Shown here: piece after piece, positions 1 to 45,256 of the stretch
How positions within the stretch are numbered: the first letter of the stretch is position 1
Layout: each line of letters begins with the position of its first letter
From: a virus
IMG/VR virus record: IMGVR_UViG_3300042887_002198
Span: 1 to 45,256 of that record
Length of the DNA stretch: 45,256 bases
Reading direction: 5' to 3' (one strand)
Translations under genes and position numbers: made by a program
Notes under the pieces: model-generated
What the model was told of the DNA's origin: nothing
Database searches by the model: none
Seen by the model: the letters and a program-made list of their open reading frames with translations, nothing else

Positions 1-385
1 CTTCGGTCTGATCTTTGCTTTTGCCGTCAATAATACTAACGGCTTCCATAATTGCAAGATGTACTGCGCGATCCTTACACCACTTTTCAGTGTTGTCCAC
101 TAGCCAATCATAGTCAACACTGGCAGGACTATCAATATCACGAATGCTGCTTAGCACTTCGTGATGGTCATTGCGATTAACATAGTCGCTATTTTGAAAT
201 TCAATGTCTAGGACACTGCTAGTTGGCAGCTTGTTGTACTTGCTGATAAATGACAAGATCAATTCATACAATACTTTATGCTGTCCTTCAAAGTATTCGG
301 GTTTTAAATGAGGAAGCGCTTTGCGCGTAAACATTTCATTTTGTATCAGGTTCTTAATGATTATTTCCTCAAGATTCTTTTGCAT
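1..385 (-). CDS. gp41: gp41 replicative DNA helicase, N-terminal part (runs off the window)
   Basis: The ORF starts at ATG 383-385 and runs off the left edge, giving about 128 residues. The sequence (MQKNLEEIIIKN..., YFEGQHKVLYELI, DYDWLVDNTEKWCKDRA) resembles the N-terminal domain of T4 gp41, the DnaB-type hexameric helicase that unwinds DNA at the fork and works with the primase. Only the N-terminal helical collar is present, so no Walker motifs are visible. It lies directly downstream of the uvsX C-terminal gene and a small ORF, as uvsX-41 do in T4-like phages. It overlaps the preceding ORF by 17 nt, suggesting translational coupling. The assignment rests on recalled similarity (YFE, SWLV.ETEK, RA patterns) and synteny. 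Confidence 0.85.
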   Translation of the reverse strand, partial: MQKNLEEIIIKNLIQNEMFTRKALPHLKPEYFEGQHKVLYELILSFISKYNKLPTSSVLDIEFQNSDYVNRNDHHEVLSSIRDIDSPASVDYDWLVDNTEKWCKDRAVHLAIMEAVSIIDGKSKDQTE

Positions 386-677
386 CGTTGTTTCCAATTT
401 TAAATTCGCTTTGTGATAATAGATGATTTAATACGTCTCCGATATGATTCTTAAATTCAGAGTCTTCGTCTAGCGATTCCTTAAGCAGCCCTTCTGGAGT
501 GCTTTCAATCTTATAGACAAATGAAACCTTCAAGACATCATTTTCTTTGTCCTCAGTGAGGCGGGTGCGTCCATATGTATAGATCACACCCGCCCAACGT
601 CCAGACAATAATTTTATCGAGTATTGATCACTATGTAAATCATTTTCGACAAAAATATAGTCTTTTTTCTCAGTCAT
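369..677 (-). CDS. conserved phage hypothetical between uvsX and gp41
   Basis: About 102 residues starting MTEKKDYIFVEN. The ATG at 675-677 overlaps the stop of the uvsX C-terminal ORF (670-672), so it is probably translationally coupled. An in-frame extension to 752 would lie inside uvsX-C and was not used. The protein is acidic with no membrane segment. It contains a beta-rich stretch (YSIKLLSGRWAGVIYTYG, then VLKVSFVYKIE) followed by a helical acidic tail. It sits between two core replication genes, so a role in recombination or helicase loading is possible, but that is inference from position only. I recognise no named family. Confidence 0.8.
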   Translation of the reverse strand: MTEKKDYIFVENDLHSDQYSIKLLSGRWAGVIYTYGRTRLTEDKENDVLKVSFVYKIESTPEGLLKESLDEDSEFKNHIGDVLNHLLSQSEFKIGNNDAKES

Positions 678-1248
678 CTGTTTGTGTATCAGGCGATTCT
701 TCAAAGGTGATTGCACTCTCAGGAACGCGATCAAGATCAACTTCAACGTCATTCATCATGTCGCGCAGGCCGATGGTATACTTGTTTTTGAGATATTCCG
801 CAAAGTCAGTATTCTTAAATACAGTCTCCCAGAATTCTTTAGTCATGGTTTGAGCAGCACGCAGGTTACCAGTCAACTCAACATCCTTTGCAATGTCCCA
901 TGCTTGGTACCAACCATTCTTTGGCTTGCGAACATAGCCACCAAGAATAGCAATATCCAATAGGCCGCTCCATTTTTGAACGCCACCTTCCCAGCTTACA
1001 CTGATTGGAATTTTACTTTTTTCTTTAACAAAGCGACTCTTTTCTACATTGATTACAAAGTGATAGCCTTGAATTTCAGTACCATCTTTATCTTGTTGGC
1101 GACCAATAATCCAAACATTGTCCGCACTATACATGATGCCGGTGTTATGCGTCACAACACCATTCTTAAGAATATAGTGTTCAGCATCTTTAACGCTAAG
1201 GTCATATACTTTTTGCCGCCCTATTGATTTAATTTCTTTAATTTTCAT
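670..1248 (-). CDS. uvsX-c: UvsX recombinase C-terminal half with N-terminal split-intein C-fragment (IntC-UvsX-C)
   Basis: This 192-residue protein has two parts. Residues 1-35 are a C-intein: the block F/G pattern KVYDLSVKDAEHYILKNG followed by VVTHN ends in the His-Asn typical of intein C-termini, and the +1 residue is Thr. Residues 36-192 (TGIMYSADNVWIIGRQQ..., EKSRFVKEKSK, SGLLDIAI) match the C-terminal part of T4 UvsX, the RecA-family strand-exchange protein. They begin exactly at the conserved GG-TG(V/I)M junction where the N-terminal ORF (2031-2945) breaks. The gene has its own promoter (1257-1285) only 8 nt before the ATG. Trans-splicing with the N-half would give a UvsX of about 368 residues (T4: about 390). 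The trans-splicing activity is inferred; the motifs are directly visible. Confidence 0.92.
   Translation of the reverse strand: MKIKEIKSIGRQKVYDLSVKDAEHYILKNGVVTHNTGIMYSADNVWIIGRQQDKDGTEIQGYHFVINVEKSRFVKEKSKIPISVSWEGGVQKWSGLLDIAILGGYVRKPKNGWYQAWDIAKDVELTGNLRAAQTMTKEFWETVFKNTDFAEYLKNKYTIGLRDMMNDVEVDLDRVPESAITFEESPDTQTDD
1144..1248 (-). other. split intein C-terminal fragment (IntC, 35 residues)
   Basis: Coding segment for residues 1-35 of the UvsX-C ORF. It contains intein block F (VYDLSVKDAEHYILKNGVV) and block G ending in His-Asn before a Thr +1. The length of 35 residues is that of naturally split IntC fragments of the DnaE/gp41-1 type. It begins with its own Met and follows a promoter and an unrelated gene, so it cannot be read through from IntN. 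Confidence 0.92.
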
Positions 1249-1256
1249 TATGTTAT

Positions 1257-1285
1257 ATTATAATATATTTTCTTCTGTTTGTAAA
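1257..1285 (-). promoter_or_regulatory. sigma70-type early promoter of the IntC-UvsX-C gene
   Basis: On the minus strand TTTACA (1280-1285) and TATAAT (1257-1262) are separated by 17 nt. The -10 box ends 8 nt before the ATG, so the predicted transcript starts at or within 1-2 nt of the start codon. No Shine-Dalgarno sequence is present. It lies between the endonuclease stop (1294) and the uvsX-c start. Confidence 0.85.
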
Positions 1286-1293
1286 GGTCTTTT

Positions 1294-1983
1294 TTAAACG
1301 TAATTCCATTTACTCCATTGTGTATGATCGGACTTAATTCGGCGTGATATAACGGCTCTAGTTAAATTTAAAGCATTTACGGCATCTTTAATACAGTCAT
1401 ACTGTATTTCGTTAATCATAATTGATTTTGCACAAGGATTATTTCCACCAGTTCTTTCTTCTGAATATCTCTTAAATAATGCATCGTGCTTTCCTGTATT
1501 ATATACATCTTGAATTTTTGTTTTTCTAATTTTTGCAGCTTCTTCAGACATGTTTAATCGTTGCTTTTTATTCATTTCTGATATTATAGACGGATCTGTA
1601 TTAGATATTCTTTCTTTTACCTTTAAACTAATGTTTTCATTTCTATTCACTATTTCTTCATCAGATAAAGATTCATACCACCCAAACCAACCTTTCCTGG
1701 TAATGCCGTCATAATCATAACCAGTTTCAGGAATTAAATTTGCCCATTCGCTACTTTCAACAACATCATATTTAGCTGAGGCTAAAACAGCGGCATTTCG
1801 CAATTCTTCTTTTGTTTGGTATGTTCCTAATAACTCAGTAAAAATATCTTTGCCATGCGTCTTTATGTGTGACTTCCAGTAATGCCCAGAACCGCTATAC
1901 GATTCATAGTCATCTTTGGAAGTGACGCACAGATATTTAAGACCTGTTATGTTATGCGTTTTTATCATCAATTTAAATGTCAT
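1294..1983 (-). CDS. homing-endonuclease-like protein (GIY-YIG/Seg-like with NUMOD-type C-terminus) inside fractured uvsX
   Basis: 229 residues. The N-terminal region (TGLKYLCVTSKDDYESYSG, GSGHYWKSHIKTHGKDI, then ELRNAAVLASAKYDVVES) resembles the phage Seg/GIY-YIG-related homing endonuclease module with its GSGxYWKxHxxxHG pattern. The C-terminal region has a NUMOD3-like stretch (SEERTGGNNPCAKS) and a NUMOD1-like helix-turn-helix (IKDAVNALNLTRAVISRRI) for DNA recognition. It is a free-standing gene between the two uvsX halves, the layout of fractured genes with split inteins. Composition is more AT-rich than its neighbours, consistent with a mobile gene. It has its own late-type promoter (2006-2013). 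The nuclease family is assigned from motif memory; catalytic residues were not verified. Confidence 0.8.
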   Translation of the reverse strand: MTFKLMIKTHNITGLKYLCVTSKDDYESYSGSGHYWKSHIKTHGKDIFTELLGTYQTKEELRNAAVLASAKYDVVESSEWANLIPETGYDYDGITRKGWFGWYESLSDEEIVNRNENISLKVKERISNTDPSIISEMNKKQRLNMSEEAAKIRKTKIQDVYNTGKHDALFKRYSEERTGGNNPCAKSIMINEIQYDCIKDAVNALNLTRAVISRRIKSDHTQWSKWNYV

Positions 1984-2005
1984 AGGTATGTGTGGTTAAC
2001 ATACT

Positions 2006-2013
2006 TATTTATA
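2006..2013 (-). promoter_or_regulatory. T4 late-type promoter (TATAAATA) of the homing endonuclease gene
   Basis: The minus strand reads TATAAATA at 2013-2006, a perfect match to the T4 late -10 consensus used by gp55. It lies 22 nt upstream of the endonuclease ATG (1983), in the 47-nt gap after the UvsX-N stop. No -35 is needed for gp55-type late promoters. The window does encode a gp55. Confidence 0.75.
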
Positions 2014-2030
2014 CAATTGACGATTTTAAC

Positions 2031-2945
2031 TTAAACCAATACTTTACAGTCTTGAGCAACCACCAAATCTTTAGCTTCAACCCATTGGTCGCCAATCATG
2101 AACTTATGGGTATCACTACAAATGACAGTATGACCGTCTTCAAAGGTAACTTCATAGCATTCGGGCTCACCGTCTTCAAGAGTATCAGGATTCCAGACAG
2201 CAGTAACTTCCTTAGGCCCATCCAATGTTTGAACAGTATCACCTTCAATAAAGTCTTCAACGGCTTTGGTTGTTCCATCAGGCAGAGTAATAAGAGTTCC
2301 AGCAGCAACACATCCTCCGCTAACAATTGACTTAGGGAAAAGTCCGATCTCGAGGTAGGTATGGTTGATTGCAAGCAAGCAAATGTTTTTCATTGTAAGG
2401 TATGGCGTAACCATACGGAACAATCCTTTAAGCGCTTTAGCACGAGTCATGTCGGCAACGCTCTTTTCATTCATTGCATCTTCCAATTCTTTTTTGGATG
2501 CAAGGTTACCAACACTATCAATAACAATAATTACCTTGTCCTTGCGCTCCATTTGCTCAAGTTGATTTACAATATCAAACTTGAGCTCTTCAATATTCTT
2601 GATAGGAATATGCAATACTCGGTTGGTGTCAATACCAAAGCTTTCGAAGTATTGCTGAGGACTACCAAATTCGCTATCATAAAACATAAGGCAAGCATCT
2701 TTATGTTTCTTAAGATATGCACCTGCCATAAGCAATGCAAAGCTGGTCTTAAAGTGCTTTGACGGACCAGCAAGAACGGTAAGGCCGCTGGTCAATCCAC
2801 CGTCAATACTGCCGCTTAATGCGACATTGACCATTGGTACACTTGTGGAGGTGATGTCTTTTTCAGCATAAAAATCGCTGTCAGCCAAGACGTCGGCTTC
2901 TTTAATTCGGCAATTCTTTTTTAGTTTTTCTAGTACAGATGACAT
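2031..2945 (-). CDS. uvsX-n: UvsX recombinase N-terminal half fused to split-intein N-fragment (UvsX-N-IntN)
   Basis: 304 residues. Residues 1-211 are the RecA/UvsX ATPase core: Walker A GPSKHFKT at 60-67 (T4-like GPSKxFK), Walker B VIIVIDSVGNLAS at about 138-150, ending at SIVSGG. Residues 212-304 are an N-intein starting at Cys212 (block A CVAAGTLITLPDG, then block B GHTVICSDTHKFM). The ORF then stops after KVLV. The break falls at the conserved GG-TG motif next to the DNA-binding loop 2, so the N-half alone lacks part of the recombinase and should be inactive until spliced to the 670-1248 product. Its promoter (2967-2995) sits within the end of the methyltransferase gene. Start is ATG 2943-2945. 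There is no obvious Shine-Dalgarno. Confidence 0.93.
   Translation of the reverse strand: MSSVLEKLKKNCRIKEADVLADSDFYAEKDITSTSVPMVNVALSGSIDGGLTSGLTVLAGPSKHFKTSFALLMAGAYLKKHKDACLMFYDSEFGSPQQYFESFGIDTNRVLHIPIKNIEELKFDIVNQLEQMERKDKVIIVIDSVGNLASKKELEDAMNEKSVADMTRAKALKGLFRMVTPYLTMKNICLLAINHTYLEIGLFPKSIVSGGCVAAGTLITLPDGTTKAVEDFIEGDTVQTLDGPKEVTAVWNPDTLEDGEPECYEVTFEDGHTVICSDTHKFMIGDQWVEAKDLVVAQDCKVLV
2034..2312 (-). other. split intein N-terminal fragment (IntN, 93 residues)
   Basis: Codes residues 212-304 of the UvsX-N ORF. Block A starts with the nucleophile Cys (CVAAGTLI). Block B carries the SDTH variant of the TxxH motif, and the fragment ends a short distance beyond (WVEAKDLVVAQDCKVLV). With the 35-residue IntC the reconstituted mini-intein is 128 residues, within the normal size of endonuclease-free inteins. 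Confidence 0.93.
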
Positions 2946-2966
2946 ATATTATTTCGTTGAGATATT

Positions 2967-2995
2967 ATTATAACAGGTTTTTCTTCTTCTGTAAA
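2967..2995 (-). promoter_or_regulatory. sigma70-type early promoter of uvsX-n
   Basis: Minus strand TTTACA (2990-2995), 17-nt spacer, TATAAT (2967-2972). The -10 ends 21 nt before the ATG at 2945, so a short leader of about 14-16 nt is predicted. It overlaps the last codons of the upstream methyltransferase gene. Confidence 0.85.
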
Positions 2996-4239
2996 CTAAA
3001 AAATTCATCAAGTTCATGAGAATTATTTAGCAGCACACGTGTAGGATATTCAACCGTCTTATTCTTATTGCTTTGTTTGGTATAGTTACTTTCACTCCAA
3101 GTAACATCGCCATCAAGATACTTTACTACATTAAGCATCATATCACGAGCTGTACTTACAGGTACATTTTGGCAGATGTGATTAATCTTGGTTTTAAGCG
3201 GGTGCAATGATGCAAGATTAAAGTCTTCAGGCATCTTCATAACACGGAGACAGTCACGTACAGTTGGAAAGCTTTGAGTAAATGGATTAATCATCCAGAA
3301 TGGCAATGCTCCAATCAGACTAGGAATAATACCTTTGACCATAGTAATGCCATGCGCCCAGTAACCCATACCTTTTGCACGTTTAGCGGCCATATCCCGA
3401 GCACGTCCTGCAGTTTTAGTATAACCATTCGCATCCATCCATTCCGATACAACTGTAAGATTATCACCTAAGCCGCCGTCGGCCCAGACAATAAGATTCT
3501 GTGTATCATCCAGGGTGTCATATAGTTCTTTAATATCTTTAGTACCAGTCTTGTGCATGGCGTATGCAGCCCAACCATTGGTATTGGGATCATCTTCATT
3601 GCAAGAGATATTCATTGGATCACCATCAGCATATGCCATATTAAAGATGTTTTCAATGGGTTCTCCAGGAACATTAAACCAACTAAATAGCGGAGCAGAT
3701 GTACTCTTAGTAAAGAAGTAGAATGTGCGGCCGCGCTTTTGAGACAGGCCGTGAAGGCGGCTTTCAGTATAATACAAGTTTAAGCTATACCCATACTTTT
3801 CGCCGATAGCAAACAAACGGTCTGCGACTTTTTTACCCATGTTGCTGTATAAACGTGGAGCATTCTCGCCCCAAAATACTTTAGGACCTACTTTATCAAG
3901 TACATATTCAGCGGTGGTATACAACCATTCATTAACTGCACTATCTGCACTGCTTGCAGTGCTAAGGCTGCTCAAACCAGCACAAGGGCAGGTGGAATTT
4001 ACAACATCAACCGATTCTGGTACATAATCAGGCTGTTTGTCAAGGTGAATATAGTCACCAGTCCATCCTTTTGTGTTGCGGATGTATTGAATGTAGTGAT
4101 CGTCATTGCTTGCAAAGGGACTATATGATAATACGTATTCTGGAAGTTGTCCATCTAGTGCTTCCATGACTCCAAGTGATTCACCGCCAATAAGCGGTAC
4201 GATTGATGCGTATGTGTATTTCTTTTGTGCGTTCTCCAT
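2968..4239 (-). CDS. DNA (cytosine-5) methyltransferase
   Basis: 423 residues. Motif IV is seen as TCPCAGLS with catalytic Cys86 in a Pro-Cys pair. Motif VI is ENAP (Glu125-Asn126) and motif VIII is QKRGR (167-171). The glycine-rich SAM loop is PLIGGESLG at about 15-23. These are the conserved elements of C5-cytosine methyltransferases, which transfer a methyl group from SAM to cytosine in DNA. The C-terminal half would hold the target recognition domain. No restriction enzyme gene lies beside it. It follows the glycosyltransferase gene (stop 4248) by 8 nt, so it is probably co-transcribed with the sugar cluster. This raises the possibility that it works in phage DNA modification rather than as a lone anti-restriction enzyme. 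Confidence 0.88.
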   Translation of the reverse strand: MENAQKKYTYASIVPLIGGESLGVMEALDGQLPEYVLSYSPFASNDDHYIQYIRNTKGWTGDYIHLDKQPDYVPESVDVVNSTCPCAGLSSLSTASSADSAVNEWLYTTAEYVLDKVGPKVFWGENAPRLYSNMGKKVADRLFAIGEKYGYSLNLYYTESRLHGLSQKRGRTFYFFTKSTSAPLFSWFNVPGEPIENIFNMAYADGDPMNISCNEDDPNTNGWAAYAMHKTGTKDIKELYDTLDDTQNLIVWADGGLGDNLTVVSEWMDANGYTKTAGRARDMAAKRAKGMGYWAHGITMVKGIIPSLIGALPFWMINPFTQSFPTVRDCLRVMKMPEDFNLASLHPLKTKINHICQNVPVSTARDMMLNVVKYLDGDVTWSESNYTKQSNKNKTVEYPTRVLLNNSHELDEFFSLQKKKNLL

Positions 4240-4247
4240 AAATTGAT

Positions 4248-5522
4248 TTATAGGACTTTGCCGGGACCCGTAATCTTATTCAATGCAGCTAGCGTAACAT
4301 CATTCAAATGCTCACCAGAATAGTATGATGGCTTTAACATAGTATCAAGAGTATCGCGCAACTTAGTATATGCGTCTGGATTACTTTCAAGATATGCAAT
4401 CTTATCAAATAGGTCTTTACTGTCCTTTACACGCAAGAACTGTGGAGCATTTAAATGGTTTTGTTCATCATAAGTTGGATGCAGGAATGGTATGATTCCA
4501 TAATGAGCCATCTCCCAGAACTTCATGGTGACCCATCCTTTTTTGATAGGAATGCAATAAGTATATTTTACGCGCGGCAGCATGCTTTGCAATTCATGGA
4601 ACGGTAAGCTGCCTTTAAAACGAGAGTCTGTTCCAATAGTACGCTCATCCCATTTGCCATAGATTGCTACATCTTGTACATGGTTAAGAATGGTTTCTTT
4701 CAACAGGTTGTATCGTGATGGTCGCCCCTCATTGAGAACAATCATAAAGTTGATGTCTTTTATACCAGCCGGCTCTGGTATGTCTTCACCAAAGAATGTA
4801 TCCAACGACGAAGTTTCCGTTTCGGCGCTTTGCTTTTCTTTATCTTGTCCAATAAGAAAGATGGTTTCCATTGCACTATAGGTACTGGGAATGGTGTGCA
4901 CTACCGTTTCATTGTCTGTATAGTTTTTACGAACTGTTACACGCGTATCTTCATCATATTGTGACAAGACAATGGTTGGCATATGAATCCAATCGCGTGC
5001 ATTAGGAGGCCAGAAGCGTGGATCATTTACAATGAGAATGTATGGGATGTGGCGATTATCATTCATCCAATCCGTCATGGGTGCAACATATTTGCATAAC
5101 ATTTCAAGAGGACTTGCAACCTCACTAGGGTTACGCATTTTGGTAACCTTAAATGGAATGTTGGTAGTACCGGTTGGACCAGTAAATACAACACCAGCAT
5201 CAAACTTTACATGATTGAGTGCAACATATTCTTTAAGGTATTCTATATTGTGTAATTTACTGTCCATTGGATTGTTCTTTTTCCAATCCACAAACTGCTT
5301 ACCCCAAATGTCAACCACATTACCATTCGCATTGATGCGTTGCTTTTCGCTGCTGCTTAGACGTGAAAAGTCATTGCAACCCAACAGGTAAAATGTAATG
5401 CTAGGATTACGCGCAAATAGGTTTTCATAATACTTGGGCGCTTCGCAGTCACCGCCAATATTCCCCCATGAATTGCGATTAAACAATATGCTCTTGCCAA
5501 TCTTTCCTACATATACATTCAT
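4248..5522 (-). CDS. GT-B-like glycosyltransferase
   Basis: About 424 residues starting MNVYVGKIGKSILFN. The ATG at 5520-5522 follows the TAA of the epimerase gene directly (TAATATG). An upstream in-frame TTG was not used. The C-terminal part (VKYTYCIPIKKGWVTMKFWEMAHYG then IIPFLHP...) has the EMxxxGxIPF pattern of nucleotide-sugar-binding domains in GT-B glycosyltransferases. A similar ELGACGTIPVF stretch occurs in T4 alpha-glucosyltransferase. Donor and acceptor are unknown. It lies between a sugar epimerase and a DNA C5-methyltransferase, so the acceptor could be modified phage DNA or a surface glycan. Family call moderate, substrate unassigned. Confidence 0.65.
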   Translation of the reverse strand: MNVYVGKIGKSILFNRNSWGNIGGDCEAPKYYENLFARNPSITFYLLGCNDFSRLSSSEKQRINANGNVVDIWGKQFVDWKKNNPMDSKLHNIEYLKEYVALNHVKFDAGVVFTGPTGTTNIPFKVTKMRNPSEVASPLEMLCKYVAPMTDWMNDNRHIPYILIVNDPRFWPPNARDWIHMPTIVLSQYDEDTRVTVRKNYTDNETVVHTIPSTYSAMETIFLIGQDKEKQSAETETSSLDTFFGEDIPEPAGIKDINFMIVLNEGRPSRYNLLKETILNHVQDVAIYGKWDERTIGTDSRFKGSLPFHELQSMLPRVKYTYCIPIKKGWVTMKFWEMAHYGIIPFLHPTYDEQNHLNAPQFLRVKDSKDLFDKIAYLESNPDAYTKLRDTLDTMLKPSYYSGEHLNDVTLAALNKITGPGKVL

Positions 5523-5523
5523 A

Positions 5524-6543
5524 TTATCCAATCTTAACGCTGTCGGTATTCAAGTCAACCATGTAGGTTAGAGGATCAATGGCGCCTCGCTCAATTTCTT
5601 TTTCAAGATAGGCAATTGTATCATCAAGTGCAGTTGAGATACTTTTCTTTGGGCACCAGCCAAGCGAGAGCGCCTTGCGAATATCCGCAAATATTTCAAA
5701 TGCTTCACCGTTGATTTCCGGCATAAAGGTATATTCTACTGCATCTGGCACTTCATATCCACGCGCTTTAAGTACACCTGCAACAGCATCACCAATTTCA
5801 AATAGGCTACAACTTTGTCCACGCCCAAGATTGTATGTTTGGCCAATAGTGCGATCATCGGTTAAGCATTGAACGTGAAAAGCATTCACGTCATCAACAT
5901 GAATAAAGTCCCTACGACGTTGGCCATCGCCGAAGATGATTGGGTTGTTACCTCCCATCATGCGAATAGCAAAGCCGGCAAACAGTGGAGGCACAGTGCG
6001 CTTGTAGTCTTGAATAGGCCCTGCAATATTAAAGTAACGCAATGCAGTATAGCGCAATCCTTTGGTGCGTGCATAACTTTCAGCAAGCAATGCAACAGCT
6101 GCTTTAGTGCTTGCATACACTGTAGTAGGATCGCTTTGGCCTTCAAAATAACCATCTTGTAGCAGCTCACAATTTTCATATACTGCACTCGTCTCAGAGA
6201 AAACAACGCGTGGGCAACCGGCTGCAAGCAGTGCATCAAATACATTTACACTACCAACAATGTTGTTGTCAACCGCACTTGATGGGTCACGATGGCAATC
6301 ATAAATGCTAACCAAGCCTGCAAAGTGAAAAGTAATGTCAGGTTTGATATTGCCAATGTGTAAATGCATTGCTTCACGGTCACGAATATCGCATTTGAAA
6401 AAACGGACACGATCATGCACTTCAGGGATATATGAGCCGTGCGCAAGATTGTCAATTACAATCACATCATGCCCTAGTTCTAACAAATTAGGAATAAGAT
6501 TTGTTCCGACGAAGCCGCAGCCTCCAGTAATAAGTATCTTCAT
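5524..6543 (-). CDS. NAD-dependent sugar-nucleotide epimerase/dehydratase (GalE-like)
   Basis: 339 residues. The Rossmann motif GGCGFVGTN lies at residues 7-15 after MKILIT. The catalytic pattern is YASTK at about 140-145, preceded by a Ser/Thr-rich SETSAVYE segment. RRDFIHVDDV and YNLGRG are typical of the extended SDR family that acts on UDP- or GDP-sugars. Start ATG 6541-6543 was chosen because MKILITGG is the canonical N-terminus; the longer frame would overlap the cytidylyltransferase gene. It likely makes or converts the donor sugar for the adjacent glycosyltransferase. Exact substrate cannot be read from sequence. Confidence 0.88.
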   Translation of the reverse strand: MKILITGGCGFVGTNLIPNLLELGHDVIVIDNLAHGSYIPEVHDRVRFFKCDIRDREAMHLHIGNIKPDITFHFAGLVSIYDCHRDPSSAVDNNIVGSVNVFDALLAAGCPRVVFSETSAVYENCELLQDGYFEGQSDPTTVYASTKAAVALLAESYARTKGLRYTALRYFNIAGPIQDYKRTVPPLFAGFAIRMMGGNNPIIFGDGQRRRDFIHVDDVNAFHVQCLTDDRTIGQTYNLGRGQSCSLFEIGDAVAGVLKARGYEVPDAVEYTFMPEINGEAFEIFADIRKALSLGWCPKKSISTALDDTIAYLEKEIERGAIDPLTYMVDLNTDSVKIG

Positions 6544-6559
6544 AGAGTTATATATGTGG

Positions 6560-7015
6560 TTAATTTTTCTTTGCAATGACGCGCGATCTCAATTCACTTG
6601 TAGAGAAACTGTGTCTTCTTTTGTTGTAATGGATTGGGCAAAGGTCTTTTCCGGTGTGATTGGTACCTTGGTATTCCTCGCCAACAATGCGCACATCAGG
6701 ATTGATTGTAAGAATCATATCTTCCAGATCCTTTTCGGTTTCAAAGGGAATAATTTCGTCCACATATTTGCATGCTGATACTTGTAGGTATCGCTCAAAT
6801 ACACTTTGAACTGGTGCGTTCTTTGTATCAGCACGATCCTTTGTGGGATCAACCAATAATCCTACAATTAGATAGTCACACAATTGTTTTGCTTCCATAA
6901 GCATTACTGTGTGGCCAGCATGAAAGAGATCGAAGGTGGAACAGCTGAAACCAATTATAACCTCGGTTACATCTTTATTTAGTTTTTTTGCTATTTCTTT
7001 TTTATTAATGTACAT
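6560..7015 (-). CDS. cytidylyltransferase-like nucleotidyltransferase (TagD/glycerol-3-phosphate type)
   Basis: 151 residues. GFSCSTFDLFHAGH at 22-35 is the HxGH motif, followed by a conserved FERYLQVSACKYVDEI region and STSELRSR near the end (the class motif is usually ISTTxI). Small enzymes of this family transfer CMP (or NMP) to glycerol-3-phosphate, phosphoethanolamine or sugar phosphates. The gene is 11 nt from the HAD-kinase gene, which could supply a phosphorylated alcohol or sugar, and it is followed by the epimerase. Together they look like a dedicated activation pathway. Substrate is unknown. Confidence 0.85.
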   Translation of the reverse strand: MYINKKEIAKKLNKDVTEVIIGFSCSTFDLFHAGHTVMLMEAKQLCDYLIVGLLVDPTKDRADTKNAPVQSVFERYLQVSACKYVDEIIPFETEKDLEDMILTINPDVRIVGEEYQGTNHTGKDLCPIHYNKRRHSFSTSELRSRVIAKKN

Positions 7016-7026
7016 ATTTCTGGTTT

Positions 7027-8091
7027 TTATCTAGTTGTGTATATTGTTTGTCTGGCAGCATTGATTTTATTTTTTAAGTATTGTAATAGATATTCTTTGT
7101 CATTCGCATATGGATACATTCTACAAAGATGACCAATCTCATGAGCCTTAAGAACTTCGACCGGCACCAATCCACTATTTTCAATAAGTTGAAGTGAAGA
7201 ATCAGACGAGTCGTTCAAAGCAATTGTAGTATATAGTTTGGCAATGTCAATGACCCATGAACTATATAGTGTGATGTCATTGATTGGATCAATAAAACAA
7301 ATGCTTTGACCAGTACTATCATTACTCATAATGTTACTGATGCTGCAATCTCCATGACTAAAGGATGTTGGTGTATACCACATCGCGCCATTAAGCAGAA
7401 TATAGATGAAACTATAGTCGCCAATATACAGCAGGTCCTTAACGCGTTCACGACAGCGTGAAATATATGAATCGGCGCTAACAGGTTCAGATTGCAGAGG
7501 CGGATGAGAAGCGAAGGTATGAACGGTTTCCAGCACGTCGGTTATGTCACCACTGTATGTATGCAAATATTGCATACGAATAGTATCACCAATAACACTA
7601 TGCACTCCTGGGACATTATAACCATACCATCGCGCGGCCTCAAACCATCGCACAACACTCTGTGTATTTTTTGATGTCTTGTAGACGCTGTCTGTCACTT
7701 TATCATAATACACAGAGTCACCACTCCAACCGCCAACCAATCTTGTGCGCTCAAAGCTTTTAACAAATTGTTCTGGTGTAATACCTTTGTCATCAATGTA
7801 GTATGCTGCAAGCTTCTTTTGGAAGCTAAGCGAGCTATACTTTACGTCATGCTGAGTTAGCCAGCTCTCAATTTGTGCTCTGTACTTGAGATCGGCCGCT
7901 TCACAATCACCATTACATGAGAGTTGACCTCGTGCGGTAACAATATGAATGCTCCAGCCATCATCACATAAAGCATTGAGTTTGTTGACAAGCGCAACAT
8001 TTGGCATTGCATTTACCCAATCACGATTGTGAGTAATAGCAATGGTATCATCAAAGTCAACAACAAGAGTGGTTGTATAGTCTGAAATCAT
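7027..8091 (-). CDS. bifunctional HAD phosphatase - APH/choline-kinase-fold kinase
   Basis: 354 residues with two visible parts. Residues 1-110 are a HAD domain (VVDFDDTIAIT at 9-19, then IHIVTARG, then YIDDKG), the arrangement seen in capsule-associated HAD phosphatases. The C-terminal part has the Brenner motif SHGDCSISN (about 250-258) and FIDPIND, as in aminoglycoside/choline/homoserine kinases. It would phosphorylate or dephosphorylate a small hydroxylated substrate. Placed directly before the TagD-like cytidylyltransferase, it resembles a kinase-cytidylyltransferase pair (as in LicA/LicC-like choline activation) with an added phosphatase. Domain calls are good; the substrate is inference. 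Confidence 0.78.
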   Translation of the reverse strand: MISDYTTTLVVDFDDTIAITHNRDWVNAMPNVALVNKLNALCDDGWSIHIVTARGQLSCNGDCEAADLKYRAQIESWLTQHDVKYSSLSFQKKLAAYYIDDKGITPEQFVKSFERTRLVGGWSGDSVYYDKVTDSVYKTSKNTQSVVRWFEAARWYGYNVPGVHSVIGDTIRMQYLHTYSGDITDVLETVHTFASHPPLQSEPVSADSYISRCRERVKDLLYIGDYSFIYILLNGAMWYTPTSFSHGDCSISNIMSNDSTGQSICFIDPINDITLYSSWVIDIAKLYTTIALNDSSDSSLQLIENSGLVPVEVLKAHEIGHLCRMYPYANDKEYLLQYLKNKINAARQTIYTTR

Positions 8092-8106
8092 ATGATGTAT
8101 ATATGC

Positions 8107-8448
8107 TTAGATGCGGCGGTTAAGAAAATCGCGATCAGCTTCTTGACCATCAACTTTGCCGCGCATATATGCTACAAGGAATGAACTGTAGTTGATTAGA
8201 TCCTTACCACTATCTTCAATACTCTCAAAGTTGGGTTGATACTCAGGATCATTTTCCATAGCTTCAATCACACTATACATTCGCAATACCTTAGCTTGAA
8301 TAATATCAAGAATGCTAGCTACACCGCGTGGGTAATAGTTTGCTTGACGAATGCGACTGTTTGGGTTTTGATAGTCACGACTCTTGCGTTCTTGCAATTC
8401 GGCGCATTCTTTCAATACCAGAATACTTTCTTTAACTGGTGGAGTCAC
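8107..8448 (-). CDS. Nmad1-like (DUF1599) nucleotide-modification-associated protein
   Basis: About 113 residues if started at GTG 8446-8448 (MTPPVKESILVLKECAELQ). An ATG-started frame reaches 8535 but would overlap the small basic gene by 70 nt and adds a sequence unlike the rest. The core ERKSRDYQNPNSRIRQANYYPRG, then AKVLRMYSVIE, then SIEDSGKDLINYSSFLVAYM matches the all-alpha Nmad1/DUF1599 pattern (K.RDY, E.I.DS..DL..Y). This domain occurs in phages near DNA base-modification or nucleotide-pool genes. Its biochemical role is not firmly established. It lies upstream of the sugar cluster and downstream of a thymidylate-synthase-like gene. Confidence 0.72.
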   Translation of the reverse strand: MTPPVKESILVLKECAELQERKSRDYQNPNSRIRQANYYPRGVASILDIIQAKVLRMYSVIEAMENDPEYQPNFESIEDSGKDLINYSSFLVAYMRGKVDGQEADRDFLNRRI

Positions 8449-8464
8449 AGCAGTTGTGTTTGGA

Positions 8465-8590
8465 TTAACCTTGGCCACGTGACAGTTTCTTGTAGTTTTT
8501 ACTTTGCTTAAGATGAGAAGTTTTGCTTTTGGCATGGATTCCCTTGCGACGAATTTTCTTTGGCTTTACCTTGGGGTTGCTGTTTTTCAT
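8465..8590 (-). CDS. small lysine-rich phage protein (41 residues)
   Basis: MKNSNPKVKPKKIRRKG... continues KSKTSHLKQSKNYKKLSRGQG. It is very basic (about one third Lys/Arg). The KKIRRKGIHAKSKTS-LKQSKNYKK-RGQG pattern is one I recall from many small phage proteins of unknown role, possibly nucleic-acid binding. It has a perfect promoter whose -10 box ends 6 nt before its ATG, so a leaderless transcript is predicted. The frame is favoured over the overlapping N-terminal extension of the Nmad1 ORF. Confidence 0.72.
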   Translation of the reverse strand: MKNSNPKVKPKKIRRKGIHAKSKTSHLKQSKNYKKLSRGQG

Positions 8591-8596
8591 AAATTT

Positions 8597-8625
8597 ATTA
8601 TATACTGTTTATATGGATTTGTAAA
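8597..8625 (-). promoter_or_regulatory. sigma70-type promoter, leaderless geometry
   Basis: Minus strand TTTACA (8620-8625), 17-nt spacer, TATAAT (8597-8602), then 6 nt to the ATG at 8590. It overlaps the end of the upstream zinc-finger gene. Confidence 0.85.
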
Positions 8626-8779
8626 GGACTTTTTTGCATTTATTAAAATGATATCTTGTCATGTTTGGACGCCGCCCGATTTTAGCACAATAGGGACAAT
8701 GAACAATATTCCAAGTTTTCTTTTTGCCTAAATGAATATCTGATAATTTTTTTCGCAATTTATTTGCAGCTTTATTCAT
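8609..8779 (-). CDS. small zinc-finger protein (C2HC type)
   Basis: About 56 residues starting MNKAANKLRKKL. The HCPYCAKIGRRPNMTRYHF-NKC segment has a CxxC...HxxxC spacing, the small zinc ribbon/finger commonly seen in phage proteins next to or fused to HNH/homing nucleases. The basic N-terminus suggests nucleic-acid binding. The ATG at 8777-8779 overlaps the stop of the preceding gene (8772-8774). No nuclease gene is adjacent. Confidence 0.7.
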   Translation of the reverse strand: MNKAANKLRKKLSDIHLGKKKTWNIVHCPYCAKIGRRPNMTRYHFNKCKKVLYKSI

Positions 8780-9506
8780 ACAATTTGTTATAATCTTCTT
8801 TAGATATAACAAATTCTTTTCCCTCAGTTTTGATATAATGATCTAGTAAGTAAAATTGTCGGCTATACACATGAAGTGATCCTACTTGCCATGTGATACT
8901 GCCAGCACTGATTGCATTGCCAGTGCGGCACACAAGATCTTCAACCAAGCAGCCTTGAATATACTTTTGCCATGCATAGTCATTTCTATATCCGGCCCAA
9001 ACATCATTGCTGCGCATCTGAACAATCATATGCAGCTGCGAATCTCGAAGTAGAAACTGAACAGCATTGGTACAAATGAAGTCGCTCATTCCACCAGCAT
9101 ACCAGTCAGTATGCATGGTTGGTCGAGTGTAAATCATTACGGCTCTGCGGCTTTCAGGGTTAACGGTCAATTCATTGCGTACATTTTCATACTGTGCACC
9201 ATTCTCTTTGCTTAGCACGAGGTAACCATAATTGCTGTTGATGAAGCCTTCAGGAGTAGCTACAGCATTCCAGATGGCAGGTGTCTTTCCAGGGATATCA
9301 TTTACATTGAGACTTTGTGAAAGATACCAATCCAATTCGTTTTGAATATATTCAGCATTTTCAGATCCAAAGATTAGTGCTTCATCAGCAATGAAACTTG
9401 CACCCACGAGCTCTACGGTTTTTACACCGCTCTTATCGGTTGTGAATTTTCCAGTTAGGTATTGTTCGGCGAGCAATTTACGAATGTCATTTACTTTAAT
9501 TTGCAT
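8772..9506 (-). CDS. thymidylate synthase / dCMP hydroxymethylase-fold protein
   Basis: 244 residues. FICTNAVQFLLRDSQL places a Cys (145) where thymidylate synthases have PCHALFQF. It is followed by MRSNDVWAGYRNDYAWQ (Arg165-Ser-Asn-Asp168, Asn175), equivalent to the RSxD and Asn region, and LHVYSRQF corresponds to the HLY motif near the C-terminus. The family methylates dUMP or hydroxymethylates dCMP/dUMP with methylene-tetrahydrofolate. The sequence is shorter and more divergent than canonical ThyA, and the tail differs. Beside Nmad1 and upstream of the sugar and methyltransferase cluster, a role in making a modified pyrimidine is plausible but inferred. Confidence 0.72.
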   Translation of the reverse strand: MQIKVNDIRKLLAEQYLTGKFTTDKSGVKTVELVGASFIADEALIFGSENAEYIQNELDWYLSQSLNVNDIPGKTPAIWNAVATPEGFINSNYGYLVLSKENGAQYENVRNELTVNPESRRAVMIYTRPTMHTDWYAGGMSDFICTNAVQFLLRDSQLHMIVQMRSNDVWAGYRNDYAWQKYIQGCLVEDLVCRTGNAISAGSITWQVGSLHVYSRQFYLLDHYIKTEGKEFVISKEDYNKLYE

Positions 9507-9512
9507 ATGTGT

Positions 9513-9851
9513 TTAGAATAGGAATTTGCGGAAGCGGATGATGTCTTGCATAAATCGCAAGTCATCGCTTTCAAGAATGTTTAACCACACATTGTTACCG
9601 GCCAGCTCTTCAACAATGCAACGATCAACATTAAGCGGACGGTCGCGTGTGATATATGTATACGCTTCACTAAAGAAGTCTTTAATAGCAATGCCATTCT
9701 CAACGGCCTGCCAGTTGGTATCACAATATTCATTGCTTTCAACAAAGCTGGTAGTATAGAGGAATAGCAATTCTCGCAGCGTATCATCGGTTTCGGTTTG
9801 ACGCGCGCTAAACATTTGGCCGAGGCGGCTCCAGACAGTTTGGTTTTTCAT
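9513..9851 (-). CDS. hypothetical phage protein
   Basis: 112 residues, MKNQTVWSRLGQMFSARQTETDD.... It is soluble and mixed alpha, with no recognised motif. It has an ideal promoter with the -10 ending 6 nt before the ATG (leaderless). It ends 6 nt before the thymidylate-synthase-like gene, so the two are likely co-transcribed. Confidence 0.78.
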   Translation of the reverse strand: MKNQTVWSRLGQMFSARQTETDDTLRELLFLYTTSFVESNEYCDTNWQAVENGIAIKDFFSEAYTYITRDRPLNVDRCIVEELAGNNVWLNILESDDLRFMQDIIRFRKFLF

Positions 9852-9857
9852 AGTGTT

Positions 9858-9886
9858 ATTATAACAAGTTAGATGTGATTTGTAAA
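9858..9886 (-). promoter_or_regulatory. sigma70-type promoter, leaderless geometry
   Basis: Minus strand TTTACA (9881-9886), 17 nt, TATAAT (9858-9863), 6 nt to ATG 9851. Predicted transcription start is at or next to the A of the ATG. Confidence 0.85.
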
Positions 9887-9889
9887 GGA

Positions 9890-10285
9890 TTATTTTTGCA
9901 ATAGTGCTGCAATGATAAGCTCAGCATTTTCTTGTAGAGATGGATATTCAAGGGTGCTAAATTCTTTTCCATTGCGAGACATGAACCAATCCCAATCAGC
10001 TTTTGCCTGTTCTGATAGCGGAATGGATTGAGGTCTTGCTTCACTTGCTTTACGAATAATGTCGACAAGCGCGTCTTCTTTATCACGCACAGCAGCCATA
10101 ATCTCTGCCTTTGCAGGATAGACTGCTTGACGAATTGAAGTACTTCCTGGTTTTACTTTTATAAGCCACCAACCTTCTCGCAATCCTTCATATGCCCAAG
10201 GATCATTATCCTGCACATATTTGTTGCCAATCTTTTTGTAGCGAATTTGATTCATGTTTTCGTATACTCTTGTTTCTGCGTTCAT
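9890..10285 (-). CDS. conserved phage protein (GNKYV...YEGLREGWWLI family)
   Basis: 131 residues. I recall the pattern RYKKIGNKYVQDNDPWAYEG, then LREGWWLIKVKPGST, then ALVDIIRKASEARP and a YPSLQENAELI tail from a widespread T4-like and marine phage protein of unknown function. No catalytic motif is evident. Start ATG 10283-10285 has a -10 box with an extended TGA-TATAAT element 6 nt upstream. Confidence 0.82.
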   Translation of the reverse strand: MNAETRVYENMNQIRYKKIGNKYVQDNDPWAYEGLREGWWLIKVKPGSTSIRQAVYPAKAEIMAAVRDKEDALVDIIRKASEARPQSIPLSEQAKADWDWFMSRNGKEFSTLEYPSLQENAELIIAALLQK

Positions 10286-10291
10286 AATTTT

Positions 10292-10300
10292 ATTATATCA
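10292..10300 (-). promoter_or_regulatory. extended -10 promoter candidate (TGATATAAT)
   Basis: The minus strand reads TGA-TATAAT, an extended -10 element ending 6 nt before the ATG of the gene at 10285. No good -35 is found at 16-18 nt, so this is weaker than the other promoters. The TGA is also the stop codon of the upstream small membrane protein. Confidence 0.5.
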
Positions 10301-10438
10301 AAGTTTAGTGTTGGCCGCCCAGATGAGTCCCAGGTTTGCAGCTGCATAACTAAACCAAATGAGTGCCCATGGGTAATTCTTTTGTGCTACATAACTAATT
10401 CCCACTGCCGCATACAGAAAGAATACTATTGTAACCAT
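10298..10438 (-). CDS. small two-helix membrane protein (46 residues)
   Basis: MVTIVFFLYAAVGISYVAQ-KNYPWALIWFSYAAANLGLIW-AANTKL has two hydrophobic segments with a short polar turn, a typical small phage inner-membrane protein. Similar two-helix proteins with YPWALIxxSYAxANxGLI are common in phages, with no known function. An alternative GTG start at 10456 overlaps the stop of the upstream gene. Confidence 0.7.
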   Translation of the reverse strand: MVTIVFFLYAAVGISYVAQKNYPWALIWFSYAAANLGLIWAANTKL

Positions 10439-10445
10439 GATGTCT

Positions 10446-10691
10446 TCAAACTTCACGGTTTTGAATATTGATTAATTGATCTACGAGATCTGCAATGCTT
10501 TGATCATTGAGTAATACCATATCAGTATACGGTTTGCCCTTAAGACATTGCCACGCTAATCTAATACGATTGCACCATGAACGTTCTTGTGGATTATAAT
10601 GGAACAGCGCAAACTCAGTGCTGCCATAACCGTCATACTCCACCCATAGACCTTCACTTCCGCAGTCACATCTAAAAAATTTACCTTTCAT
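10446..10691 (-). CDS. hypothetical protein with CxC motif
   Basis: About 81 residues starting MKGKFFRCDCGSEGLWVEYDG. The CDCGSEG pattern near the N-terminus and a later SWCNRIRLAWQCLKG region suggest a small zinc-binding fold, a frequent phage hypothetical type. Start ATG 10689-10691 is used because the longer frame begins at a TTG. It follows the upstream gene by 19 nt. Confidence 0.72.
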   Translation of the reverse strand: MKGKFFRCDCGSEGLWVEYDGYGSTEFALFHYNPQERSWCNRIRLAWQCLKGKPYTDMVLLNDQSIADLVDQLINIQNREV

Positions 10692-10710
10692 AATTATTGG
10701 TTCTAACAAT

Positions 10711-10935
10711 TTAGCGGTATTTAATTTCTAGTGGATGCATATTACGGCTATCATTAGATCTGATTTGCGGCTTGGCCCATCCACGAATTGTTTCACCTTG
10801 GGCATTGTAAAAATGATTGAGTTTTGCGTGTGTTGACTGATGAATCATTTTGTTGTAATTTTTTGATGTGCTGAAGGCCTTCTCGTATGATTGCCCTAGA
10901 GTCAAGCGGTAATATAGTTTCCAAATAGTTTTCAT
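10711..10935 (-). CDS. hypothetical basic protein
   Basis: 74 residues, MKTIWKLYYRLTLGQSYEK.... It is rich in Lys, Asn and aromatic residues, with no recognised domain. It is the first gene after a strong promoter and carries the shared GTAAGGAAA leader. Confidence that it is a gene comes mainly from the promoter and the frame. Confidence 0.65.
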   Translation of the reverse strand: MKTIWKLYYRLTLGQSYEKAFSTSKNYNKMIHQSTHAKLNHFYNAQGETIRGWAKPQIRSNDSRNMHPLEIKYR

Positions 10936-10961
10936 AATGTAATTTATTTCCTTACATGATT

Positions 10962-10990
10962 ATTATACACCATTTATGCAAGCTTGTAAA
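10962..10990 (-). promoter_or_regulatory. sigma70-type early promoter with conserved leader
   Basis: Minus strand TTTACA (10985-10990), 17 nt, TATAAT (10962-10967). The 26-nt interval to ATG 10935 starts with the recurrent TGTAAGGAAA leader found at six other sites in this window. Confidence 0.85.
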
Positions 10991-11027
10991 GGAAAAAAAT
11001 GCGTAACGTCTGTTGTTGATTCGTGGC

Positions 11028-11243
11028 TCATTTGTCGCGAGTCACCTCGACGTTCTCAGGAAGAATCCGTCGCACCCGCGTTGCGGCAAATTCGTTCGGG
11101 ACGTTCCATTCGTTCCCAACGGCCTGCCGTATATCAGAGGCGAGGACGACGGCGTTCGTGAGTTCGGTTGACGTGCCGCATCCCTCGATGCGGTCGATGA
11201 GTTTGTCAAGTGCGGCGTATAGTTCAGTCTGATTCAGTTTCAT
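11028..11243 (-). CDS. hypothetical protein in GC-rich patch
   Basis: About 71 residues starting MKLNQTELYAALDKLIDRIEG, mostly helical. The ATG overlaps the stop of the DUF4326 gene (ATGA), so the two are translationally coupled. The DNA is clearly GC-richer than the surrounding genes, with CG-rich third positions (ends VTRDK), suggesting recent acquisition together with the DUF4326 gene. No family recognised. Confidence 0.7.
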   Translation of the reverse strand: MKLNQTELYAALDKLIDRIEGCGTSTELTNAVVLASDIRQAVGNEWNVPNEFAATRVRRILPENVEVTRDK

Positions 11244-11584
11244 TGTCTTTGTGTCGGGGGGTTTGCAAGAGAGACAAGCACATCGCCGTGACACGCTTTA
11301 GGAGCGCACCAACATCCCAACACTTTCCCGCACAACTCAGGCAGTGCGGCCATGAGATCAGGCTGAGCCATTACCCATTCGCAGTATTTTTGAATTACCT
11401 CTTCTCGGTCGCCATCTTTCCCAATCTCGAACGGGTTTCCCCATTTGGACGGTCTTCCGATGTATATGTCGTGCTTAGACTTCTTGCAGTGGACAACAAG
11501 AGCCGAACAAATCGTGAGAGGCAATGCCTCGCGCACGGCTTGGTCGGTCTCTGGCGTTGGTTTCCCGGTGGTAGTGGTTTCCAT
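11240..11584 (-). CDS. DUF4326 domain protein
   Basis: About 114 residues if started at METTTTGKPTPET (ATG 11582-11584, directly after the stop of the small ORF at 11589). A frame from 11641 would add 19 residues. The domain pattern KHDIYIGRPSKWGNPF, then REEVIQKYCEWV, then LCGKVLGCWCAPKACHGDVL is the DUF4326 signature with paired Cys and a terminal CH. It occurs in many phages and bacteria with no proven function. GC-rich codon use sets it apart from its neighbours. Confidence 0.82.
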   Translation of the reverse strand: METTTTGKPTPETDQAVREALPLTICSALVVHCKKSKHDIYIGRPSKWGNPFEIGKDGDREEVIQKYCEWVMAQPDLMAALPELCGKVLGCWCAPKACHGDVLVSLANPPTQRQ

Positions 11585-11588
11585 AGGT

Positions 11589-11702
11589 TCAGCTTTCACT
11601 GCGAGCCTCCCGATCGACGTTCTCTGGATAACTGGTTGCATCGATCACGGATGTCCCTATCACCATCAGCCGGTGCTGATATTGGAAGTGTCCTCCACTC
11701 AT
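11589..11702 (-). CDS. short ORF beginning MSGGHFQYQH (possible remnant of a phage MSGGHF family protein)
   Basis: 37 residues: MSGGHFQYQHRLMVIG... ending REARSES. The MSGGHFxY start is typical of a common small phage protein family, but the expected helical continuation (RIxxIAxxIE) is lost after about ten residues. It may be a truncated or frameshifted remnant, or a diverged small gene. Its stop lies 4 nt before the DUF4326 ATG, which argues that it is translated. It belongs to the GC-rich patch. Confidence 0.45.
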   Translation of the reverse strand: MSGGHFQYQHRLMVIGTSVIDATSYPENVDREARSES

Positions 11703-11735
11703 TTTCGTTGGTTGGTGTTGTTGATTTGTGTGTTT

Positions 11736-12125
11736 TCAACGTTCGCTCTCGGCGATTTCCTCAGGAGTTGCAATATAGCAAACACCGTCAAAATCAGTGT
11801 CAGCATAATCATTGGCGATCGCTTCAGTTTTTGCAGCCTTAACAAGTTTCGCTGCTTTCTTTGCAGCAGGTTTTGTTGCTTTCTTTGCAGCAGGTTTTGT
11901 TGCTTTCTTTGCAGCAGCCTTGACAATCTTCACGTCAGCATCAAGTGTCGCGGCATAAAGGCCACGAGAGATTGCTTTTTCTTTGCCTAGGAATGTTTCC
12001 AGAACTTCCTTACAAGTAAGGCCGTATTGTTGGCCGGTCTGGTAAAGTGTCTTTGCTGAAAAACCAGCGGAGGCGTTGGGTTGTGCATTGAGGGCGTCAA
12101 TCATTTCATTTACTTTTGTCATCAT
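11736..12125 (-). CDS. protein with MoxR-ATPase-like N-terminal domain and Lys/Ala/Pro histone-like repeat
   Basis: 129 residues. Residues about 5-60 (MIDALNAQP..., FSAKTLYQTGQQYGLTCKEV, ISRGLYA) resemble residues 10-61 of the AAA ATPase at 33005-34213 (SSAQLYKVGREQGLTYKQV, VKRGLYN), so the two share a domain. This is followed by a basic repeat (KKATKPAAKKATKPAAKKAAK), similar to histone H1-like tails, then an acidic end (DYADTDFDGVCYIATPEEIAE). The role is unknown. The basic repeat suggests DNA binding, and the shared domain suggests a common partner with the ATPase. It has its own promoter. Confidence 0.8.
   Translation of the reverse strand: MMTKVNEMIDALNAQPNASAGFSAKTLYQTGQQYGLTCKEVLETFLGKEKAISRGLYAATLDADVKIVKAAAKKATKPAAKKATKPAAKKAAKLVKAAKTEAIANDYADTDFDGVCYIATPEEIAESER
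11851..11917 (-). repeat. 24-bp tandem repeat coding KKATKPAA
   Basis: About 2.8 copies of a 24-bp unit (plus strand gttgctttctttgcagcagg plus tttt) lie within the coding sequence. They give the repeated Lys-Lys-Ala-Thr-Lys-Pro-Ala-Ala octapeptide. The second and third copies are identical at DNA level, so copy number may vary between isolates. Confidence 0.85.
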
Positions 12126-12157
12126 AATGTGTGTTTATTTGGTTTCCTTACGGTGTT

Positions 12158-12186
12158 ATTGTATCAACTTTTGTCGCTCTTGTAAA
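12158..12186 (-). promoter_or_regulatory. sigma70-type early promoter with conserved leader
   Basis: Minus strand TTTACA (12181-12186), 17 nt, TACAAT (12158-12163). The interval to ATG 12125 contains GTAAGGAAACCA, the shared leader motif. Confidence 0.8.
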
Positions 12187-12195
12187 GGACAAAAT

Positions 12196-12288
12196 TCATT
12201 GTTTTGTTTCAGAAGCAAAAAACGTTGAGACAAAAAACGTTGCAAGAATGAGCGCGATTGCGGCAAGTTCTAAAGCGGCGTTTTGCAT
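12196..12288 (-). CDS. small single-pass membrane protein (30 residues)
   Basis: MQNAALELAAIALILATFF... ends ASETKQ. It is almost entirely one hydrophobic helix with a short polar tail. It starts 27 nt downstream of a good promoter and after the GTAAGGAAACCA leader. It is short, so the call rests on the promoter-leader context and the clean hydrophobic profile. Confidence 0.55.
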   Translation of the reverse strand: MQNAALELAAIALILATFFVSTFFASETKQ

Positions 12289-12315
12289 AATATTTTATGG
12301 TTTCCTTACAGAATT

Positions 12316-12344
12316 ATTATACCATATTTTTCAGGACTTGTAAA
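12316..12344 (-). promoter_or_regulatory. sigma70-type early promoter with conserved leader
   Basis: Minus strand TTTACA (12339-12344), 17 nt, TATAAT (12316-12321), followed by TGTAAGGAAACCA. An IHF-like element lies upstream at 12381-12400. Confidence 0.85.
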
Positions 12345-12380
12345 GGAAAAAATGAAGAAAAATGCATATTTTTTTGGCCA

Positions 12381-12400
12381 TTGAAAATCAACGAGTTACG
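12381..12400. repeat. IHF-like repeated element, copy a
   Basis: The plus strand reads TTGAAAATCAACGAGTTACG. The AATCAA-N4-TTA core is an exact match to the IHF consensus WATCAANNNNTTR and has A/T-rich DNA on its left. It is one of five related copies (TTGA-N3-TCAA palindrome followed by a TTACG end), each 32-50 bp upstream of a -35 box. Confidence 0.65.
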
Positions 12401-12475
12401 CAAATGACCATTTTTGAGCGGAAATTCAGAGGATTTGCAGCTTCTTTACAGCGGATTGCCCAGCAGATTAAGCAT

Positions 12476-12538
12476 AAAGGCATGAAATCCCATTTTCAGA
12501 GATTTCATGCCTTTTTCGGACTGTGGTTTAAGCCACAG
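12476..12538. terminator. two adjacent hairpins downstream of the 3D-domain gene
   Basis: A perfect 14-bp stem (AAAGGCATGAAATC, 12476-12489, with 12501-12514) and a 6-bp GC stem (CTGTGG/CCACAG, 12521-12526 and 12533-12538) lie just past the stop at 12546. The long stem is followed by T-rich DNA on both strands (TTTTT on the plus strand). No gene lies on the plus strand here, so it probably terminates the leftward transcript. Confidence 0.6.
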
Positions 12539-12545
12539 ACATTTT

Positions 12546-12980
12546 TCAGTTTAAGATGTAAACGTCAGTCCACGCCGGTGTGGTTTTTGACATATGACTT
12601 ATGGCTCGGTTTGATGCAACAAATACATCAAACACATATGCTTTTCCGCGCGCTGCCTTTTTGCTTGTTACAGCAGATCCACGATCTTGAACGGTAAATT
12701 TCCCGTCATCAATCTTGTTCTTCAGTGCAGGAATATACACGCGCGTTCCAAACTTAAAGTCTGGATGCGCAGCTACAGTTATTCCTTGACGTGCTGCCTT
12801 AACGGCTGGCGATGCTACGCGGCTGCCCCAACGATCTTGTCCAGGGCAGTAATATGTAATGCGGGCTCTTACTATGTGTACAACTGTTATTGTATCTAAA
12901 CGTGCCGTTTCGGCAATAGAGACAGGCGAGCAACTGAACAGAGACAGCACCAATGCTAGGGATATTGCTATTCTTTTCAT
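12546..12980 (-). CDS. secreted/lipoprotein 3D-domain (double-psi beta-barrel) protein
   Basis: About 144 residues starting MKRIAISLALVLSLFSCSP, a signal peptide with a lipobox-like LFSC. The mature part (ARITYYCPGQDRWGSRVASP, then GTRVYIPAL, then FTVQDRGSAV, then YVFDVFV) has the conserved Asp pattern of 3D domains, the fold of the MltA catalytic domain and of RlpA-like proteins. It would act in the periplasm on or near peptidoglycan. It may help lysis or exclude other phages. The longer frame to 13046 adds a non-signal-like start and was rejected. No strong promoter is seen upstream. Confidence 0.75.
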   Translation of the reverse strand: MKRIAISLALVLSLFSCSPVSIAETARLDTITVVHIVRARITYYCPGQDRWGSRVASPAVKAARQGITVAAHPDFKFGTRVYIPALKNKIDDGKFTVQDRGSAVTSKKAARGKAYVFDVFVASNRAISHMSKTTPAWTDVYILN

Positions 12981-13168
12981 TGTGTTGTTGGGTTGTGGTA
13001 TTTTATTTTGTTTTGGTTTCAGAGAGAGTATCATACCACATTTCATACTCTTCTCCGCTTTGTGTATAGACTCAACTTTCGCTATAGTCTCACACGAGTG
13101 TAGAGTCAGCTAACATAGCAGTCTCCATTTGTTTTGTAGATTTCCTACAAAATTATTTATCAAAGCAT

Positions 13169-13738
13169 TTATGTCCAAAGGACTTTTACATGTCGCACAA
13201 TGGTCGTCATTGCATCTTGATCACGCTGTTCAATCAAAGATTCTAGACGATTTGTTTCAGCGTATGCTTCAGCAAAACTCATACCATACAGCGTTTCGCA
13301 TGAACGCATACATCTTGATTTGTTTCCTGCGGCATCAAACGTTGGCTCTTCAAATACGCCATGAACACCAGGAAGCATCTTTGGGTAGCTGTCATCATGC
13401 GCAGCTTGCATTGCATCACGTTCATGTTTAACATAATTATAGGCATCACGCAATTCGCCATATGTTTTCTGGATATCATCAATATATTCTTGTGTAATGT
13501 GACCAGCCGCAAGTTCTTTACTCCAATCGGTGTCAAGTTGACTCAATCCTTTTTCTTTCTCTACAAAGTCAATTAGGATTGCAAACAATACACGCGGTAC
13601 CAATTCGACTTTATCACAGTATGTGCGCGGGATGACTCGTGTAAGCCAACGCTGCTGTGGAATAAAGAAACCACGAATGCTCCAGTAAAGACAGGAACGT
13701 GCATAGCTGTTGGTAAATAATAGTATCAGTCTTTTCAT
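13169..13738 (-). CDS. conserved phage hypothetical
   Basis: 189 residues. The N-terminus is aromatic (RSCLYWSIRGFFIPQQRW), followed by a helical region (SQLDTDWSKELAAGH, ITQEYIDDIQKTYGELRDAY) and a late segment with SRCMRSCETLYGMS. No signal or clear membrane helix is seen. Its ATG overlaps the end of the metallophosphoesterase gene (13735), so they are coupled. I recognise no named family. A weak 8-bp hairpin (13134-13154) lies past its end. Confidence 0.78.
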   Translation of the reverse strand: MKRLILLFTNSYARSCLYWSIRGFFIPQQRWLTRVIPRTYCDKVELVPRVLFAILIDFVEKEKGLSQLDTDWSKELAAGHITQEYIDDIQKTYGELRDAYNYVKHERDAMQAAHDDSYPKMLPGVHGVFEEPTFDAAGNKSRCMRSCETLYGMSFAEAYAETNRLESLIEQRDQDAMTTIVRHVKVLWT

Positions 13739-14394
13739 ATGTATTTTAATTTAAAATTTCCGTCATCATATATCTCAATGTATGAACATGTTTCATCGCA
13801 AAAGCTTCCGCTGTTGGCATAGGTGCAATTGGCATAAACGCGTACTTCAGGATAGTGTGTATGACCAGCTAACAATACATCGTGCGCACGGCCATGCTTT
13901 TGAACAAACCTTTCACGAATAGTATCCTTAGCTCTAATCCATGATTTGCTAAGCTGTTTGATCTTGCGTGTAAAGCGATGGCGACGATCAAACTTTTGAA
14001 TCCAGTAGTATGCTCCAGTAAAGAACCATGTAATGAATGGGCGTTCGCTGATCCACTCATCATAGTTATGGCCGTGCTCTATGCGAAACTTTACGCCGTT
14101 TATCTCTATAGCATAATGATCAACCAAATCCATGCCAGCTATTGCGCTCAAGAATTCTGCGTCTTCATCATGATTGCCGTATACCAATACCACATGATGA
14201 CTTTTTGATAGCTTGCGAATTTTGCTAAGAATCTTCCAATCCTTTTTATCATAGCGATGAAATGAATAGTTGTCAAACAAGTCTCCATTGATGACGAGTG
14301 TGTTAAATTTAAAGTTCAGTACCTGCAGCACCTTTTCTTTTTGACTTACACTGGTGCCCAAGTGAACATCGCTAATGACTAGCGTATTAATCAT
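13735..14394 (-). CDS. metallophosphoesterase (LpxH/UDP-diacylglucosamine hydrolase-like)
   Basis: 219 residues. The calcineurin-like motifs are in order: SDVHLG (8-13), NGDLFDN (about 36-42), YGNHDED (about 76-82), EHGHNYD, and the C-terminal GHTHYPE. These bind two metal ions and hydrolyse phosphoesters. The spacing resembles LpxH-type enzymes more than gp47-type nucleases. The substrate could be a nucleotide, a lipid precursor or RNA 2',3'-cyclic phosphate; sequence does not decide. It is surrounded by small phage genes. Confidence 0.87.
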   Translation of the reverse strand: MINTLVISDVHLGTSVSQKEKVLQVLNFKFNTLVINGDLFDNYSFHRYDKKDWKILSKIRKLSKSHHVVLVYGNHDEDAEFLSAIAGMDLVDHYAIEINGVKFRIEHGHNYDEWISERPFITWFFTGAYYWIQKFDRRHRFTRKIKQLSKSWIRAKDTIRERFVQKHGRAHDVLLAGHTHYPEVRVYANCTYANSGSFCDETCSYIEIYDDGNFKLKYI

Positions 14395-14683
14395 TGGTTA
14401 CTGTTTCATCAGATAGTTCGTCACGATTCATTGCAGCTGTAATATAGCCTATTAGAATGGTTGTCATTTCTGCTTGAATGCGATCATCGCTCCAGCCTGA
14501 TTCTTTACGAAAGTCGAGAATCATTTCTGCTATGCGCAATGACTCCATCAATAGAGCGCCATCAGCAAATACGTCATATACTTGTGTGCGGTATGCATTG
14601 CTAGACCGATGGTTGAAGCGCAATTCAACGTCAGATGTTTCTTTAAAGTGATGTGTGATAGCGACTGAGATAAGTGGAATCAT
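14387..14683 (-). CDS. hypothetical helical protein
   Basis: 98 residues, MIPLISVAITHHFKETSDVELRF.... The second half (ADGALLMESLRIAEMILDF) is helical. It overlaps the metallophosphoesterase start by 8 nt. No recognised family. Confidence 0.72.
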   Translation of the reverse strand: MIPLISVAITHHFKETSDVELRFNHRSSNAYRTQVYDVFADGALLMESLRIAEMILDFRKESGWSDDRIQAEMTTILIGYITAAMNRDELSDETVTND

Positions 14684-14688
14684 AAGTG

Positions 14689-14964
14689 TTATTTGCTTTC
14701 TTTAAATGTTACAGTGCCTTCCCATACACCAAAGTCGCTTTGCTCGCGCATTGTCCATGTCTCAGGCACTTCTCCTTCACGCATAGGTCGCGTAGTATAC
14801 CATAATGAAGAATTGCCTTCTTTAGACGTCTTCCAAGTTGCAATAACAAATTTGTTTCCAAGTGGAACGTCTACATTCATGTTTCCGCCAAAGGCCTTAG
14901 CTCGTTGGTTTTCTGTGCATGATAATAGTAATGCTGATGCAAGGATTAGTGGCAGTAGTTTCAT
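14689..14964 (-). CDS. small lipoprotein
   Basis: 91 residues. MKLLPLILASALLLSCTEN is a signal peptide with a lipobox (LLSC, Cys16), predicting a lipid-anchored protein. The mature part has WKTSKEGNSSLWYTTRPM and WEGTVTF, beta-rich, with no recognised domain. Phage lipoproteins often act in superinfection exclusion or lysis; no direct evidence here. Confidence 0.72.
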   Translation of the reverse strand: MKLLPLILASALLLSCTENQRAKAFGGNMNVDVPLGNKFVIATWKTSKEGNSSLWYTTRPMREGEVPETWTMREQSDFGVWEGTVTFKESK

Positions 14965-15017
14965 ATTGATAATTTATTGGTTTTCTAAAATGTATTTGGC
15001 GAGGATGTATTTTTCTT

Positions 15018-15152
15018 TTAGAGAAGGCTAACAGCTTTACCGCGAAAGGCTACAATTACAGCATTAAGTGCCGTGCCAATTGCACAAATAAGAAACATGG
15101 TGCCTAGCCAGATCCAAAATGAAGAGAAGACGAATTTAAGTATTTCAAGCAT
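15018..15152 (-). CDS. small membrane protein (44 residues)
   Basis: MLEILKFVFSSFWIWLGTMF continues LICAIGTALNAVIVAFRGKAVSLL. It has one long or two short hydrophobic helices with a positively charged C-terminus. It fills the gap between the 15168-15413 gene and the lipoprotein gene, with a clean ATG and stop. Confidence 0.6.
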   Translation of the reverse strand: MLEILKFVFSSFWIWLGTMFLICAIGTALNAVIVAFRGKAVSLL

Positions 15153-15167
15153 AATCGTATTGTTGTG

Positions 15168-15413
15168 TTAGCAGAGAATCCTATCGGTTTTTGGGAAGTG
15201 GCTTTTTTCTAGAAGAACCTTTTGATCGTGCGTGATGGTTTCCATGATCTTCTTAGCATAGTGTACTGGGTCAAATTCTACAAGTCCCACATCGTTATAT
15301 CCACCACAGCTGAGGAAAAGCGCAATGTCGCGCAATGCATCCTCTGCTGCAGCTGCTTTTAGTTCTGCCGCTTCGGCTCGGTGTAGTAATAATATTGTGT
15401 CACTGTTGGTCAT
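15168..15413 (-). CDS. hypothetical protein
   Basis: 81 residues, an Ala/Glu-rich N-terminal helix (LLHRAEAAELKAAAAEDALRD) that may form a coiled coil, then a mixed tail ending KSHFPKTDRILC. No family recognised. Part of a run of small early genes. Confidence 0.7.
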   Translation of the reverse strand: MTNSDTILLLHRAEAAELKAAAAEDALRDIALFLSCGGYNDVGLVEFDPVHYAKKIMETITHDQKVLLEKSHFPKTDRILC

Positions 15414-15417
15414 ATTA

Positions 15418-15618
15418 TCAAATGGTATGCTTTACTAGAGTCTGCAGCAGGTGATCATAGTCACCACTCATGCAATCATCCAACACAGCTTTAATTTCAG
15501 CAGCTGTGCGCCCTTGCTGCCGAGCTGCTTTTTGAAATGCTCCCATGAGTGAGAATGCATTACCGTCAAGGCCAACAAGTTTTAGTTTAATTGCTTCACA
15601 ATGTAGTGTTTCAGTCAT
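15418..15618 (-). CDS. small conserved phage protein (GLDGNAFSLMGAF family)
   Basis: 66 residues. KLVGLDGNAFSLMGAFQKAA, then EIKAVLDDCMSGDYDHLLQTL is a pattern I recall from numerous small phage proteins of unknown function (GNAFxLMG...DYDHLL). It is soluble and helical. Four nt separate it from the next gene. Confidence 0.78.
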   Translation of the reverse strand: MTETLHCEAIKLKLVGLDGNAFSLMGAFQKAARQQGRTAAEIKAVLDDCMSGDYDHLLQTLVKHTI

Positions 15619-15619
15619 A

Positions 15620-16006
15620 TTATTTTATTTCAATTGCGTTCCATTTACTGTTAAAACCATAGTATACATTTTTCTCATAGTATCTTTTGACTAGACCTTT
15701 ACCAGCATTCATATTGACGATATCTTTATACTCGCTGAACACTATTTCGTCAACACTATCTGTGATGATGACCATTTTATTATTAATCATAACATTTGAT
15801 AGGATTTTTACAGGTACTTCTTTAATAAAGGTTGTCTCTGTATTAGCATCTACAATCGTAGCTGGCATCAACCCAAACATCGCTGAAAACATTAATGGTA
15901 AAAGAATACATGCTGGAGAGGTTGAATCACCACTCATATCCATGGCGAATCCAAGGGAAAAGGTCAACGGGAGTAGTATAAAAAATGTAATTTCAATCCA
16001 TGTCAT
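15620..16006 (-). CDS. membrane protein with N-terminal hydrophobic segments
   Basis: 128 residues. The N-terminus has two hydrophobic stretches (IEITFFILLPLTFSLGFAM; ACILLPLMFSAMFGLMPATI). The rest is a soluble beta-rich domain (VKILSNVMINNKMVIITDS, VYYGFNSKWNAIEIK). It is probably an inner-membrane protein; no family recognised. Confidence 0.72.
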   Translation of the reverse strand: MTWIEITFFILLPLTFSLGFAMDMSGDSTSPACILLPLMFSAMFGLMPATIVDANTETTFIKEVPVKILSNVMINNKMVIITDSVDEIVFSEYKDIVNMNAGKGLVKRYYEKNVYYGFNSKWNAIEIK

Positions 16007-16028
16007 AATTTTATTGTATTAGAGTTTC

Positions 16029-16217
16029 TTACCAATGAGTATATTCAACAATTGCTCCATCCTCGCAACGCCATTTAGCATGAACGTAACTTTCAACGCA
16101 GCTATCATCACATGTCTCAAAAATGCCTAAGCGTTCACGAAGATCATACATAGCTTCAACATAAGCTTTGCAGGCTCCTGCTGCTTCTTCGCGGGTGTTA
16201 TAAATGATTTCTTTCAT
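16029..16217 (-). CDS. hypothetical protein
   Basis: 62 residues, MKEIIYNTREEAAGACKAYV then CDDSCVESYVHAKW, with four cysteines. A TATAAT box ends 6 nt before its ATG (16224-16229), the same spacing as in the leaderless set, although no good -35 is seen. It lies downstream of the Cys-rich mini-protein. Confidence 0.68.
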   Translation of the reverse strand: MKEIIYNTREEAAGACKAYVEAMYDLRERLGIFETCDDSCVESYVHAKWRCEDGAIVEYTHW

Positions 16218-16236
16218 ACTCTTATTATATTAGTGA

Positions 16237-16320
16237 TTAACAACCGCAGCATGGTGCATCTTCGCAGCCGCACGGTGAGTCATTTGGAGAATCTTCAATG
16301 TCGTATTTCATATTGGTCAT
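16237..16320 (-). CDS. 27-residue cysteine-rich peptide
   Basis: MTNMKYDIEDSPNDSPCGCE continues DAPCCGC. Five of the last eleven residues are Cys (CGCEDAPCCGC), like a miniature metal-binding or metallothionein-like tail. The ORF is the first after a strong promoter and carries the GTAAGGCAAACCACTAC leader, both marks of real genes here. It is short, so the call depends on this context. A second Met at position 4 is an alternative start. Confidence 0.55.
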   Translation of the reverse strand: MTNMKYDIEDSPNDSPCGCEDAPCCGC

Positions 16321-16348
16321 AATCAGTAGTGGTTTGCCTTACGAGATT

Positions 16349-16377
16349 ATTATACACTAAAAAAAGCGTCTTGTAAA
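16349..16377 (-). promoter_or_regulatory. sigma70-type early promoter with conserved leader
   Basis: Minus strand TTTACA (16372-16377), 17 nt, TATAAT (16349-16354), then CGTAAGGCAAACCACTAC. An IHF-like element lies upstream at 16410-16429, with ATGCATGCAT in between. Confidence 0.85.
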
Positions 16378-16409
16378 GGAAAAAATGCATGCATTTTTTT
16401 GTGTTTTTG

Positions 16410-16429
16410 TTGATTTTCAATGAGTTACG
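16410..16429. repeat. IHF-like repeated element, copy b
   Basis: The plus strand reads TTGATTTTCAATGAGTTACG, one mismatch from the IHF core (TTTCAA instead of WATCAA, then N4-TTA). It overlaps the last codons of the 16425-16883 gene and sits 32 bp upstream of a -35 box. Confidence 0.6.
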
Positions 16430-16883
16430 GCATTATCTTTACAGCCGTCACTGTATCAGCGAGTTCGCATACTTTATGGGAGATATGAAGCATTGGGCTT
16501 CCATCATACCAGACAGCATCATCGATGTATAATCCATAACCGTATACCCGATTCAGAGTGGTCAAGTCACGCACATCAAAGCCTACAAGATCATCCATGT
16601 TGATTGGTGGTTTTTCCCAGCTGAAACTTTGCATAGTAAACATCTTTTGATTGTTGCGATATTCGTCCAATCCTTCAACCCAGAATTCTTCCAGATATAC
16701 ATAAGTGCTGCTGCTGTTGAGGCTGGTTTTTCTTACAGTATATTCTTGCCCTGGCACAAGAAGAGTCTTTTCATCTTCAATCACATTGGTAAAATATCCC
16801 CATTCCGCTGGAGCTTTAAAAGTAATCTTTTGCCCAGGCAGAGGGAGTCCGTGCAGTTTGCTGTATTTGTTGAATATGCTCAT
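16425..16883 (-). CDS. conserved phage hypothetical (beta-rich)
   Basis: 152 residues, MSIFNKYSKLHGLPLPGQKI.... It is beta-rich with many aromatic residues (STYVYLEEFWVEGLDEYRN, VYGYGLYIDDAVWYDG). No signal peptide or known catalytic motif. It overlaps the Pth2 stop by 4 nt, so it is coupled to it. Confidence 0.75.
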   Translation of the reverse strand: MSIFNKYSKLHGLPLPGQKITFKAPAEWGYFTNVIEDEKTLLVPGQEYTVRKTSLNSSSTYVYLEEFWVEGLDEYRNNQKMFTMQSFSWEKPPINMDDLVGFDVRDLTTLNRVYGYGLYIDDAVWYDGSPMLHISHKVCELADTVTAVKIMP

Positions 16884-17299
16884 AGGAGTGGTAGTAGTGA
16901 AGTTACGCCGTGGAAGCGATCATCATAATGAGGACCAATTGCAATGCAGGTTTTTGTTGGCACACCGCCAAACTCGGTTGTACCGTTGTCGGTTATCAGA
17001 TGTGAGGTTAATCCTGCGGCCTTTGCGGCTGCATGAACAGCTTCAAGAGCGGCTTCGCTGTCAACATAACATACAATCTTTCGGAAAGAATTCTTCAACC
17101 AATGATCAATTTCATCGGCATGTGTTTCACTCCAAATGGTATCGGTACAAAACCAATATTCTTGTGTAACTGCTAAGCGCTCTTTGCGCATACGCTCAGT
17201 TAGAAATGCCATGCTGGCATGACCTCCTTGTGCAACCATTTTTCCTTTGCGCATATTTAGATCATTGCGCATTACAATTACCTGTTTAGTATTCTTCAT
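16880..17299 (-). CDS. pth2: peptidyl-tRNA hydrolase, Pth2 type
   Basis: 139 residues. VIVMRNDLNMRKGKMVAQGGHASMA matches the Pth2 N-terminal signature (VxRxDLxMxxGKxAAQxxHA), followed by FRKIVCYVDSEAAL, GLTSHLITDNGTTEFGG and TCIAIGPHYDDRF. Pth2 enzymes, the archaeal and eukaryotic type, release tRNA from peptidyl-tRNA that drops off ribosomes. The length (about 115-140) fits a complete enzyme. In a phage with RtcB and cREC nearby it suggests defence against tRNA or translation damage, or recycling in late infection. Its ATG lies within the end of the HAD gene. Confidence 0.88.
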   Translation of the reverse strand: MKNTKQVIVMRNDLNMRKGKMVAQGGHASMAFLTERMRKERLAVTQEYWFCTDTIWSETHADEIDHWLKNSFRKIVCYVDSEAALEAVHAAAKAAGLTSHLITDNGTTEFGGVPTKTCIAIGPHYDDRFHGVTSLLPLL

Positions 17300-17819
17300 T
17301 GTGTAGTGTATTTAGAAAATGTTTTACGTCCTTTTCAAATGTACAGTCAGGATAGGTTATACCATAGTATGCTTGCACATGATGATAGCGGCTGCTATCA
17401 ATACCAATCAGTCTCATCTTTTCGATGTTATGTCTGGGATGCAGATTGTCAATAAGTACATTGTGGGCGTGTGATAGCGTCGCATGTGGAAGCGTTGTTC
17501 TTGAGCCGTATGCTAACGGATACTCATGTTGTTGCAACGTTTCACGCGTAAGAATATGACTATCATCAAAGTTCCATCCAGCTAGCTCTGATATTTTACT
17601 AGCATAATCTCGAGTACTAGCTGTAAGAATATAAACATTCTCATGCCCTAATAACTCTCGACTATACTCAATAAGAGATGCAGCAGCTGGGCGCACCTTT
17701 GTGTGGTACTTGTGACGGTCGCCATCAAGTGTAAACATAAAGTGATGGCCCTCAAAATCTGCATTAAACGATGTATGCATTAAGCATTCATCAATGTCCC
17801 AAAATATATTCTTAATCAT
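17286..17819 (-). CDS. HAD-family phosphatase (NIF/FCP-like)
   Basis: About 177 residues starting MIKNIFWDIDECLMH. The DxD motif is WDIDECL near residue 8, followed by a TLDGDRHKYHTKVRP segment, VYILTASTRDYA (motif II Thr), and NVLIDNLHPRH with the motif IV Asp. The arrangement is like NLI/FCP-type phosphatases. The ATG overlaps the preceding stop (ATGA). Possible substrates include nucleotides or nucleic-acid ends; the family is broad and I do not assign one. Confidence 0.82.
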   Translation of the reverse strand: MIKNIFWDIDECLMHTSFNADFEGHHFMFTLDGDRHKYHTKVRPAAASLIEYSRELLGHENVYILTASTRDYASKISELAGWNFDDSHILTRETLQQHEYPLAYGSRTTLPHATLSHAHNVLIDNLHPRHNIEKMRLIGIDSSRYHHVQAYYGITYPDCTFEKDVKHFLNTLHNEEY

Positions 17820-18034
17820 AATGTTGTTGTAATATCCCAATGATGTATAAACTCTTTAAATCCACCGCGCCATTCCCACGATCCATCTCTTAATATGAAA
17901 TCACCAGCGCCTTCAATATCAGCAGACACAAGTTGAGCTTCACAATGGCGATCAGTTAATCCCCAACTTGTATACTTGCGACCCATAATGATTGGGTATT
18001 TCTCTAATAGTGTTTTTTGTATAATGTTGTCCAT
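17816..18034 (-). CDS. small conserved hypothetical
   Basis: 72 residues starting MDNIIQKTLLEKYPIIMGRK. The pattern GRKYTSWGLTDRHCEAQL, then FILRDGSWEWRGGFKEF is soluble with several Trp. No family recognised. The ATG at 18032-18034 follows the preceding stop by 2 nt; the longer frame would run through the neighbouring gene. Confidence 0.72.
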   Translation of the reverse strand: MDNIIQKTLLEKYPIIMGRKYTSWGLTDRHCEAQLVSADIEGAGDFILRDGSWEWRGGFKEFIHHWDITTTL

Positions 18035-18036
18035 TT

Positions 18037-18195
18037 TTACCAATGATGTATTGCGTTTGCTATAATAAAACCGCAGGTGATTAGATTTATAATCCAAAAG
18101 AATGATCTGATAGCTGCTGCAGCATCTGCTTCACCGCTGTCATTACTAATCTTATTGCCCATGGTTTTACACCATACACGCCATGCTCTCTTCAT
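18037..18195 (-). CDS. small membrane protein (52 residues)
   Basis: MKRAWRVWCKTMGNKISNDS, then a C-terminal hydrophobic helix (FFWIINLITCGFIIANAI). The ATG overlaps the preceding stop (TAATG). One predicted transmembrane segment with a basic N-terminus. Function unknown. Confidence 0.65.
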   Translation of the reverse strand: MKRAWRVWCKTMGNKISNDSGEADAAAAIRSFFWIINLITCGFIIANAIHHW

Positions 18196-18467
18196 TAAAA
18201 TTCGTCTAGGTAATCTTGTTGGTATTCGTTGACGCCGCATTCTTTGCATTGATCCCACAGTAGTCCAAGACCCGGTCCTTCCCAATCTCCGCATTTTAAA
18301 TAGGCACAATAGCCATTTTCTTGGGTTGGCTTGGTAGGGTCACGATCCCAAAAAGGACACAGTTGCATCTTGCCAGCAGCATCACGCGTATAGCAATATG
18401 ATCCTTCGGGAATCATGCTCTTGCATTGTTCAGCTGTCAATTTTAATGTATATGTTTCAATTCCCAT
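18195..18467 (-). CDS. cysteine-rich hypothetical, probable zinc-binding protein
   Basis: 90 residues, MGIETYTLKLTAEQCKSMIPEGSYCYT.... Seven Cys occur, with a patch LCPFWDRDP, GYCAYLKCGDW and DQCKECGVNE. The CxxC in the C-terminal part suggests a zinc-bound fold. It overlaps the upstream gene end by 11 nt. Confidence 0.72.
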   Translation of the reverse strand: MGIETYTLKLTAEQCKSMIPEGSYCYTRDAAGKMQLCPFWDRDPTKPTQENGYCAYLKCGDWEGPGLGLLWDQCKECGVNEYQQDYLDEF

Positions 18468-18726
18468 CTTCAGATATAAGCTGATATTCTAAACGATACT
18501 TACACAATGTGAATTCAAGAAAATTCTCTAGTGCATAGCGGTCTCCATTACTGTCAACGCTATCAAGCAGATCAGCTTTACACATTCTATCATTAGTATA
18601 AAAATAAGAGGTGTGTGGAAGAACACTCGAATAAACAAAATGTACTCCTCCTAAAGCATCGACATGCGTGCACGCATAGCGGCCTGATGGTTTATGTTTG
18701 TATAGATATACCGTTTCCTCTTTCAT
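18457..18726 (-). CDS. hypothetical protein
   Basis: 89 residues, starts MKEETVYLYKHKPSGRYACT. Aromatic-rich, soluble, with a helical C-terminus (ALENFLEFTLCKYRLEYQL). Four nt overlap with the cREC gene. No recognised family. Confidence 0.72.
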   Translation of the reverse strand: MKEETVYLYKHKPSGRYACTHVDALGGVHFVYSSVLPHTSYFYTNDRMCKADLLDSVDSNGDRYALENFLEFTLCKYRLEYQLISEDGN

Positions 18727-19127
18727 TCTGTTAATGCTTTTGCAATTTCTTTACGACCCCATTCGTTAGCACTGTGAATATAACACTTTGGTAACTGCAC
18801 ACCAGCAGCTTCACATTGTTGCACTAAGTATTGAGCACATGCGCGACCAGTCAGGTTCTTAAGATTGCCATATTCAATAACTCCAGTTTGCTGTGTGACG
18901 CTAAAGTAATGAATGATGTGTTCTTCATGCAGGTCATGGTCAAATGACACTGTCTTCGGAATCATATGTTTGACCATCAAACAAAATTCTGAATAGTCGC
19001 GAACAACTACCCAATTGTCAGCTGCTATGCCACTCTTGTCCGTCAGCTTGCATTTGTCATCATAAAGATATGCGGCCTCAGGATTGCGCAAGTCGTCAAG
19101 AAAAAGGTTATATGAGGTAAGAGCCAT
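18723..19127 (-). CDS. cREC (cyclic-phosphate-processing receiver-like) domain protein
   Basis: About 134 residues starting MALTSYNLFLDDLRNP. FLDDLRNP, then WVVVRDYSEF, then VSFDHDLHEEH and the end CYIHSANEWGRKEIAKAL match the cREC family, a receiver-like domain predicted to handle 2',3'-cyclic phosphate nucleic-acid ends and often linked with RNA repair genes. The FDHDL Asp residues would form the metal site. An RtcB gene lies about 1.4 kb upstream on the same strand, supporting a shared RNA-repair role. The longer frame (to 19172) overlaps the upstream gene more and was rejected. Confidence 0.8.
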   Translation of the reverse strand: MALTSYNLFLDDLRNPEAAYLYDDKCKLTDKSGIAADNWVVVRDYSEFCLMVKHMIPKTVSFDHDLHEEHIIHYFSVTQQTGVIEYGNLKNLTGRACAQYLVQQCEAAGVQLPKCYIHSANEWGRKEIAKALTE

Positions 19128-19299
19128 TTGCTTGTGTACCAAATATATTGTATACCTGCTCAAAGAATTCACGCGTCATTTTTTCACTGGTTGGCGATTC
19201 AATTTCCTCAAGCAATGGATTGGTCAATACATCTTGATCGGCCAAACCATATTCACGTTTCCATTCTTTAAGTGTCTTTTTTTCGTTTTCTAAATTCAT
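19108..19299 (-). CDS. hypothetical protein
   Basis: 63 residues, MNLENEKKTLKEWKREYGLA then ESPTSEKMTREFFEQVYNIF. Helical and acidic. Its ATG overlaps the upstream stop (ATGA). No recognised family. Confidence 0.65.
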   Translation of the reverse strand: MNLENEKKTLKEWKREYGLADQDVLTNPLLEEIESPTSEKMTREFFEQVYNIFGTQANGSYLI

Positions 19300-19502
19300 A
19301 TTGTGTTTTTATTTAATAGCTCACAAAATTCCTTATATGATATTGGAATATCGCTTGCAACAATCACTGTCACATTTTCCTCATAGTGTAACCAGTCGGC
19401 TACGCTTTTCTTACTGAAAGCTTTATCCCAATTGGAACGCCCTTCACTACTGAGAATGCCGCTCTTAATTTCAGCACCTGTTATATCATTCTTACTTGCC
19501 AT
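19296..19502 (-). CDS. hypothetical protein
   Basis: 68 residues, MASKNDITGAEIKSGILSSE then KAFSKKSVADWLHYEENVTV and ISYKEFCELL. The ITGAEIKSG... pattern is one I associate with small phage proteins of unknown function. Soluble; overlaps its neighbours by 4 and 11 nt. Confidence 0.68.
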   Translation of the reverse strand: MASKNDITGAEIKSGILSSEGRSNWDKAFSKKSVADWLHYEENVTVIVASDIPISYKEFCELLNKNTI

Positions 19503-19707
19503 AAAGGTTTTCCTTTACCATTTGAGAATAAGAATCTTCGTGTTCATAGCTATTAAAAATGTAATCAAAAAGCCATGAGTTGTCTTCATCAAGATCACAC
19601 TCTTCACATAGAGTAGAGTATACGGTTTCTTGAAGTTTGTTTAAATCGCTTATTGCGCTGCGCGCAGTTTCAATCTTCGCTATCTGTTCTTGTGTTAACT
19701 TTTTCAT
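19492..19707 (-). CDS. hypothetical helical acidic protein
   Basis: 71 residues, MKKLTQEQIAKIETARSAIS then LCEECDLDEDNSWLFDYIF. A helix-rich acidic protein with two nearby Cys. No known family. Confidence 0.65.
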   Translation of the reverse strand: MKKLTQEQIAKIETARSAISDLNKLQETVYSTLCEECDLDEDNSWLFDYIFNSYEHEDSYSQMVKENLYGK

Positions 19708-19837
19708 ATCTTTCAGTTAATCTGTTCAATGCAAGTGCATAATTTAATTGTTTAATAGTCCGAGCATCACTATAAAAAGTTTTGCCTCGGAAAGTATACA
19801 ATTCTTGTTTAGTTGTTTCTTCAGTACCAGTGGTCAT
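19670..19837 (-). CDS. hypothetical protein
   Basis: About 55 residues if started at MTTGTEETTKQELYTFRGK (ATG 19835-19837); an alternative ATG lies at 19855. It overlaps the next gene by 38 nt. It contains FRGKTFYSDARTIKQLNYAL. No family recognised. Confidence 0.55.
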   Translation of the reverse strand: MTTGTEETTKQELYTFRGKTFYSDARTIKQLNYALALNRLTERYEKVNTRTDSED

Positions 19838-20525
19838 ATTTTTTTCTATATTCATTTATGAGAGTTTGAGTTTTAGATAGTTTGATTGCAAGATCTTCAA
19901 TGCCAAAAACGGGTTGATCTTCAATCAGTACTGCTTCGATGTTGTCAATAAGACGCTGCTCAGCATTTGGATTTTTATGACGCATTTCATGACATCGCGC
20001 GCGATTTTCAGCCATGGCCGCTTCTCTCGCGGTACGGCGATCCTCAATTTCCTGTTGTGTATATTTGACTGGTAGTGTATGTTCGCTCTGCGAAATTTGA
20101 ATCAGTTGCCCATTTTGAAACAATGATTTATATTCAACCCAACCATCCGCAAACATATCTTGTTGATAGTCATCACCAGTTTTTTTATCAGCATGAGGAT
20201 AACTGTCATAAAAATGAACCACTCCGTTAAAGTGAAGACACTGTTCTGTCCATTCGCGAACAACTTTATTGTAGCCGAGATTCCAAAATGCCTGCAATGG
20301 TGTTGCATCATCTTCTTTATTTTCAGGAGTGTCTACCCATTCATATTCCTTACAGTTAACCAATAAGCACCCATCTGCAGTAATGGTGTATGAAGCCATC
20401 CCTTGATTTGGTGTATCTTTAGTTTGAAACGCAATGTCTCCAACAGTTTTGCCCCAGCGATCAATCAATGCCTGTGGGCATGATGGCAGCGGATATTCAC
20501 AATGTATATAGTCGAACAGTCCCAT
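19821..20525 (-). CDS. conserved phage protein beginning MGLFDYIHCEYPLP
   Basis: 234 residues. The opening MGLFDYIHCEYPLPSCPQ and the FQTKDT pattern recur in a widespread family of phage and bacterial proteins of unknown function. A helical charged segment (EIEDRRTAREAAMAENRARC) and an IEAVL...IEDLAIKL end follow. No enzyme motif is seen. A possible TATAAT (20529-20534) with TTGAAA at 16 nt upstream sits very close to the ATG. It follows RtcB by 36 nt. Confidence 0.78.
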   Translation of the reverse strand: MGLFDYIHCEYPLPSCPQALIDRWGKTVGDIAFQTKDTPNQGMASYTITADGCLLVNCKEYEWVDTPENKEDDATPLQAFWNLGYNKVVREWTEQCLHFNGVVHFYDSYPHADKKTGDDYQQDMFADGWVEYKSLFQNGQLIQISQSEHTLPVKYTQQEIEDRRTAREAAMAENRARCHEMRHKNPNAEQRLIDNIEAVLIEDQPVFGIEDLAIKLSKTQTLINEYRKKYDHWY

Positions 20526-20561
20526 AGTATTATATATTAAGCGGTTTATTTTTCAAACAGT

Positions 20562-21746
20562 TTAGTCCTTGTAAGGATCATACACATCGGCACCTGCCAT
20601 AGCAACGCCTAACGGCTTAAGCTGATGTATGATTTGCACAGTATCTCCTTGAGCAGCCAACACATCGGTCAATCGTTTGTAAGCATGAGGACTTTCATCA
20701 CAGCCTCCACCACGCAGCTCAACATTTGCATCGGCTAGCCAAGTGTCCATCATGTGCTGTGAAACTTTACCTTCACTGACACGAACTTTTTGCCCACCTT
20801 TCCATTTGCATTTGCCGGCGGCTTCAGTGCGGCTCATAACACGACCAGCACCATGAACGGTTGAATAGAGTGCGGCCGCCGACAAGTCGCTTTGCGCTCC
20901 TTGCAAGATAACACTGTTTTCTCCCATGGTACCGCCAACAAATCCTCGTTGCCCTGGCCAAGCTGGCGTTGCACCTTTGCGAACAACCCATAAGTCAACA
21001 CCAGCGTGCTGTTCACGCCAAGCATAATTGTGGTGATTGTGAACTTCATCAATGATGTCAGCCCACAGGATACGTGCAACTTCGGCACACACCCAATCAC
21101 GACCAGCATATGCATAATCGCCAGCAAGTTGCATTGCAGCGATATACTCACGACCAAGATCGGTATGCACATCAAGCAACACTGGATCCACAAGGATTCC
21201 GTCAGTCCCACCACCAGCTTTGATGTAGTGCGAAGCAATTTTGTGACCAAGACCGCGGCTGCCAAAGTGAACGCCAATCCAGATACGCTCTGCTTCGTCT
21301 GCAAAGATGTCAACATAATGGTTGCCACTGCCTACGGTGCCTAATTGACCGCGAGCCATATCTTTAAGAGGACGCAGCATTTCAATGTCATCCCACTGAT
21401 CAGCATCAAACAGTGCATGGTCAACTTTGGTTTTGTTTACACGACCAATACCAAACGAGACTTTTGACACCACTTCATCCATGATGCGTGAAATATCACC
21501 CTTCACATCAGAAAGAGTAGCGTTGGTTAGCACTGCTTTGTTGCCGCAGCCAATGTCAAAACCTACGCCGCTTGGCGAGATGTGGTCACGATAAGCAATC
21601 ACACCGCCCACAGGAACAGCATAGCCTAAGTGATGGTCAGCCATCAGCGCAGCAGCATGTGCACCTTTGCACAAGCAGTTGTCCATTTGATCCACTGCAT
21701 TTTGCAATGGGTCTCCAAATACTGAAATGTTGTTTAAAATTTTCAT
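20562..21746 (-). CDS. rtcB: RtcB RNA-splicing ligase
   Basis: 394 residues. SGVGFDIGCGNKA contains the metal-binding Asp-Cys of RtcB. GQLGTVGSGNHYVDIF is the GSGNH motif, and TVHGAGRVMSRTEA near residue 310 holds the histidine guanylylated with GTP. GVHFGSRGLGH and GGGCDESPHAYK are also typical. RtcB joins RNA 3'-phosphate or 2',3'-cyclic phosphate ends to 5'-OH ends and repairs tRNAs cut by nucleases. Length is slightly below that of E. coli RtcB (408), so it looks complete. Together with cREC and Pth2 it forms a candidate tRNA-repair group. Confidence 0.94.
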   Translation of the reverse strand: MKILNNISVFGDPLQNAVDQMDNCLCKGAHAAALMADHHLGYAVPVGGVIAYRDHISPSGVGFDIGCGNKAVLTNATLSDVKGDISRIMDEVVSKVSFGIGRVNKTKVDHALFDADQWDDIEMLRPLKDMARGQLGTVGSGNHYVDIFADEAERIWIGVHFGSRGLGHKIASHYIKAGGGTDGILVDPVLLDVHTDLGREYIAAMQLAGDYAYAGRDWVCAEVARILWADIIDEVHNHHNYAWREQHAGVDLWVVRKGATPAWPGQRGFVGGTMGENSVILQGAQSDLSAAALYSTVHGAGRVMSRTEAAGKCKWKGGQKVRVSEGKVSQHMMDTWLADANVELRGGGCDESPHAYKRLTDVLAAQGDTVQIIHQLKPLGVAMAGADVYDPYKD

Positions 21747-21750
21747 AATG

Positions 21751-22083
21751 TTATTGAGCGGCGCTCATGCAATCATCATCTACGGAAAATTCGATCCTCG
21801 GCACGGCATCTTCTGAGTAACTCTCAAGGTCAAGGTTCTCTCGCCATTCCTCACTTTGTTCAACTCCATTTTGGATAAACTCAAAAAGAAGCTCAACTGC
21901 ACCTGGGTTGTCTGCAAGGAAGTTGGCAATATAATGTTGGCCAATAAACTGTCCATGGCGATAGCCTAGGCCTTCACATAGCTGCTCAAGGTTGCGAACA
22001 CCAGTGCATCCTTCGGTGCGAAAGCGTCCTCCAAATTTTTGGTCAATATAGGCATCAAACAATTGGTTGGTATCTTCGGTCAT
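21751..22083 (-). CDS. hypothetical acidic protein
   Basis: 110 residues, MTEDTNQLFDAYIDQKFGGRF.... Helical, strongly acidic C-terminus (ENLDLESYSEDAVPRIEFSV, then DDDCMSAAQ). It ends 4 nt before the RtcB ATG, so it is co-transcribed with it. No family recognised. Confidence 0.75.
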   Translation of the reverse strand: MTEDTNQLFDAYIDQKFGGRFRTEGCTGVRNLEQLCEGLGYRHGQFIGQHYIANFLADNPGAVELLFEFIQNGVEQSEEWRENLDLESYSEDAVPRIEFSVDDDCMSAAQ

Positions 22084-22100
22084 AATATAGTGTGTTGAGA

Positions 22101-22286
22101 TTAGCGGTTGCCGTTAACCACGGCTTGATTTAGAGTGGCAGTAAAACTGAAAGCAAAGGTGAGAGCAAGAGCGCCCCACAATGCATACACATTCAACTCT
22201 TGAGGAATAATGTCAGCTTGACGAACGAGAAGATAAACGCCAATGTGCGAGAGTGAAGCAATGGCTGTAAGTAGTGCAATTTTCAT
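22101..22286 (-). CDS. small membrane protein (61 residues)
   Basis: MKIALLTAIASLSHIGVYLL then RQADIIPQELNVYALWGALA and LTFAFSFTATLNQAVVNGNR. Two hydrophobic segments joined by a polar loop. Start ATG 22284-22286 is used because the longer frame reads through the neighbouring small gene. Confidence 0.68.
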   Translation of the reverse strand: MKIALLTAIASLSHIGVYLLVRQADIIPQELNVYALWGALALTFAFSFTATLNQAVVNGNR

Positions 22287-22296
22287 AATGTATTTT

Positions 22297-22431
22297 TTAT
22301 CGGCAGGCTTTCTTTGAGCCTTCTTTTTTTCTGTCTTTAAAGTAAACGGTGGCTGGAGCAATTTTGTGGCGAACTAACGAACGCAGTGCAATTGGGCTAT
22401 AGTCAAAGGTGAGGCTTTTGTTCTTTTTCAT
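22297..22431 (-). CDS. small basic hypothetical (44 residues)
   Basis: MKKNKSLTFDYSPIALRSLV continues RHKIAPATVYFKDRKKEGSKKACR. Basic C-terminus. The ATG follows the upstream stop directly (TAA-TATG), the coupling junction seen at several core genes here, which supports translation. Confidence 0.62.
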   Translation of the reverse strand: MKKNKSLTFDYSPIALRSLVRHKIAPATVYFKDRKKEGSKKACR

Positions 22432-22432
22432 A

Positions 22433-22633
22433 TTAAAAACCAGCGGTGTTGATGCTTGCTTTTTGAAGGCGGTCAAATTCTTCGGTAATGACGCTTTGAT
22501 ATTCGCTTTCAGTATCGGTGCTTTCCTTGACTGCAACGCTTTTGACAAATTCGGCTTCAGCCGCGTGGCGCTTAGCGATTTGGGCGATCAGATTCTTACG
22601 GGCGGCGAGAGCAGGAGTGGAAGTATTTTTCAT
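22433..22633 (-). CDS. hypothetical helical protein
   Basis: 66 residues, MKNTSTPALAARKNLIAQIA then KRHAAEAEFVKSVAVKEST. Helical and amphipathic. First gene after a strong promoter with the GTAAGGCAAACCACCACATT leader. Confidence 0.68.
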   Translation of the reverse strand: MKNTSTPALAARKNLIAQIAKRHAAEAEFVKSVAVKESTDTESEYQSVITEEFDRLQKASINTAGF

Positions 22634-22659
22634 AATGTGGTGGTTTGCCTTACAAGATT

Positions 22660-22688
22660 ATTATACACTAAAAAATCCCACTTGTAAA
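22660..22688 (-). promoter_or_regulatory. sigma70-type early promoter with conserved leader
   Basis: Minus strand TTTACA (22683-22688), 17 nt, TATAAT (22660-22665), then TTGTAAGGCAAACCACCAC before ATG 22633. An IHF-like element lies upstream at 22728-22747. Confidence 0.87.
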
Positions 22689-22727
22689 GGACTTTTTTCA
22701 GTAAAAATGCATATTTTTGCATTTTTG

Positions 22728-22747
22728 TTGATTTTCAACCAGTTACG
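22728..22747. repeat. IHF-like repeated element, copy c
   Basis: The plus strand reads TTGATTTTCAACCAGTTACG, one mismatch from the IHF core. AAAATGCATATTTTTGCAT lies between it and the -35 box. It is located between a terminator and a promoter. Confidence 0.6.
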
Positions 22748-22755
22748 GAGGCATA

Positions 22756-22799
22756 AAAAATCCTCGGTCTACAAGATTTTGCAGATTCCGAGGATTTTT
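22756..22799 (-). terminator. rho-independent terminator
   Basis: A perfect 12-bp stem (22756-22767 with 22788-22799; arms AAAAATCCTCGG and CCGAGGATTTTT) with a 20-nt loop. On the minus strand the 3' arm ends in TTTTTT. It lies 16 nt past the stop of the gene at 22816, ending the gp43-MazG-primase transcript. Confidence 0.85.
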
Positions 22800-22815
22800 G
22801 GCAGTTTTAGGAGAA

Positions 22816-23052
22816 TCAGATGATTCCACGGGCCTTGAGCGTAACTTTACTATAGTCCTTCAGTAAAGCCTTGATTTGAGCAGCTGAAAGTTTAGGCTTT
22901 ACTGGAACTTCAGGAGAAGGAGAAGGAGCTGCGGTTTTAGCAGTTTTGACAGCAGGAGTTTTAGCAGCCTTGACAGCGGTTGGTTTGTCAGTTGCAACTT
23001 CTACAGTTTCTTCTGCAACATCAGGATCGGTAATAATATTTTTTTTAGCCAT
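22816..23052 (-). CDS. Lys/Ala/Pro-rich basic protein
   Basis: 78 residues, MAKKNIITDPDVAEETVEVA, then a low-complexity Ala/Lys/Pro/Thr stretch (KAAKTPAVKTAKTAAPSPSP) and an ordered end (LSAAQIKALLKDYSKVTLKA). The end resembles a small helical nucleic-acid-binding tail. A late-type TATAAATA lies 5 nt before its ATG. The composition recalls the repeat part of the 11736-12125 protein. Confidence 0.75.
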   Translation of the reverse strand: MAKKNIITDPDVAEETVEVATDKPTAVKAAKTPAVKTAKTAAPSPSPEVPVKPKLSAAQIKALLKDYSKVTLKARGII

Positions 23053-23057
23053 ACATT

Positions 23058-23065
23058 TATTTATA
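23058..23065 (-). promoter_or_regulatory. late-type promoter candidate (TATAAATA)
   Basis: Minus strand TATAAATA at 23065-23058, 5 nt before ATG 23052 and overlapping the stop of the upstream gene. It is an exact match to the gp55-type consensus, but the very short distance makes the transcript leaderless. Confidence 0.5.
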
Positions 23066-24002
23066 AGCTTCTTACAGCAAAATCAATTGCTCTCGCACTT
23101 TCATTTTCCATTGGTCGGTTCTTATACCAGCCGCCAGTATCATTGTCTATATCTTTACACAGGCGTGCAACTTCAGCTGATGTAATAGGATAACCTCGCT
23201 TCATTGCATTTGCGGCAATACTCATCATAATCTTATACATCATATGATACCAGCCGCCAGCTTGGATGGTACGATACTCTGCAACCATTCGCTTGTTGAC
23301 AAATGGGCAATCGGCATATGAAGTCCACTTGTATGATGTGTTGATTAACTTTTCTTTGCGGTATTGCTCAATCTTACGACGCATTTCTTCAGGTAGTTTA
23401 TCAGACAATGATAGGCGCTGAAGGTTACCAGTCCATGGATGCTTTGCCATAATCTCATAAGGATCAATCATTGGTGCTTCACGATTACTAAAGATAAACT
23501 TTTTAGAGTTTGGATAAAGCGCTGGCACATAATACATTCGGCTTAAGTCTTTGGTTTGAGGATCACCCAATCCATTATACTCTTTATTTAAAGCATACCA
23601 AAGGTGACGTATGCGATCCGCCGGCACTTCACATGTAAGAGGCAATACCACTCTAAACTTTGGATGCTCGTCTGTTGAGCTGGCAGAGCTGTAACATACA
23701 TATCGCACATCTCTAAATACACTTATTGCATCCATCCAATGGCCTTCATATGTGTCAACATCAAGTGCCGCCCAACCAGCCCACGCTGTTACATTAGCAT
23801 TTGCTCGAGTAGTGCCAGCCGTAAATATCGCTGGACTAATAAGTGCACTGCCATCTTTACGCTCATCCTTCTTCGGCTTGTATCCAGGTTGATCGCTCAA
23901 CTTGTATAGCAATCTTTCAAATGCGTCCCATGTATTAAATGACAATTGACGGTGTGTCTTGTTGTCATAGATACTTTTAAAGATGGTCAGACTATACTTC
24001 AT
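23061..24002 (-). CDS. archaeo-eukaryotic primase-like protein (BT4734/VirE-like)
   Basis: 313 residues. WAALDVDTYEG (about 75-85) has the DxD of AEP motif I. YVCYSSASSTDEHPKFRVVLPL corresponds to the SxxH/R segment, and KDLSRMYYVPALYP is the typical SRxxYxPxxxP region. The C-terminal part (SIAANAMKRGYPITSAEVARL, then DNDTGGWYKNRP) resembles the primase-associated helical domain. Such proteins act in priming or primase-polymerase steps of plasmid and phage replication. It is two genes downstream of gp43, with no gp61 seen in this window. It overlaps the MazG-like gene by 4 nt. Confidence 0.68.
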   Translation of the reverse strand: MKYSLTIFKSIYDNKTHRQLSFNTWDAFERLLYKLSDQPGYKPKKDERKDGSALISPAIFTAGTTRANANVTAWAGWAALDVDTYEGHWMDAISVFRDVRYVCYSSASSTDEHPKFRVVLPLTCEVPADRIRHLWYALNKEYNGLGDPQTKDLSRMYYVPALYPNSKKFIFSNREAPMIDPYEIMAKHPWTGNLQRLSLSDKLPEEMRRKIEQYRKEKLINTSYKWTSYADCPFVNKRMVAEYRTIQAGGWYHMMYKIMMSIAANAMKRGYPITSAEVARLCKDIDNDTGGWYKNRPMENESARAIDFAVRSL

Positions 24003-24514
24003 GCGTGATCAGCAAATGCTTTTTGGATAAGTCCATGATTGCCTGTATGATCTGGAGCGGTCCAATTTTCGGGTTTGACTAAATCTGGTAATGAAAGTGG
24101 GTTTGGTCTGCTCTCTTTAATTCCAACGCGCTTAGCCATGTTTGCTTGCAGCACTTCAAACCAGGCTTTTTGAAAATCAACTTGAAGCAAGTCTAGTGTA
24201 CCAGCCGCTACAACAATAATATCTATCAGGCTGTCAACAATTTCTTCGCTGTTGCGCTCAATGATTGCAGCCTTGCCTTCATTTACTTCTTCTTGCAAAA
24301 AGTCATAACGGAATTTGATAAAGCTGGTTAGATTATCAGCTGATAAGTTTTCAACTGCATCGTTGACTCCATAATACTGATGCATCATATGCATATCGGT
24401 GCTAACATCTTCTTCAACATTTTTACCACAGTCCCACAATTCTTTTATTTGTTGCCAACGGTGCGCGGCTTGTTTTTTCATATGTCCATCTTGTCTGTTT
24501 GTTGCTGTATTCAT
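23999..24514 (-). CDS. MazG-like nucleotide pyrophosphohydrolase
   Basis: 171 residues. KFRYDFLQEEVNEGKAAIIE holds the EExxE pattern, followed by EEIVDSLIDIIVVAAGTLD (ExxD) and FEVLQANMAKRVGI. This matches the all-alpha NTP-pyrophosphohydrolase fold that cleaves non-canonical or alarmone nucleotides. It lies between gp43 and the primase-like gene, consistent with nucleotide-pool control. An ATG at 24481 (MKKQAAH) is an alternative start. Confidence 0.78.
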   Translation of the reverse strand: MNTATNRQDGHMKKQAAHRWQQIKELWDCGKNVEEDVSTDMHMMHQYYGVNDAVENLSADNLTSFIKFRYDFLQEEVNEGKAAIIERNSEEIVDSLIDIIVVAAGTLDLLQVDFQKAWFEVLQANMAKRVGIKESRPNPLSLPDLVKPENWTAPDHTGNHGLIQKAFADHA

Positions 24515-24525
24515 ATAGTAATTTA

Positions 24526-27087
24526 TCAGTTAAAGAAATCTTCTAGACTTGCACGCGGTTCTGCGCTCCAGCCAATTGCATCAAGAATAAGTTCAAGTGG
24601 TTCAATGAAAGTCTTGTTGAACTGATGATCATAATTGACATATCTGTTCATATCAAATTCAGCTGGGAGCTTATCCACAAATCCAATAACATTTTCAGCT
24701 GTTGGGTTAGGCAACTTGAGTGGAATGTATTTGATACGGTCACCGCTTTGAATTGGTTGATATGTATCAGTCAATCCTTTCTGCTTAAGCATATGATTAT
24801 ACATTAGAGCAGCACGCACATGCATCGGCGTACCTTTCTTATAGATGGTTTGTTTATCGCGCCACTTTACAATATCGGTAATACCTCGAGGGAAGGCAAC
24901 CTGTTCGATTGGAATGGTTGCAAAATGCGCACGAAACATTGCGATTGCAGCTTGGGTCTTAGCTTCATCCTCATTGATAATAATCTTAAAGATTTCCTTG
25001 AATGCGCCGCGGCATACTTTAGGAGTACTGCTTTTGATTGCTTCGATACCCATCATTTTGATTTTTGGTTCGGTATACTGCACTCCTTCATTGTTGTGAA
25101 TATTAAGAATGTATCGCTTCTTAGCAGTCCAGATTCCACGGTCAGCAATAGCCTCCCGCTTCATAACCATTGCAGGTTTATAAACATTAGTAAGATCGGC
25201 AAGGCTATCAAACGCTTTCTTAAGCATCGGCTCAACGGCCTTGCTTCCAAATTCATCAAGGAATGCAACTGGATTGTTGGGCTTAAACTTTTCAATCACA
25301 TCTTTTACGTGAATATACAAACTGTCTGTGTCAGCTGCAATAACTCGATCCACAACACCGTCATCCTTAAGGAATTTGCTAAGCCAAACATTAGCATGCT
25401 CTTCAGCCCAACGAATAACCAACTGACCAGTAAGAGTAATACCTTCAGCAACTGCAATATCAAAATATCTAAAGTAAGAATTTCCCAAAGCCCCATAAAG
25501 TGAGTTCATAAGGATTTTTATACACATTTGTTCGGTCTCAAGACGCTCAACTTCAATATCAATACTCTTATACTTTCGGGCGTCAGTCTTAGAGTTGATG
25601 GTTTCCTTTTCCTTCTTCTTGCGAATCATTTCAGCTTTGATGCCAACACGACGATTGTATAGCTCCTCAATAATCTCAGGCAGAAACCCTTGCTTATCAC
25701 GACGAAAGCATGCGCCGTTTGCAGCAACCGCAAGATTCTCCTCAGGACTGATATGTTGCTTGTTGGCCAATACAACGTCAGGATTCATACTTGGCAGATG
25801 CATGTGCCGCACAAGTGTTTCAGGGCTCATGTTGTATTGAATAATGATGTTGGGATAAAGACTGTTAAGGTCAAAACTCATAACCCAATCATACATGCCC
25901 GGCACCACTTCCTTAACAAAGCCGCCTGGGTAGCTAACCTTTTGACTTGGGCGACTTGGCGGTACCGCAATCTTTTTTAATGCAAGGCGACGGAAGATGA
26001 TGCTATCCCAGATAGCAACCGTACCCAATGTATCACTATAGTTGACACCGCCAAAATATGCAAGGGTAAACACAAGGTTAATCAATCCCAGCTTAGCTTC
26101 AAAGCGCTCAATAAGTTCAACGTCAACAATGTTATAGTCAACAAACTTTTGGAAGTCCCGCTCATACAGTTTGGCTAGCGTGCCTTCTTCGCCATAGTCC
26201 AACTTGTTTTGACCCAGCACTACTTCAGCAATGTTGTCCAACTTGTAGCTTTCCTGCTTGCCATAGGTGTTGAGCGTAAACTTTTGGAACAAGTCCATAT
26301 AGTCAAGTTGCTGAATGCCGGCGATGTTATAAAGAGTATTCTCACGGCCTTTTACGGTAACCGTCTTTTGCTCAATCTTGCGCCATGGGCTCAGCTTGCT
26401 AGCTTCATCACTACCCAATACTCTACTGATACGATTCACAAGATAAGGAACATCAAAGAGTGTGGTATTCCAACCAGTAATTACATCAGGGGTATTAAGA
26501 GTATCGCTCCACCAGCCGATAAAGTCTAGCAGCATTTCGGATTCAGTTTCAAATTGACGATACTCCTTTTTAAGATGTGGGCTGCTGCTAGCGCTGACGT
26601 CATAATCCTTTAGTCCCCACACAATGTATTGCTCAGCTCTGCTGCTTTTTAGTGCAATGGTCAATACACTATGACGTGCCTCACTAGGCTCAGGGAAACT
26701 TGTGGTTGTTACGCCTGGGATTACACCGTAGGCAGTCTCAATATCAATGTATGCAATGTCAATAAGGCGGCGATCATACACAATTTCATTGGGAAACTCT
26801 GCTTGAATAAATGCAGGAATATGCCGATCATTTCCATAGATCTTAAAGTTGGGAACGCCTTCATAGCTTTTTGCAAACTCGCGGCACTCACTCATACTAT
26901 CAAATCTCATCGGCTCAAGTGGGAGACCTTCAAGGCTGCGCCACTTTGCAGCTTTATCCTTACTTTCCAGATACATTACTGGACGGAATTTGTAACTATT
27001 GTAAACCTTTTTACCTTCGTCATCATAGCCGCGATAGCGCAGGCTGTTCATATGGCGGTCAATGCAAGTATAGAATCCATTAATCAT
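24526..27087 (-). CDS. gp43: gp43 family-B DNA polymerase
   Basis: 853 residues (T4: 898). Exonuclease motifs DIET (115-118), GWNTTLFD (205-212) and YNIVD (318-322). Polymerase motif A DLNSLYPN (406-413), motif B KILMNSLYGALGN (524-536) and motif C DTDS (586-589). This is the replicative polymerase with 3'-5' proofreading; all catalytic residues are present. It has its own promoter in a hairpin (27096-27143), with the -10 ending 8 nt before the ATG, so little or no leader. In T4 RegA represses translation at a gp43 leader site; that leader appears to be absent here. Confidence 0.97.
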   Translation of the reverse strand: MINGFYTCIDRHMNSLRYRGYDDEGKKVYNSYKFRPVMYLESKDKAAKWRSLEGLPLEPMRFDSMSECREFAKSYEGVPNFKIYGNDRHIPAFIQAEFPNEIVYDRRLIDIAYIDIETAYGVIPGVTTTSFPEPSEARHSVLTIALKSSRAEQYIVWGLKDYDVSASSSPHLKKEYRQFETESEMLLDFIGWWSDTLNTPDVITGWNTTLFDVPYLVNRISRVLGSDEASKLSPWRKIEQKTVTVKGRENTLYNIAGIQQLDYMDLFQKFTLNTYGKQESYKLDNIAEVVLGQNKLDYGEEGTLAKLYERDFQKFVDYNIVDVELIERFEAKLGLINLVFTLAYFGGVNYSDTLGTVAIWDSIIFRRLALKKIAVPPSRPSQKVSYPGGFVKEVVPGMYDWVMSFDLNSLYPNIIIQYNMSPETLVRHMHLPSMNPDVVLANKQHISPEENLAVAANGACFRRDKQGFLPEIIEELYNRRVGIKAEMIRKKKEKETINSKTDARKYKSIDIEVERLETEQMCIKILMNSLYGALGNSYFRYFDIAVAEGITLTGQLVIRWAEEHANVWLSKFLKDDGVVDRVIAADTDSLYIHVKDVIEKFKPNNPVAFLDEFGSKAVEPMLKKAFDSLADLTNVYKPAMVMKREAIADRGIWTAKKRYILNIHNNEGVQYTEPKIKMMGIEAIKSSTPKVCRGAFKEIFKIIINEDEAKTQAAIAMFRAHFATIPIEQVAFPRGITDIVKWRDKQTIYKKGTPMHVRAALMYNHMLKQKGLTDTYQPIQSGDRIKYIPLKLPNPTAENVIGFVDKLPAEFDMNRYVNYDHQFNKTFIEPLELILDAIGWSAEPRASLEDFFN

Positions 27088-27095
27088 TATATGTT

Positions 27096-27124
27096 ATTAT
27101 AAACTAAATCGGCCCAGATGTAAA
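27096..27124 (-). promoter_or_regulatory. sigma70-type promoter of gp43, -35 box in a hairpin loop
   Basis: Minus strand TTTACA (27119-27124), 17 nt, TATAAT (27096-27101), 8 nt to ATG 27087. The -35 falls in the loop of the inverted repeat 27106-27143 and the 3' arm forms most of the spacer. Confidence 0.85.
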
Positions 27125-27143
27125 CTACAAACTGGGCCGATTT
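27106..27143 (-). terminator. 12-bp inverted repeat, terminator-like, overlapping the gp43 promoter
   Basis: AAATCGGCCCAG (27106-27117) pairs perfectly with CTGGGCCGATTT (27132-27143), with a 14-nt loop. It lies 17 nt past the Hsp20 stop (27161). On the minus strand the stem ends GATTTAGTTTAT, moderately T-rich, so it could terminate the Hsp20 transcript while the gp43 promoter uses the same DNA. Confidence 0.7.
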
Positions 27144-27160
27144 GGATTTATTTTATTGCT

Positions 27161-27562
27161 TTACTTGATAGCAATGATGCGTGGCTTTTTCTCGTCAGGA
27201 ATGACTCGCTCAAGAGCGATGATTAAGATACCATTCACAAGTGATGCTTCACCGACTTTAACATGTTCTGCTAAAGTAAAGCGGCGCGTAAACTTGCGTG
27301 CGCTGATACCTTTGTGTGCGTATTCCCGCTCATCTTCAACTGCATGTTCACCGGTAATCACTAGCGAATTTTCAGCAGTCTCAATGGTAAGATCCTCAGC
27401 AGAGAATCCAGCAACCGCAAGTTCGACCAAGAACGAATCATCGTCAAGCTTGACCACATTATGCGGTGGGTATACATTTGTATTTTCCTTAAACGCGACA
27501 TCGAAGTCAGCAAAGACTCGATCAAACCCAATTCCCCAAGGGGACAATGTATTTATTTTCAT
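27161..27562 (-). CDS. hsp20: Hsp20 small heat-shock protein
   Basis: 133 residues. The alpha-crystallin domain is visible: DSFLVELAVAGFSAEDLTIE, then NSLVITGE, then EYAHKGISARKFTRRFTLAE and NGILIIALER. A C-terminal IxI-like tail is IIAIK. Small heat-shock proteins hold unfolding proteins. They are common in T4-like cyanophages and are thought to help capsid or protein folding. A strong Shine-Dalgarno (AAGGAG, 11 nt before ATG) is present, unlike most early genes here. A late-type motif lies about 90 nt upstream (27648-27654). Confidence 0.93.
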   Translation of the reverse strand: MKINTLSPWGIGFDRVFADFDVAFKENTNVYPPHNVVKLDDDSFLVELAVAGFSAEDLTIETAENSLVITGEHAVEDEREYAHKGISARKFTRRFTLAEHVKVGEASLVNGILIIALERVIPDEKKPRIIAIK

Positions 27563-27647
27563 ATGTTTTTTAACTCCTTATTAAGCAAGTTTTTGGTTTA
27601 TGTTGTAGATGAACCCGAAACGGCATTCACCTTTGTGGCCAACCTCG

Positions 27648-27654
27648 CCACAAA
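27648..27654 (-). promoter_or_regulatory. late-promoter-like ATAAATA upstream of hsp20
   Basis: The minus strand reads GAATAAATAG just past the stop region of the preceding gene (27656), about 85 nt before the Hsp20 ATG. It matches the NATAAATA form of late promoters in marine T4-like phages. It is a short motif in AT-rich DNA, so the call is tentative. Confidence 0.35.
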
Positions 27655-27655
27655 T

Positions 27656-28579
27656 CTATTTATTCTTATTAGAGGAAAATTCTTTAAAAGAAAGCAATTT
27701 TCTTGAACTAATAATCTCAAAGAAAGTCTTTGCAGTTTGACCATTTAGTTTGTCATAACTAAAATGTACGCTGCTATAAATTGGGCGATAGTGTAGTGTG
27801 CGCTCTTTACAAGTAATAAGCAACTGACCAGTTGTAACCATATCACCTTTACCTGGGTCGCCCATACGCACTGGGTTCATGAATGGATCATCATTAGGCT
27901 TTTGACTCATTGCCTCAAGAAAGTCAACGGGATTGTTAATCTCAACATCACGCAGGTAGTTGTTGATTATTTTCCATCTCTCTTCACTGCTTTGTCTCGA
28001 TTGGATGATTTTTGGGTCCGTCGCATTTGCACTATATCCCAGCTGTGTAAGATCAATGCCGTGGTTAGTACGCACACAATGATTATCATCTTTGGTAATT
28101 TCCTTTAGGTTGTAAATATATTTACGTGGCTTCTTGTCGGTGCTGTCTGCTTTTTTAACAGTAAAACCACCTTCAAGAAGATAGCATTTGTCGCTATTAA
28201 AAATAAAGGTTGCACCAGCAAGTTCCTTTTCAATCAGCATCTTTGCTGCGCTCTTAGGATCCTTACATAGTAAAGAATTGCGAATAGCAAGGCCGTCTGG
28301 CGATACCATTGCTTTCTTTTTACTGTTTTTACCTTTCTTAGCTAATACCTTGCCACCTTCTTTTTCGTCACTCTTGACACTAAAAGAAGCACTAATAATT
28401 GCTACACCATATTCATTGATACCTTCAGTCCATCGTGTAGTCTGATCATCAATGTATAGCCGTTGAATGTTTTCTCTGTTGGAGTTAACAATTTCTATTT
28501 CGGTTTTATAATTGCGGTCACGATTCTTAGCGCCAACCCAACCATAGTTCTTGATGTATTTAACAGCAATGCAGCACAT
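27656..28579 (-). CDS. N-terminal-nucleophile (Ntn) hydrolase-like protein
   Basis: 307 residues starting MCCIAVKYIKNYGWVGAKNR. Met followed directly by Cys and an NRDRNY motif at 19-24 is the layout of C45/choloylglycine-type Ntn hydrolases. In these Met removal exposes the catalytic Cys2 and the NRD region helps bind substrate. Further conserved-looking patches are RWTEGINEYGVAIISAS, HCVRTNHGIDL and a late Arg. The family hydrolyses amide bonds (bile salts, penicillin V, acyl-homoserine lactones) or self-processes. Substrate unknown. It lies between Hsp20 and the regA group. Confidence 0.65.
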   Translation of the reverse strand: MCCIAVKYIKNYGWVGAKNRDRNYKTEIEIVNSNRENIQRLYIDDQTTRWTEGINEYGVAIISASFSVKSDEKEGGKVLAKKGKNSKKKAMVSPDGLAIRNSLLCKDPKSAAKMLIEKELAGATFIFNSDKCYLLEGGFTVKKADSTDKKPRKYIYNLKEITKDDNHCVRTNHGIDLTQLGYSANATDPKIIQSRQSSEERWKIINNYLRDVEINNPVDFLEAMSQKPNDDPFMNPVRMGDPGKGDMVTTGQLLITCKERTLHYRPIYSSVHFSYDKLNGQTAKTFFEIISSRKLLSFKEFSSNKNK

Positions 28580-28604
28580 ATTTTTATGTTATACTATATT
28601 TATA

Positions 28605-28805
28605 TTAAGGCCAATTTCTATAGCAATAAGGGTTACAATGGTAATCATAAAATGGTCGGTCATAGCGATAGCGATATGATGGTATACACCTATAGTTATA
28701 TGTTGGAATGTATAGCACTGGCTGAACACATATTCCAACTGGTGGAGAAACATAACAGCTGCTTAGCATACCGATGCATACTAGTAAAAAAAATAATTTA
28801 ATCAT
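28605..28805 (-). CDS. small lipoprotein rich in Tyr/Arg/Pro
   Basis: 66 residues, MIKLFFLLVCIGMLSSCYVS, a signal peptide with lipobox LSSC (Cys17). The mature part is low-complexity (YRCIPSYRYRYDRPFYDYHC, then NPYCYRNWP) with many Tyr, Arg and Pro. It would be attached to a membrane after export. Its ATG overlaps the RegA stop (ATGA). Unusual composition; no family recognised. Confidence 0.65.
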   Translation of the reverse strand: MIKLFFLLVCIGMLSSCYVSPPVGICVQPVLYIPTYNYRCIPSYRYRYDRPFYDYHCNPYCYRNWP

Positions 28806-29230
28806 TTCTTTTTGATATTACCAATGCTATATTTTGAGCGAAGATCCCATTGACTCTTAACAGAGTGAGATATAATTTTAATTTGTTTAAGCGAAGTAAT
28901 TTCTTTGATACTTTCAGCATTAGCTACTCGCACCAGTCCCCAATCACTCAATAGCGTAATGATAGTATTGCGACGGCAATAGTCATCATGTGTAAAGTTT
29001 GACGGTTTACCATCAAGCATAAAGAGTTCTTTAAAGTGAACAATAAAGTAACGGCCTTGCTTGTGTAGGATATGACAGCTTTGGTATAGCACATTTAAAT
29101 CTCTTTTGGAACTTACGCCAATACGACTTAGCGTTTCCTTTACTTTTAAGAAATCATCAGGCTCATTCAAATACACTTCAACCATATCGGTTGGAGCCCA
29201 CTCAATAACATTTTGTGAATTGTCATACAT
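28802..29230 (-). CDS. regA: RegA translational repressor
   Basis: 142 residues (T4: 122). VEVYLNEPDDFLKVKETLSR, then LNVLYQSCHILHKQGRYFIV, then HFKELFMLDGKPSNFTHDDY and LSDWGLV align with T4 RegA, which binds mRNA start regions and represses translation of early replication genes. An N-terminal extension of about 15 residues is present relative to T4. It follows gp62 as in T4 (44-62-regA-43). TATAAATA occurs 10 nt before the ATG. Confidence 0.95.
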   Translation of the reverse strand: MYDNSQNVIEWAPTDMVEVYLNEPDDFLKVKETLSRIGVSSKRDLNVLYQSCHILHKQGRYFIVHFKELFMLDGKPSNFTHDDYCRRNTIITLLSDWGLVRVANAESIKEITSLKQIKIISHSVKSQWDLRSKYSIGNIKKK

Positions 29231-29240
29231 AGCAATAGTT

Positions 29241-29248
29241 TATTTATA
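29241..29248 (-). promoter_or_regulatory. late-type promoter candidate (TATAAATA) upstream of regA
   Basis: Minus strand TATAAATA at 29248-29241, in the 18-nt gap between the gp62 stop (29249) and the regA ATG (29230). Exact match to the T4 late -10; the predicted leader would be very short. It could be chance in AT-rich DNA. Confidence 0.45.
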
Positions 29249-29719
29249 TTACTTACGACCGCCACGATCTCGGCTAGCGCGAATAGCTGATAATGCAGAC
29301 TCACTTAGCAAAGGTAAAGCCTCACGCGCTTTTTCTGCACTATAACAATAATGATCCATCAGCATTTGCACATCTGCGCCATCATCCATCTTTTTGCTCC
29401 ATTTGCTAAAGCGTTTCTTTGCGCGAACAGTATTCTTGAGAAAGTCATATTGCATTTTGACTGGCAAAGCAGCATAACGATTCATTTCATTGGCGAGCAG
29501 CACAGTATCATTAAAATATGAGAGCCCACGATTTACCATGAAAGGTAGGTATGCACGATCCGCACTAGATGGATCGGCCGCGCCTTCGCTATTATCAGCT
29601 TTACATTCGGTCAATAAACTTTTACCATTTGTGCCTTCGTTGATACTATTGAGAAAATCAAAAAATGACAATTTCTTAGGAGCTGCGGCCTCAGCTGTTT
29701 CTTTTTTCTTGGCTGCCAT
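29249..29719 (-). CDS. gp62: gp62 clamp-loader small subunit
   Basis: About 156 residues starting MAAKKKETAEAAAPKKLSFF (T4: 187). The central part LPFMVNRGLSYFNDTVLLAN, then NRYAALPVKMQYDFLKNTVR and KRFSKWSKK matches the T4 gp62 region FMVENALSQF...MN...RGKRYGKWAK. It pairs with four gp44 subunits to load the gp45 clamp. The ATG follows the gp44 stop directly (TAA-TATG), so the stoichiometry is probably set by coupling. An Ala/Lys-rich N-terminal tail is added. Confidence 0.92.
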   Translation of the reverse strand: MAAKKKETAEAAAPKKLSFFDFLNSINEGTNGKSLLTECKADNSEGAADPSSADRAYLPFMVNRGLSYFNDTVLLANEMNRYAALPVKMQYDFLKNTVRAKKRFSKWSKKMDDGADVQMLMDHYCYSAEKAREALPLLSESALSAIRASRDRGGRK

Positions 29720-29720
29720 A

Positions 29721-30665
29721 TTACTTTGTCCATTCAACGTTACTCATCAGTTCGGTCATACATGCTACCATGTTAAGTTCTCTGTCACTTACAAAACATG
29801 CCTTATAACTATAGTCTGCAAGAATAAGTACAGCACTTGGAATGCTGTTGGGTGATGCAGTATCATACAAGCTGTCATAAATCTTGCGAAACACAACGCT
29901 GCTATCAAGGCTACTGTTGTTCACAACCCAGCTGCGCATGCTTTTAAAATCCTTAGTGCGCAGGTGTGTTGTAAGTTCAGCGATGTTTTGATCGCTCATT
30001 CCTACAAGGATAGCCGTGGGAATCTCGCCGCCTGTGCTATATCGCTGACACTCATTTAGCACTCGACGCCAATCTGGAGCATAACGAATAATCAGTTCGG
30101 CGATGGTTTTGTCTTGAAAGGCAACGCCTTCGGCTTTGAGAATAGCACTAAGCCGCTTCATGAAGTCACCAGCCAGACCAGCTAGTTGCTTCTTTGTGGT
30201 ATTAAATTCAACCACACTGCATCGACTATGAAGCGGCTCAATGATTCGATTCTTGAAATTACACGTAAGAATAAATCGGCAATTATTACTAAACTCCTCG
30301 ATGAATCCGCGAAGTGCTGGCATTGTACTTGTTGGATTAAGATAGTCAGCCTCATCGAGAATAACTACTTTATATCCACCAGTCAATGATACAGTACTTG
30401 CAAATTGTTTGATCTTATTGCGCAGCACATCAATGCCGCTTTCCTCACTGCCGTTGATCATGATGTAATCAAGATCAAGCTGGTTACACAATGCTTTGGC
30501 GACTGTAGTTTTACCCAAGCCAGCCGTGCCAGCGAGGAGTAGGTTGGGCAACTGTCCACCCTTCACAATATCATTAAAGGTTTTCTTTAATTCGGGTGGA
30601 AGGATACATTCGTCAATGGTTTGTGGGCGATAGCGCTCTACCCATAAGAATTCAGAGTTGTTCAT
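29721..30665 (-). CDS. gp44: gp44 clamp-loader ATPase (AAA+)
   Basis: 314 residues (T4: 319), start ATG 30663-30665 (MNNSEFLWVERYRPQTIDEC). Walker A is LLAGTAGLGKTTVAKAL, Walker B VVILDEADYL, and the SRC motif is HSRCSVVEF. These are hallmarks of sliding-clamp loaders. A longer frame starts at a TTG and was rejected. A promoter at 30706-30734 lies inside the end of dsbA. Confidence 0.96.
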   Translation of the reverse strand: MNNSEFLWVERYRPQTIDECILPPELKKTFNDIVKGGQLPNLLLAGTAGLGKTTVAKALCNQLDLDYIMINGSEESGIDVLRNKIKQFASTVSLTGGYKVVILDEADYLNPTSTMPALRGFIEEFSNNCRFILTCNFKNRIIEPLHSRCSVVEFNTTKKQLAGLAGDFMKRLSAILKAEGVAFQDKTIAELIIRYAPDWRRVLNECQRYSTGGEIPTAILVGMSDQNIAELTTHLRTKDFKSMRSWVVNNSSLDSSVVFRKIYDSLYDTASPNSIPSAVLILADYSYKACFVSDRELNMVACMTELMSNVEWTK

Positions 30666-30705
30666 AATATAGTTTAGTTCTGGTGTGTATTTTAGTTGCA
30701 ACAGT

Positions 30706-30734
30706 ATTTTATACTACTGTGATTGCTTTGTAAA
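30706..30734 (-). promoter_or_regulatory. sigma70-type promoter upstream of gp44
   Basis: Minus strand TTTACA (30729-30734), 17 nt, TAAAAT (30706-30711), 40 nt before the gp44 ATG. Located over the last codons of dsbA. Confidence 0.72.
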
Positions 30735-30963
30735 GGTTTTTAATATCGCTAGTCTCATTTTCAAAATCAGCAACATTCTTCTTATGGTATAGTCGCGCAA
30801 CTTTACGAATTAGCGGTTTACCAATATCAAATGCTTCGGCGGCTGCACCGATGATTTCTTTAATCTGATCACGGCTGTCGTCCATCTTGGACAATTCGAT
30901 ACCAATCTCTTTAATGACATTAAGCATGTCAAGCTTTTGTTGTTCGTCTTCAATATCAATCAT
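30709..30963 (-). CDS. dsbA: DsbA-like late-transcription DNA-binding protein
   Basis: 84 residues starting MIDIEDEQQKLDMLNVIKEI (T4 DsbA: 89). The C-terminal half IRKVARLYHKKNVADFENET, then KNLYKAI closely follows T4 DsbA (FNRLLALYHKDNRDVFEAET...LYDTV). DsbA binds double-stranded DNA at late promoters and stimulates gp55-dependent transcription. The ATG overlaps the upstream stop (ATGATTGA). The neighbouring gp45 is also needed for late transcription in T4. Confidence 0.82.
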   Translation of the reverse strand: MIDIEDEQQKLDMLNVIKEIGIELSKMDDSRDQIKEIIGAAAEAFDIGKPLIRKVARLYHKKNVADFENETSDIKNLYKAITVV

Positions 30964-31285
30964 ATTCTGGTGTGTCGGTGTTGGGGTTTGACCGTACATG
31001 GTCTTGTATGCTTTCGATGACTGGTGCGGCAGGAGTTATCGTTTGTGGAGTATCGGTAAAATATCCATACACACAAAAGCTAACCACTGCCCAAAAAGCA
31101 AGTGAATATAGAACAGTCATGACGGGACTGCTAGCGCGACGTTTGGTTTGTGCAACCATTGTCCATTGGCCTCCCTTAGACGATGGATTCATATATTGAA
31201 TCCAAAGAATAATTCTGCCAGGAAGCGTGAACAACTCAAAAAGGCATCCACCCTTTGCAGTCCCGTCAAGTCTGTCTTTATTCAT
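30956..31285 (-). CDS. membrane-anchored hypothetical protein
   Basis: 109 residues starting MNKDRLDGTAKGGCLFELFT. One clear transmembrane helix (VMTVLYSLAFWAVVSFCVYG) with a basic KRRAS stretch before it and a Pro/Thr-rich tail. The ATG follows the upstream stop directly (TAA-TATG). It sits among replication genes but has no known family; perhaps it tethers something at the membrane. Confidence 0.7.
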   Translation of the reverse strand: MNKDRLDGTAKGGCLFELFTLPGRIILWIQYMNPSSKGGQWTMVAQTKRRASSPVMTVLYSLAFWAVVSFCVYGYFTDTPQTITPAAPVIESIQDHVRSNPNTDTPEYD

Positions 31286-31286
31286 A

Positions 31287-31577
31287 TTAGTCTTTGTTAG
31301 CGGCTGCACCAGCAAAATCAAAGTTCAATTGATTTTCTGGAATCTCTGCGACAGCACTAGTATTGGTAGTCTCTGCAGCATTGGTTTCTTCGGGAGCGGC
31401 CTCAGGAAGGAATCCCTTAAGCTTTTCAAATAAACCGCCAACGACGGTAAATTCAGCGGCTTCAAATGCACCACGGCGTGATACGGTAGCAATGATATTG
31501 ACAATAAGTGCAATGTCATCAATAGTAATTTGTTGCGGTGCGGCTTCAGTTTGTGTTTGTTCGTTTTCGTTACTCAT
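31287..31577 (-). CDS. conserved phage hypothetical downstream of gp45
   Basis: 96 residues. QQITIDDIALIVNIIATVSR, then RGAFEAAEFTVVGGLFEKLK is a pattern I recall in T4-like marine phages (helical ID...ASxRGAFxxxELxxVGxLYxxL). Acidic, Ala/Glu-rich tail. Located 8 nt after gp45, suggesting it works with the clamp or its users. Function unknown. Confidence 0.78.
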   Translation of the reverse strand: MSNENEQTQTEAAPQQITIDDIALIVNIIATVSRRGAFEAAEFTVVGGLFEKLKGFLPEAAPEETNAAETTNTSAVAEIPENQLNFDFAGAAANKD

Positions 31578-31585
31578 AGGATTGT

Positions 31586-32260
31586 TTATGCGTTATAGCT
31601 GCTTGTCTTTTCAAGAGCAATGTAGTAATTGATTGGCGCAGCGTTGTTGATCCAATGACTGATCAGCTTGCTGCTAATCTTAACTTCATAATCGCCTGGG
31701 ATTACTTTAAGATTGGCAATAAGGAATTGAAGATCAAAGTTATTTTTATTGTCGTTAGCGTCATCAAGAACAACCGTAAAGCTGTTGGCCGTACTGTTCT
31801 TTGGATCAATTACGCTAAGTGTAATAACTCCAGCTTCTCCGCCAATGCTTACGATGGTATGACCAAGGACGCCTGCAGCTTTACGAATCTGTCCAAGCAG
31901 GTCGCTATCAATATTTACAATCACATCTGCTGAAGGCATAGTGATTTTACTTTTGGGAGTGGTCAGAATGCTTTGATCCGCAAAGCGATAACTTGCTTTG
32001 GTGCGGCCACTCTTGAACACAACACTGTCTGCTGTGAAATCAAGGTCAGGATCACTCATCAATGAAAACATACTAATGAATTCATTAAGATCATAGATAC
32101 CAAATGTGGTTTCAAACAGTTCAGTAATTTCAGCGCTAGCCATAATGTTTTTAGCTTCTGAAATGGTTGAGAGTGCTTCTCCGCTTTTGACAATCAGGTT
32201 ACTGTTGATTGATGCGAAGTTTTTTAGAATCTCGAGGGTTTGTGTAGATAGTTTTGTCAT
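31586..32260 (-). CDS. gp45: gp45 sliding clamp
   Basis: 224 residues (T4: 228). KLSTQTLEILKNFASINSNL, then DLNEFISMFSLMSDPDLDF, then GDYEVKISSKLISHW and the C-terminal INYYIALEKTSSYNA follow T4 gp45. It forms a trimeric ring that tethers gp43 and activates late transcription with gp55. The promoter at 32268-32296 gives nearly no leader. Confidence 0.95.
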   Translation of the reverse strand: MTKLSTQTLEILKNFASINSNLIVKSGEALSTISEAKNIMASAEITELFETTFGIYDLNEFISMFSLMSDPDLDFTADSVVFKSGRTKASYRFADQSILTTPKSKITMPSADVIVNIDSDLLGQIRKAAGVLGHTIVSIGGEAGVITLSVIDPKNSTANSFTVVLDDANDNKNNFDLQFLIANLKVIPGDYEVKISSKLISHWINNAAPINYYIALEKTSSYNA

Positions 32261-32267
32261 ATAGTTA

Positions 32268-32296
32268 ATTATATACGGTTATGTTTAAAATGCAAA
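32268..32296 (-). promoter_or_regulatory. promoter of gp45, leaderless geometry
   Basis: Minus strand TTTGCA (32291-32296), 17 nt, TATAAT (32268-32273), 7 nt before ATG 32260. The -35 has one mismatch from TTTACA. Confidence 0.72.
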
Positions 32297-32301
32297 TCTT
32301 T

Positions 32302-32625
32302 TTATTGTTTTTCTTTAGAGATGAAGTCCAATTCATAGTAGAATAGCATGCAGCAAACCGCATGTGCGGCGTGATGCAATCCGCTTTCACGATCATATGT
32401 TTCATCTTTCTTTAGTGCCCACATGTGTCGCTGTGCAGCTGCAAAGTAACGATTCTTTGCATCATGCAGAAGCTTCCAGTTGTCTACCGAATACTTGGCT
32501 GCACCAAAGGTAAGAACCATGACAGCTTCTTCCAATGCATGCGGTGGAATCAAACCATAATCAGGCTTATCGCCATCATATTTGACACCAACTGGGACGG
32601 GATTTGAGAAAGAGTGTGATATCAT
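32302..32625 (-). CDS. dATP/dGTP diphosphohydrolase-like (DUF5664) protein
   Basis: 107 residues starting MISHSFSNPVPVGVKYDGDK. The family pattern is clear: KYDGDKPDYGLIPPHALEEA, then VLTFGAAKYSVDNW, then RYFAAAQRHMWALKKDETYD and SGLHHAAHAVCCMLFY. This is the all-alpha domain annotated as dATP/dGTP diphosphohydrolase in many phages. It probably trims the nucleotide pool. The upstream extension of the frame lies in the terminator hairpin and was rejected. Confidence 0.82.
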   Translation of the reverse strand: MISHSFSNPVPVGVKYDGDKPDYGLIPPHALEEAVMVLTFGAAKYSVDNWKLLHDAKNRYFAAAQRHMWALKKDETYDRESGLHHAAHAVCCMLFYYELDFISKEKQ

Positions 32626-32636
32626 AAAAGAAGTAA

Positions 32637-32671
32637 ATGCAGGGGTATAGCGAAACACCATACCCCTGCAT
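32637..32671 (-). terminator. hairpin terminator after the winged-helix gene
   Basis: A perfect 12-bp stem (32637-32648 with 32660-32671; arms ATGCAGGGGTAT and ATACCCCTGCAT), 11-nt loop, 8 nt past the stop at 32680. On the minus strand it is followed by TTACTTCTTTT. It could reduce expression of the diphosphohydrolase gene that follows 12 nt later. Confidence 0.75.
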
Positions 32672-32679
32672 ATTAGCAA

Positions 32680-32934
32680 TTAGCCGTTCTTACGTGCGGT
32701 ACCCAAGCGATAGCGCTTAACGAGTTCGCCAGTGCGAGTCTTACGTGGGTTGAGGTAAACTGGATAACCCAATTCGCGCAATTGATTGACAACGCGAGCA
32801 GGGTCAGCAATACCGGCAGCACGTGCGTCTGCAACGGTAAACTCATGACCTGCTTCAAGGACCGCATAGATAGCCTCCTTTTGAGTCATGCGGGTTGCAA
32901 TGCGGGCGAATTGTTGGATCTCTTTCTTAGTCAT
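32680..32934 (-). CDS. winged-helix DNA-binding protein
   Basis: 84 residues. MTQKEAIYAVLEAGHEFTVA, then ARAAGIADPARVVNQLRELG, then YPVYLNPRKTRTGELVKRYR has the shape of a small winged HTH, with recognition helix around PARVVNQLREL and a wing at NPRKTRTGE. Such proteins are common in phages and may regulate early genes. It ends at a terminator and could be a regulator of the repeated promoters. Confidence 0.8.
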   Translation of the reverse strand: MTKKEIQQFARIATRMTQKEAIYAVLEAGHEFTVADARAAGIADPARVVNQLRELGYPVYLNPRKTRTGELVKRYRLGTARKNG

Positions 32935-33004
32935 ATTTTGTTTGTGTTTGTGTTTTGGTTTGGTCTAATGTTTACTTGGTTTAGCGTAAGACCATTGCTA
33001 AAAT

Positions 33005-34213
33005 TTAGAAAGGAACTTTTTCTGCAGCGACAGCGGATGCAGTAAGCGGCTCAGCTGGAGCAGTGATTTGATTGCTGTCAATCTTAGTGTAAAGATCGAG
33101 GAATGCTTCACGCGTTTCGTTTTCAAAGCGAGCAATGCAAAGACTGATGGCCTCAAGGCGGTTGCGGAAGATGCTGTATGCCTTGACAATGTGGCACAGA
33201 CGGCGAGTACTGATAAGTTCGTCAACGCCTTCGTCAGCGTAGGTTTTGCGGATAACCGCACTCCAGCTTACAAGCTTGTCAACAAATTCTTCGTCTGCAA
33301 CGTCAAGCGCTTCCATGTGTTTGGCAACAATGTTGCGCTCAATCTTGAATGCAGGATAAGGCTGATCAATGGTTGCCACGAAGCGTTCAATGAACGCTTC
33401 ATCAATCACATTGGCAGCGCTATAGCGGCCGTCTTCACTGCCGCGGCCTTTGGTATTGGCAGTTGCAATCACGTTGAAACCTGCGGCTGGATGAATGATT
33501 TGGCCAATCTTTTTAACAAGAACAGGCTTGCCTTCAAGAACGCCTTGCAGGCACATAATCTTGTTGCTGCCACGGTCGAGTTCGTCAATCATCAAAATGC
33601 AGCCTCGTTCCATTGCCTTGATAACTGGTCCTTTATGGAAAACCGTTTCGCCGTTGATCAAGCGGAAGCCGCCAATAAGATCGTCTTCGTCAGTCTCTGG
33701 GCTGATTTGCACGCGGATGTATTCCTTCTTAAGCTTGGCGCAGGCTTGTTCGACCATCATGGTTTTGCCGTTGCCGCTCATGCCACTGATGTATAGTGGG
33801 AAAAACATGCCGCTCTCAATCACCTTCTTGACAGTCTTATATTCACCCCATTGCACAAAGGTATGGTCGACAGAAGGAATGTAAATGTCGTCATTGCTGA
33901 TGCTGGTCAGCTTTGGCTGAGGCTGAGGCTTAGGAGTAGTCAGATTGAACACTGGAGCAGCTGCTGCTGGAGCGGCTGGCGTAGCAGGCTCACACATGGC
34001 ATCGGTTGGTTTGGAGGCCAACACAGTAAGGTTATACAAGCCGCGCTTGACGGTACTCTTGTACTTATCGCACATCATATTGTCTTTGACTTGCTTGTAA
34101 GTCAGCCCCTGCTCACGGCCGACTTTATACAGCTGAGCGCTGCTTACTTCCGTGATCGGGCCTGCGCCGAACAGCGCGTTGAGAGTGTTTTGGATCTTGG
34201 TTTGTGTATTCAT
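33005..34213 (-). CDS. MoxR/CobS-like AAA+ ATPase
   Basis: 402 residues. The N-terminal 60 residues form a small domain shared with the 11736-12125 protein. Next comes a Pro/Ala-rich linker (about 75-100). The AAA+ core has Walker A GMSGNGKT (144-151), Walker B CILMIDE (205-211) and later AANVIDEAFIERF and ISTRRL (sensor 2). MoxR-type ATPases act with VWA-domain partners to remodel or insert metal into proteins. The VWA/HEXXH protein is encoded upstream (34584-36947) with one small gene between. In marine phages the pair is often labelled CobS/CobT, which I take as a name by homology, not a function. Confidence 0.88.
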   Translation of the reverse strand: MNTQTKIQNTLNALFGAGPITEVSSAQLYKVGREQGLTYKQVKDNMMCDKYKSTVKRGLYNLTVLASKPTDAMCEPATPAAPAAAAPVFNLTTPKPQPQPKLTSISNDDIYIPSVDHTFVQWGEYKTVKKVIESGMFFPLYISGMSGNGKTMMVEQACAKLKKEYIRVQISPETDEDDLIGGFRLINGETVFHKGPVIKAMERGCILMIDELDRGSNKIMCLQGVLEGKPVLVKKIGQIIHPAAGFNVIATANTKGRGSEDGRYSAANVIDEAFIERFVATIDQPYPAFKIERNIVAKHMEALDVADEEFVDKLVSWSAVIRKTYADEGVDELISTRRLCHIVKAYSIFRNRLEAISLCIARFENETREAFLDLYTKIDSNQITAPAEPLTASAVAAEKVPF

Positions 34214-34243
34214 AATGTAGTGGTTGTCAATTGGTACGAGATT

Positions 34244-34272
34244 ATTATAAACTAAATTCTTAGACTTGTAAA
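34244..34272 (-). promoter_or_regulatory. sigma70-type early promoter of the MoxR-like gene
   Basis: Minus strand TTTACA (34267-34272), 17 nt, TATAAT (34244-34249), then a 30-nt interval ending CAACCACTACATT before ATG 34213. The latter half of this leader matches that of other promoters. Confidence 0.87.
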
Positions 34273-34275
34273 GGA

Positions 34276-34467
34276 CTAAATGCGGTTAATAAGATTTCCA
34301 CTGTTCTGAAGATATTCCAAATAAGCTTTAACCTGTGAAAGAGATTTAAATGTAGTAGAGACGGCCAACCAAGCCCCACCGCTTGTGCCGGTGTTGGCAT
34401 TGCGTTTGTAGATTTGGACGCCGAGGTAGCTAGAATGCTTGGTGTATTTTGGAGTGAGAGTAATCAT
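34276..34467 (-). CDS. hypothetical protein
   Basis: 63 residues, MITLTPKYTKHSSYLGVQIY then WLAVSTTFKSLSQVKAYLEY. Small alpha/beta protein with no recognised family. It is a single-gene unit between two promoters (34494-34522 upstream, 34244-34272 downstream). Confidence 0.7.
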   Translation of the reverse strand: MITLTPKYTKHSSYLGVQIYKRNANTGTSGGAWLAVSTTFKSLSQVKAYLEYLQNSGNLINRI

Positions 34468-34493
34468 AATGTAGTGGTTTGCCTTACAGAATT

Positions 34494-34522
34494 ATTATAC
34501 ACTAGATTTTGTGACTTGTAAA
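34494..34522 (-). promoter_or_regulatory. sigma70-type early promoter with conserved leader
   Basis: Minus strand TTTACA (34517-34522), 17 nt, TATAAT (34494-34499), then CTGTAAGGCAAACCACTAC before ATG 34467. An IHF-like element lies upstream at 34560-34579. Confidence 0.87.
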
Positions 34523-34559
34523 GGACAAAATGAAGAATTTTTTCAGTTTTTTCTTACCA

Positions 34560-34579
34560 TTGACAGTCAACCAGTTACG
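34560..34579. repeat. IHF-like repeated element, copy d
   Basis: The plus strand reads TTGACAGTCAACCAGTTACG, one mismatch from the IHF core. It lies just past the stop of the VWA gene (34584) and 37 bp upstream of the next -35 box. Confidence 0.6.
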
Positions 34580-34583
34580 TGAA

Positions 34584-36947
34584 TTAGGCAATAATCTCTG
34601 CAAACTTGTTGAGGAATACGCGGGACAGCTTCTTCTCGCTGGTGAATTTGGTGAATTGCTTAGCAAGGCGGTTCTGAGAAGATGCATCAGAGAAGCTTTC
34701 ACTAACAACACTGCTGACAAATTCCTCGTCATCATCGTTAATGTCCAATCCGTTTTTACTATCAAAAACAAAATATGCATCATAGTTATATCCGCCTAAA
34801 ATCATCATGCACTTTTCTTTGCGTGCTTCACGACTTTTCTTTTGGAACAATTCATTGGCGCTGCGCCATGGCAAGATCTCGCCATCTTTCTTTGCGGTAT
34901 AGCGCAATGCAGTGATTGCAGTGCTTTTGTAGTCGCTGCGGTAATTGGCAACAAAAAATCCAATCACGGTGGTTCCACAGGTTATTCTGAGATTTTCAAT
35001 CAGAGCGGCATACAATCCTTTATCATAGCTGCGGAACATAATGTTGCGGCCGTTTACTGGAATCATGTTACCGCATTTCCATTCCGGAACGGTAGAAGCT
35101 TTACGGTATGTCTCATCGGCATTGTTGTAGTCAAAGTGAGCTTGGCATGCATCGCCATCAGTAAGGAAAATGGTATTCATCTTTTGTACATGATGGCGTG
35201 CCTTAAAGCGTTTCACAATTTCATGTGCAACAACAATTGTCTCGTTTAGGGGAGTGCCATTCATTACCTCATACTTGTTATTGCTGAAAGGCATACTGCC
35301 GTTTCCACCATGGCTGTCGGCATGCAAATAAGCCTGAGCTTTAAGTTCTTTGCATGCCAATTCAAACTTGTCACGCTTCATGGTGCTGTTGACCAATTCA
35401 AAAATGTGAGTATAGCGAAATGCAATATTGCTGCCAAACTTAAGATTAGGATCTGTCTCATGCTTATAATTGACTGGGCTGGTGAAGCCGTAAACTTCAA
35501 ACGGAATACCTACTGCTTTGCAGAAGTACACCAGTTGCAGAGTCTGAACAATCACGCGTCCAATAGTATTGGACATGCTTCCAGAATAGTCGATGAAAAA
35601 CACCATGCCATGGTTTTTAGCATCGGCCAGTTTGGTAATGCTACAGAAGATTTGATCTTCAAACTTATAGGCATGCAGGCGGTTCACGTCAATTGTACCT
35701 GTAGTACTTTGCTGTGCTCGGCTATATTGGAATGCAGCTTTACGACGTTCAAATTCTTTGACCAACACGCTGATGTGCTTTTTAGTTGCAGACTTAAAGT
35801 CTTTCCAATCTTCTTGAACACCCGCGGCTGACATAAGCGCCACATAGCTGGTGCAGCGATGGCGTTCAGCCATAATTTCCTCAACGGGAATTACACACTT
35901 CATCATTTCCGCGGCATTAGGAGCATTGCCAACAAGATAATCTGTAACAGTCTCTTGCATGTCATGCAGTTGCTCACCAAATGATTGCATGGTCTTGCTG
36001 GTCAATTCATCTTGAGCATTGCCATAGCCCGGCATGTTGTCAGGCACACTTTCTCCTTCGCCATCTTTATCAGCCTCGGCATTGCGGTCTTTCTTTTTAG
36101 AGTTTGCTTTTCTCTCATCGCTTTTGCCTTTTTTGTCTGAGGTTGAATCGGCCTTGTCAGAGGTTTTGCCGCCATCATCTTTGCTGTCACGATAAGTTTC
36201 TGTTCCGCCGTCTTTTTCATTGTCGGAATCTGATTGGTCTCCGTCGGTGCCATTCTCACCTTTACCAGCGTCATCGCTTTTTTGTTTGCTTTCCTTGCCG
36301 CGAGGAGTGGTTGGAGAATTTTCATCGGGGGTGTCTGGAGTTTTAGTTTCCGCCTCCTCCTCCTCCTCCTCCTCACGCTTTTCGATGCTGACCATTTCAT
36401 ATACGGTCTTGCAAATATCAAGTACTTCATCATAAGTTTCTGCTGCGCGGCATCGTGCATATACTGCTTCTTCAAGGTCATTCATTGGCACTTGCAGTTG
36501 AGTGCCAATTTTAGCGCGGATGTTTAAGCGGTCCGCAAAACCCAGTGTGCTCAAGTCAGTACCGTTAATTTTGAAAAAGTCTTTCTCAATAAAGTGTCGG
36601 TATCCTTCTTTGAAGCTATACACAAGGCCTGGGTAATTGTTCTGAATAAGCCGCTCAATGCGAACATCTTCTACAATGTTGCCAATATCAAATGGAACTC
36701 CTGGGAGTGCTTCATGAAAGCGGGCGATTGCATCAGCTGGAGTATATAGCGCATGGCCAACTTCATGGCCGACCAGCAGGTCACTTACTTGCTTATTGTC
36801 AGCATTCCACATGGGCAATCCCAATACACGTCGTTCGACATCAAAAAATGCAGTGCTGTAATTTCCAACACGAACATTAATGTTTTCTTTCGCTAGCAGC
36901 TTTGCTAGCATTTTCTGAGATTCGCGATTTACAGTGGCGGCTTGCAT
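34584..36947 (-). CDS. VWA-domain protein with N-terminal HEXXH metallopeptidase-like domain (CobT-like)
   Basis: 787 residues. The N-terminal domain has HEVGH (61-65) in LLVGHEVGHALYTP, followed by NIVEDVRIERL, where the downstream Glu could be the third zinc ligand. A long charged, disordered linker (about 189-300) includes a poly-Glu run and many Asp/Lys/Ser. The C-terminal VWA domain has the MIDAS motif DYSGS (453-457) and FLTDGDACQ. The pairing with a MoxR ATPase is typical. Leaderless geometry: -10 ends 6 nt before ATG. The peptidase activity is not proven. Confidence 0.87.
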   Translation of the reverse strand: MQAATVNRESQKMLAKLLAKENINVRVGNYSTAFFDVERRVLGLPMWNADNKQVSDLLVGHEVGHALYTPADAIARFHEALPGVPFDIGNIVEDVRIERLIQNNYPGLVYSFKEGYRHFIEKDFFKINGTDLSTLGFADRLNIRAKIGTQLQVPMNDLEEAVYARCRAAETYDEVLDICKTVYEMVSIEKREEEEEEEAETKTPDTPDENSPTTPRGKESKQKSDDAGKGENGTDGDQSDSDNEKDGGTETYRDSKDDGGKTSDKADSTSDKKGKSDERKANSKKKDRNAEADKDGEGESVPDNMPGYGNAQDELTSKTMQSFGEQLHDMQETVTDYLVGNAPNAAEMMKCVIPVEEIMAERHRCTSYVALMSAAGVQEDWKDFKSATKKHISVLVKEFERRKAAFQYSRAQQSTTGTIDVNRLHAYKFEDQIFCSITKLADAKNHGMVFFIDYSGSMSNTIGRVIVQTLQLVYFCKAVGIPFEVYGFTSPVNYKHETDPNLKFGSNIAFRYTHIFELVNSTMKRDKFELACKELKAQAYLHADSHGGNGSMPFSNNKYEVMNGTPLNETIVVAHEIVKRFKARHHVQKMNTIFLTDGDACQAHFDYNNADETYRKASTVPEWKCGNMIPVNGRNIMFRSYDKGLYAALIENLRITCGTTVIGFFVANYRSDYKSTAITALRYTAKKDGEILPWRSANELFQKKSREARKEKCMMILGGYNYDAYFVFDSKNGLDINDDDEEFVSSVVSESFSDASSQNRLAKQFTKFTSEKKLSRVFLNKFAEIIA
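36353..36373 (-). repeat. CCT/AGG trinucleotide microsatellite (7 units)
   Basis: Seven CCT units on the plus strand encode the poly-Glu run of the VWA protein linker. Copy number could change by slippage without breaking the frame. Confidence 0.85.
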
Positions 36948-36953
36948 ACAGTT

Positions 36954-36982
36954 ATTCTAACAGGTTTTTTCCGATCTGTAAA
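36954..36982 (-). promoter_or_regulatory. promoter of the VWA gene, leaderless geometry
   Basis: Minus strand TTTACA (36977-36982), 17 nt, TAGAAT (36954-36959), 6 nt before ATG 36947. Confidence 0.8.
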
Positions 36983-37032
36983 TAGAAAAATGCTGATTAT
37001 GTGAAAAAAGTTTTACAGTGACAGCAAAACCA

Positions 37033-37052
37033 TTGATTTTCAACACTTTACG
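37033..37052. repeat. IHF-like repeated element, copy e
   Basis: The plus strand reads TTGATTTTCAACACTTTACG, a weaker copy with one IHF-core mismatch. It lies 50 bp upstream of the -35 box at 36977. Confidence 0.5.
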
Positions 37053-37070
37053 GCAAACCATGCTTTTTGG

Positions 37071-37180
37071 GCATTTTAACCATGTTGGATGGGTATTCTA
37101 CCGTTAAAATGCAGAAATGCCCATTTTGCTCTAAAACGGGCAAAATGGGCACTGTAACCTTTTGATTTGTAATAGGTTAC
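37071..37180 (-). terminator. cluster of three hairpins downstream of gp46
   Basis: Three inverted repeats follow one another. GTAACCT/AGGTTAC (37154-37160 with 37174-37180) overlaps the gp46 stop. TGCCCATTTTGC/GCAAAATGGGCA (37118-37129 with 37140-37151) has a 12-bp stem. GCATTTTAAC/GTTAAAATGC (37071-37080 with 37103-37112) comes last. U-tracts are only moderate (ATTTC, TTTTAAC), so the role may be termination, mRNA 3' protection or both. Confidence 0.6.
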
Positions 37181-38898
37181 GAAATGCTTTTTATGCGAGT
37201 AAAGTTTTTATGCTTTTCAAACTCAATCTTCTGTTCGAACTTTCCTTCCAGCAAATCTTGTTTGTGGCTAATGACAAATACGGTTGTATCAGAGTCAAGA
37301 GTATTCATAATCTTCAATAGATTGTCAATACCGTCTGGATCCAAGCTGCTATCAAATACCTCATCAAGAATAAGAAGATTGGTATTGCAACTATTTTGCA
37401 TCTTTGCAATTTGTCGCCATGTAAATAAGATAGCTAAATTTATGCGGCTCTTTTCGCCTTCACTAAAGCTAGCATAACTAAAGTCATCGCGATGGCGACT
37501 GCGGATGGTTTCATTAAAGCTTTCGTCAAGATTAAAACTCACAAAGAAGTCAAGTACTTGTAGGTATTGGTTAATGAGCTTGTTCATAACTGGCAAGTAT
37601 TGCCGTATAACCTTTGTCTTGATGCCTGTATCCTTAAGAAGTTCGCCAATTACTTCATTGTAGGTGCGCTCTTCAAGTTGTGTGCTTTTATGATCGCCTA
37701 GAATATCACGGCTATCTTTAAGAGTATCAAGTTCAGCTGTTGCACCATCAATATCAATATCACTGTGCTGCTCGTTTTTAACAGCAAGCAATGAAGATAT
37801 ACGCTGCTCAAAGTTGCTGATTAGTTTAAGGTTGCTGTGAATGGTGCTGTTAAGGCTATTAAGATGTTGCAGTGTCTTTTCGGTTTGTGCAAGAGCTGCA
37901 ACAGTTTCGTCCAAGCTAATCTGCAGCCGTTCATAGCCTTCGTTCAATTTGTGTGCTTTACTTTTACATTGCCCAATCTTATGGTCTCGCATGCCTTCAT
38001 CAATAGCTTGACTGCATGTTGGGCAATCAGCATTGGTCTCATAGAACTTTGATTCTGATACAATCTTTTTGATGTTGTCTTTAATTTGTCTTTCATAAGA
38101 CAATAGACTTGCTTTTGTTTTCTGGTCGCGTTCGCTTTTGGTTTTGGCCTTGCCAAACTCTGTGCCATACTCTTCAGCAAGCGCAGCATTGGCTTCAACT
38201 AATGTTGCAATGTGATTGCTCAATTCGGTGATTTCTTCATCATACTTAGCGGCATTGCTAGCGTTGATGTTTTTAAGATTGCTAATGTGTTTGCTTTGCA
38301 GCACAATCTTTTCTTTGGTCAAATTGTATTGATATTCAGTATCTTTAATTGTATCCTTTAGCTTCGCTTGATTTTCTTTAAGCACAACATTCATTTTGCT
38401 AAAGATACCAATATCTAGCAAGTCTTCAATAACCTCACGTCGAGCATACGTACTAAGCTGCATGAATGGTGTAAAGTTACTGCTGCCCAATACCACAACT
38501 TGATGGAAGCTTTTGTGATTCAATTTGAGAATGTTTGTCTCAAGTAGCTTTTGATAATCACGGCTGTGGCTTTCCTGATTTACTAGATTGCCATTCAACC
38601 AAATTTCAAATATGTTGGGTTTGAGACCACGCACAATCTTATATTCACTTGGCCCAATATTGAATTCAACTTCAACCTTGCAGCCTTTGCCATTGATGCT
38701 GTTGACAAGTTGAGGTTTGTTGATACTACGATGCGGTTTGCCAAACAAGACAAAGCTTAGTGCATCCAGCATTAGACTCTTGCCGCTGCCATTGTGGCCT
38801 ACAATAAGTGTAGAGCGAATGCTGTCAAGGTCAATTTCAATTTCATTGTCTCCTACGCTAAGGAAATTTTTATATTTTAGTTTACGGAAAATAATCAT
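37177..38898 (-). CDS. gp46: gp46 recombination nuclease ATPase subunit (Rad50/SbcC-like)
   Basis: 573 residues (T4: 560). Walker A VGHNGSGKS (33-41), a coiled-coil middle with the zinc hook CPTC (292-295), the ABC signature FSEGEKSR (about 485), Walker B LLILDE (about 520) and FVISHK. Rad50-type SMC-like ATPase that with gp47 resects DNA ends for recombination-dependent replication. The ATG overlaps the gp47 stop. Confidence 0.96.
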   Translation of the reverse strand: MIIFRKLKYKNFLSVGDNEIEIDLDSIRSTLIVGHNGSGKSLMLDALSFVLFGKPHRSINKPQLVNSINGKGCKVEVEFNIGPSEYKIVRGLKPNIFEIWLNGNLVNQESHSRDYQKLLETNILKLNHKSFHQVVVLGSSNFTPFMQLSTYARREVIEDLLDIGIFSKMNVVLKENQAKLKDTIKDTEYQYNLTKEKIVLQSKHISNLKNINASNAAKYDEEITELSNHIATLVEANAALAEEYGTEFGKAKTKSERDQKTKASLLSYERQIKDNIKKIVSESKFYETNADCPTCSQAIDEGMRDHKIGQCKSKAHKLNEGYERLQISLDETVAALAQTEKTLQHLNSLNSTIHSNLKLISNFEQRISSLLAVKNEQHSDIDIDGATAELDTLKDSRDILGDHKSTQLEERTYNEVIGELLKDTGIKTKVIRQYLPVMNKLINQYLQVLDFFVSFNLDESFNETIRSRHRDDFSYASFSEGEKSRINLAILFTWRQIAKMQNSCNTNLLILDEVFDSSLDPDGIDNLLKIMNTLDSDTTVFVISHKQDLLEGKFEQKIEFEKHKNFTRIKSIS

Positions 38899-39974
38899 AA
38901 TGCATCGGCGTTTTGCGCTTCAATATAGAGTTCTTGCAATTTGGTTTTGATGCGGCCTTTATCCAATTCAGTTTCAACTGCATCGACATAAGTATTTAAT
39001 AGTGTGCTAGTATCGCTGACATTTACTTCTTCATCGAGAACGTTCTCGCTATTATACTCTGCAAAATTTTCAACAATCTTTAGGTCAAATGGTTCTTGAG
39101 CGCTGATACGATCGATGTACTTGTCAAAAGCAAATGGATCTTTCTTTGCAGCAACAATTACTTTAATAAAGGTTCCATTTACTGCGCTAAAATCCATTCT
39201 GTTGATTGCCTCAACCGGTGCATCATATGGTGTATCATCATATACCAGTTTTTTAAACATACACAGGGCATTGCGGATTGGCAACAGCTCGCGTGTTTCA
39301 GTGTCAATCACATGCCAATACTTGGGGTCATTGCAATCTGCCCAGGTGTGTTCAAAGGCAACTCCTAAGTAATGAATATTATCGCGTTGACTCTTGGTAT
39401 GATAGTGCCCACTCATTACTGTTTCATAGCGCCCAAACAATGAAGCATCCATACCATGACTGGTAGCCGGTGCGCCTTTCATCATTTCAAATCCACTCAA
39501 CTCAAGGTGACTACCAAGCCATGCCGCCGGTGCGCTCTCAATGAAGCGAATACTCTCTGCATAATTTTCTGAATTGATCCAAGGCAACAGCGCAATGTCC
39601 AATGAGCCATACGAAACAACCGTAGGCTCCATATGAACAGTAACCACTTCAGAGTACTTGCCTAATACTTCATTGAGGCTGCATAGATTGTTGGTATTTT
39701 TAAAAAACACATCATGATTGCCTGGGATAATATCCATATGCATATCATATTCATACAGCTTATCAATAAACATAGCACGATTGCGATTCAACACTTTATA
39801 GTTGATATAGCGTCGATGATCAAAATAGTCTCCAAGATGAAGTATCTTTTTAATGTTGTGCCTTAGGCAATACGGGAAAAATACTTCGCTATAGAATCGC
39901 TCAGCATAGTCAAGAAATATATCACTGCCGGTTTTTATGCCAGCATGGGTATCCGTGAGAACTGCAATTTTCAT
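38895..39974 (-). CDS. gp47: gp47 recombination nuclease subunit (Mre11/SbcD-like)
   Basis: 359 residues starting MKIAVLTDTHAGIKTGSDIF (T4: 339). Metallophosphoesterase motifs: TDTHAG, HLGDYFDHRRY, IPGNHDVFF, MSGHYHTKSQ. Mre11 family nuclease partner of gp46. The ATG at 39972-39974 follows the gp55 stop directly (TAA-TATG); an ATG three codons earlier is an alternative. Confidence 0.96.
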   Translation of the reverse strand: MKIAVLTDTHAGIKTGSDIFLDYAERFYSEVFFPYCLRHNIKKILHLGDYFDHRRYINYKVLNRNRAMFIDKLYEYDMHMDIIPGNHDVFFKNTNNLCSLNEVLGKYSEVVTVHMEPTVVSYGSLDIALLPWINSENYAESIRFIESAPAAWLGSHLELSGFEMMKGAPATSHGMDASLFGRYETVMSGHYHTKSQRDNIHYLGVAFEHTWADCNDPKYWHVIDTETRELLPIRNALCMFKKLVYDDTPYDAPVEAINRMDFSAVNGTFIKVIVAAKKDPFAFDKYIDRISAQEPFDLKIVENFAEYNSENVLDEEVNVSDTSTLLNTYVDAVETELDKGRIKTKLQELYIEAQNADAL

Positions 39975-39975
39975 A

Positions 39976-40593
39976 TTAGGCATTTAAAAAATCTGTAAGA
40001 GGGCCTGCACTCTTCTTAACACTTGCAACTCTTTTGGGAGCAGTTTTCTTTTGAGGCAATGCTTCGCCATTTGAAGTACAGCGCTCAACATTGTAAAAAG
40101 CATCATTTTTTTGTCGAATCTTTTCAACCATGGTTTCACCGCCATTTAATGCATCATCATCAAATTGTGCAAACATACCAATCCCACCTTTTTCAATCAA
40201 AAGTTGCTTGATTGTGGTTTGCTTTTTTTCCTTAGCAATACGTCGGAGGAAAGCAAAGTATGCAATTTGTGTAAAGTAACTAAAAGCATTGGGTGCGCCT
40301 GTGCGAGTAGTTTTAGTAACATCATAATTCATAATTGCTTTAACGCAATTTTCTACTGCATCCATAACCATATCTTCACGGTAACTGTAATTCATGAAAC
40401 TTGGGCTGCGTGCTAGGCCATTACAAATTTTCATGAATGCTTCACCAATATCATTGGGAATGTTGGGTGGCTCGGTTCCCGCTTCTTTAGCGGTAGTCAC
40501 GCTGTTTACATATGTCATAACCTCTTCACTAAATATTGCGTTATTAACATAGTCGGTACCACGACTTTTTCTTTTTGGTTTTTCAATCTGCAT
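39976..40593 (-). CDS. gp55: gp55 late sigma factor
   Basis: 205 residues (T4: 185). TDYVNNAIFSEEVMTYVNSV, then FMNYSYREDMVMDAVENCVK, then AIMNYDVTKTTRTGAPNAFS and YFTQIAYFAFLRRIAKEKK align with T4 gp55, which directs host RNA polymerase to TATAAATA late promoters. The region YFTQI...RRI is the sigma region 2-like DNA-binding part. It has its own leaderless early promoter. Confidence 0.94.
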   Translation of the reverse strand: MQIEKPKRKSRGTDYVNNAIFSEEVMTYVNSVTTAKEAGTEPPNIPNDIGEAFMKICNGLARSPSFMNYSYREDMVMDAVENCVKAIMNYDVTKTTRTGAPNAFSYFTQIAYFAFLRRIAKEKKQTTIKQLLIEKGGIGMFAQFDDDALNGGETMVEKIRQKNDAFYNVERCTSNGEALPQKKTAPKRVASVKKSAGPLTDFLNA

Positions 40594-40599
40594 AAGTAT

Positions 40600-40627
40600 A
40601 TTATAACAAAATTTAAAGTAATGTAAA
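40600..40627 (-). promoter_or_regulatory. promoter of gp55, leaderless geometry
   Basis: Minus strand TTTACA (40622-40627), 16 nt, TATAAT (40600-40605), 6 nt before ATG 40593. Confidence 0.82.
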
Positions 40628-40711
40628 CAACTTTTTTCTATGGAAATGCATTTTGTTATTTACAAGACTATTCACTCTTGTTATAATACTAATAGAACAA
40701 CCGCTAAACAA

Positions 40712-41134
40712 TCAATTCTTCCATCGGTCTGCTGATCCATTCCAATCATGCTTAAATGAATCTGGAGGATCAAGGTCAGTTAAGGTTTGCTCATCGCCTT
40801 TGATTCCATTCTCATACGATTCTGTAAATAACGACGAGATTCGATCAATCACCAGTTGTTTATAATATGATTCCTTAAGAACGTCAGAAGCGAAGGATTC
40901 GCTTTCTACTGCATGCAAGTAAAGGCTCATTGGCTCACCTTCATTTTGTGGTACTGCATTCACCATACGAACGCCAATACCTTGCTGCACCTGTACTCGT
41001 ACCATTTCAAGTGGACTATTAAGTAGAATCGTATCATCATACAGCTCCTGAAATTCCCCAATCAGTTGTCGACCGCTAACTGTGTTGTATACACGAATGT
41101 CTAGATGCTCGAGGGTGTCGATGGTATTATTCAT
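40712..41134 (-). CDS. hypothetical protein with Sm-like N-terminal pattern
   Basis: 140 residues. The start LDIRVYNTVSGRQLIGEFQE, then YDDTILLNSPLEMVRVQV resembles the Sm1 motif (G..L.G.....D....L..P). A second strand pair lies near SLYLHAVESE, and a helical, acidic C-terminus follows. Sm/Hfq-like folds bind RNA; here this is inference from a short pattern. It lies between uvsW and gp55 and overlaps the uvsW stop by 4 nt. Confidence 0.7.
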   Translation of the reverse strand: MNNTIDTLEHLDIRVYNTVSGRQLIGEFQELYDDTILLNSPLEMVRVQVQQGIGVRMVNAVPQNEGEPMSLYLHAVESESFASDVLKESYYKQLVIDRISSLFTESYENGIKGDEQTLTDLDPPDSFKHDWNGSADRWKN

Positions 41135-42630
41135 GGCAGTTCAATTTCATAAATCTTGTATTCAAAACCTTCTTTATTATATATCTTGACACGATCAATA
41201 GCATGATTCATGGTGTAGTTCTTTTTCTTCTTCCAGCTAAAGTTGTCTGATATATCATACACTGTGCATCCTCGGCCATCATCACTTTTTCGTAGTCCGC
41301 GGCCAATGCTTTGCAGTACACGTATCTGACTCTTTGTTGGTGCAGCAAAAACAATCTGGTGGAGATTGCGAATATTTATCCCTACACTAAAGGTCCCAAT
41401 GCTGGCCACAATAATTGCATCTGTTTGCTGTTCAGTGATTTCTCGAATGGTTTCACGGTCTGTTGCATTAACTTCTCCGCTTACATAAAATACTTTGCGC
41501 TCAGGCGCTGCAGCTGCGCGAATAGCCTCATACAATGGTTTGCCATGTTTGGCAACCAGGTTAAACAACACCAGCGTATTACCTTTTTGATCCAATGCAA
41601 GACGAGTAATAAAAGCATTGCGACCAGCGTGACTTACAATAGCATTGATTTCAGCCTGATAGTCCAACTTACTGACAATCTTTTTCAACTCTTCAGTGTG
41701 ATTCAATACAATACATTTGATTTTGAGAGCTGCAAGAGTATTGCTGTCAATCAATTCTTTTGTTGTAATAACACGATGCACAGGCCCAAAGTTGCCAACC
41801 AGCACCAATTCATTACACTGACTGTTGTCGATAGTTCCAGTTGTACCAATGCGGTAGCTTGCATTCACTAGCGCACTCATAATAGCATTAAGACTCTTTG
41901 CTTTAAATAGATGCGCTTCATCGCCTACAACCATGCCATACTTTGCAAACCAACTCTTAGGCAATGTGATGGCGCTTTGCCATGTGGTAACTACTACGCG
42001 TGATTCAAAGTTATTTTTTTCTTTGCCACTGTAAATTTTATGAACATCAATGTCAGCATCAAAGCCATCATCTGCACTGCTATAATCTGCAAAGTCTTTT
42101 GTCAGCTGCTCAACCAAACTTGTTGTGGGAACCACAATCAATATACTATCATCATGATTATCAAGATACCAACGTATCATCATGTAGATAATTAAACTCT
42201 TGCCGCTGCCAGTTGGACTGATAACCAAACTGCGCCCTTCGCATAATGCGTGCGAGTAGGCGGCCAATTGATAGTCACGGGCCTCAATGCGGGATGCTCC
42301 ACCCATTAGAGTTAGACTTTTTGCATAGTCAACCAATCCTGTTTTATTTTGAGGAGTGCGATCACGTATATCACGATCAAGTTCTACGGTATATTTGCGA
42401 GCATCTGCAAACTTAAGCAATTCCAACAGGAGTCCATACGGTAATGTGTGGCTACGCATATCCAAGAGTCTTACCCGCCCATCCCACATGCGATTTTTAA
42501 ATGCCACCATATATTTGTAACCTTCAGCAAAAAAAGTAAAGTATTCTTGCGCTTCCATGAGTATACCATGGTCATCACTCCAAATTTTTAGAGTGCACTC
42601 ATTTACTTTCTTTACGGTAATGTCAGCCAT
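41131..42630 (-). CDS. uvsW: UvsW recombination helicase
   Basis: 499 residues starting MADITVKKVNECTLKIW (T4: 503). Walker A PTGSGKS at about 139-145, DEAH at 237-240, GTTGTID as motif III, SIGRGLRKSDDGRG as motif VI. SF2 helicase that unwinds D-loops and R-loops and reverses forks. The start at 42630 was chosen because GGAG lies 8 nt upstream (CAGGAGTTTGAT). The longer frame would overlap uvsY by about 100 nt. Confidence 0.95.
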   Translation of the reverse strand: MADITVKKVNECTLKIWSDDHGILMEAQEYFTFFAEGYKYMVAFKNRMWDGRVRLLDMRSHTLPYGLLLELLKFADARKYTVELDRDIRDRTPQNKTGLVDYAKSLTLMGGASRIEARDYQLAAYSHALCEGRSLVISPTGSGKSLIIYMMIRWYLDNHDDSILIVVPTTSLVEQLTKDFADYSSADDGFDADIDVHKIYSGKEKNNFESRVVVTTWQSAITLPKSWFAKYGMVVGDEAHLFKAKSLNAIMSALVNASYRIGTTGTIDNSQCNELVLVGNFGPVHRVITTKELIDSNTLAALKIKCIVLNHTEELKKIVSKLDYQAEINAIVSHAGRNAFITRLALDQKGNTLVLFNLVAKHGKPLYEAIRAAAAPERKVFYVSGEVNATDRETIREITEQQTDAIIVASIGTFSVGINIRNLHQIVFAAPTKSQIRVLQSIGRGLRKSDDGRGCTVYDISDNFSWKKKKNYTMNHAIDRVKIYNKEGFEYKIYEIELP

Positions 42631-42631
42631 A

Positions 42632-43078
42632 TCAAACTCCTGCAGTGAATCTTCGAAAATCCAAAATATTTTTAATATGTGAGTGACGCCATTTGATGTT
42701 GTCAAGAATATCTTTAAGACTATCAACAATAACCTGCTGATAGTCCAACTTCATGCGAAGTTTGCTAATGTCAGCATCAGTTTCATAAAAAAGATCCATA
42801 TCACTTTTAAGCGGTTTGGCCATTCCAGCAAAAGGATCGTAATTCCATCCACGGCTGTCCATATCTTCTTTACTCATCTTGCCGTTATAGTATAACCATT
42901 TATCTTTTTTAAGAACAGCCATACCCAATTCACCTTTTTTAAATTGCAATTTACTTAAGCTGTATAGCTCAAGATATTTTGAGTGCAACTGAGCACTCTT
43001 CATACTAGTAACATCAAGATTAACTTCATCAATCTTGATGTCCTCAGCCCACATTTTTAATATATCATCTAGAGTCAT
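42632..43078 (-). CDS. uvsY: UvsY recombination mediator
   Basis: 148 residues (T4: 137). TLDDILKMWAEDIKIDEVNL, then SAQLHSKYLELYSLSKLQFK, then YNGKMSKEDM and INWRHSHIKN-like WRHSHIKNILDFRRFTAG at the end match T4 UvsY. It loads UvsX on gp32-covered ssDNA. Its only UvsX partner here is the split, trans-spliced one. Confidence 0.93.
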   Translation of the reverse strand: MTLDDILKMWAEDIKIDEVNLDVTSMKSAQLHSKYLELYSLSKLQFKKGELGMAVLKKDKWLYYNGKMSKEDMDSRGWNYDPFAGMAKPLKSDMDLFYETDADISKLRMKLDYQQVIVDSLKDILDNIKWRHSHIKNILDFRRFTAGV

Positions 43079-43102
43079 TGTTCTAGATTGATTTATACGT
43101 TT

Positions 43103-43555
43103 TTAATCTAGGAAATCAAAGCTGTCATATTTAAATGTCACATCAATATATGCATACTCTACATCTGTAGCCTGAGCGTTTAATTCTATACCACTGATGC
43201 TGCTAGCAAATACACTGTTAAAACTCACACTGCGTGATACATTAAAATGACTTGTGACAAAGTTTAATACAAGACCATATGTTTCTAATGCTGCTCCTTC
43301 ACTGTTGCGCTTTATCCAATTGTATAATTCTTCATATACACCTAGCGCTTCATCAACAGCAATGCGTACGCTCAACTCTCCATACTCAAGGAATCCGCTG
43401 CTAACATAGCCTGCTTTGTTGGAGAAGTTGATAGCAACTTCACTAACGCTTATGCTTGGAAAAGAAGCTGATACTGCAAGACGCTCACACATAGAAAACT
43501 GGTCAGTATTAAACTGCATCTTAAACCCAGTCAATGATAATAAATTGGTAGCCAT
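43103..43555 (-). CDS. gp3: T4 gp19/gp3-type tail tube or tail terminator protein
   Basis: 150 residues, MATNLLSLTGFKMQFNTDQF then FPSISVSEVAINFSN and a C-terminal FNSVFASSISGIELNAQATD, VTFKYDSFDF. This is the beta-barrel fold pattern of T4 gp19/gp54-like tail tube proteins. Its place between gp23 and uvsY is where marine T4-like phages have gp3, the tail completion protein that ends the tube. AATAAATA (late-type) lies 13 nt upstream of the ATG. Confidence 0.68.
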   Translation of the reverse strand: MATNLLSLTGFKMQFNTDQFSMCERLAVSASFPSISVSEVAINFSNKAGYVSSGFLEYGELSVRIAVDEALGVYEELYNWIKRNSEGAALETYGLVLNFVTSHFNVSRSVSFNSVFASSISGIELNAQATDVEYAYIDVTFKYDSFDFLD

Positions 43556-43581
43556 ATTATAAGGTATTTATTAAAGTAAAA

Positions 43582-43611
43582 AAGGTGGGCAACCTTTCGA
43601 TTGCCCACCTT
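43582..43611 (-). terminator. strong terminator after the capsid gene
   Basis: A perfect 11-bp stem (43582-43592 with 43601-43611; arms AAGGTGGGCAA and TTGCCCACCTT), 8-nt loop, followed by TTTTTT on the minus strand. It is 27 nt past the gp23 stop. Confidence 0.9.
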
Positions 43612-43638
43612 ACGATTCCCTAAAGGGATTACTCCAAC

Positions 43639-45024
43639 TTATGAAGCGTATTGTTCAGTTGGGATATAAGATCCACCGCCGAGACCGGTAACTGTGAACT
43701 TACGGAAGTATGGGTTTTGACCATCAACTCCAAGCGAGTCAGTTGCACCTGGCAAACATGCAAATGGGTTAGCAACGAGACCATAACGTGTCTTGAAACC
43801 AATCTTTGGTTGGAAGGTGTTAGGATCAACGGCACGAACCATTGTCAATGGAACATATGGGCAATAGAAGATACCTGCATCATATGCATTGGTTCCACGA
43901 TAACCAACAGTCACATAATCAGTGTCAGCGAATGGGTCGATGAACACCTTCATGCGTCCGTTAAGAACACCAGCAAATACGTTACCTGTGTCATCAACAT
44001 TCAGGTTGGTTGAAAGCGCTGGGGAATAGTCAAGAACACCAGCAGCTGCAAGAGCAGATGCAATGTTACTTGAGCAAATAACGATGTTACCTTTACCACG
44101 ACGTGTTGCTTTTGCAATGTAGTTGGCTTCAATTTCAATTTGGAAAAGAAGTGATTTGAACTTCTCAACAGCCCAACGGCCGTCTGCATCTTCATTAATA
44201 TCAAATGCACCGCTTGCAGTAGCCGAAACAGTTGCAGTACCAGCACCACCAGATGCACCAGCAAGGATTACGTTGCGAATACCACCAACTTGTGCCTTAA
44301 GATTAACAGTTTCAATAACTTCACGGTTGATTTCTGCAAGGATTTCAACAGAGAGGATATTTGCAAGTTCAGCTTCTGCATCAAGGCCGTGAACAGCCTT
44401 AAGGTCTTGAGCAAGTTCCATTGTGTATTCTGCTTTAAGAGCGCGTGTCTTAGCAGTAACAGTGGTCTTGTCAACAGTGAAGCCCATTTGACCAAAACCA
44501 GAAGAACCGGTTGTGCGGCCAATGCTAACAGTAACAGCTGCAGTTGCACCAATACCAAAACCACCTGGGTCAGAGTAGTTACCATCAACACCATTGCCAG
44601 TAAGTGCTTCTCCTTGAGCCGTAGTAACACTTCCAGAGAAGTTAGTTGCAGGCTTGTTGAAAAGAGCTTCAGCAGTGTTTGTGCCAGCAGCATTTTGATA
44701 TTGCGAGCGCATTGCAAAGATCAAGCCAGTAGGCATGGTCATTGGTTGAACACCAGCAATGTCATAAGCAACGATGTTAGGCATTGAACGACGAACAAGG
44801 CTGATAAGAACTGGATCCCAGGTCTTAACTGCGCCAGTTCCGGCTCCAATGCTGTTTCCTTCGTTGAGGAATGATGATTGTGCATTTTCTTCGCGAAGTG
44901 CTTTCTCTTGGTTTTCAAGGAGAACTGCAGTGATTGCTTTACGATAGTTGTCCTTGAATGAAGGAGCGTCTTTGGCTTCCAAGATTGGAGCCCATTTCTT
45001 TTGTAGTTGTTCTGAATTAAACAT
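43639..45024 (-). CDS. gp23: gp23 major capsid protein
   Basis: 461 residues (T4: 521). The N-terminal 55 residues (FNSEQLQKKWAPILEAKDAP, then LREENAQSSFLNE) match the T4 gp23 propeptide. The likely prohead protease (gp21) site is FLNE-GNSIGAG. The mature part LVRRSMPNIVAYDIAGVQPM, then PTGLIFAMRSQY, then YCPYVPLTMVRAVDPNTFQP follows the conserved HK97-type fold of T4 capsids. It forms the hexamers of the head. Insertion loops relative to T4 appear shorter. Confidence 0.97.
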   Translation of the reverse strand: MFNSEQLQKKWAPILEAKDAPSFKDNYRKAITAVLLENQEKALREENAQSSFLNEGNSIGAGTGAVKTWDPVLISLVRRSMPNIVAYDIAGVQPMTMPTGLIFAMRSQYQNAAGTNTAEALFNKPATNFSGSVTTAQGEALTGNGVDGNYSDPGGFGIGATAAVTVSIGRTTGSSGFGQMGFTVDKTTVTAKTRALKAEYTMELAQDLKAVHGLDAEAELANILSVEILAEINREVIETVNLKAQVGGIRNVILAGASGGAGTATVSATASGAFDINEDADGRWAVEKFKSLLFQIEIEANYIAKATRRGKGNIVICSSNIASALAAAGVLDYSPALSTNLNVDDTGNVFAGVLNGRMKVFIDPFADTDYVTVGYRGTNAYDAGIFYCPYVPLTMVRAVDPNTFQPKIGFKTRYGLVANPFACLPGATDSLGVDGQNPYFRKFTVTGLGGGSYIPTEQYAS

Positions 45025-45069
45025 AATAGTTATTTTCTAGGTTGTTGTTTGTTTTTTGGGAACCGTGTA

Positions 45070-45255
45070 TCAGCTAACAGTGTTTGCAGTTTGCGCATTG
45101 TTGAGGCGAGATATTGCGGTTAAATATTGTTGCATACTTGGTGAAACTTCTTCACCAAAGGTTTCGTTTTCGATGATAGTTTCTGTACTGATGTATGAAG
45201 ATTCTTCAATGGTTTCTTCTTCAACGTTTTGACGGCTATTGATATAAAACTCTTT
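45070..45255 (-). CDS. gp22: gp22 prohead core scaffold, C-terminal part (runs off the window)
   Basis: About 61 residues: KEFYINSRQNVEEETIEESS ending YLTAISRLNNAQTANTVS. It is very acidic (repeated Glu) with a helical end QQYLTAISRL like the T4 gp22 C-terminus, and lies directly before gp23 as in all T4-like phages. It is removed by gp21 during head maturation. The stop TGA is at 45070-45072. Confidence 0.82.
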   Translation of the reverse strand, partial: KEFYINSRQNVEEETIEESSYISTETIIENETFGEEVSPSMQQYLTAISRLNNAQTANTVS

Positions 45256-45256
45256 G

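What the first reader, a model, noticed from the sequence alone, without database searches (positions are those of the whole stretch)
670..2945. Fractured uvsX: recombinase split by a trans-splicing intein with a free-standing endonuclease gene between the halves
The ORF at 2031-2945 encodes UvsX residues 1-211, then a Cys-started N-intein (CVAAGTLITL..., block B ...SDTHKF) and stops. The ORF at 670-1248 starts with a C-intein (KVYDLSVKDAEHYILKNG, VVTHN) followed by Thr and the rest of UvsX. The extein ends SIVSGG and TGIMYSAD rejoin into the T4-like GG-TG(V/I)M sequence. A homing-endonuclease-like gene separates them. Family knowledge: such fractured genes with split inteins are known from phage helicase and nucleotide-reductase genes in marine metagenomes. 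A recombinase split at the DNA-binding loop 2 means the strand-exchange enzyme cannot work until both halves meet. The 128-residue intein with Cys1 and Thr+1 may be a useful new split intein.
Basis: partly seen in the sequence, partly recalled or inferred. Interest (0 to 1): 0.95.

Follow-up and report, generated by a model that had tools for sequence, protein, structure and literature searches.

The report
Phage recombinase split by trans-splicing intein
In this phage the gene for a key DNA-recombination enzyme is broken in two by a DNA-cutting 'homing' gene, and a split self-splicing protein element almost certainly glues the two halves back together; relatives at the same spot show such breaks being colonised, emptied and even healed back into one gene.

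Summary
uvsX is split into two ORFs, 2945-2031 and 1248-670 (minus strand). The first ends in a 93-residue N-intein, the second begins with a 35-residue C-intein, and an intact homing-endonuclease-like ORF (1983-1294) lies between. Both intein halves pass curated NCBIfam cut-offs. The splice residues are conserved in about 100 distinct relatives, all at the same codon. Near-identical alleles without intein join the exteins exactly. All parts are under purifying selection.

The kind (a 'fractured gene') is already known, and 19 cultured T4-like phages carry the same arrangement, mostly unrecognised. Splicing itself was not tested.

New here is the comparative series at one site. A phage about 99% identical to the window carries a different endonuclease in the same slot, and the window shows a ~43-bp extein co-conversion tract. 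At least three endonuclease types use the slot. Most loci have a hairpin, many with a T4-late-promoter-like motif, over the endonuclease start. Some relatives have lost the endonuclease. Four have re-fused the halves into a continuous mini-intein, three of them keeping the C-half's start codon. This 'healing' runs opposite to the usual cis-to-split story. Best reading: trans-spliced uvsX plus a resident homing endonuclease.

The parts
2313..2945 (-). uvsX-N: N-extein, UvsX residues 1-211 (ends ..SIVSGG)
2034..2312 (-). N-intein (93 aa): Cys1, block B SxxH (SDTH), ends KVLV; stop at 2033-2031
   Evidence: NCBIfam intein_Nterm above cut-off; C1, S66, H69 invariant in 18 relatives
1294..1983 (-). 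free-standing homing-endonuclease-like gene, 229 aa, divergent Seg-like GIY-YIG with I-TevI-type DNA-binding region
   Evidence: (phrog_314 homing endonuclease 2e-10); dN/dS 0.12-0.15
1144..1248 (-). C-intein (35 aa), block F VYDL, ends VVTHN
   Evidence: NCBIfam intein_Cterm above cut-off; alignment
673..1143 (-). uvsX-C: C-extein, 157 aa, begins with Thr+1 (TGIMYSAD..); stop at 672-670
   Evidence: Pfam T4_UVSX_C 9.6e-11
2967..2995 (-). promoter-like TTTACA-N17-TATAAT upstream of the N-half
1257..1285 (-). second exact TTTACA-N17-TATAAT, private to the C-half, ending 8 nt before its ATG
   Evidence: kept in L082, L084, L089
2006..2013 (-). TATAAATA, match to the T4 late promoter -10 consensus, upstream of the endonuclease gene
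   Evidence: late-like motif found at 39 of 58 related loci
1964..2024 (-). predicted RNA hairpin spanning the TATAAATA and the endonuclease start codon (weak in the window alone, strong in sister loci)
2313..2355 (-). extein co-conversion tract: 12 of 43 bp differ from the intein-free allele L009, none in the ~75 bp before it

Best explanation
The locus is a fractured uvsX. Shown by sequence: one T4-like uvsX is interrupted at a single codon (GG|TG) by a split class-1-type intein, and a homing-endonuclease-like gene sits between the intein halves. Inferred: the two precursors (UvsX1-211-IntN and IntC-UvsX212-368) are made from separate, same-type promoters, associate through their intein halves, and splice in trans to a normal 368-residue UvsX. 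The endonuclease cuts intein-free uvsX alleles of co-infecting relatives, and double-strand-break repair copies the cassette in, with short co-conversion of flanking uvsX. Its translation is probably held back early by a hairpin over its start, and it is expressed from a T4-late-like promoter. Comparative data at this site show the slot is exchangeable (a different endonuclease in an otherwise ~99% identical phage). They also show that the endonuclease is often lost, and that the broken gene can re-fuse into a continuous mini-intein.
For: Intein halves pass curated cut-offs. Over 99 distinct inserts: Cys1 99/99, upstream GG 99/99, block F Asp 99/99, HN 95/99 (SN in 4), Thr+1 97/99 and Ser+1 2/99. 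AF2 of the natural continuous relative L183 (62% and 77% identical to the window's IntN and IntC): pLDDT 94.6, best PDB match the gp41-1 intein, E=8.9e-9. Intein-free alleles L009/L010 join GG|TG exactly with 98-99%/92-95% identical exteins. dN/dS: exteins 0.01-0.21, IntN 0.05-0.19, IntC up to 0.06, endonuclease 0.09-0.15. Cultured genomes listed show one uvsX place each, so the split copy is the only one detected. Co-conversion tract: window vs L009 12/50 bp differ next to the site vs 31/583 beyond, p=4e-5; vs L082 p=7e-8. Promoter motif on both halves. Hairpins at the endonuclease start: 44 of 58 non-redundant loci at p<=0.05, 36 at p<=0.01; late-like motif in 39 of 58 vs 8.5 expected, matching the known T4 I-TevI/SegB/MobE control (PMC2988022). 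No group I intron found.
Against: No splicing, cleavage or homing was measured. The endonuclease's GIY-YIG motif is degenerate (YLC, conserved in all four sequences of its family), the SegE match is below the Pfam cut-off, and its AF2 model is poor (pLDDT 43.8). The hairpin in the window itself is not significant alone (24/200 shuffles; z -1.3). TATAAATA precedes regA and is not found at gp23 in this window, so its role as a late promoter here is unproven. The window is a 45-kb fragment.
Confidence: 0.9

Rival explanations
1. Gene in pieces without splicing: the two UvsX fragments assemble non-covalently, as for Aeh1 NrdA or the phage-25 43A/43B polymerase, and the intein halves are inert tails.
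For: Such split but functional phage enzymes exist (PMC2988022). Four inserts lack the penultimate His (SN).
Against: All catalytic intein residues are kept in about 95 of 99 inserts and both intein halves are under purifying selection. In four relatives the halves are re-fused into one open intein, which would block UvsX unless it splices.
Confidence: 0.04
2. The interruption is removed at RNA level (group I intron or similar carrying the endonuclease gene).
For: GIY-YIG endonucleases with I-TevI-type DNA-binding regions are classic group I intron residents (one search gives a weak grpIintron_endo match).
Against: No Rfam group I or II match in 1-6000. The IntN ORF ends in a stop and IntC has its own start. 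The coding sequence flanking the insert is intein, and IntC carries its own promoter.
Confidence: 0.01
3. Decaying relic: uvsX inactivated by endonuclease insertion.
For: The element is selfish, and some relatives carry partial endonuclease remnants.
Against: dN/dS of both exteins is far below 1 (0.03 and 0.11-0.16 with the nearest relatives). The split uvsX is the only copy detected in the cultured phages. The arrangement occurs across several Straboviridae genera.
Confidence: 0.02
4. About the series at this site: the continuous (cis) mini-inteins are the ancestral state, and the split form arose by endonuclease insertion into them.
For: Standard view of split-intein origin (own knowledge). 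The DNA alignment alone does not fix direction, and the tree is poorly resolved.
Against: Cis forms are 4 scattered tips among 95 split ones. L182's intein is identical to split ones within a 97%-supported clade. Three of four cis inteins keep a Met exactly at the C-half start, and L182-184 also its Shine-Dalgarno-like GAGGAAATTATG. Partial endonuclease deletions occur in the same clade. An older cis ancestor of the whole family is not excluded.
Confidence: 0.12

Closest known systems
Fractured genes with split inteins and free-standing endonucleases (Dassa et al. 2009, NAR, doi 10.1093/nar/gkp095; not held, so known to me from memory and from citing papers)
   Same: Phage DNA-metabolism enzyme broken in two, IntN at the end of the first ORF, IntC at the start of the second, endonuclease gene between.
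   Different: The window's endonuclease is GIY-YIG-like rather than of the Vsr-like family that (from memory) that paper describes; PD-(D/E)XK-like ones occur in relatives L286 and perhaps L220. I could not check whether UvsX is among their enzyme types.
gp41-1 split intein of phage gp41 helicase
   Same: Best fold match and a clear sequence match; same short split design and SxxH block B.
   Different: About 22-24% identity; different host gene and site; Thr+1 here.
Uncharacterised UvsX halves in cultured T4-like phages (TG1, Pm5461, HY03, ELT1, CF-SP2, Thanatos-1 and others; PHROGs 8337 and 18112)
   Same: Same site, homologous split intein, a gene between the halves in the 11 carriers read in detail.
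   Different: IntN 47-59% identical; different endonucleases; annotated as two recombination proteins, uvsX_1/uvsX_2 or hypothetical.
Aeh1 mobE / T4 I-TevI, segB expression control
   Same: Late promoter placed so that only early transcripts form a hairpin that hides the endonuclease start (PMC2988022).
   Different: Here the control element begins just after the stop codon of an N-intein ORF; function not shown.
MIJ3 PolB split intein with HNH endonuclease (PMC6892783)
   Same: Split intein plus free-standing endonuclease in a phage replication gene.
   Different: Different gene, endonuclease and intein.

Membership tests
Fractured gene (split intein + free-standing endonuclease) | one conserved enzyme encoded by two separate ORFs | tested here: met
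Fractured gene (split intein + free-standing endonuclease) | IntN ends the first ORF and IntC starts the second, at the same extein position | tested here: met
   empty alleles L009/L010
Fractured gene (split intein + free-standing endonuclease) | endonuclease gene between the halves | tested here: met
Fractured gene (split intein + free-standing endonuclease) | protein trans-splicing restores the enzyme | not testable with these tools
   needs expression or mass spectrometry
Class 1-type intein (Hint) | Cys1, block B (S/T)xxH, block F Asp, penultimate His, terminal Asn, Cys/Ser/Thr+1 | tested here: met
Class 1-type intein (Hint) | Hint fold | tested here: met
   on the continuous relative L183, not on the window's own pair:
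GIY-YIG (Seg-like) homing endonuclease | GIY-YIG nuclease domain | tested here: inconclusive
   SegE_GIY-YIG E=0.016, below cut-off; YLC for YIG; full-length 28% to RB16 Seg-like, E about 1e-3
GIY-YIG (Seg-like) homing endonuclease | homing: cleavage of the empty allele and copying-in with co-conversion | tested here: inconclusive
   co-conversion footprint found; cleavage not testable
Group I intron with endonuclease | group I intron core around the endonuclease ORF | tested here: not met
   no Rfam match

The most novel reading that the evidence does not exclude
One codon of uvsX in T4-like phages hosts a full, reversible cycle: empty gene; split intein with an exchangeable homing endonuclease (HNH, GIY-YIG or PD-(D/E)XK-like); split intein after endonuclease loss; and re-fusion of the halves into a continuous mini-intein, sometimes carrying the fossil ribosome-binding site and start codon of the former C-half. 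Split inteins would then be a reversible state rather than an end point. The element also sits in the recombinase that T4-type homing uses, so it can spread by that route only if splicing works.
Probability: 0.7. Interest if true: 0.75.

Novelty: new member of a known kind. Interest (0 to 1): 0.62.

Why it matters
It adds a widespread, well-sampled family to the natural split inteins: about 95 distinct split inserts at one codon, with 19 cultured phages among the carriers. The 93+35-residue design with Cys1/Thr+1 gives many ready-made variants for tool building. More generally, empty, continuous, split-without-endonuclease and split-with-endonuclease alleles occur at one site. In one clade the last three differ by little more than a deletion, so the origin and fate of split inteins becomes directly testable. 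It also corrects annotation: both halves are filed as separate recombination proteins in databases.

Tried and rejected
Second complete uvsX in the record: none, but the record is only 45 kb. Group I intron: no match. Campylobacter and RB49-like phages whose UvsX matched into the IntN region: annotated as a single continuous uvsX gene in the two fetched. Structure of the endonuclease: model too poor to use. A fused window intein was not submitted for folding because it is not a sequence of the window; a natural fusion (L183) was used instead. Spurious IntN hits in L027/L253 were gp41-helicase inteins, not uvsX. My motif classifier mis-sorted the window's own endonuclease because of a filter on 'THN'; its class is taken. 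Hairpin in the window alone is not significant and is only claimed as part of the family pattern. Literature: no held paper contains both 'split intein' and 'uvsX'; Dassa 2009 could not be opened.
Full report
Observation. On the minus strand, ORF 2945-2031 encodes UvsX 1-211 followed by CVAAGTLITL...KVLV, and ORF 1248-670 encodes MKIKEIK...VVTHN followed by TGIMYSAD... and the rest of UvsX. ORF 1983-1294 lies between. Pfam gives RecA and T4_UVSX_C above cut-off. NCBIfam gives intein_Nterm and intein_Cterm, both above curated cut-offs. The joined 368-residue extein aligns to T4 UvsX (3IO5) with no gap at the junction.

Same site, many phages. A tblastn survey of fetched loci puts every copy at one codon, between UvsX 211 and 212. 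In the phage collection 2306 records have a match to the UvsX N-half. Twenty-five of these (19 distinct phages, among them Yersinia TG1, Proteus Pm5461 and PM2, Escherichia HY03 and ELT1, Salmonella CF-SP2 and SEA1, Shewanella Thanatos-1) carry a homologous IntN. Eleven were read in detail; all have a gene between the halves. They are annotated as two recombination proteins, uvsX_1/uvsX_2 or hypothetical, and PHROGs 8337 and 18112 appear to be families of the two halves. The cultured carriers listed have only one uvsX place each.

The intein. Over 99 distinct inserts, Cys1 and the preceding GG are universal, the block-F Asp is universal, His-Asn ends 95 (Ser-Asn 4), and the next residue is Thr (97) or Ser (2). 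The natural continuous relative in L183 folds confidently (pLDDT 94.6) and its best solved match is the gp41-1 intein. Sequence searches also find gp41-1 and Npu DnaE. dN/dS is well below 1 for exteins, both intein halves and the endonuclease.

Mobility. L009 and L010 are intein-free alleles with nearly identical exteins and an exact GG|TG junction. The window differs from L009 at 12 of the 50 bp just upstream of the insertion point, with no difference in the next ~75 bp (p=4e-5), and shares that tract with L089, which has the same endonuclease. This is the co-conversion footprint expected of double-strand-break repair (PMC2988022). L082 is 99% identical to the window in the 600 bp upstream of uvsX and 98-99% identical in both exteins, with an identical C-half promoter and IntC. 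Yet it carries an unrelated-looking 292-residue endonuclease and a diverged IntN. The endonuclease slot has therefore been exchanged recently. Exteins of L085/L088 are 93-95% (N) and 83-84% (C) identical to the window's while their inteins are only 46-51% identical, a second sign of horizontal movement.

Endonucleases. By motif and family searches the slot holds HNH-type (about 39 inserts), GIY-YIG-type of at least two kinds (including the window's), and a few PD-(D/E)XK-like enzymes (L286 by Pfam; L220 by a weaker match). The window's own is a divergent Seg-like protein: phrog_314 homing endonuclease at 2e-10 and an I-TevI-type DNA-binding region just below cut-off, and 28% full-length identity to RB16 Seg-like.

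Expression. TTTACA-N16/18-TATAAT occurs 12 times on the coding strand of the window and once on the other, mostly just before ORFs. One copy precedes the N-half and one precedes the C-half. TATAAATA lies 30 nt before the endonuclease ATG. Across 58 non-redundant loci, 44 have a significant inverted repeat (p<=0.05) at the start of the endonuclease, 39 have a late-like motif (8.5 expected), and in 25 the motif is inside the hairpin. This is the arrangement described for T4 I-TevI, SegB and Aeh1 MobE, where early transcripts hide the start and late transcripts are too short at the 5' end to form the hairpin (PMC2988022). In the window itself the hairpin is weak.

Loss and healing. One family with nearly identical intein DNA shows three states. 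L185/187/192/193 are split with an HNH gene. L189/190/191 and, by a different deletion, L186 are split with the endonuclease deleted. L182/183/184, from three different metagenomes, have lost the IntN stop and the endonuclease so that IntN and IntC are one frame, keeping GAGGAAATTATG (the C-half's Shine-Dalgarno-like sequence and start codon) inside the intein. L224/226, L230 and L270 are three more continuous forms; the first two also keep Met at that point. Continuous forms are four separate tips among 95 split ones, and forms without endonuclease appear many times. The tree is poorly resolved, so only two cis and six endonuclease-less changes are forced. Direction split to continuous is therefore likely rather than proven.

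How it most likely works. Shown: anatomy, conservation, selection, empty alleles, co-conversion footprint, endonuclease exchange. Inferred: trans-splicing to functional UvsX, cleavage of empty alleles, early silencing and late expression of the endonuclease. Because T4-type homing uses UvsX or host RecA (PMC2988022), the element sits in a gene that its own spread can depend on. This is an inference.

Novelty. The kind is known (fractured genes, Dassa et al. 2009; not readable here, so I cannot exclude that uvsX was in their list). No held paper pairs split inteins with UvsX. The window element is a new member. The within-site cycle, especially re-fusion, is the part a specialist would find surprising.

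Noticed in passing
L253:71-2933: The same endonuclease and uvsX-C are followed by a gp41 helicase whose ORF ends in a gp41-type N-intein (..TDTSE|CIFVDEKV..), so two neighbouring replication genes are fractured in one phage. The IntN profile also hit the L027 group in the same TDTSE context.
   Followed up: partly
L085, L088, L242, L244 (C-intein): A uvsX split-intein clade ends VVSN instead of VTHN, lacking the penultimate His yet widespread in several contigs.
   Followed up: no
window 34522, 22688, 16377 (also 12344, 10990), minus strand: Several early-type promoters share a nearly identical leader, roughly TATAATAATCT(C/T)GTAAGGCAAACCACTACATTATG, a repeated promoter-leader cassette of unknown role.
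   Followed up: no
PHROGs phrog_8337 and phrog_18112; GenBank records: Database families and annotations (uvsX_1/uvsX_2, 'DNA repair protein', 'recombinase', once 'portal protein' for MW883059) appear to be halves of split UvsX: an annotation artefact.
   Followed up: partly
window 20562-21746: RtcB-type tRNA splicing ligase in a fragment with no tRNA genes.
   Followed up: no
window 29241-29248 and 28597-28604: TATAAATA also precedes regA (translation repressor) and a 307-aa ORF with no PHROG match, while the gp23 start in this window has none within 60 nt; late-promoter usage in this phage is unclear.
   Followed up: partly
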